Shown piece by piece: positions 1-50,263 of a stretch of DNA of 50,263 nucleotides. Source of the DNA: Anaerococcus porci (GTDB lineage Bacteria > Bacillota > Clostridia > Tissierellales > Peptoniphilaceae). The translations under genes and the position numbers were made by a program. Under the pieces are notes generated by a model. That model was given only the letters and a program-made list of their open reading frames with translations. It searched no databases and was not told where the DNA came from. Positions within the stretch are counted from its first letter, which is position 1. Each line of letters starts with the position of its first letter. The stretch covers positions 1 through 50,263 of the forward strand of contig NZ_VULQ01000013.1 in assembly GCF_009696575.1 (NCBI RefSeq), in the 5' to 3' direction.

Positions 1-2895
1 GAAGAACAAAAAACAGGTTTAACAGTTAAAAACCAAGACGAAACTACACCAACAACAGTAACAGCCAAAGATGAAGACGGAACAGAAATTCCAGTAAAAG
101 TCGATCCAGAAACAGGAGAAATCAAGGTAACACCAGGAACAAATGTAGATGGACCAATAACTGTTACAATCAAAGATGAAGACTTCAAGACAGATGAAAA
201 TCCAGAAGGCATCATCACAAAAGAAGTACCAGTAACAGGACACACAAAAGGTGTAGACGATAACGGATCAGATAAAACACAAGCTGATACAACAAATCCA
301 TTAACTCCTGAAAAAACTCCGGTAGTAAACAAAGAAGATCTAACCGAAGAAGAAAAAGCAGAAGTTAAGAAGAAAATCGAAGACGCAAACAAAGATGTAT
401 TCCCACAAGCAAAAGAAGGTCAAGAAGCTACAAAAGTAGAAATTGGCAAAGATGGAACAGCAACAATCACCTATCCAGATAAGTCACAAGACACAATAAA
501 AGGTGAAGATTTGGTAAGGGAGAAGACAAAACTAACAGGAACTCCAGTAGTTGTTAATCCAAGCGATGAAGAACAAGCAACAGGAGTGAAAGTAGAAAAT
601 CAAGATAAAGAAACACCAATAACAGAAATAACAGCTAAAGACGAAGATAACAATGAATTAGCAGTGTTAATAGATGAAAATGGAAATATCTTAGTAACTC
701 CAACTGAAAAAGTAGATGGACCAATAACTGTAACAGTTAAAGATACTGACTTTGAAGGTGGAAGTCAAACATTTGAAGTACCAGTAACAGGTCACTCAAA
801 AGGTGTAGACGATAATGGATCAGATAAGACACAAGCTGATACAACAAATCCATTAACTCCTGAAAAAACTCCGGTAGTAAACAAAGAAGATCTAACCGAA
901 GAAGAAAAAGCAGAAGTTAAGAAGAAAATCGAAGACGCAAACAAAGATGTATTCCCACAAGCAAAAGAAGGTCAAGAAGCTACAAAAGTAGAAATTGGCA
1001 AAGATGGAACAGCAACAATCACCTATCCAGATAAGTCACAAGACACAATAAAAGGTGAAGATTTGGTAGTTGAGAAAGCTAAACCAGTTCAAACAGAAGC
1101 TGAAAAGAATCCGGCAGTAGCTCCAGAAAAGACAACTGTTGAAAACAAAGAGAAATTAACACCGGAAGAAAAGCAAGAAGTTGAAGCAAAAGTTAAGAAA
1201 GCAAATCCAGAAGCAACAAAAGTAGAAGTAAAAGACGATGGAAGCGTAACATTAACTTACAAAGATGATTCAACAAATACTTTAACACCAGAACAAACAA
1301 TAGTTGAGAAAGCTAAGCCAGTTCAAACAGAAGCTGAAAAGAATCCGGCAGTAGCTCCAGAAAAGACAACTGTTGAAAACAAAGAGAAATTAACACCGGA
1401 AGAAAAGCAAGAAGTTGAAGCAAAAGTTAAGAAAGCAAATCCAGAAGCAACAAAAGTAGAAGTAAAAGACGATGGAAGCGTAACATTAACTTACAAAGAT
1501 GATTCAACAAATACTTTAACACCAGAACAAACAATAGTTGAGAAAGCTAAGCCAGTTCAAACAGAAGCTGAAAAGAATCCGGCAGTAGCTCCAGAAAAGA
1601 CAACTGTTGAAAACAAAGAGAAATTAACACCGGAAGAAAAGCAAGAAGTTGAAGCAAAAGTTAAGAAAGCAAATCCAGAAGCAACAAAAGTAGAAGTAAA
1701 AGACGATGGAAGCGTAACATTAACTTACAAAGATGATTCAACAAATACTCTAACACCGGAACAAACAATAGTTGAGAAAGCTAAGCCAGTTCAAACAGAA
1801 GCTGAAAAGAATCCAGCAGTAGCTCCAGAAAAGACAACTGTTGAAAACAAAGAGAAATTAACACCGGAAGAAAAGCAAGAAGTTGAAGCAAAAGTTAAGA
1901 AAGCAAATCCAGAAGCAACAAAAGTAGAAGTTAAAGACGATGGAAGCGTAACATTAACTTACAAAGATGATTCAACAAATACTCTAACACCGGAACAAAC
2001 AATAGTTGAGAGAGAAAAAACAGATGCTGAGAAAATAGACCCATCAATTCCAGAAAAGACAAAAGTCGAAGATAAAAACAACTTAACTGACAAAGAAAAA
2101 GAAGAAGTTAAGAAGAAAATTGAGGAAGCAAACAAAGACAAATTCCCAGAAGGAACAAAAGTCGAAGTAGGCAAAGATGGAACAGCAACAATCACATATC
2201 CAGATAATTCAGTAGATACTATTAATGGTAGTGATTTAGTAGAAGCAAAAACAGACGCTGAAAAAATCGATCCATCAATTCCAGAAAAGACAAAAGTCGA
2301 AGATAAAAACAACTTAACTGACAAAGAAAAAGAAGAAGTTAAGAAGAAAATTGAGGAAGCAAACAAAGACAAATTCCCAGAAGGAACAAAAGTCGAAGTA
2401 GGCAAAGATGGAACAGCAACAATCACATATCCAGATAATTCAGTAGATACTATTAATGGTAGTGATTTAGTAGAAGCAAAAACAGACGCTGAAAAAATCG
2501 ATCCATCAATTCCAGAAAAGACAAAAGTCGAAGATAAAAACAACTTAACTGACAAAGAAAAAGAAGAAGTTAAGAAGAAAATTGAGGAAGCAAACAAAGA
2601 CAAATTCCCAGAAGGAACAAAAGTCGAAGTAGGCAAAGATGGAACAGCAACAATCACCTATCCAGATAATTCAGTAGATACTATTAATGGTAGTGATTTA
2701 GTTGAACAAAAAGTTAAAGCTACAGGAACAGAAGAATCTCCAAAGAGAAGATCTGAAAAATCAGCAATCAAAAATGATTATGTTAAAAAATCTGATAATG
2801 TAAAAACAGGAGTAGGATCAGCTACTGGTATAGTTGCAACAATAGCTGCCGCTGTTAGTGGACTTTTTGCATCAAAGAAAAGAAAAAATAAATAA
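1..2895 (+). CDS. Rib/alpha-like repeat cell-surface protein, 5' end outside window
   Basis: The frame is open from base 1 and ends at a TAA at 2893-2895, so only the C-terminal 964 residues are present; the TTG at 511 is internal, not a start. The visible part is two copies of an Ig-like plus Rib module (residues about 1-170 and 171-356), four 78-residue repeats (about 357-668) and three 77-residue repeats (about 673-903). All are rich in Lys, Glu and Thr. The C terminus has a small NVKTG motif, a hydrophobic segment and a basic tail SKKRKNK, which is the layout of a sortase signal although no LPXTG is present. By family knowledge such proteins are wall-anchored adhesins or stalks. Wall anchoring is inferred. 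A strong terminator follows, so this is the end of the transcript. Confidence 0.9.
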   Translation, partial: EEQKTGLTVKNQDETTPTTVTAKDEDGTEIPVKVDPETGEIKVTPGTNVDGPITVTIKDEDFKTDENPEGIITKEVPVTGHTKGVDDNGSDKTQADTTNPLTPEKTPVVNKEDLTEEEKAEVKKKIEDANKDVFPQAKEGQEATKVEIGKDGTATITYPDKSQDTIKGEDLVREKTKLTGTPVVVNPSDEEQATGVKVENQDKETPITEITAKDEDNNELAVLIDENGNILVTPTEKVDGPITVTVKDTDFEGGSQTFEVPVTGHSKGVDDNGSDKTQADTTNPLTPEKTPVVNKEDLTEEEKAEVKKKIEDANKDVFPQAKEGQEATKVEIGKDGTATITYPDKSQDTIKGEDLVVEKAKPVQTEAEKNPAVAPEKTTVENKEKLTPEEKQEVEAKVKKANPEATKVEVKDDGSVTLTYKDDSTNTLTPEQTIVEKAKPVQTEAEKNPAVAPEKTTVENKEKLTPEEKQEVEAKVKKANPEATKVEVKDDGSVTLTYKDDSTNTLTPEQTIVEKAKPVQTEAEKNPAVAPEKTTVENKEKLTPEEKQEVEAKVKKANPEATKVEVKDDGSVTLTYKDDSTNTLTPEQTIVEKAKPVQTEAEKNPAVAPEKTTVENKEKLTPEEKQEVEAKVKKANPEATKVEVKDDGSVTLTYKDDSTNTLTPEQTIVEREKTDAEKIDPSIPEKTKVEDKNNLTDKEKEEVKKKIEEANKDKFPEGTKVEVGKDGTATITYPDNSVDTINGSDLVEAKTDAEKIDPSIPEKTKVEDKNNLTDKEKEEVKKKIEEANKDKFPEGTKVEVGKDGTATITYPDNSVDTINGSDLVEAKTDAEKIDPSIPEKTKVEDKNNLTDKEKEEVKKKIEEANKDKFPEGTKVEVGKDGTATITYPDNSVDTINGSDLVEQKVKATGTEESPKRRSEKSAIKNDYVKKSDNVKTGVGSATGIVATIAAAVSGLFASKKRKNK
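250..1068 (+). repeat. Duplicated Ig-like/Rib module, 552-bp offset
   Basis: The stretch 250-516 recurs almost base for base at 802-1068, an offset of 552 bp (184 codons). The upstream Ig-like halves are more diverged. This is an in-frame duplication within the surface protein. Confidence 0.85.
1069..2004 (+). repeat. Four tandem 234-bp repeats (78 codons each)
   Basis: Copies begin at 1069, 1303, 1537 and 1771, each opening with codons for VEKAKPVQTE. They differ at only a handful of silent positions (for example ACTTTAACACCA versus ACTCTAACACCG), which indicates recent expansion or homogenisation. The period is a multiple of three, so copy-number change keeps the frame. Confidence 0.95.
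2017..2709 (+). repeat. Three tandem 231-bp repeats (77 codons each)
   Basis: Copies begin at 2017, 2248 and 2479 with codons for KTDAEKIDPS and are nearly identical. They form a second repeat type downstream of the 234-bp array in the same gene, again with a frame-keeping period. Confidence 0.95.
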
Positions 2896-2920
2896 GATTT
2901 TTATTAATCTATAATTTTTA

Positions 2921-2947
2921 AGAAGGTCATATGACCTTCTTTTTTTA
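2921..2947 (+). terminator. Rho-independent terminator of the surface protein gene
   Basis: A perfect inverted repeat AGAAGGTCAT/ATGACCTTCT lies 25 bp after the stop codon and is followed by a run of T. Confidence 0.9.
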
Positions 2948-3039
2948 TATTGAATTACAATTGTAAGGAGAATATGTATATAGGATTTTTAGATATTTAT
3001 GATATAATAATTTATTGAGTTTCTATAGCCTTATTATAA

Positions 3040-3327
3040 TCAAGGAAAGGAGAGATAGCTGAGCTTGAAAGGTTAGAAAATGATTACCAAAGGTTAAAAG
3101 AAATTTATGATATAGTAGCCATTATAGACAATACAAATAAAGATAAGATATCAGCTAAAGAAAATAAAAGTTTTAGAAAAACTCAAAATACTAAAAAATT
3201 TAAGAAAATTAAAGAAGAAATTAAATCAGAAAATATCAAATCTCGTGTAACAAGTATAAGTGCAATCATTGCAACCCTTATAGCGAGTACATTTGCTTTA
3301 TTTGTTAGCAAAAAAAGAAGAAAATAA
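3040..3327 (+). pseudogene. Relic 3' end of a second wall-anchored protein
   Basis: An open frame of about 95 codons begins just after a stop and has no ATG, GTG or TTG near its 5' end, so it is not a complete gene. It encodes a charged, coiled-coil-like region and then a tail resembling that of the upstream surface protein: SENIKSRVTS, a hydrophobic segment, and SKKRRK. The neighbour has SDNVKTGVGS, a hydrophobic segment and SKKRKNK. I read it as the residue of a tandem adhesin gene whose 5' part was deleted. An unusual start codon cannot be excluded. Confidence 0.6.
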
Positions 3328-3335
3328 CATTTACT

Positions 3336-3363
3336 AAAATCGGGGTCTAAGCTTCGGTTTTTT
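3336..3363 (+). terminator. Probable terminator after the relic surface gene
   Basis: AAAATCGGGG pairs with CTTCGGTTTT (with G-T wobbles) around the loop TCTAAG and runs into T residues. Confidence 0.6.
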
Positions 3364-3415
3364 GTAAAAAATATTTTTTGGGTATAGGTATAATGAAAAC
3401 TTTAAAGGAGGAATT

Positions 3416-4000
3416 ATGGAAAAAGTATTAGTATTTTTGGCAGACGGCTGTGAAGAAGTAGAAGCTCTTACAGTAGTGGATTATCTTAGAAGAGCTGATA
3501 TAAAAGTAGATACAGCTTCTATAAAAGATGATCTAAATGTATGTGGCTCTCATGATATTATTATTAAGGCAGATAAGAGAATAGATGAGATAAATAACGA
3601 TGAATACTCTGCTATTTATATACCAGGAGGTACAAAGGCAGCTGAAAGATTAAGAGATGACGATAGGGTTATTGAAGTTGTAAAAAACTTTGAAAATACA
3701 GGAAAAATAATATCTGCGATTTGTGCAGGTCCAATAGTTCTAGATAGGGCAGGTGTATTAAAAAATAAAAAATGTGTATCTTTTCCATCTATAGAAGACG
3801 AACTTAAAGATATTGGAGAATATAAAAAAGATGAGTTAGTGGTAGAAGATGGTAATGTTTTAACATCCAGAGGAGCTGCTACAACAATTTATCTAGCTTT
3901 AAAATTAGTAGAAAAGATTAAGGGAGAAGAAGCAAAGGAGAACTTAAAACCAACTATTCAACAAAATTTCGTTGAAAAGTATTTTGAATTTAAATATTAA
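3416..4000 (+). CDS. DJ-1/PfpI family protein (DJ-1-type)
   Basis: This 194-residue protein has the normal length and fold pattern of the DJ-1/ThiJ family. The family's Glu lies in DGCEEVEALT near residue 16. The nucleophile elbow AICAGP carries the reactive Cys at about residue 102. Members are annotated as glyoxalase III or protein and nucleotide deglycases, acting on methylglyoxal damage in the cytoplasm; which activity applies here cannot be told. The start is an ATG preceded by AAAGGAGGAATT. It is monocistronic, with its own terminator downstream. Unlike the second DJ-1-like gene at 45699, it keeps the Cys. Confidence 0.88.
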   Translation: MEKVLVFLADGCEEVEALTVVDYLRRADIKVDTASIKDDLNVCGSHDIIIKADKRIDEINNDEYSAIYIPGGTKAAERLRDDDRVIEVVKNFENTGKIISAICAGPIVLDRAGVLKNKKCVSFPSIEDELKDIGEYKKDELVVEDGNVLTSRGAATTIYLALKLVEKIKGEEAKENLKPTIQQNFVEKYFEFKY

Positions 4001-4022
4001 TAAAATTTTAAAAGTATATATT

Positions 4023-4054
4023 AAAATGTCCTCTTAAATCAAAGAGGATATTTT
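4023..4054 (+). terminator. Terminator of the DJ-1 family gene
   Basis: AAAATGTCCTCTT pairs with AAGAGGATATTTT around the loop AAATCA. Confidence 0.8.
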
Positions 4055-4453
4055 AGTTAAGATGCTTTATTTTTGGTTTCAGCTTATTTGTGATAGGTAT
4101 AGAGAACTCTAATAAAATACTTAATATTATAAGATTTTTATTTTAATAAATCTAGAAATGAAAAATAGTTGATATAATATTATTTTAAATTAAATATATT
4201 TGCCATTATATCCTATTACTATATTTTTTAAAGATATATTTATGGATTTAGTGATTTTTCGTCAGATGAGTTTCACATAAGTAAGTTTTTTCATATATTT
4301 ATTTTATATCTTATTATAGTGTATTTTAGCCAAAATTCTAAATTCTTTTATTACTTAACTTTGTTTTAAAAAAAATCTCTATGTGTTAAAATATAATAAT
4401 ACAAGGGATTTATTTTTTATTTAAGTAAATTAATATAGATGTATGGAGGTATT
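4055..4453. other. AT-rich intergenic region with no recognisable gene
   Basis: About 400 bp of very AT-rich sequence with stops in all frames. A TATAAT at 4392-4397 about 60 bp before the protease start could be a -10 element, but no convincing -35 lies at the proper distance. No repeat or RNA structure was recognised. Confidence 0.5.
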
Positions 4454-5656
4454 ATGAAAAAGATAGGTAAAGTTTTATTAGCTTTTTTGCTAACTATAGC
4501 TGTAGGCTTTACTGGTTTTACTCTGGGCAAAAACTCATCTAATGATAACCCTATGATGAGTGAGGAAAATCAAAAACATATGGCTCAGATGGATGCCATG
4601 AAAAAGCTTATAGATGAAAATTTCTTATTTGATTATGATGAGAGTAAGTTATATGATGGATCATTAAGAGGGATGTTTGAAAGTCTTAATGATCCTTATA
4701 CTTCTTTTTATAGTAAGGAAGAATTTGACAAGCTTATGGAAAGTGTTAATGGAGAATATGCAGGAATTGGTGTAATTGTCCAAGCAAGTGAAGAAGGCTA
4801 TATTAAGGCTATTTCTGTATTTGATGATTCTCCTGCACAAAAAGCTGGGATAAAATCTGGAGATTACATTACAAAGGTCGGAGATAAGTCTTATAGTGCA
4901 AATGAATTAGAAAAGGCAGTAAGCGAGATTAAAGGTGATGTAGGAAGTGAAGTTAAGATTACAGTCCTAAGACTCAAAGAAGATGGAAAAACTGAAGAAA
5001 TTGAGTTTAATGTAAAAAGAGAAAATGTTAAGATTGATACAGTTGATAGTAAAATCGTAGAAAAAGATGACAAGAAAATTGGCTATATAAAATTAAAACA
5101 ATTTGAAGAAGTTACAAAGGAAGATTTTGCAAAAGAACTTCAAAGTGTTAAAGCTCAAAATGTAAATGGTATTGTACTTGATTTAAGGAATAATCCAGGT
5201 GGAAACCTAGATGTGTGTTTGGCTATAGCTGATACATTTCTTGATGAGGGAGTTATAGTATCTACTGTAGATAAAAAGGGAAAAGAAATAGTAGAAAAAA
5301 GCGATAGTGAAGCTGATACTACCCCTATGACAGTGCTTATAAATGAAAATTCCGCTTCAGCTTCTGAAATATTGGCGGGAGCTTTTAAAGATAGAGCTAG
5401 GGCTAAGATTGTTGGCAAAACATCATTTGGTAAGGGAATTGTTCAAAAAATTTTCCCATTTGAAGATGGAACTGGTGTAAAGATTACAATTAGTGAATAT
5501 TTTACACCAAACAAAACTAAAATCCATAAAATTGGTGTAAAACCTGACGTAGAGGTTGATAATGACAAAGACTTTAGCTTAGATATAGAAAATCTTGATA
5601 AGGATAAACAGTTTCAAAAGGCCATAGAGGTCTTATTAGAAGATATAAAGGGATGA
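4454..5656 (+). CDS. ctpA: S41 family C-terminal processing peptidase (CtpA-like)
   Basis: The 400-residue protein begins with a signal/anchor segment (MKKIGKVLLAFLLTIAVGF), so the protease domain should be outside the membrane. A PDZ domain lies near residues 100-185. The catalytic Ser sits in NENSASASE near residue 300 and the Lys in GKTSFGKG near 326, the Ser-Lys dyad of tail-specific proteases. An upstream in-frame ATG at 4439 exists, but GGAGG at 4445-4449 overlaps that frame and is correctly spaced for 4454. The mgtE gene starts 4 bp after its stop, so the two are probably cotranscribed. Confidence 0.92.
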   Translation: MKKIGKVLLAFLLTIAVGFTGFTLGKNSSNDNPMMSEENQKHMAQMDAMKKLIDENFLFDYDESKLYDGSLRGMFESLNDPYTSFYSKEEFDKLMESVNGEYAGIGVIVQASEEGYIKAISVFDDSPAQKAGIKSGDYITKVGDKSYSANELEKAVSEIKGDVGSEVKITVLRLKEDGKTEEIEFNVKRENVKIDTVDSKIVEKDDKKIGYIKLKQFEEVTKEDFAKELQSVKAQNVNGIVLDLRNNPGGNLDVCLAIADTFLDEGVIVSTVDKKGKEIVEKSDSEADTTPMTVLINENSASASEILAGAFKDRARAKIVGKTSFGKGIVQKIFPFEDGTGVKITISEYFTPNKTKIHKIGVKPDVEVDNDKDFSLDIENLDKDKQFQKAIEVLLEDIKG

Positions 5657-5660
5657 TAAT

Positions 5661-7019
5661 ATGGAAAGCTACAACAGTGAGCAAAGAATTGCAGAGCTTG
5701 AAGAGCTTTTGAGGGCTAAGGATATTCCTAATTTAAAGGATTCCCTTAGGAGAACTAATCCAGTAGATATAGAAGAGTTTATGTCAGATCTTGACAATGA
5801 ACAATCTTTGATTGTCTTCAGATTGCTTAGAAAAGACGATGCAGCAGAAGTATTTGCAGAGCTAAAAAATGAGGGTAAACACAGACTTTTAACCTCTATA
5901 ACAGATCCTGAAATTGATTCTATAGTTAACGCATTGAACTTCGATGATGTAATAGATACTCTTGAAGAGATGCCAGCGACTGTAGTTAAGAGGATGCTTA
6001 AAAACTCTGACGCAGAAACTCGTAAAAAGGTTAATGAATTTTTGCAATTTCCAGAAGATTCTGCCGGAAGCTTGATGACTACAGAATTTGTAGAAGTAAA
6101 ACCAGAAATGACATGCAAAGAAGTTTTAGATAGGATAAAAAAGGTTGGTTCAACAAAAGTTACTATATATACTTGTTATGTAACTAGTAAGAGAAAGTCC
6201 TTACTAGGATATGTTTCACTAAGACTTATTGTAACTAGTGATTCAGATACCAAAGTAAAAGATTTGATGTATGAAGATGTTATTAGTGTAGAAGCCTATG
6301 AGGACCAAGAGGAGGTTGCCAAAACTTTTATGAGGTATGGTTTTACTGCTCTTCCTGTAGTAGATAGTGAAAGACGTCTTATAGGAATTATCACAGTAGA
6401 TGATATCATGGACGTAATGGAACTTGAGGCTACAGAGGACTTCCAAAGAATGGCAGCTATTACTCCAGACGAAGAAGAGTATTCTACAACATCAGCCTTT
6501 AAGCTTGCCAAAAATAGGCTTCCTTGGCTTATGTTTTTGATGATATCAGCTTCTTTTACATCAACTATACTCAAGTCAAGTCAACAGGTTATAGAGTCAA
6601 TTATAGCTCTTAATATGTTTATACCTATGCTTACAGACTCAGGTGGAAATGCAGGAAGCCAATCATCAACTCTAGTTATTCGTGGTATGGCTACAGGTGA
6701 TGTTGAGCTTAAAGATTGGTATAAGGTGGTATTTAAGGAACTTCAAATAGGACTAATGATAGGTTTAGTTATGGCTATAGTTGCCTTTGGTAAATGTATG
6801 TTATTTGATAAGGTAGGTTCTGAAGTTTCTCTTATAGTTGCCCTAACCATATTTATTATTATAGTTATAGCAAAGGTTGTAGGAGCCCTACTTCCTATGG
6901 GAGCCAAAAAAATCGGCTTTGACCCAGCCATTATGGCAAGCCCACTTATAACAACTATAGTAGACTCAATTGGTTTATTATGCTACTTTGAAGTTGCAAA
7001 AATCATAATGGGTATCTAG
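5661..7019 (+). CDS. mgtE: Magnesium transporter MgtE
   Basis: The 452-residue protein has the standard MgtE order. An N-terminal helical superfamily domain (about 1-135) contains LLRKDDAAEVF. Two CBS domains (about 140-260) follow. The C-terminal membrane domain (about 285-452) has roughly five helices and the conserved segment DSGGNAGSQSST. It imports Mg2+ through a channel gated by Mg2+ binding to the cytosolic domains. It follows ctpA by 4 bp and ends at a strong bidirectional hairpin. Confidence 0.95.
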   Translation: MESYNSEQRIAELEELLRAKDIPNLKDSLRRTNPVDIEEFMSDLDNEQSLIVFRLLRKDDAAEVFAELKNEGKHRLLTSITDPEIDSIVNALNFDDVIDTLEEMPATVVKRMLKNSDAETRKKVNEFLQFPEDSAGSLMTTEFVEVKPEMTCKEVLDRIKKVGSTKVTIYTCYVTSKRKSLLGYVSLRLIVTSDSDTKVKDLMYEDVISVEAYEDQEEVAKTFMRYGFTALPVVDSERRLIGIITVDDIMDVMELEATEDFQRMAAITPDEEEYSTTSAFKLAKNRLPWLMFLMISASFTSTILKSSQQVIESIIALNMFIPMLTDSGGNAGSQSSTLVIRGMATGDVELKDWYKVVFKELQIGLMIGLVMAIVAFGKCMLFDKVGSEVSLIVALTIFIIIVIAKVVGALLPMGAKKIGFDPAIMASPLITTIVDSIGLLCYFEVAKIIMGI

Positions 7020-7042
7020 GTAAATATTAATTATAAAAATTA

Positions 7043-7084
7043 GGGGCTGTTGCAAAATTTATTAATTTTGCAACAGCCCCTTTT
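7043..7084. terminator. Bidirectional terminator between mgtE and the YkvI-like gene
   Basis: GGGGCTGTTGCAAAAT is perfectly repeated in inverted form around TTATTA and followed by TTTTATT. It sits between two converging genes and can serve both. The left arm and its flank (7035-7057) are identical to 43829-43851. Confidence 0.9.
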
Positions 7085-7098
7085 ATTGTATTTATAGA

Positions 7099-8343
7099 TT
7101 AATTGTTTTTTTCATTTTCTTTAAGATCTTCTTTTACTTCTTCATTAACAGCTTCTTTGATATTTTTATTATCTATTATTGAAGATTCAATAAGTCTATC
7201 AAGTTTTTCTTTTTCCACTTTTCCAAATTCTTCACTATCATCTAGTTTTCTCTTAGTTAGGACATTAATGCCAAATCTTCTTCTCATTTCATGTTTAATT
7301 TCTTTTCTTTCATTGAACCATGATAAAACAAGAATTGTAGTAAGGAACATTCCTAAAAATCCTAATATTGGATAAAGAACTGACATAAGTTGTTTAAAAC
7401 CTAAAAATGATAGGGCAAATCCTATAAGGGTAAAGATAACAAGATTTCTTCTAGATTTATTTTCAGTATCAGAAAATCTTCTTGCAGCAGCATAAAATAA
7501 GGATATGGCAGTATTAAATATCATTCCAAATATTATTATTGACATTAACAACCCTAGGTATGGGTGAATTTCCTCTAAAACTATTTGCATAGGTATATCA
7601 GAATCTTTTACATTTGGCAGCTGAAAAAATAGGGTGAATCCCACAAGTCCAGTTAGTATTGCTACTAAAAGTCCTCCCAACATTCCACCAATTCCAGCCT
7701 TAGCCGAGTTTGTTCTAGATCCGCCTAGTACAAATGCCATTGATATGCCACTCATCATGCATAGACCAAAATAGTTAATTGTAGAAAGCCCTATATTTGG
7801 TAGGGGATTAGGAAGTGATTTTCCTAGCGAATTAAGCATATTCCAATTTGGTTTTACTTTAACAAATGTAAAGATTGCTCCGATTATTGCAAAAATAATT
7901 ATAAGTGGTGTAAAAGCTCCTATAACTTGGGTTACTTTTTCAAAGTCTAGCATTCCAACAAAGATTATAAGTAAGGTACAAATAAGAGCACCAACCCAAG
8001 CCTTAAAACCAAATTGTTGTTTAAGATTTGAACCTGCTCCTGCTATCATTACAAATCCCATCAAAAAGCAGTTTACTATAAGGGAAAAGTCCATAAATTT
8101 ACTCACATATTTATTTGATATTTCATCAAGGACATCAATATGGCTTTCTGCTAAATAATGGCTTCCTAGTTGTAATATAATACCGCCTATAAGTATATGC
8201 AAAACGCCGACTATAATAAGTCCAAAAAGTCCTGGTGTGCCAAAGGATATAAAGTATTGCATAAGCTCTTGTCCGCTTGCAAGTCCTGCTCCTGTAAGTA
8301 CACCTACGTAGGCTAGCATTATACTTATTGTTTTTTTATTCAT
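7099..8343 (-). CDS. YkvI-like membrane transporter, LeuT-fold type
   Basis: The 414-residue protein has about ten to eleven hydrophobic helices. Its N terminus carries GVLTGAGLASGQELMQYF, resembling the GAGFASGQE signature of the Bacillus YkvI family (distantly related to amino-acid/cation symporters). After the last helix (about residue 335) there is a long, charged cytosolic tail of roughly 75 residues rich in Lys and Glu. The substrate is unknown. GGAGAAAAA precedes the ATG. It lies 21 bp downstream of the PfkB kinase gene on the same strand and may be cotranscribed with it. Confidence 0.75.
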   Translation of the reverse strand: MNKKTISIMLAYVGVLTGAGLASGQELMQYFISFGTPGLFGLIIVGVLHILIGGIILQLGSHYLAESHIDVLDEISNKYVSKFMDFSLIVNCFLMGFVMIAGAGSNLKQQFGFKAWVGALICTLLIIFVGMLDFEKVTQVIGAFTPLIIIFAIIGAIFTFVKVKPNWNMLNSLGKSLPNPLPNIGLSTINYFGLCMMSGISMAFVLGGSRTNSAKAGIGGMLGGLLVAILTGLVGFTLFFQLPNVKDSDIPMQIVLEEIHPYLGLLMSIIIFGMIFNTAISLFYAAARRFSDTENKSRRNLVIFTLIGFALSFLGFKQLMSVLYPILGFLGMFLTTILVLSWFNERKEIKHEMRRRFGINVLTKRKLDDSEEFGKVEKEKLDRLIESSIIDNKNIKEAVNEEVKEDLKENEKNN

Positions 8344-8364
8344 TTTTTCTCCAGTTCTTAAGTT

Positions 8365-9297
8365 TTAAGAAAATTGATTAATAACAACTTTCTTGATTTT
8401 TTCTTCAATTTCTTCTCTGCTTGGTAAGTCTAATACCTCTGCTGTTGCAGTAGCAGCAGCAACCGCTACCTTATATGCTTCAAGCGGATCACTTGTTCTT
8501 ACAAATGTTCCAATAAATCCACCTATCATAGCATCACGACAAGATACAGAATTAACTAAATTTTTGATTTCAATTTCTTCAGCTACATAGGAATGTCCAT
8601 CCCTTGTAAAGAACATGGAACCCTTTTTACCATAGGATACTATAGCATTTTGAGCACCCATTTCTATGATTTTTTTTCCGTATTTATCAATATCTTCTAG
8701 AGATTCTATTTTAACATCAAAAATTATACTTAGGTCATCACTATTAGGCTTAACAAGGATAGGTTTTTCTTTTATAACGTCTTTCAAATATTCCGCTGGA
8801 ATATCAGCTATAAAGTTGGCCCTATTTGCTTTAGCTATAGATACCATTCTTGAGTATATATCATTGTCCAACTTGTCTTTTAAAGGTGGAACAGAGCCTC
8901 CCATTATTATAGTATCACCTTCGCCAACCCTTGATAAATAATAAAGAAGTTCATTTATTTCCTCATGGCTTATATATGGCCCCTTAGAATTTATTGTGGT
9001 TTCATTTTTATCAAGCAAAAGCTTGATATTTGTTCTGTTAGAGCCTTTTATTTCAACAAAATCAGTCATGATTTTATCTTTTTCTAACCATTCTTCTATA
9101 AAAGCTCCTTGATGACCTCCTATAAATCCAGTTGCAATAGTTGGTATGTTAAGTTGATTTAAAACTCTAGAAACATTGATGGCCTTTCCACCAGGAAGGG
9201 TAAATTCATTAGAAACGTGATTTTTATCACCAAAATTAAAATTTTCAACTTCTAAAAATACGTCAACTGACGGGTTAAGAGTTACTGTGTATATCAT
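8365..9297 (-). CDS. PfkB family sugar kinase, 1-phosphofructokinase/tagatose-6-P kinase type
   Basis: The 310-residue protein opens with MIYTVTLNPSVDVFLEV and has GGKAINVSRVL near residue 36, both typical of the 1-phosphofructokinase (FruK)/LacC branch. By family it phosphorylates a hexose phosphate with ATP. The usual C-terminal GAGDS anion-hole/catalytic motif reads NSVSCRDAMIGGF here, so the Asp is kept but the preceding Gly-Ala-Gly is replaced by Ser-Cys-Arg. GGAGGAATT precedes the ATG. No PTS transporter or fruR is adjacent, so a fructose role is not supported by context. Confidence 0.8.
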   Translation of the reverse strand: MIYTVTLNPSVDVFLEVENFNFGDKNHVSNEFTLPGGKAINVSRVLNQLNIPTIATGFIGGHQGAFIEEWLEKDKIMTDFVEIKGSNRTNIKLLLDKNETTINSKGPYISHEEINELLYYLSRVGEGDTIIMGGSVPPLKDKLDNDIYSRMVSIAKANRANFIADIPAEYLKDVIKEKPILVKPNSDDLSIIFDVKIESLEDIDKYGKKIIEMGAQNAIVSYGKKGSMFFTRDGHSYVAEEIEIKNLVNSVSCRDAMIGGFIGTFVRTSDPLEAYKVAVAAATATAEVLDLPSREEIEEKIKKVVINQFS

Positions 9298-9328
9298 AAT
9301 TCCTCCATTAACTTTACTTCTATATTAA

Positions 9329-10708
9329 TCATATCCTAAAGTTATAAATTGCTTCTATAATTTCTTCCATATGAAGCCCTCTTGACCCCTTTACAAAGAC
9401 AAGGCTAGATTTTGTTATTATTTGCTTTAACTTGTCAATTAAATCATCTTTATTTTCAAAATGAAGAGATCTATTTTTTGAGAAGTTTTTAAGGCTTGCC
9501 TTGTGCATTTGTTTTGAAAGAGGTCCATAGAATAAAACATAGTCAATTTTTTTAGGATCTATTTCAAGACCTGACTCATAGTGAAGTTTCTCTTCATCCT
9601 CTCCAAGTTCAAGCATATCTCCTAATACAGCGATTTTGTTCATGTATCCATCAAGTATTCCTGCAAGGTTTAGCCCTTCTCTTAAGGATTGAGGATTAGA
9701 TTTATAGGCATCATTAAGGATATCAAAGCCATTTCTTTGGATAAGTTCATTCCTATTTCCAGTATTACTTGCTTTTAGTAGGCCGTTGTTAATATCTTTG
9801 TATGAAAGCTTAAAGATTTTTCCAATCAAAACTGCCAAGGCTGCATTGTAAACTTGGTGGGCTCCAAGTAGTGGAACGGTATATTCCTCATCTTTATAGA
9901 TAAATCTTGTGTAAGTATTTGTAAGACTTAAAGATTTAACCTTAAAATCGACATCATCATTTTGACCAAAAGTTAGGACTTTTTGTGATAGCTTATAGTT
10001 TGGAAATACCTTTTTTAGGATTTCGTCATCACCATTGTAGATAAATAATCCATCTTCTTTTAAACCTTCTATTATTTCAAACTTAGCTTTTGCAATGCCT
10101 TCTCTTGTTTTAAGTTTAAGAAGATGGGCATCACCTATATTTGTTATAGCTGCTATATCAGGTCTTGCAATGTTTGTAAGAAGAGATATTTCTCCAAAAT
10201 CATCTGTACCCATTTCTACAACTCCTATCTCAGTATCATCTGAAAATGATAGGATAGTTCTTGGTACACCTATTTCATTATTTAGGTTGCCATGAGTTTT
10301 TTCAACTCTGTACTTTTCTGATAATACTGCATGTATTAGGTTTTTGGTTGTAGTTTTTCCATTTGAACCTGTAAGGGCAATTATTGTTATATCAAGTTCA
10401 TTCCTATAAGCTTTGGCTAAGTCTTGGAGAGCTTTTTTTGTATCATCTACTATGCAATATGGAATAGTGACTGACTTTGGAACCTTGAAATTTTTATCTA
10501 TCAAAAAGCAAGGAGCTCCAGCTTTTTCACATTCTTCTATAAAGATTCTACCATCAAATTTTTCACCAACTATGGGTATATAAAGATTTCCATTTTGTAT
10601 AGTTCTAGAGTCTATAGAAACTCCTCTAATAATAACATCAGAAGATGATGGATCTGAAATTTCTCCACCAAGCATCTTACAAATGTGACCTAGCGTTCTT
10701 TCAATCAT
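9329..10708 (-). CDS. murF: UDP-N-acetylmuramoyl-tripeptide--D-alanyl-D-alanine ligase MurF
   Basis: The 459-residue Mur ligase has the ATP-binding loop ALTGSNGKTTTKNLI near residue 112 and the HGNLNNEIGVP segment typical of MurF. It joins the D-Ala-D-Ala dipeptide to the UDP-MurNAc tripeptide in cytoplasmic peptidoglycan synthesis. Its start overlaps the end of ddl by 8 bp (ATGATTGA), so translation is coupled to the enzyme that makes its substrate. AAGGAG precedes the ATG. Confidence 0.95.
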   Translation of the reverse strand: MIERTLGHICKMLGGEISDPSSSDVIIRGVSIDSRTIQNGNLYIPIVGEKFDGRIFIEECEKAGAPCFLIDKNFKVPKSVTIPYCIVDDTKKALQDLAKAYRNELDITIIALTGSNGKTTTKNLIHAVLSEKYRVEKTHGNLNNEIGVPRTILSFSDDTEIGVVEMGTDDFGEISLLTNIARPDIAAITNIGDAHLLKLKTREGIAKAKFEIIEGLKEDGLFIYNGDDEILKKVFPNYKLSQKVLTFGQNDDVDFKVKSLSLTNTYTRFIYKDEEYTVPLLGAHQVYNAALAVLIGKIFKLSYKDINNGLLKASNTGNRNELIQRNGFDILNDAYKSNPQSLREGLNLAGILDGYMNKIAVLGDMLELGEDEEKLHYESGLEIDPKKIDYVLFYGPLSKQMHKASLKNFSKNRSLHFENKDDLIDKLKQIITKSSLVFVKGSRGLHMEEIIEAIYNFRI

Positions 10709-11750
10709 TTAAAACTCCTTTTTTATATCTTTTAAAACCTTCATCTATAAGTAGGTCTAAAACTTCTGTAAAATTTAGGCCAAAGGAAATTTCACAAAGT
10801 CTTGCAAAAAATGATGAAGGTGTGAAACCTGGGAAGGTATTTATTTCATTTATAAAGAAGTCATGGTCTCTATAAAATATGTCAACTCTTGCAAATCCTT
10901 CACAATCACAAGCCTTATAGCATTTTATTGCAAAGTCTTTAAGCCTTTTTTCATCATCTTCATCCATTTCATAAGGAAGGGCTTCTTTGGTAGACTTATC
11001 AAAGTATTTGGCATCATAGTCTAGAAATACATGGTCAGTTGTATAGGCACCTGGTCTACTTGCTTTAGGGTTAATATCTCCAATTACTGCGATTTCAACT
11101 TCTTGACCTCGAATAGCCTCTTCAACAAGAATTTTTTCATCATATTTTAGTGCTTCTTTTCCATATTCTTTTAAATCTTCAATATTTTCTGCCTTATTTA
11201 CTCCTACTGATGAACCATTGGCAGAAGGTTTTACAATCATAGGAAATTTTATATATTCTACACATTTTTTTATAAAATTGTCATCAAAAGAATCTTTTTT
11301 TGCATAAAGGTATCTTGCCTGTGATAATTTGTTTTTTTCAAAAATATCATTAGCTGTAACCTTATCCATACATACTGATGATGATAAAAGACCATTTCCA
11401 ATATAAGCAACATCAAGACAGTCTAAAAAACCTTGAATAGTTCCGTCTTCGCCATATGTTCCATGGATACATGGAATTATCATCAATTTATCCTTATCAA
11501 GGTCTTTTATATCTAATAAGAAATCAGAGATTGATTCAAGAAGGTTATCTTTACAATCCTTAACTAAGTCAAATTCATCATCTGTTTCATAAAAGTCAAA
11601 AGCTTTTGAAAAGCATCCTTTTTTGTTAACATAAACAATTTTTAGTTTATATTTGTCTTTGTTTAAATTTTTTGAAATGTTGAGGGCACTCCTTAGGGAA
11701 ATATCATGCTCACTTGAAGGACCTCCACATAATAAATAAGTATTAATCAT
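10701..11750 (-). CDS. ddl: D-alanine--D-alanine ligase
   Basis: The 349-residue ATP-grasp enzyme has GGPSSEHDISLRSA at the N terminus, the HGTYGEDGTIQG loop near residue 98, and the metal/ATP site FINEINTFPGFT near the C terminus. It makes the D-Ala-D-Ala dipeptide used by the overlapping downstream murF. I chose the ATG at 11750 because GGAGAG lies 4 bp before it; a GTG at 11762 would precede that site. The region around the omega loop reads TTDHVFLDYDAKYFDKST, as in ordinary D-Ala-D-Ala enzymes, so vancomycin-type D-Lac specificity is not suggested. Confidence 0.93.
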   Translation of the reverse strand: MINTYLLCGGPSSEHDISLRSALNISKNLNKDKYKLKIVYVNKKGCFSKAFDFYETDDEFDLVKDCKDNLLESISDFLLDIKDLDKDKLMIIPCIHGTYGEDGTIQGFLDCLDVAYIGNGLLSSSVCMDKVTANDIFEKNKLSQARYLYAKKDSFDDNFIKKCVEYIKFPMIVKPSANGSSVGVNKAENIEDLKEYGKEALKYDEKILVEEAIRGQEVEIAVIGDINPKASRPGAYTTDHVFLDYDAKYFDKSTKEALPYEMDEDDEKRLKDFAIKCYKACDCEGFARVDIFYRDHDFFINEINTFPGFTPSSFFARLCEISFGLNFTEVLDLLIDEGFKRYKKGVLND

Positions 11751-11779
11751 ATATCTCTCCACATTAATTTTATATAAAA

Positions 11780-11808
11780 ATTTTACTACATATTAGAATA
11801 TAGGGCAA
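11780..11808 (-). promoter_or_regulatory. Probable promoter of ddl-murF
   Basis: On the minus strand TTGCCC is followed after 17 bp by TAAAAT, about 30 bp upstream of the ddl start. Confidence 0.5.
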
Positions 11809-11859
11809 ATAAAAGACTTATGGGAGATTCAACTTTGTCAGATGCTTTTATATTTTAGT

Positions 11860-11878
11860 CAATACTAGTATAGTATTG
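11860..11878. promoter_or_regulatory. Palindromic operator candidate upstream of pepD
   Basis: CAATACTA-GTA-TAGTATTG is a perfect 8-bp inverted repeat with a 3-bp centre, 19 bp before the pepD start. It overlaps a weak TATAGT -10 candidate. The core ATACTA-N3-TAGTAT recurs in the suf promoter at 15513-15527. Confidence 0.55.
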
Positions 11879-11897
11879 GTAGGAATTAGGAGGTAAT

Positions 11898-13316
11898 ATG
11901 GAATATAAAGATTTAGAACCAAAAGAAGTATTTCATTGGTTTGGAGAAATATCCAAAATACCAAGAGAAAGTGGAAATGAAAAGGAAATATCAGATTTCC
12001 TAGTAAACTTTGCTAAAGAAAGAAACTTAGAATATTGGCAAGATGATGTCTTAAATGTTTTTATAAAAAAAGAAGCAAGTCCAGGTTATGAAGATTATCC
12101 TTCAGTATTGCTTCAAGGTCATATGGATATGGTGGCTGTGAAAGAAGATGGATCAGATCATGACTTTAAAAAAGATCCAATCAAACTTTTACTTGATGGA
12201 CAATGGCTTACAGCAGAGGCTACAACACTTGGAGCAGACGATGGGATAGCTTTAGCCTTTGCCCTTGCTATTTTAGATGATGATAAGATAGAACATGGTC
12301 CAATTTCAGTTCTCATAACTACAGGTGAGGAAACATCAATGGTTGGTGTTAATAACTTAGATACAGATAAACTAGAAAATCCAAAATATCTATTAAATAT
12401 AGATAGTGAAGAAAATGGAATTCTCACTGTAGGATGTGCTGGGGGAATGGATATAGAATTTTCATTTGATAAAGAATATGAAAAATCTGATGGAGACTTT
12501 GTAGAAATTGAACTAAAGAATTTCCAAGGCGGTCACTCAGGAATGGAAATTGATAAGTATAGACTAAATGCTATTAAAGGACTTTTCCGTATGATAGATA
12601 GTCTAGAAGATGTAAGAATTGCAGAAGTTTCAGGTGGAGTTAAGAGAAATGCTATACCATCCCAAAGTAGGGCTATAATAGAAGTTAAAAACCTTGATAA
12701 ATCTCTTAAAAAGTTAGAAGAAGTAAAAGAAGAAATTCTTCATGAATATAAAGGTTCTGATCCAAAGGGTGAGATAAAAATTAAAAGTGTAGAAAAGAGA
12801 AGTAAAGTTTTATCAAAGGATTTATCTCAAAGAATGACAGATGCAGTATTAGCAGTATCTGATGGAGTTGTCAAAAAATATAAGGGCTCTCTTGTAACAA
12901 GTTCAAACCTTGGTCTTATAGATGAAGATGAGGATAAGATTATTTTTATAGTACTTACTAGAAGTGAAGTTACATCAGCAAAAAGAGCAAGACGTGACCA
13001 AATTAAAAAGCAAGTTAAAGCCTATGGGGCAGAACTATATTGTCACAATGAATATCCTGGATGGGAAAGAGAAGACAGTATATTACTTGAGAAAATGATT
13101 AAAACATGGAAGGACTTATTTGGATACAATCCAAAAGTTCTAACAACTCATGGTGGACTTGAGTGTGGACTTTTAAAACAAGATTTAAAAGATACCCAAA
13201 TGGTATCATTTGGTCCAGAGATTGAAGGTGCTCATTCTACAGATGAGAGGCTTAATATAGAATCTACTAAAAATAACTATAAATTCTTATTAGAATTATT
13301 AAAAAGATTAGATTGA
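11898..13316 (+). CDS. pepD: Aminoacyl-histidine dipeptidase (M20 family, PepD)
   Basis: The 472-residue protein matches M20C dipeptidases in length and motifs. LLQGHMDMVAV (near residue 75) supplies the first zinc His and Asp, GADDGIALA follows, and GEETSMVG carries the catalytic Glu region. AHSTDERLN near the C terminus is the last metal-binding site. It cleaves dipeptides such as Xaa-His in the cytoplasm for amino-acid recovery. AGGAGG precedes the ATG. The gene is alone between divergent ddl and its own terminator. Confidence 0.93.
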   Translation: MEYKDLEPKEVFHWFGEISKIPRESGNEKEISDFLVNFAKERNLEYWQDDVLNVFIKKEASPGYEDYPSVLLQGHMDMVAVKEDGSDHDFKKDPIKLLLDGQWLTAEATTLGADDGIALAFALAILDDDKIEHGPISVLITTGEETSMVGVNNLDTDKLENPKYLLNIDSEENGILTVGCAGGMDIEFSFDKEYEKSDGDFVEIELKNFQGGHSGMEIDKYRLNAIKGLFRMIDSLEDVRIAEVSGGVKRNAIPSQSRAIIEVKNLDKSLKKLEEVKEEILHEYKGSDPKGEIKIKSVEKRSKVLSKDLSQRMTDAVLAVSDGVVKKYKGSLVTSSNLGLIDEDEDKIIFIVLTRSEVTSAKRARRDQIKKQVKAYGAELYCHNEYPGWEREDSILLEKMIKTWKDLFGYNPKVLTTHGGLECGLLKQDLKDTQMVSFGPEIEGAHSTDERLNIESTKNNYKFLLELLKRLD

Positions 13317-13334
13317 TTTATAAATGGATAAAAT

Positions 13335-13360
13335 AAAGAGGGATAATGACCCTCTTTATA
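13335..13360 (+). terminator. Terminator of pepD
   Basis: AAAGAGGG pairs with CCCTCTTT around ATAATGA, followed by an AT-rich tract. Confidence 0.85.
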
Positions 13361-13505
13361 TTTATTTTGCGAAAATATATAAAAAAGTTTTGTCAAATAT
13401 TTTTTTAGTGATATAATAATTTCTAGAAAAGATTACAAATGATAGTATATAGGCTGAGTTATTTTATACATTAATGCAAGAAAGATTTTGTAAAATCGTT
13501 TGCTA

Positions 13506-13533
13506 TTGTTTTTATTATAAAAACGTGTATAAT
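13506..13533 (+). promoter_or_regulatory. Promoter of ptsH
   Basis: TTGTTT, 16 bp, then TGTATAAT. It lies about 80 bp before the ptsH start. Confidence 0.55.
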
Positions 13534-13611
13534 AATAACTAAAGAATCTATTATATAAATAAAGTCTAAGATTATACTATTTTGAAATAGCAACGAATTA
13601 ATGGAGGAATT

Positions 13612-13878
13612 ATGTACGAGGAAAAAGTCACGCTTGTAAATGAAATCGGTTTACACGCTAGACCTGCATCAATCTTTATTAGAGAAGCAGTGAAACATGC
13701 TTGTGATATAAATGTTGAAAAAGATGGCAGATCTTATAATGCTAAATCTATCATGTCTGTACTTTCTATGAGTGCTGGTAAGGGTGATGAGATTACTATA
13801 AAAGCTCAAGGAGAAGGTGAAAAAGAAGCTGTTCAAGCTTTAGTTGATTTAGTTGAAAATGAATTAAGCGATTATTAG
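13612..13878 (+). CDS. ptsH: Phosphocarrier protein HPr
   Basis: The 88-residue protein has His15 in GLHARPAS, the site phosphorylated by enzyme I. Ser46 in AKSIMSVLSM is the target of HPr kinase in Firmicutes. Both residues are kept, so it can act in the phosphotransferase system and in CcpA-type catabolite control, unlike Crh, which lacks His15. GGAGG precedes the ATG. There is no ptsI next to it; the gene is monocistronic with its own promoter and terminator. Confidence 0.95.
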   Translation: MYEEKVTLVNEIGLHARPASIFIREAVKHACDINVEKDGRSYNAKSIMSVLSMSAGKGDEITIKAQGEGEKEAVQALVDLVENELSDY

Positions 13879-13920
13879 TTGAAATATAGTTTAAATAAAA
13901 TAAAATACTTATTATAAGAG

Positions 13921-13948
13921 AACACTTTTATAAAAAGTGTTTTTTTTT
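13921..13948 (+). terminator. Terminator of ptsH
   Basis: AACACTTTT pairs with AAAAGTGTT across a 3-bp loop, followed by eight T. Confidence 0.88.
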
Positions 13949-13966
13949 GCTAGAAAAGGAGGGCTT

Positions 13967-15484
13967 ATGAAAATAAAACTTTTGTTTACAAGTGACCTTC
14001 ATGGCTATATTTTCCCTACTGACTATATTAGTAAGGAAGAAAAAAACATTGGCCTAAGTAAACTTTCTACTATTATTGAAGAAGAAAAAGATGAGAATAC
14101 ACTCTTAATAGATTTGGGTGATTTTATTCAAGGATCAGTCCTTGCTGAATATGTATATGAAAGTTCAAATATATCATATCTTGCAAATATTCTAAATACT
14201 ATTGGATATGATATAGGAGTTTTAGGAAATCATGGTTTTAACTATGGTAAAGACTATGTAAAGAAATATATGAAATCCTGTAACTTTCCATACCTTTGTG
14301 CAAATATCAAAGAAAATGGCAAAGATTTTGCAAAAGAGTATGAGGTAATTGAAAAAAATGGAATAAAAATTGGGATTATTGGGCTTTCAACGCAGTATAT
14401 AAAAAATTGGGAATTAGAGGATAATATCAAGGATCTTTTTTTTGAATCAGCCTTTGAAAAGGCAAAAGAGCTTTCAGAAAAATTAAGAGATAAGGTAGAT
14501 ATTTTAGTAATAGCTTACCATGGAGGTTTTGAAAAAGATCTTGAAACAGGGGAGATAACTGATACTAATATCGGAGAGAATGAAGGGTATAAAATCTTAA
14601 AGGAAATTCCAGGAATTGATGTAATTCTTACAGGCCATCAACATAGAAAATTATCTCAAATAATTGATGATGTAGCTATTTGTCAGCCAGGCTATAGAGG
14701 AGAGTTTTTGGGAAAGGTTGAGATTTTACTTGATGATGATAAAAACATTATAAATAAAGAAGTATCTTTAAAAGACACAAGGTTTGTAGAAGAAAACAAA
14801 CTTATAAAAGAGAAATATTCCTATATAGAAGAATCGATGGCAGATTGGTTAAATGAAGAATTGGGGGTAGGAGATGACCTTAGAATTTTAGATACAAATT
14901 ATGCAAGATTTCATGGACATCCTTATCCTAATTTTGTAAATAAGGTTCAACTAGAAAATTCAGATGCTGATATTTCTTCTACTTCCATATTTCTTATGGA
15001 GGCACCTGGACTTGGCAAAAATATTACAAGAAGGGATATACTAAACAACTATCCTTTCAATAATACTCTTGCAGTAATTGAAATTAATGGAAGAGAGCTT
15101 AAAGAGGCTCTTTGCTTAAATTCGATGTACTTCATTAAGAAAAATGGAAACTTTGAGGTAAATGAGTCCTATCTTAAACCTAAAATAAAATGCTACAATT
15201 ATGATTTTTATTATGGTATAGAATATATTTATGACTTAAATAAATCGCTCAATCAAAGACTAGTAAGCTTAAAATATAAGGGAAAAGAAGTAAAAGATGA
15301 TGACAAATTTAAGCTTGTTACTAACCAATATAGGGCCTTGGGTGGAGGAGATTATTGGATGTTTAAGGGAAAAGAGATTATTTATTCTGTAGATAAGCCC
15401 ATAAATAGGATGTTAATAGATTATGTTAAAAGAGAAGATTATATAAAAGCAGATAGGAAAATTAATTTCAAATTTATAAGATAA
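13967..15484 (+). CDS. Metallophosphoesterase/5'-nucleotidase family protein, apparently cytoplasmic
   Basis: The 505-residue protein has an N-terminal calcineurin-like phosphoesterase domain with SDLHGY, DLGDFIQGS, GNHGFNYG, AYHGG and TGHQHR. A 5'-nucleotidase C-terminal domain follows (from about residue 300). The order matches UshA/CpdB proteins, which hydrolyse nucleotides or cyclic nucleotides. No signal peptide or wall anchor is seen, so it probably acts inside the cell, as in YunD-like proteins. Position four of the GNH[DE] motif is Gly. The start at 13967 is preceded by AAGGAGGG; an upstream GTG in frame falls inside the ptsH terminator. Confidence 0.82.
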   Translation: MKIKLLFTSDLHGYIFPTDYISKEEKNIGLSKLSTIIEEEKDENTLLIDLGDFIQGSVLAEYVYESSNISYLANILNTIGYDIGVLGNHGFNYGKDYVKKYMKSCNFPYLCANIKENGKDFAKEYEVIEKNGIKIGIIGLSTQYIKNWELEDNIKDLFFESAFEKAKELSEKLRDKVDILVIAYHGGFEKDLETGEITDTNIGENEGYKILKEIPGIDVILTGHQHRKLSQIIDDVAICQPGYRGEFLGKVEILLDDDKNIINKEVSLKDTRFVEENKLIKEKYSYIEESMADWLNEELGVGDDLRILDTNYARFHGHPYPNFVNKVQLENSDADISSTSIFLMEAPGLGKNITRRDILNNYPFNNTLAVIEINGRELKEALCLNSMYFIKKNGNFEVNESYLKPKIKCYNYDFYYGIEYIYDLNKSLNQRLVSLKYKGKEVKDDDKFKLVTNQYRALGGGDYWMFKGKEIIYSVDKPINRMLIDYVKREDYIKADRKINFKFIR

Positions 15485-15502
15485 ATGTTAAAATTTCAAG
15501 TT

Positions 15503-15530
15503 TTGACAATTCATACTAAAGTAGTATACT
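15503..15530 (+). promoter_or_regulatory. Promoter of the suf operon
   Basis: TTGACA, 16 bp, TATACT, about 107 bp before sufC. A second possible extended -10 (TGGTATAAT) lies at 15556-15564. Confidence 0.7.
15513..15527. promoter_or_regulatory. Palindromic operator candidate inside the suf promoter
   Basis: ATACTA-AAG-TAGTAT sits between the -35 and -10 hexamers, where a bound repressor would block polymerase. The same half-sites with the same spacing occur upstream of pepD. An Rrf2-type (IscR/SufR-like) regulator is a reasonable guess, but none is encoded nearby. Confidence 0.55.
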
Positions 15531-15637
15531 TTATAATGTATAAAGCTGGTAAAAATGGTATAATTTAACAGAAATATTATATTTATGAAAATATAGGAAT
15601 ATTTGTTTTTTCTTAAACTTATTTAAAGAGGTATTAA

Positions 15638-16369
15638 ATGAAAGAATTATTAAAAGTTGAAAATTTACATGTTTCAGTAGATGATACTGAAATATTAAAA
15701 GGAATAGATTTAAAGGTAAATGCAGGTGAAGTTCATGTGATTATGGGTTCAAATGGGTCAGGTAAATCTACCTTAATGAATGCTATCATGGCAAATCCGA
15801 TTTATGATGTAACAGAAGGAAAAATTTATTTTGAAGGTGAAGACATTACAGACCTTACAACAGACAAGAGAGCAAAAGCTGGAATTTTTATGTCCTTCCA
15901 ATCACCAGATGCAATTTCAGGTGTTAGGCTTGGAGATTTCTTAAAACAAGCCAAAGAAGAAGTTACAGGAAAAAAACCTTCAATTTTAGGCTTTAACAAG
16001 GAATTAAAGAAGGAAATGGAAGAATTAAAACTTTCTGAAGAATATGCTTATAGATATGTAAATGTTGGATTTTCAGGAGGAGAAAGAAAGAAGTCTGAAA
16101 TCTTACAACTTAAAATCCTAAATCCAAAACTTGCTATGCTCGATGAGACAGACTCAGGTCTTGATGTTGATGCGGTAAGGATAGTAAGCGAAGGAATTAA
16201 AAATTATTTATCAGAAGATAATGCAGTTATAGTAGTAACTCACCACAATGAGCTTTTAGCAAATATCGACGTAGACTATGTTCATGTTCTTAAAGATGGA
16301 AAAATTAAATACACATCAGATGCATCATTAATGGAAAAAATTGAAAAAGAAGGATATGAGTGGGTTTAA
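15638..16369 (+). CDS. sufC: Fe-S cluster assembly ATPase SufC
   Basis: The 243-residue ABC ATPase has Walker A GSNGSGKST, the SufC signature FSGGERKKSEILQ, and LDETDSGLDVDA for Walker B with the D-loop. It powers the SufBCD scaffold that builds Fe-S clusters in the cytoplasm. It is the first gene of a tightly packed sufC-B-D-S-U operon, with sufB starting 1 bp after its stop. Confidence 0.96.
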   Translation: MKELLKVENLHVSVDDTEILKGIDLKVNAGEVHVIMGSNGSGKSTLMNAIMANPIYDVTEGKIYFEGEDITDLTTDKRAKAGIFMSFQSPDAISGVRLGDFLKQAKEEVTGKKPSILGFNKELKKEMEELKLSEEYAYRYVNVGFSGGERKKSEILQLKILNPKLAMLDETDSGLDVDAVRIVSEGIKNYLSEDNAVIVVTHHNELLANIDVDYVHVLKDGKIKYTSDASLMEKIEKEGYEWV

Positions 16370-16370
16370 T

Positions 16371-17786
16371 ATGACAGAAAAGAAATTTGATGAATCAAGC
16401 TTTAAGGATATAGATAGGGGTATCTATGATGTTATTGATAAGTTTGAATACTCTGATATATCTGATAAGGGTTTAAATAGAGAAATTGTGGAGCAGTTAT
16501 CAAGAAAGAAGAATGAACCAGAGTGGATGCGTAAAAGAAGACTACAATCACTTTTAATTTTCGAAAAAACAGCAAATCCACTATGGGGACCAGACCTATC
16601 TGAGCTTAATATAGAGGATATAACAACCTATGTTAAGCCTAAAACTGATAAAAAGGACAATTGGGATGCCCTACCTAAAGAGATAAAGGATACATTTGAT
16701 AGGCTTGGAATACCTCAAGCGGAGCAAGAATCTCTTGCAGGTGTAGGTGCTCAATATGATAGTGAGGAAGTTTATCACTCAATTCAAAAACATTTATCAG
16801 ACCAAGGTGTAATTTTTACAGACTTTGATACGGCTTTAAAAAAGCATGAAGACATAGTTCATAAATATTTTCAAAGAGCAATTCCACCAACACTACACAA
16901 GTATGCAGCTTTACATGGAGCAGTTTGGTCAGGTGGATCTTTAATTTATGTTCCAAAAGGAGTAAATGTAGACATACCACTTCAATCCTACTACAGACTT
17001 AACGCTCCTGGAGCAGGACAATTTGAACATACCATGATAATTGCAGAAGAAGGTGCAAAAGTTCATTTTATAGAGGGATGTTCTGCACCAAGGTACAACG
17101 TAGTAAATCTACATGCAGGTAGTGTAGAGATTTTTGTTCACAAAGATGCAGATGTTAGGTTTTCTACAATAGAAAACTGGTCTAGAAATATGTATAATCT
17201 AAATACAAAAAGAGCTATAGTGGAAGAAAATGGTAAAGTTGAATGGATATCAGGTTCATTTGGTTCAAAAGTATCCATGCTTTATCCTACAACTGTTCTT
17301 AATGGAGAAGGAGCTAGGGCAGAGTATACAGGAATTACATTTGCATCAGATGGACAATATATAGATAATGGTTGTTCAATGATTCATAACGCACCAAACA
17401 CTTACTCTACAGCCCTTACAAAGTCTATAACTCAAGGAAGTGGTAAGTCTATGACAAGATCATATGTAAAAATCGGTAAAAAAGCAAAGGGTTCAAAATC
17501 TACTATAGATTGTGAAAACTTAATGCTTTCACGAGAGTCTAAGTCTGATACAATACCAACTCTTGATATAAGAAATGATGAAGTGGACTGTGGTCACGAA
17601 GCAAAAATTGGCTCTTTAGACCAAAAACAAATATTTTACCTAATGAGTAGGGGTATTCCAGAAAACGAGGCTAAGTCCATGATAGTTAGAGGGTTTGCAG
17701 AACCAGTTGCCAAGGAATTACCATTAGAATATGCAGTAGAGATGAATAATCTAATAGATATGGAATTGGAAGGAGCTAATGGCTGA
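16371..17786 (+). CDS. sufB: Fe-S cluster assembly protein SufB
   Basis: The 471-residue protein has the SufB core with HGAVWSGGSLIYVPKGV, ENWSRNMYNLNTKRA and a C-terminal DCGHEAKIGSLD segment. It is the scaffold subunit on which the nascent cluster forms with SufC and SufD. I start it at 16371 (MTEKKFDES); in-frame ATGs at 16341 and 16356 fall inside sufC and are less well placed. It shares one base with sufD (TGATG). Confidence 0.94.
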   Translation: MTEKKFDESSFKDIDRGIYDVIDKFEYSDISDKGLNREIVEQLSRKKNEPEWMRKRRLQSLLIFEKTANPLWGPDLSELNIEDITTYVKPKTDKKDNWDALPKEIKDTFDRLGIPQAEQESLAGVGAQYDSEEVYHSIQKHLSDQGVIFTDFDTALKKHEDIVHKYFQRAIPPTLHKYAALHGAVWSGGSLIYVPKGVNVDIPLQSYYRLNAPGAGQFEHTMIIAEEGAKVHFIEGCSAPRYNVVNLHAGSVEIFVHKDADVRFSTIENWSRNMYNLNTKRAIVEENGKVEWISGSFGSKVSMLYPTTVLNGEGARAEYTGITFASDGQYIDNGCSMIHNAPNTYSTALTKSITQGSGKSMTRSYVKIGKKAKGSKSTIDCENLMLSRESKSDTIPTLDIRNDEVDCGHEAKIGSLDQKQIFYLMSRGIPENEAKSMIVRGFAEPVAKELPLEYAVEMNNLIDMELEGANG

Positions 17787-18832
17787 TGGAAAAAGTAAAT
17801 GTAATGAGAGAACCTACTTGGTCTTATACAAAATTAAATTACAGTGAAAAAGCTCCAAGTATAAATGAATTTAAAAAATACCTTAATAAAGAATGTTCAA
17901 ATAAAGAAAATAAAAATCTTGATGAGGTATTTGCACCAAAGACATATGGACTTTCAGAAGCTTTCTTAAAAGAAAATAAAGAATTTAATAACCTTAATAT
18001 ATATAGGGAGATTGAAGGAGAAAGTGGACTTGAATTTATAAATCTTAACCTTGATTCAAAGTCGAATCAACTTGTAACAAAAATAGATATAAATGCCAGA
18101 AAAAATTCAAAATCTTCATTTTTACTTAACTTTTCCCAATCTGAAAAGACAAAAAGTATTATAAATTCCTTGATAAGGGTTAATCTTGATGAAGACTCCT
18201 TTGTCAAGCTTGTTGTAGTAGTTGATATACAAGAAAATTCTTCAAATTTCCAACAAATATCATCAATTATAAATGATAGGGCAAAACTTGATATATCTTA
18301 TATAGAACTACAAGCAGATGAATCTTATGTTTCTATAAAAAACTTCCTAGATGGAAATGAATCAAGTCTTGAAGAAAATGGAATTTACTTTAAAGACAAG
18401 AATGAATTCTTAGATATAGCTAGCTTTAATGAACATAAAGGTGAAATAACTTCATCAAACTGCCTATTTAATGGGGCTTTAAAAGGTAAGGCTGAAAAAA
18501 GGTGGAAAGGTGTAGTTGATCTTAAAAGAGGTTGCATAAAAGCTGATGGCAAGATAGGTGATTATGCTATGATGCTTAGCCCAGATGCTATAAATAGGTC
18601 AGCGCCAGTTTTATTAAATGAAGAAAAAGACGTGGCAGGTGAGCACGCTGCAAGTGTGGGCAGACTTAATAAATCAATGTTATTTTATATTATGAGTAGA
18701 GGATTTTCTAAGAAAAAGGCTGAAAGCTTGATGCTTGAAGCAAATTTTGCACCTACTATTGATAAGGTAGATCATAAAGAATTAAGAGAAAAGTTAAGGT
18801 ATAAAATACACACAATGAATACGAGGGATTAG
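17786..18832 (+). CDS. sufD: Fe-S cluster assembly protein SufD
   Basis: The 348-residue SufB/SufD family protein has the conserved C-terminal beta-helix end with GEHAASVGRLNKSMLFYIMSR. The N-terminal part is poorly conserved, as usual for SufD. It is the third member of the SufBCD complex. Its ATG overlaps the sufB stop and AAGGAG lies inside the sufB tail; sufS begins directly after its stop codon. Confidence 0.92.
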   Translation: MEKVNVMREPTWSYTKLNYSEKAPSINEFKKYLNKECSNKENKNLDEVFAPKTYGLSEAFLKENKEFNNLNIYREIEGESGLEFINLNLDSKSNQLVTKIDINARKNSKSSFLLNFSQSEKTKSIINSLIRVNLDEDSFVKLVVVVDIQENSSNFQQISSIINDRAKLDISYIELQADESYVSIKNFLDGNESSLEENGIYFKDKNEFLDIASFNEHKGEITSSNCLFNGALKGKAEKRWKGVVDLKRGCIKADGKIGDYAMMLSPDAINRSAPVLLNEEKDVAGEHAASVGRLNKSMLFYIMSRGFSKKKAESLMLEANFAPTIDKVDHKELREKLRYKIHTMNTRD

Positions 18833-20053
18833 ATGAATATAGAAAAAATAAGAAATGAATTTCCATTTTTGGATGCAGAAAAAACCGGGAAAAAAGTCAT
18901 ATATCTAGATTCAGCAGCTACAAGCCAAAAACCACTTTCAGTAATAAATGCTCAAGCAGATTACTATAAGTATTCAAATGCAAACCCTCATAGGGGCTCA
19001 CATTATCTTTCTTGGAAGGCTACAGAAGTTTATGAAAAAACTAGAGAAAAAATTAGAAATTTCATAAATGCTAATAGACCTGAAGAGATAATATATACAA
19101 GAAATGCAACAGAGTCTTTAAATCTTCTTGCTTATTCTTATGCAAGTGAAAATTTAAAAGAAGGTGATGAGATATTAATATCAATTCTAGAACACCATGC
19201 AAATCTTGTACCTTGGCAAAGAGTTGCCAAAGAAAAGGGTGCTGTTTTAAAGTATGTTTACCTAAACGAAGACTTTTCTTTAGATTATAATCAGCTTCGT
19301 GATAAGATTACAAATAAAACTAAGATTGTAGCAATAACTGCGTCATCGAATGTAACAGGTGAGATGACCGATGTAAAAAAGATTACTAAGCTTGCCCATG
19401 AAGTAGGAGCTATTTCTATAGTTGATGCTTGCCAGCTTGCAGCTCACAAGGCTATAGATGTTAAAGATATTGATTGTGATTTTCTTGCTTTTTCAGGGCA
19501 TAAAATGTATGCGCCATTAGGAATTGGTATTTTATTTGGGAAATATAGTCTTTTGGAAAATCTTAAGCCTTATAACCTTGGTGGAGATATGATTGAATAT
19601 GTCTATGAACAAGAATCAACTTTTGCAAAACCAGCTCAAAGATTTGAAGCGGGAACTCAAGATGTTGGAGGAGTTGTAGGACTTTCAGCAGCTATTGACT
19701 TTATAAATGAAATTGGAATAGATAATATATATGAACACGAAAATGAACTTGTAAGATATGCCTATGACCTTATAAAAGATATAGATAATATAAAAATATT
19801 TTTCCCAGAAAAAAGAAATACAGGTTCAGTTTTATCCTTTGCTTTCTGTGATATACATCCCCATGATATTGCCTCAATCCTTGATATGAATGGGATTGCT
19901 GTAAGAAGTGGTCACCACTGTGCTATGCCGCTTCATACCTATTTAGGTGTATCTTCAACTTGCAGAGCTTCATTTGCAATATATAATACTAAAGAAGAAG
20001 TAGAATATTTTGCAAAAGAGCTTAAAAATGTAAGAAAGGTAATGGGATTATAA
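18833..20053 (+). CDS. sufS: Cysteine desulfurase SufS
   Basis: The 406-residue PLP enzyme has the Schiff-base Lys in AFSGHKMYAP and the active Cys in RSGHHCAMPLH, the group II (SufS/CsdA) arrangement. It takes sulfur from cysteine and passes it to SufU. The gene begins at the base after the sufD stop and overlaps sufU by one base. Confidence 0.96.
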   Translation: MNIEKIRNEFPFLDAEKTGKKVIYLDSAATSQKPLSVINAQADYYKYSNANPHRGSHYLSWKATEVYEKTREKIRNFINANRPEEIIYTRNATESLNLLAYSYASENLKEGDEILISILEHHANLVPWQRVAKEKGAVLKYVYLNEDFSLDYNQLRDKITNKTKIVAITASSNVTGEMTDVKKITKLAHEVGAISIVDACQLAAHKAIDVKDIDCDFLAFSGHKMYAPLGIGILFGKYSLLENLKPYNLGGDMIEYVYEQESTFAKPAQRFEAGTQDVGGVVGLSAAIDFINEIGIDNIYEHENELVRYAYDLIKDIDNIKIFFPEKRNTGSVLSFAFCDIHPHDIASILDMNGIAVRSGHHCAMPLHTYLGVSSTCRASFAIYNTKEEVEYFAKELKNVRKVMGL

Positions 20054-20493
20054 TGGACTTAAATGATATATACACCCAAGTTATTTTAGAAAATTCTAGA
20101 AATCCAAGAAATAAAAGAACATTAGAAGCTCCTGATATAAAGGAGCCAGGACACAATCCTTCATGTGGAGATGAGATAGTTTTAGAATTAAAATATGATG
20201 AAGATAAAAACAAAATTACAGATGCCGCCTTTACTGGTCATGGATGTGCTATAAGTCAAGCTGCAACATCTGTAATGTGTGATGAAATTGTTGGAAAAAC
20301 ACTAGAAGAAGCTAAAGAAATGGCGAAAATTTATATTGCCATGATTAAAAGAGAAGACGTAAGTGATGAAGATTTGGAAAAAATTGGAGATGCAGCAGCT
20401 TTCCAAAATATTTCCAATATGCCTCAGAGGGTAAAATGTGCACTTTTATCTTGGAAGACTTTGGAAGAAGTTATAGAAAAAGATGAAAAATAA
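20053..20493 (+). CDS. sufU: Sulfur-transfer protein SufU
   Basis: The 146-residue IscU-like protein has the three zinc/sulfur Cys in NPSCGDE, GHGCAISQA and RVKCALLSW. In Firmicutes SufU is the zinc-dependent sulfur acceptor of SufS. It completes the sufCBDSU operon and overlaps the next small gene by 11 bp. Confidence 0.95.
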   Translation: MDLNDIYTQVILENSRNPRNKRTLEAPDIKEPGHNPSCGDEIVLELKYDEDKNKITDAAFTGHGCAISQAATSVMCDEIVGKTLEEAKEMAKIYIAMIKREDVSDEDLEKIGDAAAFQNISNMPQRVKCALLSWKTLEEVIEKDEK

Positions 20494-20677
20494 TATAAAA
20501 GACTATAAAAGTCTTGAATTTTTAACTAGTCTAATAAGTTTAATTTTGCTTATAATACTCACAGTAATCCAGTATTGGAAGGGTAGACCATTTTGGTGGA
20601 TATTAGTTTTAGTAACAATACTTATGGCAGCAAATTCATATTTAAAATATAAAAAAATCAAAAAAGAGAGTAGGTAA
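20483..20677 (+). CDS. Small two-helix membrane protein at the end of the suf operon
   Basis: This is a 64-residue predicted protein with hydrophobic segments at about 15-30 and 38-50, WW and YWKG around the turn, and a basic C terminus (KYKKIKKESR). The start overlaps the sufU end by 11 bp, so it is translationally coupled, and the operon terminator follows directly. I do not recognise the family. Support comes from position and membrane-like composition only; no known suf operon member looks like it. Confidence 0.6.
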   Translation: MKNNIKDYKSLEFLTSLISLILLIILTVIQYWKGRPFWWILVLVTILMAANSYLKYKKIKKESR

Positions 20678-20742
20678 AATGAATTGAACCTATCAATCAG
20701 AATTCCAGATTGATAGGTTCAATTCAAAATCACTCTCTTTTT
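20661..20742. terminator. Large bidirectional terminator between the suf operon and the Cof-type gene
   Basis: GAATTGAACCTATCAATC (20681-20698) is perfectly repeated in inverted form at 20708-20725. An outer stem AAAAAGAGAGT/ACTCTCTTTTT (20661-20671 and 20732-20742) gives T tracts on both strands. It serves the two converging units. Confidence 0.92.
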
Positions 20743-21571
20743 AGTTTGTATATTTTTCAAAATTATTTTCTATAAGTCTTTTAATAGCATATCCTACACC
20801 TGCCTTATTATTTGACTTTGTAACAAAGTCAGAATGAGGTTTTAATAAGTCGTTGGAATTTTCCATAGCTACAGCAAAGCCTGCCATTTCAAGCATAGGT
20901 ATATCATTCATTTCATTTCCAATTGCCATTATTTCATCAAGTGCAAAGCCTAATTTTTCACTCATTAGTTTAATAGCATGTCCCTTGTTTGTTTTTGGAT
21001 TCATTACTTCTATAAGGATAGGGGCAGTCTTTACATAGTAAAAATTATCATCTACAACTTTTGGCATATTATTCATCACTTTCTCTATATTCCAAGGCCA
21101 ACCCATTATTAAAAATCTACCAAAAGTTTTATTCTTATCAAGGTTGTTATAATTAATTTTTTGTAATTTAAGTTTTGTGATAAAAGAATCAAGTCTTGTT
21201 AAAATATTGGGATTTTTGTGTCTTGTGTAAAAACTTTTATCATCCATAGCTGAGATTTGAACTTTAAACTTTTCTAGGGCCCTATCAAGTAGAATAAGGT
21301 CTTTGGGATATTGATAGGTTCCTGTAATAATCTCCTTAGTGTGGTTGTCAAAAATATATGATCCATTTTGGGAGATAGAAAAGTGACCTTCACCTTCAAG
21401 GTCAAGTTCTTTTACATAAGGTAAAATCCCAGAAAAAGGTCTTCCACTAACAAGGGCTATGTGACAGCCCATCGACTTTGCTTTTAAAATCATTTCTTTG
21501 TTTTTTTTCGGCAGACTCCTAGTTGATGTTAAAAGAGTACCGTCTATATCTATAGTAATTAGTCTAATCAT
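20741..21571 (-). CDS. Cof-type HAD hydrolase
   Basis: The 276-residue protein has HAD motif I TIDIDGTLL at the N terminus and motif IV GNEMNDIPMLEMAG near residue 220, with a C2-type cap between them. By family these are cytoplasmic phosphatases acting on sugar phosphates or flavin nucleotides; the substrate cannot be assigned. The ATG has no ribosome-binding site and is only 6 bp from a TATAAT, so the message may be leaderless. It is divergent from the LCP gene. Confidence 0.88.
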   Translation of the reverse strand: MIRLITIDIDGTLLTSTRSLPKKNKEMILKAKSMGCHIALVSGRPFSGILPYVKELDLEGEGHFSISQNGSYIFDNHTKEIITGTYQYPKDLILLDRALEKFKVQISAMDDKSFYTRHKNPNILTRLDSFITKLKLQKINYNNLDKNKTFGRFLIMGWPWNIEKVMNNMPKVVDDNFYYVKTAPILIEVMNPKTNKGHAIKLMSEKLGFALDEIMAIGNEMNDIPMLEMAGFAVAMENSNDLLKPHSDFVTKSNNKAGVGYAIKRLIENNFEKYTN

Positions 21572-21577
21572 AAGATA

Positions 21578-21586
21578 ATTATACCA
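21578..21586 (-). promoter_or_regulatory. Extended -10 promoter directly abutting the Cof-type gene
   Basis: On the minus strand TGGTATAAT is followed by six bases (TATCTT) and then the ATG, so transcription would begin at or next to the start codon. Confidence 0.5.
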
Positions 21587-21621
21587 TACTTGTAAATTTT
21601 ATTTTATTTATGTAACAACTA

Positions 21622-21630
21622 TGCTATAAT
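21622..21630 (+). promoter_or_regulatory. Extended -10 promoter of the LCP gene
   Basis: TGCTATAAT, 22 bp before the start codon, with a weak AT-only -35 region. Confidence 0.5.
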
Positions 21631-21652
21631 TACAAGATAAGAAGGAGTTATG

Positions 21653-22870
21653 ATGAAGTTTAAAAGATTTTTAGTTAGTATTTTAGTTATAGCCATAACA
21701 TATTTCGGATCTAATGCTATCTTAAATAAGTTACAAGATAAGAAAAATATTTCAAATTATGGCCTTGCAGCTGCGGATGAGAATAAGGAACAAAAAGTCC
21801 CTCATGAGATTTTGATGCTTTTGGTGGGGGTTGATGTAAATGGAGATGATGAAGGTAACTCTGATTTTACAAGGACTGATACCATAATGCTTTGTAAGAT
21901 AAACTCTGAAACTGGTAAAATAGATCTTTTATCTATACCTAGAGATTCAAGGATAAAGGTTAGGGAAGAATTTACCAAGGCAAATCATGCTCATGCCTAT
22001 GGAGGAATAGAACTTACACTTCAGTCATTAAGAAAATTTTTAGGTCTTGATATAGATTATTATGCTGAAATAAACTATGATGCCTTGGTTAAAATTGTAG
22101 ATGCTATGGGTGGAGTAGAATATACAATTCCAGATGGTATAAATATTGACCATGGAGATGTTCATCTTAGACCAGGAAAGACTAATATGAATGGTATGGA
22201 CGTTTTGTGGTATTTAAGAACTAGAAAAATTTATAATAATGGAGATCTTGGAAGAGTTTCTACTCAGCAAGAATTTATGAAAAATATAGTAAATGAAATG
22301 GTTAGGAAATCTAAAACCATGAACTTGCCAACCTTTGTAGAATCTTATTTTAAGTATGTAAAAACTAATGTTCCACTTAACATAATGCTTGATTTTGCAC
22401 AAAATATTTCGAAATTTTCATCTGATAAATTTTCTACTTATACAGTTCCAGGAGTAGCAAATGATATTGAAGGAATAAGCTATTATATACCAGACTATGA
22501 AAAAACCTGGGAATTGGTTGATAAGGTATTTGGAAAGTACAAATTAAGTGGATGGCGAAAAGAAGATAGTGGATATTATGAATACGATAACTTCAATTAT
22601 GACAATGAAAGTAATGAAGGATATGATTATAAATCTAACGAAGATGGAAGCAAAAATCAAGATGAAAGACAAAATCAATATGAAATTAAAAATCAAGGGC
22701 AAATCCAAAACGAAAATCAAATCCAAAACAAAAATGTAACAGAAGAAAATTCAATAATTGATACTAATCCTGAAGAGAAAAAACCAAAAGAAGATATATC
22801 AAAAACCGAACAAAATGATGAGCCAGCAGATGAAGTTGAAGAAAGTACAGATAATGTGAATAATAATTAA
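21653..22870 (+). CDS. LytR-CpsA-Psr (LCP) family wall-polymer ligase
   Basis: The 405-residue protein has an N-terminal membrane anchor and then the LCP domain (about 50-290). Typical motifs are RTDTIMLCKIN, LLSIPRDSRIKV, VDAMGGVEY and LRTRKIYNNGDLGRVSTQQEF. LCP enzymes move teichoic-acid-like or capsular polymers from their lipid carrier to peptidoglycan outside the membrane. The last 90 residues are a low-complexity Asn/Gln/Lys/Glu tail, probably disordered. GAAGGAG suits the second of two adjacent ATGs. The fni gene starts 9 bp after it. Confidence 0.9.
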   Translation: MKFKRFLVSILVIAITYFGSNAILNKLQDKKNISNYGLAAADENKEQKVPHEILMLLVGVDVNGDDEGNSDFTRTDTIMLCKINSETGKIDLLSIPRDSRIKVREEFTKANHAHAYGGIELTLQSLRKFLGLDIDYYAEINYDALVKIVDAMGGVEYTIPDGINIDHGDVHLRPGKTNMNGMDVLWYLRTRKIYNNGDLGRVSTQQEFMKNIVNEMVRKSKTMNLPTFVESYFKYVKTNVPLNIMLDFAQNISKFSSDKFSTYTVPGVANDIEGISYYIPDYEKTWELVDKVFGKYKLSGWRKEDSGYYEYDNFNYDNESNEGYDYKSNEDGSKNQDERQNQYEIKNQGQIQNENQIQNKNVTEENSIIDTNPEEKKPKEDISKTEQNDEPADEVEESTDNVNNN

Positions 22871-22879
22871 GGATTTTAT

Positions 22880-23899
22880 ATGGACGAAAAAAGAAGAGAA
22901 AGAAAAGACCAACACATAGAAAATTACCTTAGGGCAGAGTTTAGGTCAAAGACTCTTTTAAATAATGTATATGTAGAACACAACGCCTTAAGTGATATTA
23001 ACTTCGATGATATTGACACTTCTGTAGAATTTCTTGGAAAGAAAATTTCTATGCCGGTTATGGTAAATGCCATGACGGGAGGAACAGATATAAGTGAAGA
23101 TATCAATGAGGATTTATCTAATATATGTAAGGAAATAAATATTCCAATGGCTGTAGGAAGTCAGGCTATTGCTTTAAAAGATGAAGATTCAAGGGCAAGT
23201 TTTAGTCTTTTAAGTAAAAAAGATGATATCATAAAGCTTGGCAACTTAGGTTGGGAAAATAATCTTGAAAATTTTGAATTTGCCAAAGATCTTATAAGAG
23301 CAAATGCTATGCAAGCTCACTTAAATATTGCTCAAGAGCTTGTTATGGATGAAGGAGATAGGGACTTTTCAAATAATTTTGAAAATCTTAAAAAAGTTGT
23401 AAAGAGTTTAAGGGTACCTTTATTTGTAAAAGAAGTTGGCTTTGGTATAAGCAAAGATGCAGCTCAAAAACTTTATGATATAGGAGTAAGGTATATTGAT
23501 GTTGCTGGAAAAGGCGGAACAAACTTTATAGAGATTGAAGATATGAGAATCTTTGATAAGGATTATTCAGAATTTTATTCTTGGGGTATACCAACATCCA
23601 AGGCAATACTTGATGTAAGAAGTGTAGCTGATGATATTTTCTTGGTAGCAAGTGGTGGAATAAGAAATTCCGTTGATGTTTGTAAGTCTTTAATACTCGG
23701 GGCTGACATGACAGCTGTAAGTGGGGAAATATTATCATACCTACTAAGGGGAGACTATGACTATGCCCTTAAGTATTTAAAGGAATTACAAGTTAAGATA
23801 AAACTATTCATGGCTCTTGTTGGAGTTAGAAATATAAAAGAATTGAAAAAAACACCATACAAGCTTACAGGAAGATTGAGAGAACTTGTAGAAGGATAA
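22880..23899 (+). CDS. fni: Type 2 isopentenyl-diphosphate delta-isomerase
   Basis: The 339-residue FMN-dependent enzyme has RKDQHIENYL at the N terminus, MVNAMTGGT, MAVGSQ, DVAGKGGTNFIEIE and VASGGIRN, all signatures of Idi-2. It interconverts IPP and DMAPP. Type 2 enzymes are typical of Gram-positives that use the mevalonate route, so that route is suggested but no other pathway gene is in the window. It is probably cotranscribed with the LCP gene. Confidence 0.94.
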   Translation: MDEKRRERKDQHIENYLRAEFRSKTLLNNVYVEHNALSDINFDDIDTSVEFLGKKISMPVMVNAMTGGTDISEDINEDLSNICKEINIPMAVGSQAIALKDEDSRASFSLLSKKDDIIKLGNLGWENNLENFEFAKDLIRANAMQAHLNIAQELVMDEGDRDFSNNFENLKKVVKSLRVPLFVKEVGFGISKDAAQKLYDIGVRYIDVAGKGGTNFIEIEDMRIFDKDYSEFYSWGIPTSKAILDVRSVADDIFLVASGGIRNSVDVCKSLILGADMTAVSGEILSYLLRGDYDYALKYLKELQVKIKLFMALVGVRNIKELKKTPYKLTGRLRELVEG

Positions 23900-24009
23900 A
23901 ATTTATAAAAATGACTCTTACTAGATAAAAATTTTATTATAAATAGTTCGTTTTTTAATAAAATGGGTATTAAATAATCAAGATAAATATTATCTAGGAA
24001 GGAGGTAAT

Positions 24010-24633
24010 ATGGCTTATGATATAATATTGGCCCTGTCATTTAGTCTTGCTTTTATAAGTATAGTGGCAGTATTTTTTACAGACAAAAAGCTTCTTTTTG
24101 GACTTATTGCCCTAGCACTTTTTATATTTTTTTATAAGACAAATATAGACAGGGGAGATGCGAGCATGCTAACTATCCTATCCTTTATATCAGGTATACT
24201 ATTATTAGCTTTTGAGCTTTTTATACCAGGTTTTGGTATATTAGGAATTTTAGGCTCTATACTGACGGTTTATTCACTTCTTGATAGCTTTAATAATTCT
24301 TTATTTGGAATTATGGTTCTTTTTGTAACAGCAGCAAGTGTTTTTATAAGTGTGACAGTCTTTATAAGACTTGGATTTTCTGCAAGATTATTTGATAGGA
24401 CAATCTTAAAGGATGTGCAAACAAAGGAAAGAGGTTATAACTCCAAGAAAGATTACAAATATCTCCTTGGTGCAAAAGGATTTGCCAAGACAATACTTAG
24501 ACCAACAGGTCTTATCGAAATAGATGGTAGAAGCTATGATGCAAAGACTAATAGCGAATTTATAAAAAAGGATAGTCAAATAGAAGTAGTAGAGATAAAA
24601 GATGGACATATAATTGTAAAGGAGATTAAATAA
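24010..24633 (+). CDS. NfeD-like membrane protein
   Basis: The 207-residue protein has about five hydrophobic helices in residues 1-125, including [14 protein letters not shown], which is the usual NfeD segment. A C-terminal soluble beta domain of OB-fold type (about 150-207) contains [19 protein letters not shown]. NfeD proteins are partners of flotillin-like proteins in membrane domains, and its stop overlaps the start of such a gene here. AAGGAGGTAAT precedes the ATG. Confidence 0.88.
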
Positions 24634-25574
24634 TGGCATTTGTAATACCAGTATTGGTTGTAATATTATTAATTGTGTTTTTCACCATGGTTCCAGTAGG
24701 ACTATGGATAACAGCAAGATCATCTGGAGTACCGGTTTCTATGGTATCTTTAGTTGCGATGAGATTTAGAAGAATTAATCCAAGGCACATAGTCTATGCA
24801 TTAATAAAATCCCACCAAGCAGGAATCAAACTTTCAAGTAGTGACCTAGAAAGTCATTTTCTTTCAGGAGGAGATGTAAACCAAGTTGTAGACGCCTTAA
24901 TTGCAGCAGAAAGAGCAAATATAGACCTAACTTTCCAACAAGCAGCAGCAATGAATCTTGCAGGAAGAAATGTATTTGAAGCAGTCCAAGTTTCAGTAAA
25001 CCCAAAGGTTATAAACACACCAACCATTGCAGCAGTTGCAAGAAATGGTATAGAGGTTAAGGTAATAGCCAAAGTTACTGTAAGGGCAAATATTGAAAGA
25101 CTTGTCGGTGGTGCAGGTGAGGAAACAATAATAGCAAGAGTTGGAGAGGGTATAGTAACAACAGTAGGTTCAAGTGAGTCTCACTCAGAAGTTTTAGAAA
25201 ATCCTGATAATATATCCCAAACAGTGCTTGAAAAGGGACTAGATTCAGGAACAGCTTTTGAAATTCTTTCAATAGATATAGCAGATGTAGATATAGGAAG
25301 AAATGTAGGAGCAGAGCTTCAAAAAGACCAAGCAGAAGCCGATAAAAACATCGCTCAAGCTAAGGCAGAAGAAAGACGTGCCCAAGCGGTTGCTCTTGAA
25401 CAAGAAAATAAGGCCAAGCTTGTAGAAGCCCAATCTAAAGTTCCTCTATCTATAGCTAAGGCTCTTGAAAGTGGAAACTTAGGAGTTCTTGATTATTATA
25501 ATATGAAAAATATCATCGCTGATACTCAAATGAGAAACTCAATATCAGATTCAGATGATAGAGAAGAATTCTAA
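24633..25574 (+). CDS. floA: Flotillin-like protein FloA
   Basis: The 313-residue protein has an N-terminal membrane segment, then a SPFH-like region ([32 protein letters not shown]). An Ala/Glu/Gln-rich helical stretch (about 240-275: [20 protein letters not shown]) mediates oligomerisation in flotillins. It organises functional membrane microdomains. It overlaps the NfeD gene by one base and the next gene by one base, matching the Bacillus yqeZ-yqfA order. Confidence 0.94.
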
Positions 25575-26005
25575 TGTTTGATAAAGTAAAGGATGGATTT
25601 TCAAAACTAGGTTATGAGCTTGAAAAGTCAGGTAATAAAGGTGGAGAAATTCCAGAATATGACAAATGGATTAAAGAAGTCAAAAAAGAGCTAAATAAGT
25701 CCTTACCTAAGGAAAATAGTAAAAAGTTCACTAAAAAATTTATTGAGTCAAACATTGAAAAGAAATTAAAAGAAATTAAGGAAAAAACTTCAAAAAATGA
25801 AGATTCTAAGGTTAGAGATAAGATAAGGAATAATTTAGAAAAACAAAGAGAGTTAAAGAAAAAACTTCAAAAAAAACACTCTAAGAGTATAGATGATAAA
25901 AGTTCTGACATATATAAGAAAAAGAAAAGCAAAATTAAGAAAAGTGAGCTAAAAAAGGCTATTATTTATTCGGAAATAATTGCTAAGCCAAAATCAAAAA
26001 GATGA
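25574..26005 (+). CDS. Lys-rich hypothetical protein in the nfeD-floA operon
   Basis: The 143-residue, very basic protein (more than a quarter Lys) is predicted helical, without membrane segments. The C terminus ends AIIYSEIIAKPKSKR; a similar ending of the form SEILGxPKxxR is seen in small Clostridia/Tissierellia proteins of unknown function. It overlaps the floA stop by one base, so it is cotranscribed and perhaps works at the membrane domain. The terminator stem begins inside its last codons. Confidence 0.7.
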   Translation: MFDKVKDGFSKLGYELEKSGNKGGEIPEYDKWIKEVKKELNKSLPKENSKKFTKKFIESNIEKKLKEIKEKTSKNEDSKVRDKIRNNLEKQRELKKKLQKKHSKSIDDKSSDIYKKKKSKIKKSELKKAIIYSEIIAKPKSKR

Positions 26006-26032
26006 GTTACTAGGTGAGTATCTCATCTTTTT
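25996..26032 (+). terminator. Terminator of the nfeD-floA operon
   Basis: AAAAAGATGAG pairs with CTCATCTTTTT, with an inner TACT/AGTA stem and loop AGGTG. The left arm contains the stop codon of the preceding gene. Confidence 0.88.
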
Positions 26033-26048
26033 CTTTATATGCTTAAGA

Positions 26049-26057
26049 TGGTATAAT
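26049..26057 (+). promoter_or_regulatory. Extended -10 promoter of the phoH-era operon
   Basis: TGGTATAAT, with 13 bp to the GTG that opens phoH. Transcription starting about 7 bp downstream leaves only a few bases of leader, which are themselves the ribosome site AAGGAG. Confidence 0.5.
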
Positions 26058-26070
26058 ATATAAATAAGGA

Positions 26071-27078
26071 GTGATTAAAATAAAAGAGATTATAGAAGTA
26101 AATAATACAGATTTATTGATGAGTTTATTTGGAAATTTTGATAAAAATAGAAAATATATGGAATCTAGGTTTGATGTAAAAATAAAAACTGAAGATGGAA
26201 TTATATCAGTCAAGGGCGATAAGTTAAATGTAGACTTAGTAAAAGAGCTTATAAGGCAAGTTCTAGAAGTAGTAAAAAAAGATGGAATAATAGATTTTCA
26301 ATCTCTAAAATATCATGCTGATATGCTTGTTCGTGAAAATAAGGATGTAATAAAATCATCTCTTGATGATATTATAGTAACAACTGCAAGTGGAAAGCCT
26401 ATAAAACCAAAAACATTAGGTCAAAAGTCATATATAAATATGATAAAAGAAAAAGATGTGGTGTTTGGCATAGGACCTGCTGGAACTGGCAAAACCTACC
26501 TAGCTGTTGCTATGGCAATAAAAGCCTTTAAGGCAAATGAAATAAATAGGATAATATTAACCCGTCCAGCAGTAGAAGCAGGGGAGAATCTAGGTTTTTT
26601 GCCAGGTGATCTTCAAGATAAGGTAGATCCATATCTTAGACCACTTTATGATGCTCTTTTTGAAATATTTGGCTTTGAAACTTACCAAAATCTAGTAGAA
26701 AAGGGAGTTATAGAAGTAGCGCCTTTAGCTTATATGAGAGGGAGAACTTTGGACAATTCATTTGTAATATTAGATGAGGCTCAAAATACAACATATGAAC
26801 AAATGAAGATGTTTTTGACAAGACTTGGTTATGGGTCAAAGGCAATTATTACGGGAGATATTACCCAAATAGATCTTCCAAGAGGTAAAAACTCTGGACT
26901 TAAGTCAGCATCTAGAATCTTAAAAGGTGTTAAAGGAATTGAATTTATGGAATTTACTTCAATAGATGTAGTAAGACACCCTCTAGTTCAAAGAATTATT
27001 GAAGCCTATGAAAAGGATGATAATAAAAGAGAAAGAATGAAAAAAGATGAATCTACTGATAGACAATCAAACGAATGA
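26071..27078 (+). CDS. phoH: PhoH-like ATPase
   Basis: The 335-residue protein has a PhoH core with Walker A GPAGTGKTYLAVAMA (about residue 132) and Walker B SFVILDEAQN, plus TRLGYGSKAIITGD. The N terminus resembles the domain preceding the ATPase in other PhoH proteins, so little more than the annotated start is possible. The start is odd: the only standard codon is a GTG at 26071 that is part of the SD itself (AAGGAGTG). ATT (26074) or ATA (26080) would be better spaced but are rare starts. It overlaps ybeY by 32 bp. By genomic context PhoH and YbeY are linked to RNA metabolism. Confidence 0.9.
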   Translation: MIKIKEIIEVNNTDLLMSLFGNFDKNRKYMESRFDVKIKTEDGIISVKGDKLNVDLVKELIRQVLEVVKKDGIIDFQSLKYHADMLVRENKDVIKSSLDDIIVTTASGKPIKPKTLGQKSYINMIKEKDVVFGIGPAGTGKTYLAVAMAIKAFKANEINRIILTRPAVEAGENLGFLPGDLQDKVDPYLRPLYDALFEIFGFETYQNLVEKGVIEVAPLAYMRGRTLDNSFVILDEAQNTTYEQMKMFLTRLGYGSKAIITGDITQIDLPRGKNSGLKSASRILKGVKGIEFMEFTSIDVVRHPLVQRIIEAYEKDDNKRERMKKDESTDRQSNE

Positions 27079-27511
27079 AGATATAAATCTTCAAAAAACA
27101 CTTGAAAAAGTTATAAAAGAAGTTTTAAGAGTTAAAGATATAGATGAGTCTAAGTGTGAAATCTCGCTAAGTTTTGTAGATAGTGATACAATCCACAGTC
27201 TTAATAAAGAATATAGGAATGTTGATAGTCCAACAGATGTCTTATCTTTTCCTATAGAAGATTTTGCCAATGAAGATATAGAAAAAATATTAGAAAAGGA
27301 CTATCTTATGCTTGGAGATGTCATAATTTGTGTAGATATAGCAAAAAACCAAGCGCAATACTTAGGTCATAGTTTTGAAAGAGAAATAATGTATCTTACT
27401 TGCCACTCCATGCTTCATCTTTTAGGATATGATCATATAGATGAAGCTGATAAAAAGCTTATGAGAGAATGTGAAAAAGAAGTTATGAAAAATCTTGGAG
27501 TATTCAAATGA
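27047..27511 (+). CDS. ybeY: Endoribonuclease YbeY
   Basis: The 154-residue metalloprotein has the zinc triad HSMLHLLGYDH (HxxxHxxxxxH) near the C terminus and DVLSFP, the YbeY signatures. It acts in 16S rRNA 3' maturation and ribosome quality control. It overlaps phoH by 32 bp and the next gene by 4 bp, in the conserved phoH-ybeY-dgkA-cdd-era order. Confidence 0.95.
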   Translation: MNLLIDNQTNEDINLQKTLEKVIKEVLRVKDIDESKCEISLSFVDSDTIHSLNKEYRNVDSPTDVLSFPIEDFANEDIEKILEKDYLMLGDVIICVDIAKNQAQYLGHSFEREIMYLTCHSMLHLLGYDHIDEADKKLMRECEKEVMKNLGVFK

Positions 27512-28326
27512 AAGATGAAAAACAACTTATTGAAGAGATTAAGGTCCAGGTCAAAAAAGAGTTAAAAGAAGAGAAAGAAAGAGAAGATGAAAAGCTAAAG
27601 TATAAGCCAGAACCAAAAGGACCAGGGGAAAAGTTTGTAAAAGGTTTTGATTATGCCTTTGAAGGTTTGGTTTTTGCTATAAATAATGAAAAGAATATGA
27701 AATTTCATATTTTAGCTTCTATCCTTGTTCTACTTGTATCCTTGTTTTTGAATGTATCAAGGGTTGAGATGATGTTTTTAGTCTTATCTATTGCCTTTGT
27801 AATATCATGTGAGCTTATGAATACATCGTTGGAACAGGCAGTAAACCTTGCAGGTGGAGGAAAAAAGTCGAAAATTGCTAAGGCAAGTAAGGATTTATCG
27901 GCTGCTGCAACCTTTGTATCGGCCTTAAATACACTTTTTGTAGCTTATCTAGTTTTCTTTGATAAAGTTGCAAACTTCTCATCTTCAGTTGTACTTAGGA
28001 TTTCAAGAAGACCATCTCACCTTGCCCTTATAACTATTTCTATAGTAATTATTTTTACTATATTCTTAAAGGGGATTTTTTATAAGGGACATGGAACTGC
28101 TTTCCATGGGGGATTTGCATCAGGTCATACGTCTGTTGCCTTTGCTCTAGCAACCATAGGAGCTATGAGAGTTGAAGAAGGTTTGCTTATATTTGTATTT
28201 TATGGTCTTGCCATAATAGTTGCAGAAAGTCGTTTTGAGGCAAATATCCACTCTCTTCCAGAAATTATTAGAGGAGCTATATTAGGAACAGCCTTTGCTT
28301 TATTTGTATTTGGAGTATTTTCATGA
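27508..28326 (+). CDS. Fused DgkA-type lipid kinase and PAP2-like phosphatase
   Basis: The 272-residue protein starts with a charged helix (1-45). A DgkA domain follows (about 45-155) with EGLVFAINNEKNMKFH and the active-site helix SCELMNTSLEQAVNL. The C-terminal half (about 165-272) has further membrane helices and a PAP2-like core: ASGHTSVAFA and SRFEANIHSLPEIIRG. The latter compares with PSGH and SRxxxxxHxxxD; the final Asp is Glu. Gram-positive DgkA enzymes phosphorylate undecaprenol, and PAP2 enzymes remove lipid phosphates, so one chain may hold opposing steps of carrier-lipid recycling. The phosphatase activity is inferred. Confidence 0.85.
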   Translation: MKDEKQLIEEIKVQVKKELKEEKEREDEKLKYKPEPKGPGEKFVKGFDYAFEGLVFAINNEKNMKFHILASILVLLVSLFLNVSRVEMMFLVLSIAFVISCELMNTSLEQAVNLAGGGKKSKIAKASKDLSAAATFVSALNTLFVAYLVFFDKVANFSSSVVLRISRRPSHLALITISIVIIFTIFLKGIFYKGHGTAFHGGFASGHTSVAFALATIGAMRVEEGLLIFVFYGLAIIVAESRFEANIHSLPEIIRGAILGTAFALFVFGVFS

Positions 28327-28724
28327 AAGAAATCAAAGAATTAATTAAAATTGCTATAGATAATAAGAAAAATTCATATTCACCCTATTCAAAATTTAGA
28401 GTATCAAGCGTAGTTTTGACAAAGAATGGAAATATCTATAAGGGTGTAAATATAGAAAATGCAGCCTATTCGGTAACGCTTTGTGCTGAAAGAAGTGCCT
28501 TATCATCAGCTATAAGTGAAGGAGATAGGGATATAGATACAATAGTAATTACAGGTGATAGTGATTTGACCTTTCCCTGTGGCACTTGTAGGCAATTTAT
28601 GAGTGAATTTTTAGATGATGATTCAAAGATAGTAATAGCAAATAGTGTAGATGATTATAAAGTTTATGGTATAAGTGATTTTCTTCCATACAACTTTTCA
28701 AAAAAAGACTTGGAGGATAAATGA
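28323..28724 (+). CDS. cdd: Cytidine deaminase
   Basis: The 133-residue zinc enzyme has CAERSA (zinc Cys plus catalytic Glu) and PCGTCRQ (the other two Cys), with YSPYSKFRVSS at the N terminus. It converts cytidine and deoxycytidine to uridine forms in pyrimidine salvage. It overlaps its neighbours by 4 bp on each side. Confidence 0.95.
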   Translation: MKEIKELIKIAIDNKKNSYSPYSKFRVSSVVLTKNGNIYKGVNIENAAYSVTLCAERSALSSAISEGDRDIDTIVITGDSDLTFPCGTCRQFMSEFLDDDSKIVIANSVDDYKVYGISDFLPYNFSKKDLEDK

Positions 28725-29602
28725 AATCAGGATTTGTATCAGTAGTAGGAAGGGCAAATGTAGGGAAATCAACCCTAATGGAAAAGATTTTGGGTGAAAA
28801 GATTTCTATAATATCAAACAAGCCTCAAACTACAAGAGATGAGATAAAAATAATATATAATGATGAAAATTCTCAAATTATTTTTCTAGATACACCAGGT
28901 ATACAAACGCCTAGAAATAAGCTACAAGAACACTTGCTTGAAGTATCAGAAGAAAGCCTAAAAGATTCAGATATAGTTACCTTTATAGTAGACAATTCCC
29001 TTTCAATAGGAAGGCTTGATAAAATGATATTAAAGCTTTTAGAAAAAGTAAATAGACCAAAAGTCTTACTTATAAATAAATGTGATTTATTAGATGAGGG
29101 TGAGATTGACCAAATAAAAAAAACCTATATAGGTCTAAATATGTTTGACTATATAATTCCAATATCTGCACTTAATGATGAAAATATTGATAAGTATATA
29201 GAAATTATAAAAGAGATGTTAGATGAAGGTCCACTCTACTATCCTAGTGATATGATTACAGATAAAAATGAAAGATTTATTGTATCAGAAATTATAAGAG
29301 AGAAAGCTCTTCAAAGCCTTAATAATGAAATACCTCATGGTATATTTGTTAGGATAGATGATTTTAAAAAAAGAGAAAATAAAAATCTTTATGATATATA
29401 TGCAACTATAATTGTTGAAAGAACTACCCATAAGGAAATTGTTATTGGAAAAAATGGCCAAAAGATAAAGACTATTGGTATGAAAGCAAGACCAGAGATT
29501 GAAACTTTTATGGATAGTAAGATTAACCTTAAACTTTGGGTTAAGGTAGAAAAGGACTGGAGAAAAAAACAAAAATTGGTGACAAGATTTGGATATAAAT
29601 GA
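28721..29602 (+). CDS. era: GTPase Era
   Basis: The 293-residue protein has G1 GRANVGKST, G3 DTPG, G4 NKCD and an SA-type G5. A C-terminal KH domain contains VIGKNGQKIKTIG, which binds the 3' end of 16S rRNA. It acts in 30S assembly. It overlaps cdd by 4 bp and recO by 14 bp. Confidence 0.97.
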   Translation: MKSGFVSVVGRANVGKSTLMEKILGEKISIISNKPQTTRDEIKIIYNDENSQIIFLDTPGIQTPRNKLQEHLLEVSEESLKDSDIVTFIVDNSLSIGRLDKMILKLLEKVNRPKVLLINKCDLLDEGEIDQIKKTYIGLNMFDYIIPISALNDENIDKYIEIIKEMLDEGPLYYPSDMITDKNERFIVSEIIREKALQSLNNEIPHGIFVRIDDFKKRENKNLYDIYATIIVERTTHKEIVIGKNGQKIKTIGMKARPEIETFMDSKINLKLWVKVEKDWRKKQKLVTRFGYK

Positions 29603-30338
29603 TAATTCTAATATAGAAGCCTTTGTACTTAGAGAGTTTAACTACAGGGAATCTTCCAAAATTATAGAAGTTTTTGCCAAGGATTTGGGAAAGATTTCTA
29701 TAATAGCAAAGGGAGTATTAAATAAGAAAAATAGCAATTTATCTTCAACACAAAGATTTGTAAAGGCATCTTATAATCTTTATAGGTCAGGGGATAGGTT
29801 TTATGGTATAAAAGATGCAAGTCTTATCAATTCTTATTCGAAATCTAATAAGAATTTTGATATAATAATATATAAATCAGCTATCTGTGATTTATTATTA
29901 AGGACTATTGACTTAGATCAAAGGGATTTTGTTTATAATTTAATAGATACAAGCTGGGAGAGCTTTGAAAAAGCAAGTGAAAATTACCTAAATATTTTTC
30001 TTTGCTTTTTATTAAAGTACATATCTTTTTCAGGTTTTAAACCAAACTTAAAAGATTGCTCTTATTGTGGAGAAAAAATAAATCCAAACTCTGCCTTCTT
30101 TTCTATAGAAAATGGAGGACTAATATGCCATAGGTGTAAAAAACATATAAGAGATAGGATATATATCAGTAGAGATGAGTACTTGTATATACTAAAGTTG
30201 TTATATACACCAAGTGTTGAGGTAAGTCAGATTGATATTTCCATAGATAAGAAAAAAATATCCAAATTAATAATTGATTATTGTTTGGAATGTTTAGATA
30301 TTAAAAAATTTTCTTCCCTAGAATGGGTTATGAAATAA
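29589..30338 (+). CDS. recO: DNA repair protein RecO
   Basis: The 249-residue protein has the RecO N-terminal OB fold ([28 protein letters not shown], in part) and a C-terminal zinc site with CSYCG and CHRCKK. It loads RecA with RecF/RecR. The start is a TTG at 29589, inside the end of era. GGTGA at 29578-29582 lies 6 bp before it and no ATG is available nearby. Confidence 0.9.
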
Positions 30339-30349
30339 TAGGAGATGTA

Positions 30350-31225
30350 ATGTATTTCGAAGACTTAATGTTAAAATTAATTGAATATTGGAAAGGCCAA
30401 GGATGTGCTTTCATGTTACCTTATGATGTAGAAAAGGGAGCAGGAACAATGAATCCTCATACTTTTTTAAGAAGTTTGGGGAAAGAACCTTGGAAGGTAG
30501 TTTATGTGGAACCATCAAGAAGACCAGCTGATGGTAGGTATGGAGAAAATCCAAATAGACTCTACCAACACCACCAATTACAAGTTTTATTAAAGCCAAC
30601 TCCAGAAAATATCCAAGACTTATATTTAAAAAGTCTTGAAGTTATTGGAATTGATCCAAAGGAACATGATATAAGATTTGTAGAAGATAATTGGCAATCA
30701 CCAACTCTTGGAGCTTGGGGACTAGGTTGGGAAGTATGGCTTGATGGAATGGAGATTACCCAATTTACTTACTTCCAACAAGTAGGAGGTATAAACTGCG
30801 AGCTTGAAAGTGGAGAGATTACCATGGGGCTTGAAAGAGTATGTATGTATCTACAAAATGTGGATAATGTATTTGATATCAAGTGGTCAGAAAATCTAAA
30901 ATATGAAGATGTCTTTAAAATTCCAGAATATGAAAATTCTAAATACTCTTTTGAAGATGCAGACAGTGAAGTGATGCATAATCTATTTGATATATATGAG
31001 AAAGAAGCAAATAGGTTAATTGACAAGGGACTTGTATATCCTGCATATGACAATGTGTTAAAATCATCACATACTTTCAATACTTTAGATGCAATGGGAG
31101 CTATATCTGCAAGTGAAAGAAGTCACTATATAAAAAGAGTAAGGGACATATCTAGTAAGGTTGCCAAATCCTATATAGAAAAAAGAGAAGAACTTGGATA
31201 CCCCCTTTTAAGAAAGGATAAGTAA
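30350..31225 (+). CDS. glyQ: Glycyl-tRNA synthetase alpha subunit
   Basis: The 291-residue protein has [20 protein letters not shown] and [17 protein letters not shown], the class II active site of the bacterial alpha2beta2 glycyl-tRNA synthetase. I start it at 30350, where GGAG lies 5 bp upstream; an in-frame ATG at 30323 falls inside recO. The stop overlaps the start of glyS by one base. No T-box leader is present because the gene sits inside an operon. Confidence 0.96.
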
Positions 31226-33294
31226 TGAGCAAATATTTATTAGAAATTGGCGTTGAAGAATTTCCATCAGCCTATATAAATTCAACCAAAAAGCAACTTG
31301 AGGAAAAATTTAAAAACTTAGTAAAAGAAAATAAATTAAACCTTGATAAAATTAAGGTCGAATCTACACCTAGAAGATTTGCAATTTTACTTGAAGGACT
31401 TAGTGAAAATATATCAAAAGAATTGATTTCTGTTAAGGGACCTTCCAAAAAAATATCCTATGACGAAGATGGTAATCCTAAAAAACCACTTCTAGGCTTT
31501 CTTAAAGGACAAAAGGCAGAACTTTCTGATGTTATAATCAAAGATTTTAAAGGTGAAGATTATGTATACATAGAAAAAAAGGAAGAGAGCCAATCAGTTG
31601 AAGACGTACTTAAGAAAAATGTATATGAGCTTGTAAAGGGTCTAAATTTTCCTAGATCAATGAGATGGGGTGGAAAGTCGATAAGGTTTGCAAGACCTAT
31701 AAGATATTTCCTATCACTATTAGATGATGAAGTTTTAGAATTTGAAGCAGAAGGAATCAAAGTATCAAATACATCAAAAGGACATAGGGTATTGGGTAAA
31801 GATGAGTTTGTAGTAGATAAGATTGATAATTATCTAAACCTACTTAGAGAAAACTATGTAATTCTTTCATACAAGGAAAGACGTGATACTATCCTTAGAG
31901 GTCTAAATAGGTACGCCAAAGAAATAGGAGGCCACTTTCTAAAAGATGAAGACTTATTGGAAGAAGTTATAAATATAGTTGAATATCCTACAGTATTAAT
32001 AGGAGAGATAGATAATGAATATTTAAAACTTCCAAAAGAAGTTGTAATTACACCAATGAAAGATCATCAAAGATATTTTCCGATAGTAGATGATAATGAA
32101 AATCTAATGCCATATTTTCTTTTAGTAAGAAATGGCGATAGCTATGCTAAGGAAAATGTAATTAGTGGAAATAAAAAAGTACTTACAGCAAGACTTGAAG
32201 ACTCTAAGTTCTTCTATGATATAGACAATAAGAAAAAATTAGAAGAATATGTAGATGATTTAAATAGGCTTACCTTCTTTGAAGGTCTAGGCTCAATGCA
32301 TCAAAAAACAGAAAGATTAATTTCCTTATCTAAAAATTATCTAGATGAATTTAAGCTAGGAGATGATGTTTTAGATAATCTTACAAGGGCGGCTTATCTG
32401 TCAAAGGCAGACCTTGTTACTAAAATGGTAATAGAATTCACAGAGCTTCAAGGAACTATGGGAAGAATATATGCAATAAATTCTGGTGAAAATAAACAAG
32501 TAGCTCAGGCTATAGAAGAAGCATATAAACCAAGAAGTTCAGAAGATTCTCTTCCAAAATCAGTCGCAGGTATAGTTTTAGCCATAGCTGATAAGATTGA
32601 TACAATTACAGGTCTTTATATAATAGAAAAATATGTTACAGGTAGTCAAGATCCATTTGGATTAAGAAGGTCTGCAATAGGGGTTATTAATATCATAGCT
32701 GATAATAAAATTGATGTTGATTTAAAAGATTTAGTAAAAGATTGTTTATTTGTCTATACTGAGAAAAATGAAATAGCCTTTGACTATGATAAAACTCTTG
32801 AGAAAATTAAGGAATTTTTCATAGATAGGTTGAAAAATATGCTTATAGATAAAGGATTTAGGTATGATATAGTAAATGCAGTACTTGAAACAGGGGAGTC
32901 CAATATACTTCAAGTAATAGAAAAAGTTAAGGCTTTAGAAAAATTTGTAGAATATGAAGATAGTGAAGATAACCTAAACTACCTTACAAGGATAAATAAC
33001 TTTACTAAAGATTTTAAAAATGCTGAAGTAAATAGAGAAGAACTTGAAGATGGACTTGAAAAAGAATATTATGATTGTATAGAAAAAATTGAAACTGATA
33101 AGTATTTAAGTCAAAAACTATATCTCAAAGCCTTAGATGAGATATTAAAGACCAAAGAAATAGGTAACAAATACTTAGATAGTACTATGATTATGGTTGA
33201 TGATGAAAGGGTAAAAAATAATAGGTTAAGTTTGTTAAATAAACTTGCTTTGAGAGTATCAAGTATATTTAGCATTAAGGAATTAGTGAAATAG
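31225..33294 (+). CDS. glyS: Glycyl-tRNA synthetase beta subunit
   Basis: The 689-residue protein has the normal length of GlyS, with LLEIGVEEFPSAY at the N terminus, STPRRFAI, GKSIRFARPIRYFL and TPMKDHQRYFP. It contributes tRNA recognition in the alpha2beta2 enzyme. It is coupled to glyQ and followed 8 bp later by the phosphotransferase regulator. Confidence 0.97.
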   Translation: MSKYLLEIGVEEFPSAYINSTKKQLEEKFKNLVKENKLNLDKIKVESTPRRFAILLEGLSENISKELISVKGPSKKISYDEDGNPKKPLLGFLKGQKAELSDVIIKDFKGEDYVYIEKKEESQSVEDVLKKNVYELVKGLNFPRSMRWGGKSIRFARPIRYFLSLLDDEVLEFEAEGIKVSNTSKGHRVLGKDEFVVDKIDNYLNLLRENYVILSYKERRDTILRGLNRYAKEIGGHFLKDEDLLEEVINIVEYPTVLIGEIDNEYLKLPKEVVITPMKDHQRYFPIVDDNENLMPYFLLVRNGDSYAKENVISGNKKVLTARLEDSKFFYDIDNKKKLEEYVDDLNRLTFFEGLGSMHQKTERLISLSKNYLDEFKLGDDVLDNLTRAAYLSKADLVTKMVIEFTELQGTMGRIYAINSGENKQVAQAIEEAYKPRSSEDSLPKSVAGIVLAIADKIDTITGLYIIEKYVTGSQDPFGLRRSAIGVINIIADNKIDVDLKDLVKDCLFVYTEKNEIAFDYDKTLEKIKEFFIDRLKNMLIDKGFRYDIVNAVLETGESNILQVIEKVKALEKFVEYEDSEDNLNYLTRINNFTKDFKNAEVNREELEDGLEKEYYDCIEKIETDKYLSQKLYLKALDEILKTKEIGNKYLDSTMIMVDDERVKNNRLSLLNKLALRVSSIFSIKELVK

Positions 33295-33302
33295 GAGATA
33301 AT

Positions 33303-34115
33303 ATGACCCAAGCCGAATTAAAAGTATATATAATCAGTGATTCTACAGGAGAAACAGCAGAAACATTTATAAAATCAGTTACTACACATTTTCCAAAAGT
33401 TAATATTAAGATAAGTAGAAAATCAAATATTGATACTAAGGAAAAAATAGATGAACTAATCGAAAAAATTCCAGAAAATTCTATTATAGTACAAACTATA
33501 GCAGAAAAAAAACTAGAAGAATATACCAAAGATTTGGCAAAAGAAGAAAATATAAGGGTAATAGATGTACTAGGACCTGCCCTTTCACTTTTTGAAGAAG
33601 TAACAGGACAAAAAGCCCTAAGAGAGAAAAGACTTACAAGAAAATTATCAGATGATTATTTTTCAATGATAGAATCTATAGAATTTGCTGTAAAATATGA
33701 TGATGGAAAAGACAAAAGAGGAATAAAGGATGCTGATATAGTACTTTTAGGTGTATCAAGAACATCAAAAACACCAGTAACAATGCTTTTAGCAACCAAG
33801 GACTATAAGGTATTTAACCTCCCTTTGGTACCAGAGATTAGGCTTCCGGAAGAATTATTTGATGTAGATCCTAAAAGAATTATAGGACTTACCATAGACC
33901 CTGGTAAACTATCCCTAATAAGAGAAGATAGATCAAAAGGTCTAGGTATAGATGCAAAAAGCGAATACTTTGAAAAAGATAGAATCAATAAAGAACTTAA
34001 TTATGCTAAGGATGTTTTCGAAGATTTAGATTGTAAGGTAATAGATGTGACCTTTAATACAATTGAACAAACAGCTACAGAAGTACTAGACTATTACAAG
34101 AAGAATTTTTCATAG
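33303..34115 (+). CDS. Pyruvate, phosphate dikinase regulatory protein (DUF299/YqfL family)
   Basis: The 270-residue protein has ISDSTGETAETF at the N terminus and the P-loop GVSRTSKTP near residue 150. These bifunctional enzymes inactivate and reactivate pyruvate phosphate dikinase (or PEP synthase) using ADP and Pi. The substrate gene is not in the window. It closes the operon, the same position yqfL holds after glyQS in Bacillus, and a terminator follows. Confidence 0.92.
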   Translation: MTQAELKVYIISDSTGETAETFIKSVTTHFPKVNIKISRKSNIDTKEKIDELIEKIPENSIIVQTIAEKKLEEYTKDLAKEENIRVIDVLGPALSLFEEVTGQKALREKRLTRKLSDDYFSMIESIEFAVKYDDGKDKRGIKDADIVLLGVSRTSKTPVTMLLATKDYKVFNLPLVPEIRLPEELFDVDPKRIIGLTIDPGKLSLIREDRSKGLGIDAKSEYFEKDRINKELNYAKDVFEDLDCKVIDVTFNTIEQTATEVLDYYKKNFS

Positions 34116-34122
34116 AAAGCGA

Positions 34123-34162
34123 TGTTGCAAATGAATATGTTCATTTTGCAACACTCTTTTTA
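34123..34162 (+). terminator. Terminator of the phoH-yqfL operon
   Basis: GTTGCAAATGAA pairs with TTCATTTTGCAAC (one bulge), followed by ACTCTTTTTAT. Confidence 0.8.
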
Positions 34163-34176
34163 TATGAGGGAGGATT

Positions 34177-34692
34177 ATGGAAAATACTAAACTTATAATA
34201 TCAAGAAGACTTATTATAAGAAAGTTTGAAGAAGATGACTTAAATAAGGAAATGGAGTTTTTTAAAGAGCCAAAATTCCACTACCTAAGTGATAAATACA
34301 AGCCAAAAGAGTTTATAGAAGATATTAATCTTGCTTATGAAAATAAAAGTGGAATAAACTTTTGGCACATAGTTAAACAAGGTATCAATGAATCTATAGG
34401 ATGCATAAAGGCTGTAAAACATGAAGATGGGGTAAGGATTTATCCTATAATAAATAAGTCTTTAAGAAATAGAGGCTATGGAAAAGAAGCATTTGAGGCA
34501 GTAATGGATTATTTTTTTACCTTAGGAGGATATAAAAAAGTCTACGCCAAGTTAAATAAGAAAAACAACGCCTTCAAGACTATTGTAGAAAGTTTGACCT
34601 TAAAAAAGTATGATGAAGATGAGAGATATTTCTACTATCAAATAAATAATTTGGACTATATGAAATTTTTTGCAATATTTGGAGAAATATAG
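34177..34692 (+). CDS. GNAT family N-acetyltransferase
   Basis: The 171-residue protein has the layout of RimJ/RimL-type acetyltransferases: SRRLIIRKFEEDDL at the N terminus and the acetyl-CoA loop LRNRGYGKEAF near residue 107. The substrate is unknown. GAGGGAGG precedes the ATG. It lies 8 bp before guaA and may be cotranscribed. Confidence 0.8.
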   Translation: MENTKLIISRRLIIRKFEEDDLNKEMEFFKEPKFHYLSDKYKPKEFIEDINLAYENKSGINFWHIVKQGINESIGCIKAVKHEDGVRIYPIINKSLRNRGYGKEAFEAVMDYFFTLGGYKKVYAKLNKKNNAFKTIVESLTLKKYDEDERYFYYQINNLDYMKFFAIFGEI

Positions 34693-34700
34693 GAGGATTT

Positions 34701-36236
34701 ATGGAGAAAAAATCTGAAATAATGGTATTGGACTTCGGAGGTCAATACAACCAGCTTATAGTTAGAAGAGTGAGGGAGATGGGTGTATATGCAAGTCTAC
34801 ACGATTGTGATGTGGACTTAAAAAGCCTTAATCTTGAAAACTTAAGTGGAATAATCCTTACAGGTGGGCCACAATCAATTCACAGCGAAGAAAGTCTTAA
34901 GCTAAACCCTGAAATTCTAGATTTGGGAGTACCAGTTTTAGGAATATGCTATGGAATGCAGGCTCTAGCTTATCATTTTGGTGGAGAGATAAAACAGTCT
35001 GAGAAAGGGGAATATGGAAAAACCCCACTATTTGTAGACCAAAGATCAGCACTTTATAAAGAAGTTCCACAAGAGTCTATAATATGGATGAATCATAGAG
35101 ACTCAGTAACAAAACTTAAAGAAGGATTCAAAAAAACAGCTTGGTCACTAAATTGTCCTATAGCTGGATTTGAAAATGAAGAAAGAAGCATCTATGCGGT
35201 ACAATTTCATCCAGAAGTAGCCCATTCGGAATATGGATTTCAAATACTTGAAAATTTCGTATTAGATATCTGTAAGGCAGAAAAGTCATGGATTATGAAA
35301 GACATCGCTCATGAAACAATTGAAAAAATTAGGAAAGAATATAAGGGCGAGAAGATGATATGTGGACTTTCAGGTGGAGTAGACTCAACAATAGCTGCTA
35401 GCCTAGTCCATAAGGCAATAGGAGATAATCTCCAATGTATTTTCGTAGATCATGGTCTTTTAAGAAAAGATGAAGCAAAATCTGTAATGGAACAATATAA
35501 AAAAATTGGTCTTAATGTAAAAATGGTAGATGCTTCCAAAGAATTTCTAGAGTTACTTAAGGGAGTAGAAGAACCAGAAGAAAAAAGAAAAATAATTGGA
35601 AATCACTTTATAGAGGTATTTGAAAGAGAGGCTAAGAAATTTGGAGATGCAAAATACTTAGTCCAAGGAACAATTTATCCTGACGTTATAGAAAGTGGAA
35701 AAGGTAAGGGATCGGTAATAAAATCCCACCACAATGTTGGAGGACTTCCAGAAGAAATGCTCTTTGAAGGGGTAGTAGAACCATTAAGAGAGCTTTTTAA
35801 AGACGAAGTTAGGGCACTTGGAGAAAGTATAGGAGTGCCAGAAGAAATGGTATGGAGACAACCATTCCCAGGACCAGGGCTTGCTATAAGGATCTTAGGA
35901 GATGTAACAGAAGAAAAACTAGAGATAGTAAGAGAAACTGATGCAATCTTAAGAGAAGAAGTTAAAAACGCAGGCCTCGATCGTGATATATGGCAATACT
36001 TCACAGTATTTACTCCACTAAGAACAGTAGGAGTAAAAGGAGATGAAAGAAGCTATGACTACGTAGTGGTAGTAAGAGCAGTATCAAGTAAAGATGCTAT
36101 GACAGTAGAAGCTTTTGATATGCCATACGAACTACAACAAATCCTCTCAAATAGAATGATAAATGAAGTAAGAGGAGTTGGGAGAATAGTCTACGATATA
36201 ACAAGCAAACCACCAGGAACCATTGAGTGGGAATAA
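34701..36236 (+). CDS. guaA: GMP synthase (glutamine-hydrolysing)
   Basis: The 511-residue protein has an N-terminal glutamine amidotransferase with the catalytic Cys in GICYGMQALAYHFGG and VQFHPEV. The ATP pyrophosphatase loop LSGGVDSTIAAS follows near residue 223, and the C-terminal dimerisation domain ends at PPGTIEWE. It converts XMP to GMP. AGGAGG precedes the ATG. No purine riboswitch fits in the 8-bp gap upstream. It is the last backbone gene before the accessory region. Confidence 0.97.
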   Translation: MEKKSEIMVLDFGGQYNQLIVRRVREMGVYASLHDCDVDLKSLNLENLSGIILTGGPQSIHSEESLKLNPEILDLGVPVLGICYGMQALAYHFGGEIKQSEKGEYGKTPLFVDQRSALYKEVPQESIIWMNHRDSVTKLKEGFKKTAWSLNCPIAGFENEERSIYAVQFHPEVAHSEYGFQILENFVLDICKAEKSWIMKDIAHETIEKIRKEYKGEKMICGLSGGVDSTIAASLVHKAIGDNLQCIFVDHGLLRKDEAKSVMEQYKKIGLNVKMVDASKEFLELLKGVEEPEEKRKIIGNHFIEVFEREAKKFGDAKYLVQGTIYPDVIESGKGKGSVIKSHHNVGGLPEEMLFEGVVEPLRELFKDEVRALGESIGVPEEMVWRQPFPGPGLAIRILGDVTEEKLEIVRETDAILREEVKNAGLDRDIWQYFTVFTPLRTVGVKGDERSYDYVVVVRAVSSKDAMTVEAFDMPYELQQILSNRMINEVRGVGRIVYDITSKPPGTIEWE

Positions 36237-36851
36237 TCCTAAGATTTTTTAAAAAACTGTTTTATTTCAAAGGTTTAGCTTGTTAGAATAGACAACTGGC
36301 AAAGAGTTTAAAAAGAATAAATTCAACAATAGCTTCAAGTGGCTTTAAAAAAATAAAAAAATTAGACCGTAGCTTAGTTGTTACGGTCTTTTGCGTCTAT
36401 TTATGTTTTTTCAGGAAACGTAATTTCTTAGGAAAATGTAATTTCCAATTTTTAAATCTTTTGTTATATAGAAAATTCTAAGACATCGAATTTATTAAAA
36501 AGAAAAACTTATAAAATAGAATAGAAAAAATTAGCTAAAAATATATTTAACAGAGAAAAAATTCTATATAGTCGACCTCAAACCATTTAGAACTCTAGAA
36601 TTACTGTTTTTAAATTTAATAAATAATATTAATCAAATAACTAAAGTTACAAATACAATTAACCTTATTAGAAAAAGAATATTGACTATATGAAGGAAAA
36701 ATTGAAGAGTTATCTAATAAATTATGGAATGTGTATATATATTATTACGAAAATAAACTTTATGAATCCATGCAATTAAAGAATCTTATACCTATAAGAA
36801 GTTTAAATTTATTGTATAATATAATTTAAGAAAGTTAATTGGATTTTAAAG
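36237..36851. other. Gene-poor AT-rich junction between guaA and the restriction locus
   Basis: About 600 bp with stops in all frames. It contains the terminator at 36364-36393 and a segment at 36310-36339 resembling 43782-43811. A TATAAT lies at 36815-36820, upstream of the broken regulator. No intact gene was recognised; short frames look like decayed coding DNA. Confidence 0.5.
36364..36393 (+). terminator. Probable terminator downstream of guaA
   Basis: AGACCGTA pairs with TACGGTCT, followed by TTTTG. It is 128 bp after the guaA stop. Confidence 0.65.
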
Positions 36852-37090
36852 GTGCTTGGCACAAGGAGTAAAGAAAAGCCTAGCTTTGAAAAAAATATTT
36901 TTAAGATAGACCAAGTTTTAGAAGAAAAAATATAAGTAAAAATAAATTAGAAAAGTGTGCAAATCAACAAAGGACGCAACTTAATTCTTATTGCAATAAT
37001 AAAGTAAAAAGGATTGACTTAGAAACACTTTCAAAGATATGTTATGTTCTTGATTGCAGGATTGAAGATATAGTGGAGTATCAAAAATGA
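36852..37090 (+). pseudogene. Frameshifted XRE-type regulator in front of the restriction locus
   Basis: One frame from a GTG at 36852 reads through FKIDQVLEEK and then hits a stop. Near 36925 the reading moves by one base into ISKNKLEKCANQQRTQLNSY, IDLETLSKICYVLDC and IEDIVEYQK. Joined, these make a complete small Cro/CI-type helix-turn-helix protein (about 80 residues). Its TGA overlaps the ATG of the next gene (ATGA), so it was translationally coupled to the restriction enzyme. Such regulators often control restriction-modification genes. A sequencing error at the A-rich site (GAAGAAAAAATATAAG) is possible. Confidence 0.65.
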
Positions 37091-39060
37091 AGTTAAAAGA
37101 AAAAAGTACAGATTTATGGGTCTATGATTTATTAAAAGAGGCAGAATTAAATTTAGATGCACAAGGTTCTAACATAAAAGAAATAGATGAGGCGCTTAAA
37201 ACTGCGTCTAAAAGAGGAACTGGGAAAGTAGGGTTTCCTGAATATGTAGGAATAGTTAAAGACTTTATTATTGTTATTGAAGATAAAAGTTCTATTTCTA
37301 TGCATGAAAAAAGAACAGAAGAAGAAATCTTAGCAGAAGATATTACTTCTATTTGTGATTATGCTGTTAATGGTGCTTTATTTTATGGAAAACACCTAAT
37401 AAAAAATACTTCTTATACAAAAGTAATAGCTATTGGAGTTTCTGGAAATGAGAAAAAGCATAGAATCAGTCCTATATTTGTTAATGATAGAATGGACTAC
37501 TATGAACTTCCTGAAATAGAAACATTTATTTCCTTTAGCGAAGATAATATTTACGAATATTACACAAAAGAAATCTTAAACGAAAATACAGATTTTGAAA
37601 AAGAAACTAAAGAAATTTTAAGAGATGCAGCATTATTACATGAAGATTTAAGAAATTATGGTTCAATTCAAGATAAAGATAAACCATTGATTGTTTCAGG
37701 GATTCTACTTGCCCTTAGAGAAATAGAATATGGGAATTTTTCTATTGACATGCTAACGGGCGATTCTAAAAAAACAGATGGGCAAAAGATTTATGATGCT
37801 ATTAAAGATAACTTAAATAGAGCGAATGTATCTCCTGATGTAAAAAGAGATAAATTATTAAATCAATTTTCGGTGATTAAAGATACTACAAAAATTAATC
37901 AAATAGATACTAATCTAGGGAAAACACCAAATAGACATTATACAGAATTCCTATATAAAAGTATATTTCAATCAATTAGATTTCATCAAAGTGGAGAAGA
38001 TTATTTAGGAAGATTCTATGGGGAATTTATGTCTTATTCTGGTGGAGATGGGCAATCTCTGGGAATAATATTAACCCCAAGACACATTACAGAACTGTTT
38101 TGTGATTTATTAGATTTAAAACATACTGATAAAATAATGGATCCATGTTGTGGAACGGCAGGATTTTTAATTGCAGCTATGCATGATATGCTGCAAAAAA
38201 CAGATGATGATTTTGAAAAAGATAATATTAGAAAAAATCAACTATTTGGAATAGAAGATCAGTCGTATATGTTTACTATTGCTACTACGAATATGATTTT
38301 AAGAGGAGATGGCAAAAGTAATCTTGAAAATCAAGATTTCTTAAAACAAAATCCTGCTAAGCTACAATTAAAAGGCTGTACTGTTGGAATGATGAATCCC
38401 CCTTACTCTCAAGGGTCAAAAGATAATCCTAATTTATATGAAATATCTTTTACTGAACATTTACTTAATTCACTTGTAGAAGGAGCAAGAGTTGCAGTTA
38501 TTGTACCTCAATCTACAATGACAGGTAAGACAAAATACGAAAAAGAAACTAAGGCTAATATATTAAAACATCATACACTTGAAGGTGTAATAACCTTAAA
38601 TAAAAATACTTTTTATGGAGTTGGAACAAACCCATGCATAGCTATTTTTACTGCTGGTATACCTCACCATAAGGATAAAATTTGTAAATTTATTAATTTT
38701 GAAGACGATGGATATGAAGTTGCAAAGCATATTGGACTTATCGAAACTCCATCAGCAAAAGACAAAAAGCAACATCTTCTTGATGTATGGTTTGATAGAG
38801 TTGAAGCAGAAACAAAATTTTGCGTAAATACAACAATAGAAGCTGATGATGAGTGGTTACATTCGTTTTATTATTTTAATGATGAGATTCCAACAGATGA
38901 AGATTTTAAAAATACAATTGCTGATTATATTACATTTGAAGTTAATATGATTACTCATGGAAGAGGATATCTTTTTGGGGTTAAAGATGAAGAAGAGGAA
39001 TCATTTAACGATAATTCTTTATTAGCTGCTGAAGATAGTGAAGAATATGAAACAAAATAG
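37087..39060 (+). CDS. BcgI-like restriction-modification subunit (nuclease fused to N6-adenine methylase)
   Basis: The 657-residue protein has a possible PD-(D/E)xK nuclease domain at the N terminus: GFPEYVGIVKDFIIVIEDKS, with the E-D-K signature near residues 60-65. The middle and C-terminal parts are a gamma-class N6-adenine methylase: DPCCGTAGFLIAAM (SAM motif I) and NPPYSQ (catalytic motif IV). This fused layout, together with a separate specificity subunit, is that of type IIB enzymes such as BcgI, whose A subunit is of similar size. A conventional HsdM would lack the nuclease part. It overlaps the broken XRE upstream and the specificity gene downstream. Confidence 0.8.
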   Translation: MKLKEKSTDLWVYDLLKEAELNLDAQGSNIKEIDEALKTASKRGTGKVGFPEYVGIVKDFIIVIEDKSSISMHEKRTEEEILAEDITSICDYAVNGALFYGKHLIKNTSYTKVIAIGVSGNEKKHRISPIFVNDRMDYYELPEIETFISFSEDNIYEYYTKEILNENTDFEKETKEILRDAALLHEDLRNYGSIQDKDKPLIVSGILLALREIEYGNFSIDMLTGDSKKTDGQKIYDAIKDNLNRANVSPDVKRDKLLNQFSVIKDTTKINQIDTNLGKTPNRHYTEFLYKSIFQSIRFHQSGEDYLGRFYGEFMSYSGGDGQSLGIILTPRHITELFCDLLDLKHTDKIMDPCCGTAGFLIAAMHDMLQKTDDDFEKDNIRKNQLFGIEDQSYMFTIATTNMILRGDGKSNLENQDFLKQNPAKLQLKGCTVGMMNPPYSQGSKDNPNLYEISFTEHLLNSLVEGARVAVIVPQSTMTGKTKYEKETKANILKHHTLEGVITLNKNTFYGVGTNPCIAIFTAGIPHHKDKICKFINFEDDGYEVAKHIGLIETPSAKDKKQHLLDVWFDRVEAETKFCVNTTIEADDEWLHSFYYFNDEIPTDEDFKNTIADYITFEVNMITHGRGYLFGVKDEEEESFNDNSLLAAEDSEEYETK

Positions 39061-40117
39061 ATTATCTTTAAATGATGTGGAGTGGGGAGAGTTTAAGATA
39101 AAAGATATTTTTGAAGTTTATTTATCTAAAGGAGATAACAAGGCTGACTTATTAGATTGTGGAAATATACCTTTAATTTCTTCTGGGTTTAACAGTAATG
39201 GAATAACAAAATTTATTAATCGCGGTGATGGTATAAGTGAAATTATCCCTAAAAATACTATTACTGTTGATATGTTTGGTAAAGCCTTTTATCAAGATTT
39301 TGATTATTATGCTGTATCACATGGAAGAATTAATATCTTATCTCCTTTATATAACCTTAACAAAAATCATTTATTATTTTGTATAAATTCAATAGATAAT
39401 GCCACAAAGAATATTTTTTCTTATAATAGAATGTGTTCAAGTTCAAGATTAAGTAAATTAAAAATATTATTACCAGTGTGTAATAAAGGCAATCCCAACT
39501 GGCAATTTATGGAAGACTATATTAAGCAAGAGCAAAAAGACATTGCACAGAAAGTTATAGATTATTATGAGCAAAAAATGCTTGAAACATCTTTTGATTT
39601 AGTAGGACTTGAAGATGTTGAATGGAAAGAATTTAATTTCAATGATGTATTTAGGAAAATACAGAGAGGAAAAAGACTTAAAAAAGACGATCACATAGAT
39701 GGTAATACGCCATATATTTCTTCAACGTCTTTGAATAATGGCTTAGATGGATTTATTGGAAATTATGAAAATCTAAGGAAATTCAATAATAATATTACAC
39801 TTGCTAATAGTGGAAGTGTTGGCTCTTGCTTTTATCATGAATATGAGTATATAGCAAGCGACCATGTTACTTCCTTAACTTTGGATAAAGCTGATAAATA
39901 CATTTATCTATTTATGGCTACAATAGTGAAAAGACTCGAAGAAAAATATTCTTTCAATAGAGAAATAAATGACAAAAGAATAAAAAATGAAAAGTTTATC
40001 TTACCCACAGATAAAAATGGTGAACCTAACTGGGCATATATGAGCAAATTTATGCAAAAAATAGAAGCTGAAAATCTTCAAAAAGTGCTTGAATATATAT
40101 ATATATATATAAGTTAG
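39047..40117 (+). CDS. Specificity subunit, short-phase form with two recognition-like domains
   Basis: The 356-residue protein has two type I S-like target-recognition domains. The first begins DVEWGEFKIKDIFEV (to about residue 165), the second DVEWKEFNFNDVF (about 190-345). Each ends with a NPNW/EPNW block and a helical spacer. Two domains in about 350 residues is the size of the BcgI B subunit, so this form may be functional. The C terminus is YIYIYIS, encoded by the AT tract, and stops just after it. I start at the ATG 39047 overlapping the methylase gene; a GTG at 39038 is an alternative. Confidence 0.8.
   Translation: MKQNRLSLNDVEWGEFKIKDIFEVYLSKGDNKADLLDCGNIPLISSGFNSNGITKFINRGDGISEIIPKNTITVDMFGKAFYQDFDYYAVSHGRINILSPLYNLNKNHLLFCINSIDNATKNIFSYNRMCSSSRLSKLKILLPVCNKGNPNWQFMEDYIKQEQKDIAQKVIDYYEQKMLETSFDLVGLEDVEWKEFNFNDVFRKIQRGKRLKKDDHIDGNTPYISSTSLNNGLDGFIGNYENLRKFNNNITLANSGSVGSCFYHEYEYIASDHVTSLTLDKADKYIYLFMATIVKRLEEKYSFNREINDKRIKNEKFILPTDKNGEPNWAYMSKFMQKIEAENLQKVLEYIYIYIS
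40093..40111 (+). repeat. Dinucleotide tract (AT)9A in the specificity gene
   Basis: Nineteen bases of alternating A and T lie inside the coding frame. The upstream frame ends in TAG at 40115-40117. The downstream frame is one base away in phase, so loss of one AT unit (or gain of two) removes the stop and joins it. This is the classic form of a slipped-strand phase-variation tract. Confidence 0.9.
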
Positions 40118-40650
40118 CCATTTCTTATGAGAAAAAATTACTTCCACTTCACAAAAAAGAGTGGAAAGAATTTTGGCTTGAAGATATTGTTGATATTGAA
40201 TCAGGAAAAGATATTTATGAAAGGGAAAGAATTGATGGAAATATCCCTTATGTAACAGCAACAGCTCAAAATAATGGTATTGGTTATTTTGTTAATAATA
40301 TAAATAAAACTTTAGAAGAAAAAGCAATAAGTGTAAATCGAAATGGATCTGTAGGTTATGCTTTTTACCATGATTATAAAGCTTTATATGGAAATGATAC
40401 AAGAAAGCTAATTCCTAAATATAAAAACAAATATTCTTCTTTATTCTTAACAACAGTCATAACTAAACAAAAAGAAAAATATGGATATGGTTATAAAATG
40501 GGAACTGGAAGACTCAAAAGGCAAAAGATATTATTGCCTATCAATGAATTAGGAAATATTGATTTTGCTTATATGAAAAAATATATGCAAATAGGAGAAA
40601 TAAAAGAAGAGTACAAAATCCTAGACTACTATTACAAATTGTTGAATTGA
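40118..40650 (+). other. Out-of-frame third recognition domain (the extension in the other phase)
   Basis: This is an open frame without its own ribosome site that continues from the tract as LAISYEKKLLPLHKKEWKEF and ends at TGA 40648-40650. It encodes a full third S-like domain: KEWKEFWLEDIVDIESGK, GNIPYVTATAQNNGI, SVNRNGSVGYAFYHDY, LKRQKILLP and NIDFAYMKKYM. It parallels each of the two upstream domains, so it is preserved coding sequence rather than decay. With one AT unit less, a 533-residue protein would be made. A terminator follows directly. Confidence 0.8.
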
Positions 40651-40658
40651 TAAATTAG

Positions 40659-40691
40659 ACCGCAAGAATAGCATAAAACTTGCGGTTTTTT
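40659..40691 (+). terminator. Terminator of the restriction locus
   Basis: ACCGCAAG pairs with CTTGCGGT, followed by six T. Confidence 0.88.
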
Positions 40692-40722
40692 ATGTTAGAA
40701 AAAAATTTTTCAAAACAACAAC

Positions 40723-40770
40723 CTAAATCAATCTCAAAAGGTTGATTTAGACTTAAGAATAGTATATAAT
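40723..40770 (+). promoter_or_regulatory. Promoter and operator of the XRE-ImmA unit
   Basis: TTGATT (40742-40747), 17 bp, TATAAT (40765-40770). CTAAATCAA at 40723-40731 and TTGATTTAG at 40742-40750 form a 9-bp inverted repeat covering the -35, as expected for autorepression by the XRE protein encoded 20 bp downstream. Confidence 0.75.
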
Positions 40771-40790
40771 ATATGCAAGGAGGATTGAAT

Positions 40791-41150
40791 ATGCTTACAC
40801 AATTAGGAATTTTCTTAAGAAAATTAAGATTAGACCATGGCGAAATAATGAAAGAAATGGCAAAAAAACTTGATGTCAGCTCCTCATTTTTGTCAGCGGT
40901 TGAAAATGGTAAAAAGAAAATGCCAGATTCTTGGTATGAAATTATAGTTAACTTGTATAGTCTTGACCAAGAACAACAAGATAAATTAAAGAAATCTATA
41001 GAAGAATCTCAAAAATCAATAGAGATTAATTTGAATGATTTGAATTCTAAAAAGAGAAATTTAGTATTTTCATTTGCAAGAGAATTAGATAATTTAAATG
41101 AAGAAGAGGTGGATAAAATGAATTTATTTTTAAAAAAGGATGGTGAGTGA
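40791..41150 (+). CDS. XRE family transcriptional regulator (ImmR-like position)
   Basis: The 119-residue protein has an N-terminal helix-turn-helix (about 8-65) with MKEMAKKLDVSSSFLSAVENGKKK. A charged helical C-terminal part follows. The ATG at 40791 has AAGGAGG 9 bp upstream. It is followed by an ImmA-type peptidase gene overlapping by 11 bp, the pair used by ICEBs1-like elements and phages to control excision genes. The operator candidate suggests self-regulation. Confidence 0.85.
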   Translation: MLTQLGIFLRKLRLDHGEIMKEMAKKLDVSSSFLSAVENGKKKMPDSWYEIIVNLYSLDQEQQDKLKKSIEESQKSIEINLNDLNSKKRNLVFSFARELDNLNEEEVDKMNLFLKKDGE

Positions 41151-41688
41151 TATAGGCGGATATATAGCAGCTCCTTTATCTAGAAAGGATTTAAGAAGAA
41201 TGGCTTATGAGCTTAGAAAGTTATTTGGGTTTGAAAATAAGCTTGATTTTCCTATAGTACAAGTTATAGAATTTTTATCTAACAAAGGAGTGTTTAACTT
41301 AGAAATATGTTCTATTGATGAAATGGGGACAAAATATGGGGAAACTGTGCCGTAAGAAAACTTAATAAAATTACGAGAAGATATTTATGAGAAGGCTTGT
41401 GATAATGATGGATTTTCAAAATCAACATGTTCTCATGAATTACTTCATTGGTTAATACATGGAGAAGAAACAGTGTCTTTTTGTAGAAGAGAGGAAGATT
41501 TAATGAAAAGAAGAGTCTATGAAGATCCAGAGTGGCAAGCAAATTGCTTTGCTGGTGAGTTGCTTGTACCAAAACATATTGTAAAAGGCATGAGTATAGA
41601 TGAAATTATGGAAAAATGCAATGTGACTTATAGGATGGCTCAGTATCAATTAAGTAAGTATGAAGAAGAAGGATGGGGAAATGATTAG
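41140..41688 (+). pseudogene. ImmA/IrrE metallopeptidase gene interrupted by a nonsense codon
   Basis: The frame runs GGYIAAPLSRKDLRRMAYEL to YGETVP, then TAA at 41353-41355, then ENLIKLREDIYEKA, SKSTCSHELLHWLIHG (the HExxH zinc motif) and NCFAGELLVPKHI, with a final TAG at 41686-41688. There is no shift of frame, and both halves align to one normal ImmA protein of about 180 residues. Only the stop separates them. The front piece lacks the catalytic motif, so the product should be inactive unless the stop is read through. Inactive ImmA would leave the XRE repressor uncleaved. Confidence 0.75.
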
Positions 41689-41740
41689 AAAAGAAAAAAA
41701 CACACTTATTAGATTGTTGGCGCAAACTAAAGTATGTTCT

Positions 41741-41795
41741 TTAAACTGGATTTTATTTAATAATTCCAAATTAATTATATCAAATCCAGTTTTAA
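41741..41795 (+). repeat. Inverted repeat between the ImmA gene and the DUF4417 gene
   Basis: AAACTGGATTT and AAATCCAGTTT form an 11-bp stem around a 28-bp AT-rich loop, 30 bp before the DUF4417 start. It could be a regulatory hairpin or a weak terminator. Confidence 0.5.
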
Positions 41796-41825
41796 AAATC
41801 AATGATTTAAGAGCTGGAGGGTGTA

Positions 41826-42545
41826 ATGAGAAAAAAGCAAATCAAAACAGTTTTAAATGTTAAATTACCAAGAAAAGGTTTAAAAGATAATTTCAATGCA
41901 TTTATGGTTGAAAATTCGGAATTTGAAGGTAAAGATGATATTCCTATTTGTCCATCAACAATGATGAGATTTCCAACTAAAATTATAACATTTGAAGAAG
42001 CAAGAAAAGAAATAAAAAAAGAAGATCCCGATTTTAAAGCAACGGTATGTTTTAGTAAAGATGATTATAAGTTTGATTCAAAAAATAGTGGGATTTGGGT
42101 TAAACCTTATGAATGGCTAAAATTTTTAACACCATTTGAGGCGGTAGTGCAGCCAGATTTTTCCACTAATAGTGATTTTCCAAAAGTTATTGCTAAATAT
42201 AATACGTACAGAATGAGAACAGTTGGGTGTTTTCTTGCTAATAATGGTATTCCAGTCATTAATAATTATAGATCAAATGGAGTTTCTAGTTTTGATTATT
42301 GTACAGATGGGATTCCCGAAAATAGTTTAGTTTTTATAAGTACACATGGTTGTATTAGAGATAAATCTAATCGAGAAAGACTAAAACAAGGGCTAAATTA
42401 TCTAATTTTGAAGAAAAAACCATCTGCAATAGCGATTTATGGGAGAGTACCAAAAGAAGTAGCAAACACTTTAAATAGTAAAAAAATTCCTTTTAAAACC
42501 TATAAAACAGATTTAGATAGAAGATTGGAAGAGTCTTATGAGTAA
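41826..42545 (+). CDS. DUF4417 domain-containing protein
   Basis: The 239-residue protein matches what I know of DUF4417: DIPICPSTMMRFPTKII near residue 40, a middle part with KFLTPFEAVVQPDFS and YRMRTVGCFLANNGIPVINN, and VFISTHGCIRDKSNRERLKQGL with AIAIYGRVP near the C terminus. The function of the family is unknown; members turn up in phages and mobile islands. GGAGGG precedes the ATG. It overlaps the next gene by 8 bp (ATGAGTAA), so the three genes up to 43538 form one operon. Confidence 0.75.
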   Translation: MRKKQIKTVLNVKLPRKGLKDNFNAFMVENSEFEGKDDIPICPSTMMRFPTKIITFEEARKEIKKEDPDFKATVCFSKDDYKFDSKNSGIWVKPYEWLKFLTPFEAVVQPDFSTNSDFPKVIAKYNTYRMRTVGCFLANNGIPVINNYRSNGVSSFDYCTDGIPENSLVFISTHGCIRDKSNRERLKQGLNYLILKKKPSAIAIYGRVPKEVANTLNSKKIPFKTYKTDLDRRLEESYE

Positions 42546-42954
42546 ACCATCTTCAGGACTATTTCATGGAACTAATGGAGATAAAGAAGAATCTAAACAA
42601 ATAGAATTTAATTTATCAAATATAAATGATAATATCAAAAAATTAGAGAAAAAGTTTCAAAAAACTAAGTCTGGATATTTTGGTGAAAGTGGCAAAAGTT
42701 CTAAAGTAAGGGTAATAAAGTCTAATAATCAATATAAAACAGCTCAAGAATTTTGGAAAATGCTTTCTAAAGGCGGGAATATTAAAATATTACCTAATAA
42801 ACATGGATTATTAGTGAATTTTTCTGATGGTAGTTATGCGACTTATAGAGTTAAAACATCAACAAAAGATAGTCCTGCAATGGAAATTAATATTAAAAAT
42901 GCCAGCGATACTAAATCACAGAAAATTCATTTTATCTTAAAGGAGGATAATTAA
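42538..42954 (+). CDS. Small protein resembling a polymorphic-toxin C-terminal domain
   Basis: The 138-residue protein begins SKPSSGLFHGTNGDKEE, like the linker before toxin tips in Gram-positive secreted toxins. The rest (FGESGKSSKVRVIKS, YKTAQEFWKMLSKGG, SPAMEINI, QKIHFIL) resembles a domain I associate with C-terminal ends of such proteins. It has no signal peptide or trafficking domain, so it would be an orphan toxin module or a phage-derived protein. The following gene overlaps by one base, as immunity genes do. The toxin idea rests on resemblance and context; I give it limited weight. Confidence 0.4.
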   Translation: MSKPSSGLFHGTNGDKEESKQIEFNLSNINDNIKKLEKKFQKTKSGYFGESGKSSKVRVIKSNNQYKTAQEFWKMLSKGGNIKILPNKHGLLVNFSDGSYATYRVKTSTKDSPAMEINIKNASDTKSQKIHFILKEDN

Positions 42955-43538
42955 TGGGGTTAATTATTTCAGATAAGGGTTTAGAAACTTTAAAAAAGAT
43001 TAAGGGTAAAATAATATTAAATATATGTGCTGATGATTGGAAAGATTATAATAGAAGTTATGGAAATATAAAGATAGAATTACAAAACTGTTTTATAGAA
43101 ATAGAAAATGATTATAGATTAGTACCATATTTTGGAACAGAAGAAGAGTTGGCAGGCTATGACGCTAAAATATTGAAAGATAATAAGTTTGATTATTCTG
43201 TTATGGAAGAAGATCTCTATACAAAAGAAATTAATAAGCAAGTTGTAGGTATAAATATAATACGAGATACTATTATGATTGATTATAAAGATGAAGATAA
43301 AAATGAAGTTTATAAAATAGATCAAGCTATTATATTCGATTTTGGAATTATGAAATTTTGTATTTCGCAAACTTCCATTTTTACTCCTATGTCTAAAATA
43401 ACATTCTCTGAAGATGTTGAAATGGAAATAAAATCTATAGAAGAGGTAAAATCTGAGTGGATAGATGATGATTTAGATACTGAAGTAAAGTCTCCTAAAT
43501 ATAAGGTTCATGTAAAGCGAAAAATATTAGAATTATAG
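42954..43538 (+). CDS. Hypothetical protein, candidate immunity partner
   Basis: The 194-residue acidic protein has no membrane segment and no motif I recognise. It is predicted mostly beta in residues 15-150, with a Glu/Asp-rich C-terminal third. AGGAGG at 42941-42946 gives it a strong ribosome site, better than that of the overlapping upstream gene, as expected if an immunity protein must be in excess. Its function is unknown. Confidence 0.6.
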   Translation: MGLIISDKGLETLKKIKGKIILNICADDWKDYNRSYGNIKIELQNCFIEIENDYRLVPYFGTEEELAGYDAKILKDNKFDYSVMEEDLYTKEINKQVVGINIIRDTIMIDYKDEDKNEVYKIDQAIIFDFGIMKFCISQTSIFTPMSKITFSEDVEMEIKSIEEVKSEWIDDDLDTEVKSPKYKVHVKRKILEL

Positions 43539-43617
43539 ATAGTGGTTATGCATATATTAAAAAAGTATTGGTACTGGGACTGAAAATTTAAAAATATCCT
43601 ATAATTAGGTGGATTTA

Positions 43618-43755
43618 GTGATATTAGAAAAAATAAAATTATGTATTTTGAATGCTTCTGCACCACTCGTACATTTGCAAAAGAAGAGTGGGAGTAGTAG
43701 CAAAAAAATAAAAAATCTTGTAAATTCAATGGTTGCAGAAGATAAAAAACTGTAA
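43618..43755 (+). CDS. Possible 45-residue protein
   Basis: GTG start with TAGGTGG 5 bp upstream; the product contains LNASAPLVHLQKKSGSSSKK and ends VAEDKKL. No family is recognised. It may equally be the 3' end of a decayed gene, since the surrounding 340 bp (43539-43882) holds no other credible frame. Confidence 0.25.
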   Translation: MILEKIKLCILNASAPLVHLQKKSGSSSKKIKNLVNSMVAEDKKL

Positions 43756-43937
43756 TTGGGATTAAAATGGGAACATTTGTTAAAAAGAATAAATTGAATA
43801 ATAGTCCCAAGTGGTTTGCATTTGGACAAAAAATTAGGGGCTGTTGCAAAAGTCCTATCATAGAAAAAAGACGAGGAAAATATGAACTGCCCCCAAAAGT
43901 TGGACCTAAAAAACAACTTAAGGAGGTCAGTTTTTTA

Positions 43938-44321
43938 ATGGCAAAATACAGTACAGAATTTAAAATGATGGTCGTAAAAGAGTATCTAAAAAACACAATA
44001 GGATACAGTCAATTAGCTAAAAAATATAAAATACCACAAGAATGCATAGTAAGAAAATGGGTAAATGCGTACAAATCTCAAGGCTATGAAGGTCTAAAAG
44101 TGAAAAGAGAGAATACAAAATACACTTTGGAATTTAAACTAAATGTAGTAAACTTGTATCTAACAGGAGAAATGTCCTATCAAAGCCTAGCAAATGAACT
44201 TAAATTCAATAATCCAACTTTAATATCGAGATGGGTAATATATTTTAGAAAAAAGGGAATTGAAGGACTAAAATCAAAAAAACGAGGAAGACCTTTAAAT
44301 ATGCCTAAAAAATCAAACTAA
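43938..44321 (+). CDS. IS3-family transposase OrfA
   Basis: The 127-residue protein has two helix-turn-helix units (KYSTEFKMMVVKEYL with GYSQLAKKY, then KYTLEFKLNVVNLYL with SYQSLANEL), the IS150-type OrfA pattern. AAGGAGG lies 12 bp before the ATG. An A-rich slippery site near its end (CCTAAAAAATC, 44300-44310) would allow the programmed -1 shift into orfB. Confidence 0.85.
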   Translation: MAKYSTEFKMMVVKEYLKNTIGYSQLAKKYKIPQECIVRKWVNAYKSQGYEGLKVKRENTKYTLEFKLNVVNLYLTGEMSYQSLANELKFNNPTLISRWVIYFRKKGIEGLKSKKRGRPLNMPKKSN

Positions 44322-45004
44322 GAACGAAGAAAAAAAGATATTAGAAATCAGAAAAGAAAATCCAAACTATGGATATAGAAGAATAACAGCAATGTTAAAA
44401 AGATTAGGATTAATCATAAACAAAAAGAAAGTACAAAGACTAGTACAAAAACTAAAAATACAAGTAAAGAGCTTTTCCAAAAAAACAAGAAAATATTCAT
44501 CATACAGAGGAACTGTAGGCAAGATAGCAGAAAACAAAATAAAAAGATCTTTTAAAACAAATAAACCATATACACAAATAACAACAGATACAAAAGAATT
44601 CAAGTATTTAGAAAAGGATAAATCAGGCACATATCAAATAAAGAAACTTTATCTAAATCCATATCTAGACATGTACAACAGCGAGATATTAAGCTACGAA
44701 ATATCAAAAAATCCAAATCTAGAACCAATATTAAAAGCTCTAGATAAAGCAATACACAACCAAATTAAAGTCAAATGGAATAACTCAATCAATGTCAAGA
44801 AAAGGCAATTGCTTAGACAACTCACCAATGGAAAACTTCTTTGGAATTTTAAAACAAGAAATATATTATGGTAGAAAATTCTATTCATACGAACAATTAA
44901 AAGAAACAATAGAAAAATATATTAAATATTACAACGAAAAAATAATAAAAGAAAAATTAGGATATCTAAGTCCAGTAGAATTTAGAAAAAAGAATGTAGC
45001 ATGA
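44300..45004 (+). pseudogene. IS3-family transposase OrfB with internal deletion and frameshift
   Basis: The frame encodes NPNYGYRRITAMLKRLG and the first catalytic Asp region YTQITTDTKEF, then LYLNPYLDMYNSEILSYEI. After ALDKAIHNQ (about 44760) the family's next block, with the second Asp (HSDxGxQY), is missing. Reading resumes in another frame at QSMSRKGNCLDNSPMENFFG (about 44785) and ends SPVEFRKKNVA. Roughly 28 codons are lost along with frame. Without the second Asp of the DDE triad the enzyme must be inactive. Confidence 0.8.
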
Positions 45005-45096
45005 AAATTTTCCTACCCCTAGTGGTAGGAAAGGTAAATAAATACCAGAGTAAGTAAAAACTCAATCTGGTATTTGGTACAACTTTTTGGGTCGCC

Positions 45097-45240
45097 TTAA
45101 AAGTTTGTGAGTTATCTCCTGCAACAATTTCTAAAATGGGTAGAGGAGAGTTTGTTAGCATGGAAGTTTTGTATCGTATTGGAACGAGACTAGATGTTGA
45201 TTTTGGTGATATGGTTTCGATTATAGAACAAAAGAAATAA
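45097..45240 (+). pseudogene. 3' fragment of an XRE regulator at the IS border
   Basis: The fragment reads LKVCELSPATISKMGRGEF, MEVLYRIGTRLDVDF and DMVSIIEQKK, which is the second half of the small Cro/CI proteins that precede type I restriction genes. Its N-terminal third is absent and the IS right end lies immediately upstream, so the insertion (or a deletion next to it) removed the start. Confidence 0.7.
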
Positions 45241-45285
45241 ATAAATTCGAGGTAGTAAGATGTAACCTCAGATAAGTTAGAATTG

Positions 45286-45310
45286 ACCAGTAACAAATTG
45301 TGACTGGTTT
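45286..45310 (+). terminator. Weak terminator-like hairpin
   Basis: ACCAGT pairs with ACTGGT around an 11-bp loop, followed by TT. Upstream GAGGT/ACCTC also pairs. Confidence 0.3.
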
Positions 45311-45397
45311 AAGAAAAAGATGGATTTATTATGATAGAATACAAAAATCTTGTCAATAAGGACTTGTAAAAGTCTAATTAGTAAAGTGAGGAAGAGG

Positions 45398-45681
45398 ATG
45401 TCAGATTTAACAAAGGAGAACAAGGAAACAATACAGAGAGCAGAACTTCATAGAAAAATTTGGGCGATTGCCGATGACGTTCGTGGGGCAGTAGATGGAT
45501 GGGACTTCAAACAATATATACTAGGAATTTTGTTTTATAGATTTATTTCCGAAAATATTACTTAAACAAAGTATACGACCCTACTTGCGGGTTTCGTATC
45601 AAAATTATTACAATGGCAAATAGTAACGATGAATATCGAGGGTTAAGCTCTCTATTGGAGAAACTAAATGTTTATATTTAA
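45398..45681 (+). pseudogene. Remnant of type I methylase gene hsdM
   Basis: The ATG at 45398 with GAGGAAGAGG upstream opens the canonical HsdM N terminus: TIQRAELHRKIWAIADDVRG, VDGWDFKQYILGILFYRFIS. It stops at TAA after 55 codons. Just beyond, a nearby frame reads KVYDPTCGF, which looks like the SAM-binding motif I of the same protein. About 200 codons between the two are therefore gone. With the XRE fragment upstream this marks a second, destroyed restriction system. Confidence 0.75.
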
Positions 45682-45698
45682 ATTAGGAGGTGATTTTT

Positions 45699-46268
45699 GT
45701 GAAGAAAACCGCAGTTCTTATTTATGATCAATTCTGTAACTTTGAAATATGCGTAGCATTAGAAATTTTAGCATCATACGGCAAAAGTATGGATGTGTTT
45801 GCAAAAACAAAAGAAATAGTCATATCTGAAGAAGGTCTAAAAGTTTCTCCAGATAAAACTATTTATGAATTAGATTTAGACGAATATGATAGCCTCTTAT
45901 TATCTGATGCAGCTGATATTCGTTTCACAGTAGAAGATGTTGAAATAATCGAATTCATCAAAAAATTTGATGGTAAAATAATTGGAGCTATTTCTATTGC
46001 ACCAATTTTGCTTGTCAAAGCTGGTATGCTAAATGGTAAATCATTTATGATTGGAGCAGATAAGGACGATCTACTAGAAGAAGGTTATAGCGAGGCAGAT
46101 CTTAAATATATGAAAGATTGGAATGACTGTATAGTAAATCCCATTGAAGAAGGATATATTGTATATGAAAATATAGTTACATCTGTTTCTTTTGAATTTG
46201 TAAAATTTGGAATTCAATTTTGTAAGATGTTGGGAATTAAAATATCACCTAAAAGCTTTGGATTATAG
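45699..46268 (+). CDS. DJ-1/PfpI-like protein lacking the nucleophile Cys
   Basis: The 189-residue protein has the DJ-1 fold pattern: KKTAVLIYDQFCNFEICVAL at the N terminus and GAISIAPILLVKAG at the elbow, where active members have ICAGP. The Cys is Ser here and the usual N-terminal Glu is also not obvious. It may be a non-enzymatic member or use another chemistry. The start is a GTG at 45699, 9 bp after AGGAGG. It stands alone among pseudogenes yet is itself intact. A decayed relative lies at 49806. Confidence 0.75.
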   Translation: MKKTAVLIYDQFCNFEICVALEILASYGKSMDVFAKTKEIVISEEGLKVSPDKTIYELDLDEYDSLLLSDAADIRFTVEDVEIIEFIKKFDGKIIGAISIAPILLVKAGMLNGKSFMIGADKDDLLEEGYSEADLKYMKDWNDCIVNPIEEGYIVYENIVTSVSFEFVKFGIQFCKMLGIKISPKSFGL

Positions 46269-46394
46269 ATATTAACTGTAAGTTTTATTTATATTCAAAA
46301 AATCTGTTAGAATTAATTTTTATAGGATTCTGTCATAATAATTACAATAGGAAATTGGAGGGATGCCGACAAGACCTAGAGAAATTAAAAAATG

Positions 46395-46457
46395 AACTAG
46401 TTTACTTTTTAGAATAATTATATATGGAACATTATTTTTTCAAAAAGTAAACTAGTT
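46395..46457. repeat. Perfect 16-bp inverted repeat
   Basis: AACTAGTTTACTTTTT (46395-46410) and its exact complement (46442-46457) flank 31 bp. It is preceded by GGAGGG and an ATG opening MPTRPREIKK before a stop, perhaps the start of a lost small gene. No T tract follows, so a simple terminator is unlikely. Confidence 0.6.
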
Positions 46458-46533
46458 AAGTAAAAACAGACCTGAATAATAGATTGAGATGTTTTCCTAA
46501 AAAATAATAAAGATTTAATCTTGAGGAGGTAAA

Positions 46534-46941
46534 ATGAAAAATATTTCAATTAAAGAAGGTATAATACCAAAGTTAGATGACATTCTTAATTTATATAATG
46601 ATGTTTCTTGGAGTGCTTACACTTCTAGTCCAGAGCAGTTAGAAAATGCTTTAAAGAACTCTTTTAAGGTTTGGACTGCTTGGGATGATGATTTATTAAT
46701 AGGATTAGCACGAGTTATTGGGGATGGTTATACTGTTATTTATATTCAAGATATTATAGTTTTAAATGAATACCAAGGAAAAGGCTTTGGAAGTAAGTTT
46801 TTAAAATTAATTCTTGATGAATATCGAGATATACGACAAATTATTTTATTAACTGAAGATAGTTATAAAACTATAAAATTTTATGAGAATAATGGACTTA
46901 CACAGGTTGGTGAATATAACTGTGTAGCTTTTATGAAATAA
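46534..46941 (+). CDS. GNAT family N-acetyltransferase
   Basis: The 135-residue single-domain GNAT has DDDLLIGLARVIGDG, then the acetyl-CoA loop YQGKGFGSKFLKLIL near residue 81, and KFYENNGLTQVG at the end. Its substrate is unknown. GAGGAGG precedes the ATG. It is intact although its neighbours are not. Confidence 0.85.
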   Translation: MKNISIKEGIIPKLDDILNLYNDVSWSAYTSSPEQLENALKNSFKVWTAWDDDLLIGLARVIGDGYTVIYIQDIIVLNEYQGKGFGSKFLKLILDEYRDIRQIILLTEDSYKTIKFYENNGLTQVGEYNCVAFMK

Positions 46942-47320
46942 AATTTAGTTGACAGAGCAAAAGTTTCATAAATGGTGTGAATAGGACGATGCTTTTTTTA
47001 ATATTAATTTTCTCATCTAAAACAACATTTATTTTCTGAAGTTCCTTGATTTACTTAGCCATAAAATATCCTATAAATACAATAAAATATTTCGCATCAT
47101 TTGTCTAGATAAATGACCAACATTTCTATTTATTTGCCTACTTTTTTGACTATGTTCCAAGAGTTTAGATAAAAGGCTAGGAGGAGAGTAAGTGAACACA
47201 AGAGTTGCTTACTCTTTTTTTAAGTATATATGCTTTTTGTTTTGCAAAAAAATAGAGTGATTATAATTTGGTTATTTTTTATTATTAGAATTGATTACAT
47301 AAGAAATGGGGGAATAATAT
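46942..47320. other. Intergenic region with a terminator but no gene
   Basis: Stops occur in all frames. The terminator at 47185-47221 is far from any intact upstream gene, so it may have belonged to a lost gene. A TATAAT at 47262-47267 could drive the ABC relic. Confidence 0.45.
47185..47221 (+). terminator. Rho-independent terminator
   Basis: AGAGTAAG pairs with CTTACTCT, followed by seven T. Confidence 0.8.
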
Positions 47321-48022
47321 ATGGAAATTATGCTTGAAATAAGAAATTTAACAAAGAAAATCAAAGAACAAATGATACTTGAAAATGTATCAATTAAAGT
47401 AGAAAAAGGGAAAATATATGGATTGTTAGGACCAAACGGTGCCGGTAAATCGACTTTATTAAAATCAATCACTAAAGTTATGAACTGTACATAAGGGGAT
47501 ATTTTTTTGAAGGAAAAATCATGTGTACAGAGGATTTAAAAAAGTTGGAGCTATTATAGAGCATCCTGCTATCTATCCAAATTTAACAGTTTATGAAAAC
47601 CTGGGAATTTTAACAGTATTATTAAACATTGATAAAGGAAGAATCAATGATGTGTTAAGAATAGTCGGTTTAGAAGACATAAATAAAAAATTAGCAAAAA
47701 ATTTTTCGTTAGGTATGAAACAAAGACTTGTAATTGCAATGGCATTGATAAACAATCCAGAATTATTAATACTTGATGAACCAACAAATGGGTTAGATCC
47801 TTTGGGAATTCAAGAATTAAGAGAATTGAAAAAAGAGTTTTCTAAAAAAGGAATTACAGTAATTATTTCAAGTCATATTTTGAGTGAGATTCAACAGATA
47901 GCAGATAAAATGGAATTATTAATAATGGGAATCTTATTTATGAAGCTAATAACTCTGTTGAGATGGATTTAGAAAAGCTATTTTTAGAAATTATAAAAAA
48001 GGATGTGAAAAATAATGATTAG
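47321..48022 (+). pseudogene. Broken ABC transporter ATPase (bacitracin/lantibiotic immunity type)
   Basis: The ATG at 47321 opens LEIRNLTKKIKEQMILENVS with Walker A LLGPNGAGKSTLLK, then a TAA at 47492 ends the frame. Reading resumes in another frame near 47525 with LKKVGAIIEHPAIYPNLTVY, the signature NFSLGMKQRLVIAMAL and Walker B LLILDEPTNGLDP. A second shift near 47930 is needed to reach the C terminus NSVEMDLEKLFLEII. Together they make a BcrA/SpaF-type ATPase of normal length. At least one nonsense and two frame changes show it is dead. Confidence 0.85.
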
Positions 48023-48757
48023 TTTTATTAAAACAGAGTTAATGAAAGAAAAATGATCTGTTAATTTAAAGCTAGGAATTATTGTGCCAATAATTTTTGT
48101 GTTATTTAATATAGCTATGGTTAGTTTGATGAGGGAAAGCCTAGAAGGAAAAAGTTATATATTGGCAACTTCTTTTAATTGGTATCCACTTTTAATTCTA
48201 TCAGTAGTTTTGAGTTTACTAGTTGTGAATATAAGTGGTAAAGAAAAGAGCGAGTATGTTGTTTTACAAAAAAGTAAAAATTTAAGTTTTGCAAAAATAG
48301 AATTGCAAAAAATATGATTGTTGTAGCTGAATTATTTACTATTCTAGTAATATCAGCAATGTTAATATTTATTGTTGCTATATATTTTCTAGGTGAAAAA
48401 ATATTACTAGGTCAATTAATTGTGTCTACTATTTGTCTTTTTATTGGAAGTTTACTGATAGTCGCTTTATCATTTTTGATATATGGACTTGTAAAAAAGA
48501 AAGCTGTACTTATATTATTAAATTTTATTTTGACATTCCCATCAACTGTAATTGCAGTAATGAAAAATTGGATTTTATTTCCATGGTCATATAGCTTGCG
48601 AATGCTCAGTCCAATTATTGGAGTTCATCCAAATGGCACTTTTCTTGAGACTTGTTCTAAACTAATGAATATAGATGCAACATACTTAGGATTGTTTTAA
48701 GTATTGCTATTTATGTAGTTGTACTAACATTAAATCTTTTAATTAAAAATAAAGGAG
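48015..48757 (+). pseudogene. Broken ABC-2 type permease partnered with the ATPase relic
   Basis: The ATG at 48015 overlaps the ATPase end and reads MISFIKTELMKEK, then TGA at 48054-48056. The same frame goes on through hydrophobic VNLKLGIIVPIIFVLFNIAM to a stop at 48317. A second frame from 48314 carries four more helices to TTT TAA near 48700, and a third continues VLSIAIYVVVLTLNLL. The total is that of a 240-residue, six-helix permease with one nonsense and two frameshifts. Confidence 0.8.
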
Positions 48758-48765
48758 GTTTTGTG

Positions 48766-49203
48766 ATGGAAAAATTTGCTTTCATGTATCTTCGATTATA
48801 AAGAGAAGACGGAGATGTTTCTGAAAGTAGTTCTATTTCAAATTAAAGACAGATAATTAAATAATTTGCTAAAGATAATGCCTTTAATATAGTCTCAGAA
48901 TATGTAGATGATGGCTTTTCAGGTTCAAATTTTGACAGACAAAATTTTAAAAAGATGATAAAAGATCTTGAGAATGAGAAGTTTAAAATAGTAATCGTAA
49001 AAGACCTATCACGTTTTGGAAGAGATTACATCGAGTCAGGAAAGTATCTACAACCTAGTATTTCAAAAATCATTTATGCTTTGGCTAATAAGATGATGTT
49101 GAGAGATGTAAAGGAATCGACAGATATACAACATATTTAATCGGTAATGCTTTATTGTAAAGACTGTGGTTCTTCTATGGTAAGAAGAAATGTGTATAAA
49201 TAA
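48766..49203 (+). pseudogene. Relic of a large serine recombinase of a conjugative element
   Basis: A single frame with four internal TAA codons (48799, 48844, 48862, 49138) reads MEKFAFMYLRL, REDGDVSESSSISN, RQII, then EYVDDGFSGSNFDRQNFKKM and IVKDLSRFGRDYIESGKYLQ. This is the catalytic domain of TndX/TnpX-like resolvases. After LQ the sequence jumps to a short tail ending MLYCKDCGSSMVRRN, which resembles the zinc ribbon of these proteins. Most of the DNA-binding part, several hundred codons, is deleted. It suggests a former integrative element at this spot. Confidence 0.8.
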
Positions 49204-49256
49204 CTTAGCTCAAGTTTTTGGAGCTATTTATATAAAATAATATTATGGAGAAATTA

Positions 49257-49697
49257 ATGAGAATAAGGGAAATGAAAGTTGATGATATTAGTAAAGTTAT
49301 TTCACTTTATATTAATTATTATAATGAAATTGAAAACTCGTGCTGGACAGAAAAAACAGCGTATAAAAGATTATATCAAGTTTTAACAATAATGGATTCT
49401 TTTTCATTGATAATGGAAGATGATGAAAATAAAGCTCTTGGTTTTGCTATAGGATATTTTAAGCAATATGATGATATCATAGGATACACACTGGAAGAAA
49501 TTATTATAGAATATAATGAACAAAATAAAGGATATGGGAGTAAGTTATTAAATAAAGTTGAGGAATTAGTTATAAGAAATGGAGCGTCTTGTATTGAGTT
49601 ACAGGCGGTTAATGATAAGATGCATTCATATTTTTATGAAAAAGCTGGATATAAAAATTCGAATAGCTTTGTAAATAAAGTAAAATGGTTTGATTAA
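49257..49697 (+). CDS. GNAT family N-acetyltransferase
   Basis: The 146-residue protein has MRIREMKVDDISKVISLY at the N terminus, the acetyl-CoA loop EQNKGYGSKLLNKVEEL, and MHSYFYEKAGYKNSNSF at the C terminus. The substrate is unknown. GGAG at 49248-49251 is 5 bp from the ATG at 49257; an upstream in-frame ATG (49245) would precede that site. It lies directly after the recombinase relic. Confidence 0.82.
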   Translation: MRIREMKVDDISKVISLYINYYNEIENSCWTEKTAYKRLYQVLTIMDSFSLIMEDDENKALGFAIGYFKQYDDIIGYTLEEIIIEYNEQNKGYGSKLLNKVEELVIRNGASCIELQAVNDKMHSYFYEKAGYKNSNSFVNKVKWFD

Positions 49698-50138
49698 ATT
49701 AATATGTATTAAATAATCAATCAGAAGTAAATAGTTATATAAGTAAGGTTTTAAGACTTATATTAGAGAAATTGACTATTCTATTTTAAAATTAGTAGGA
49801 AATTTTATGAAAAACTACATTACTGATATATGATAGATAAACAAGTATAGCTTTAGAAATTTTAGCATTATACAATAAAAAATATTTATGCGTTTTTAAA
49901 AATAAAAAGATTTTTAAATGTAAATCAAATAAGTTAAGTTAAAATAGTAGTGAATAATAAAGTAATACTTCTTAGAAAATAAGGATTTATCATATATTCT
50001 TGCTGAGAAAAAATCAAAAGAATTAATTGCTTATATCTTTTCATTAATAACTTCATTATGAATGCCATCCAAAAAAGATATATTGTCCTTTAATATTTAG
50101 TAAATTTGTAATAAAAAAGAAGACATATTTAATCTCGA
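49698..50138. other. Decayed DNA between the last GNAT gene and the terminal IS
   Basis: No intact gene. It holds the DJ-1-like relic at 49806-49930. The rest has stops in all frames and is too degraded to name. Confidence 0.5.
49806..49930 (+). pseudogene. Relic of a second DJ-1/PfpI-like gene
   Basis: In one frame the sequence reads KTTLLIYDR, stop, TSIALEILALYNKK and CVFKNKKIFK. This aligns with KTAVLIYDQ, CVALEILASYGKS and DVFAKTKEIV of the intact gene at 45699. The downstream sequence has further stops and no recognisable continuation. Confidence 0.55.
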
Positions 50139-50169
50139 TAGAGTCCGTATAATTGTGTAAAAAGAAAAA

Positions 50170-50240
50170 GGTCATTTGAAACCCAAACTAGTACAATGTT
50201 TTTAACAAGCCAAAACTAAACTAGGAGGTATCAAATGACC
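50170..50240 (+). promoter_or_regulatory. Inverted repeat that would bury the transposase start
   Basis: GGTCATTTGA (50170-50179) is the exact complement of TCAAATGACC (50231-50240), which contains the ATG. An added ACC/GGT pair reaches into the AGGAGG ribosome site. Transcripts entering from outside would fold and hide the start. Confidence 0.6.
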
Positions 50241-50263
50241 CAATTACATTTTACAATTAATCA
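50235..50263 (+). CDS. IS256-like transposase, first nine codons only
   Basis: The ATG with AGGAGG 6 bp upstream opens MTQLHFTIN, an N terminus seen in IS256-family transposases. The frame runs off the window. The family call rests on nine residues plus the terminal repeat. Confidence 0.55.

Follow-up and report, generated by a model that had tools for sequence, protein, structure and literature searches.

Among the described systems closest to the locus reported here is HpyUM032XIII, a BcgI-like Type IIG/IIB enzyme from H. pylori UM032 which, according to the excerpted text of PMC4450513, methylates CYAN7TRG with S1 alone and CYAN7TTC when S1 and S2 are fused; how many recognition domains S has, and which motif is methylated, depend there on the length of a repeat tract. 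Three TRDs in one chain, and two motifs from one S, are described for JHP1422/JHP1423 (M.Hpy99XV) in the consulted sections of PMC3936762. The same paper reports that a second tract in the H. pylori Type IIG enzymes JHP1272 / HP1353-HP1354 adds a TRD-like domain and switches specificity. In NgoAV hsdS, G-tract slippage in S alters specificity and is not a simple on/off switch (excerpts of PMC6789123 and PMC7394358). A further BcgI-like system, that of phi-42 (X94423), is named Sau42I in the title of its reference. Here, we report an analysis of a BcgI-like locus of Anaerococcus porci in which slippage of an AT tract probably switches the S subunit between two and three recognition domains, changing the target set of the enzyme.

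The window, that is, the whole stretch analysed, comprises 50,263 nucleotides (positions 1-50,263 of contig NZ_VULQ01000013.1, assembly GCF_009696575.1). Its relevant features are as follows.

37087..39060, + strand: RM (A) subunit gene, BcgI-like (PF02384, 2.3e-33)
39047..40117, + strand: S (B) subunit gene in the present phase, two recognition domains, 356 aa (two PF01420 stretches, 1.1e-43; PADLOC Specificity_II, 6.8e-50)
39068..39565, + strand: recognition domain 1, D1 (profile match, 153 bits)
39608..40096, + strand: recognition domain 2, D2 (profile match, 212 bits)
40093..40111, + strand: (AT)9A tract at the D2/D3 boundary (sequence and Tandem Repeats Finder)
40115..40117, + strand: stop codon of the present phase (read from the sequence)
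40111..40650, + strand: D3 frame, 179 codons and a stop (PF01420, 2.7e-19; PADLOC Specificity_II, 1.1e-33)
about 40147..40629, + strand: recognition domain 3, D3, Methylase_S (profile match, 195 bits)

The RM protein combines an N-terminal nuclease-like region (D59, E65, K67) with an N6-adenine methylase (DPCCGTAGF, NPPY), and PADLOC assigns residues 5-636 to REase_MTase_IIG (2.3e-167). The methylase is of the gamma type, with NPPY and most of motif I invariant in the alignments. Residues D59, E65 and K67, which we take to form the predicted D...ExK nuclease motif, are invariant in an alignment of six proteins (window included) and in an alignment of four that contains the phi-42 protein. No separate translocating R subunit was found among the 29 ORFs of at least 80 aa overlapping 30000-50263, where just three ORFs exceed 400 aa: that of RM itself and the presumed glyS and guaA. 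The arrangement taken to characterize BcgI-like systems, an S gene with two tandem recognition domains adjoining RM, is present only in the two-domain phases of this locus. Type IIB enzymes of this kind are further characterized by an RM2-S assembly that cuts to either side of a bipartite site. NCBIfam assigned the S protein to no family; a search of solved structures gave no match with the S protein alone and 1ydx, the type I S protein MG438, with an S alignment (2e-8). An alternative GTG start of the S gene is possible at 39038.

Within the S reading frame of the window, a simple repeat sits where two domains meet. The S frame crosses it as ...GAA TAT ATA TAT ATA TAT ATA AGT TAG, and all three frames are open through the tract itself (Ile-Tyr repeats). 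With the present nine units the stop falls 6 nt after the tract; with ten the frame stops at once (1 nt), and with eight it runs for 539 nt, to the D3 stop codon at 40648-40650, the D2 and D3 frames being joined by loss of one AT unit (or gain of two). The earlier note on this DNA had proposed that the tract ends a two-domain protein two codons on and that a well-preserved third domain follows in the frame reached by losing one unit, and both readings hold. The present product ends 6 residues beyond D2; the tail after the last domain has a median of 5 residues in in-frame two-domain S proteins of relatives (range 2-21, n=31), whereas the stretch beyond D2 has a median of 12 residues (5-24) at the 20 out-of-frame loci, more than in these fixed two-domain proteins. 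A chance repeat in an AT-rich genome was considered and ruled out: the 19-mer (AT)9A is absent from all 100 dinucleotide shuffles of the window, and (AT)9 has a single site in the whole 2.23 Mb assembly.

The D3 frame is intact and carries no disabling mutation, one of the ways in which the proposal could have failed. Comparing the window with five relatives (L052, L053, L054, L059 and L061), three of which are likewise out of frame, dN/dS in D3 is 0.084-0.110, with a high dS (0.59-1.97) in several of these comparisons. The ratio was computed for pairs with at least 70% identity, and across all of them it ranges from 0.032 to 0.236. These values indicate purifying selection on D3. The family of D3 accounts for 48 of 199 domains, a count in which the near-copies L058 and L098 were kept, as were the distant loci, and its members occupy the D3 position in 21 cases, D2 of two in 13, D1 in 13 and D2 of three in 1. 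Domains thus interchange between positions, the family of D3 serving at D1 and D2 elsewhere. Mean identity in six close loci is 0.78 for D3 vs 0.45 for D1 and 0.56 for D2, and in six Streptococcus loci 0.90 vs 0.48 and 0.64; since D3 is exchanged less than D1 and D2, it may have another role. At E 0.001 no spare copy of D3 was found in the genome beyond the three domains of this gene. The possibility that D3 is decayed or a pseudogene was ruled out by dN/dS and by conservation of the arrangement.

For the comparison with relatives, loci were picked by the RM protein alone, from regions of 18 of 33 matching genomes and from the best 80 of 332 relatives, and domains were called with a profile seeded with those of the window and five relatives. 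From 100 loci, 75 complete arrays (window included) were retained after removal of eight same-record or near-identical copies (L058, L071, L072, L073, L077, L087, L098, L125), four with S absent from the piece (L060, L062, L063, L064), seven whose contig ends within S (L094, L095, L096, L110, L111, L114, L118) and six distant loci at about 29% identity (L065-L070). L150 was scored as two-domain by hand, the profile having split its second domain. Repeats were scored as G/C runs of at least 7, dinucleotides of at least 5 units and 3-9-base units of at least 4 copies; A/T runs were excluded.

Among these 75 arrays, all 34 with three domains carry a simple repeat at the D2/D3 boundary, and none of the 38 with two domains has one within 120 nt after the last domain. 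The earlier note had suggested looking for D3 in other BcgI-like loci; it is there, and always with its boundary repeat. The repeat unit is AT in 19, G in 8, C in 5 and AGCCG in 2 of the 34, and the loci come from several phyla. With A/T homopolymers uncounted, the boundaries, 7,650 nt in all, contain 55 repeats, and the RM match plus the domain cores, 228,604 nt, contain 1. On the RM tree, three-domain status requires 10 changes. Because the arrangement recurs in several phyla with different repeat units, it looks like a built-in switch of marked DNA sites, and the comparison turns a guess from one sequence into a pattern.

The viral contig L162 carries four domains with no repeat between the second and third, the point at which another S gene opens with its own start; the (AG)8 of that gene separates its own two domains. 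Seven plasmid or phage loci were read (L151-L157; 21 plasmid and 8 phage records matched RM) and none has a third domain, L157 having G8 at D1/D2. The distant plasmid-borne S region L151, which is without a boundary repeat, matched 6 of 5,426 genomes in an E. coli megablast, one with coverage of at least 80%. Two wider genome draws yielded RM matches in 2 of 398 and in 9 of 391 genomes, window included; of four S regions read from them, three are two-domain and one is one-domain, with a boundary repeat in none. L181 from these draws is probably the same record as L138, the two contigs being equally long, and one further match is L075. A DNA search with the S gene matched 15 of 61 relatives, the window itself included, with a 314-base match at 64% in G078; the remaining matches are of at most 60 bases and chance-like.

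Both phases occur among the relatives. D2 and D3 are in frame at 14 of 34 three-domain loci (8 of 19 in the AT class), a count reached by leaving out the near-copies L058 and L098, both out of frame, from 36. An uninterrupted three-domain chain is encoded at 10 of the 34, though not in the present phase of the window, and in two of these three PF01420 stretches each were confirmed; the present products of the remainder are two-domain at 15 loci and one-domain at 9. In 11 arrays both boundaries carry repeats, and not one of these arrays is in frame throughout. Variation in tract length, the other check that had been proposed, was found both across genera and between near-identical alleles of relatives. 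In four pairs the tract is the only internal indel: L159/L169 (2 mismatches in 1,642, AT 16.5/12.5 units) and, with G tracts that are prone to sequencing error, L097/L098 (0 mismatches in 1,680, G8/G9), L057/L058 (2 in 1,680, G9/G10) and, at D1/D2, L096/L097 (0 in 824, G9/G8). A complete switch from two to three domains is seen within none of these pairs: neither allele of L057/L058 or of L159/L169 is in frame, and both alleles of L097/L098 are out of frame at D1/D2.

We propose that polymerase slippage in the AT tract would set the reading frame of S. Two of the three phases end just past D2 and encode a two-domain S, with which the RM2-S enzyme should recognize the bipartite site D1+D2. The remaining phase reads through to a three-domain S and, by analogy with JHP1422, the extra domain may enable one and the same RM subunit to combine D3 with either D1 or D2, or with the D3 of a second chain. 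The cell would therefore gain or swap a methylation and cleavage target, activity not being lost. On this reading the window's own tract would slip, the three-domain chain would be made and active, and its target set would differ; the change may concern target, spacing or assembly. More tentatively, BcgI-like systems of Bacillota, Bacteroidota and Pseudomonadota could hold a slippage-driven domain counter, in which repeats at D1/D2 and/or D2/D3 set S to one, two or three domains, the three-domain state marks and cuts two different sites, and clones change the identity and number of their targets. On this view D3 would persist only where a repeat controls it, perhaps because an S with three domains at all times would be costly or unbalanced.

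Several other explanations have to be weighed against this switch of targets. The three-domain chain may be inactive or misassembled, so that the added domain means off and the two-domain phase is the sole working form. The consulted portion of a review gives two S parts for the known BcgI-like enzymes encoded by two genes, and two-domain products are at present the commonest among the three-domain loci; nevertheless, this activity switch is rather unlikely, since selection on D3 and the use of its family as D1 or D2 would be superfluous for a spoiler, for which any frameshift would do, and in Type I an S with three domains is active and yields two motifs (excerpts of PMC3936762). It is quite improbable that re-initiation also yields a free one-domain D3, the tract deciding between fused and free forms and D3 dimers reading a palindrome. 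Several relatives do have an in-frame ATG, GTG or TTG between tract and D3 (e.g. L055, L056, L078, L082-L084, L086), and one-domain S proteins work in HpyUM032XIII (S1) and as BsaXI TRD1-CR1, as far as the accessible accounts go. However, the window contains no ATG, GTG or TTG between the upstream stop of the D3 frame and D3, and HpyUM032XIII is inactive when S1 is omitted (excerpts of PMC4450513).

That tract length mainly sets the length of the D2-D3 helix, and hence spacing, with frame changes as a side effect, is very improbable given that in 20 of 34 alleles D3 is not in frame with D2 and that both non-joining frames stop at most 37 nt past the repeat in 35 of 36 entries. In its favour, the lengths of in-frame alleles within a lineage are some whole number of codons apart (AT tract of 19 vs 31 nt in L056 vs L090 and 18 vs 36 nt in L083 vs L082; AGCCG tract of 80 vs 20 nt in L103 vs L108), and repeat-driven spacer change is known in Type I S from the partial accounts at hand. 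A decayed gene or an assembly error in the window could be suspected from a single genome with D3 out of frame, but is scarcely credible with the same anatomy in 34 loci of several phyla and a D3 that is open and under selection.

If the switch of targets is true, a restriction-modification system toggles between one and two target sites via a repeat at a module boundary, beyond on/off control. That D3 always follows a repeat, and that the repeat units of different lineages are unrelated, suggests selection for such control on more than one occasion. The locus would also provide a clean setting in which to study how RM subunits assemble with an S of odd domain number. Since a single-frame gene finder shows a two-domain S next to a stray fragment, switches of this kind may escape notice in commensals, for example in Bacteroides, Streptococcus, Veillonella and the family of the window.

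Of the known systems, HpyUM032XIII shares with the window an RM fusion with S and a repeat tract at an S-domain boundary, but in the excerpted account a G tract at D1/D2 selects one or two domains, whereas in the window an AT tract at D2/D3 would select two or three. JHP1422 differs in being Type I with identical TRD2 and TRD3, for which an origin by duplication is proposed; the consulted sections of PMC3936762 describe no repeat tract for its third domain. NgoAV, also Type I, alternates in the cited excerpts between full-length and truncated S, the latter with symmetric specificity, and the JHP1272 / HP1353-HP1354 enzyme is a single chain whose added piece, as excerpted, resembles part of its TRD and is no full S domain. 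The phi-42 system has an RM protein 47% identical to that of the window, with D59/E65/K67 kept, and an S gene directly behind it, but two S domains and no repeat found at their boundary. In the published literature searched, no slippage-gated third recognition domain was found. The novelty is narrower than the earlier note supposed, given the accessible parts of PMC4450513, with a one/two-domain BcgI-like switch that changes the motif, and of PMC3936762, with a three-domain Type I S that has two motifs. The new part, judged against these partial accounts, is a tract at D2/D3 that would set two or three domains in a BcgI-like system, for which the one/two-domain precedent is HpyUM032XIII.

The BcgI-like locus of the window comprises a restriction-modification (RM) fusion gene, a specificity (S) gene with two recognition domains (D1 and D2), a dinucleotide tract and a third domain (D3) in another frame:

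37087-39060, + strand: RM gene (PF02384, 2.3e-33)
39047-40117, + strand: S gene with two Methylase_S domains, overlapping the end of the RM gene
40093-40111, within the S gene: (AT)9A tract
40111 onward, + strand: third-domain frame with 179 open codons (Methylase_S, 2.7e-19)

The RM protein carries an N6-adenine methylase domain (the PF02384 match), and its residues 5-636 fit the PADLOC Type IIG RM model at 2.3e-167. It shares 47% identity with its counterpart in the BcgI-like system of phage phi-42; the N-terminal residues D59, E65 and K67 are conserved between the two. At the present tract length the S frame stops two codons past (AT)9A; loss of one AT unit would fuse the D3 frame to D2, and gain of one would bring an immediate stop. 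The (AT)9 run occurs in one place only in the 2.23 Mb assembly, the 19-mer tract appeared in none of 100 shuffles of the window, and the window strain offers a single sequence of the tract. As read from the sequence, a putative guaA (34701-36236) lies directly ahead of the locus, the interval 36240-37090 ahead of the RM gene holds short ORFs only and in part resembles the tail of a small HTH regulator, and a stop-interrupted gene with a HELLH-type zinc peptidase motif (41160-41690) follows an HTH gene (40773-41150). Long near-perfect tandem repeats at 1067-2712 (234 bp four times, 231 bp three times) are perhaps part of a repetitive surface protein.

The two-domain S product looks complete, ending 6 residues past D2. 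In relatives, the tail after D2 of in-frame two-domain S proteins has a median length of 5 residues (range 2-21, n = 31), and the median tail after D3 is 5.5 residues (n = 34). The tail is longer at the 20 loci that are out of frame after D2 (median 12, 5-24). The window's downstream frame has no ATG, GTG or TTG ahead of D3, which predicts no D3 expression at the present tract length; such a codon exists at this place in some relatives. Substitution patterns indicate that D3 is a functioning part of the array. Between the window and five relatives, three of them likewise out of frame, its dN/dS is 0.084-0.110; D2 gives 0.053-0.078 in three comparable pairs, and all computed D3 pairs range from 0.032 to 0.236, with dS high in several. 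When 199 domains were clustered at 55% identity, the family of the window D3 took in 48 (21 as D3, 13 as D2 of a two-domain S, 13 as D1 and one as D2 of three), and that of the window D2 was found as D3 in three loci, two being near copies. The positions therefore share one recognition-domain pool, D3 being swapped less often than D1 and D2.

Relatives were gathered by an RM-protein scan of 130 genomes in the window's family (33 matched; 19 regions from 18 of these were compared) and by scanning a public genome collection with an RM alignment. Behind each RM gene, all three plus-strand frames were searched for recognition domains by profile and for repeats; with 25 of 100 loci left out, 75 complete arrays remained, drawn partly from the best 80 of 332 relatives in the public collection. 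The comparative signature is unusually clean. Nine family regions from other genera have RM identities of 55-93% and an S region, and these and the window, ten in all, each have D3 and a D2/D3 repeat, which is AT in eight cases and G in the other two. Four more of the 19 family regions lack S within the piece compared; the remaining six, distant systems whose RM is about 29% identical, have at most two domains. Among the 75 arrays, best 80 of 332 relatives included, 34 have three domains, 38 two and 3 one; a D2/D3 repeat is present in 34/34 three-domain arrays, a repeat within 120 nt past the last domain in 0/38 two-domain arrays, and a D1/D2 repeat in 11/34 and 10/38, respectively. Boundaries in this same set hold 55 repeats in 7,650 nt, and the RM match and domain cores of these loci one in 228,604 nt. 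In eleven of these arrays D1/D2 and D2/D3 both carry a repeat, so that one, two or three domains are possible outputs in principle; none of the eleven is presently in frame throughout.

The repeat unit varies among lineages, while the boundary position is constant. With the best 80 of 332 relatives included, the unit is AT in 19 loci (the window's family, Streptococcus, Gemella, Veillonella and others), G in 8 (Bacteroidaceae and relatives, Avibacterium, one family member), C in 5 (Bacteroidales) and AGCCG in 2 (Moraxella). The distant loci L065 and L066 (RM about 29% identical) carry tetranucleotide repeats at D1/D2 (AGAA x6, AGAC x5), and boundary repeats thus extend past the close family. 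Three-domain status requires 10 changes on the RM-protein tree, at least nine counting well-supported branches alone; gains and losses of D3 are indistinguishable on it, since the tree is quick and unrooted. On viral contigs 4 of 14 loci (L158, L159, L166, L169) are three-domain, all four with the D2/D3 repeat; L159 and L169 are mutual near copies, and L166 is a near copy of L057. Viral L163 has (GA)10 at D1/D2. Viral L162 has four domains, split evenly between two S genes: the first is followed, with no intervening repeat, by the second, which has a start of its own and carries (AG)8 between its domains. In L075 and L087, D1 is followed by a gap, an AT tract and the last domain, suggestive of a three-domain array from which most of D2 was deleted; the L087 gap weakly matches a shortened middle domain.

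Slippage itself is read from near-identical alleles of relatives, with no or two substitutions, in which the tract is the sole internal length difference. L097 and L098 (Bacteroides mediterraneensis, Mediterranea massiliensis) have G8 and G9 at D2/D3 with 0/1,680 substitutions, L057 and L058 have G9 and G10 with 2/1,680, L159 and L169 have 16.5 and 12.5 AT units with 2/1,642, and L096 and L097 have G9 and G8 at D1/D2 with 0/824. Sequencing error is least likely, among these pairs, for the 8-base AT difference of L159/L169. The full two-to-three-domain change of product is spanned by none of the four: both members are out of frame in L057/L058 and L159/L169, and neither allele of L097/L098 is in frame at D1/D2. 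With the best 80 of 332 relatives included, D2/D3 is in frame in 14/34 loci and out in 20/34 (8/19 in frame in the AT class), a share near one in three. When both boundaries are taken into account, these 34 loci presently encode three domains in 10 cases, two in 15 and one in 9.

Some loci differ elsewhere. In genome G119 (L059, L060, L185, L186) the RM gene is broken at the methylase motif I codons (DPCCG) by an insert of about 61 kb; judged by eye from the translations, genes resembling serine recombinases lie toward one of its ends and genes resembling conjugation genes toward the opposite one. The RM pieces of G118 and G061 (L061, L062) start or stop at these codons near contig ends, and viral contig L170 diverges there; integrative elements may therefore use motif I as an attachment site. 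Six Streptococcus loci (L078, L082, L083, L084, L085, L086) have a gap of about 1 kb between RM and S, which in L083 (5269-6279), the one examined, encodes a RhuM-family protein (PF13310, 3.2e-110). A Ligilactobacillus salivarius plasmid has ACACA x12 upstream of the RM gene (L153:4328-4387), a possible expression switch.

The separate parts of this arrangement are already published; a slippage-gated third S domain appears to be new, as a search of open papers found no report of a repeat gating one. The one-domain S1 of the BcgI-like HpyUM032XIII specifies CYAN7TRG and its two-domain fusion CYAN7TTC (PMC4450513); in the three-domain Type I S protein JHP1422, domains 1 and 3 specify AAGN6TAAAG, and domains 2 and 3, or 3 alone, AAGN5CTT (PMC3936762). 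In the Type IIB enzyme BsaXI, TRD2-CR2 alone gave no expression, swapping the domain order retained the old specificity, and deleting TRD2-CR2 or doubling TRD1 created the new specificity ACN5GT (PMC9159934). HpyUM032XIII and JHP1422 are the precedents that carry the argument; the tract is therefore best read as a switch whose two-domain phase would recognize one target and whose three-domain phase would presumably alter or enlarge the target set.
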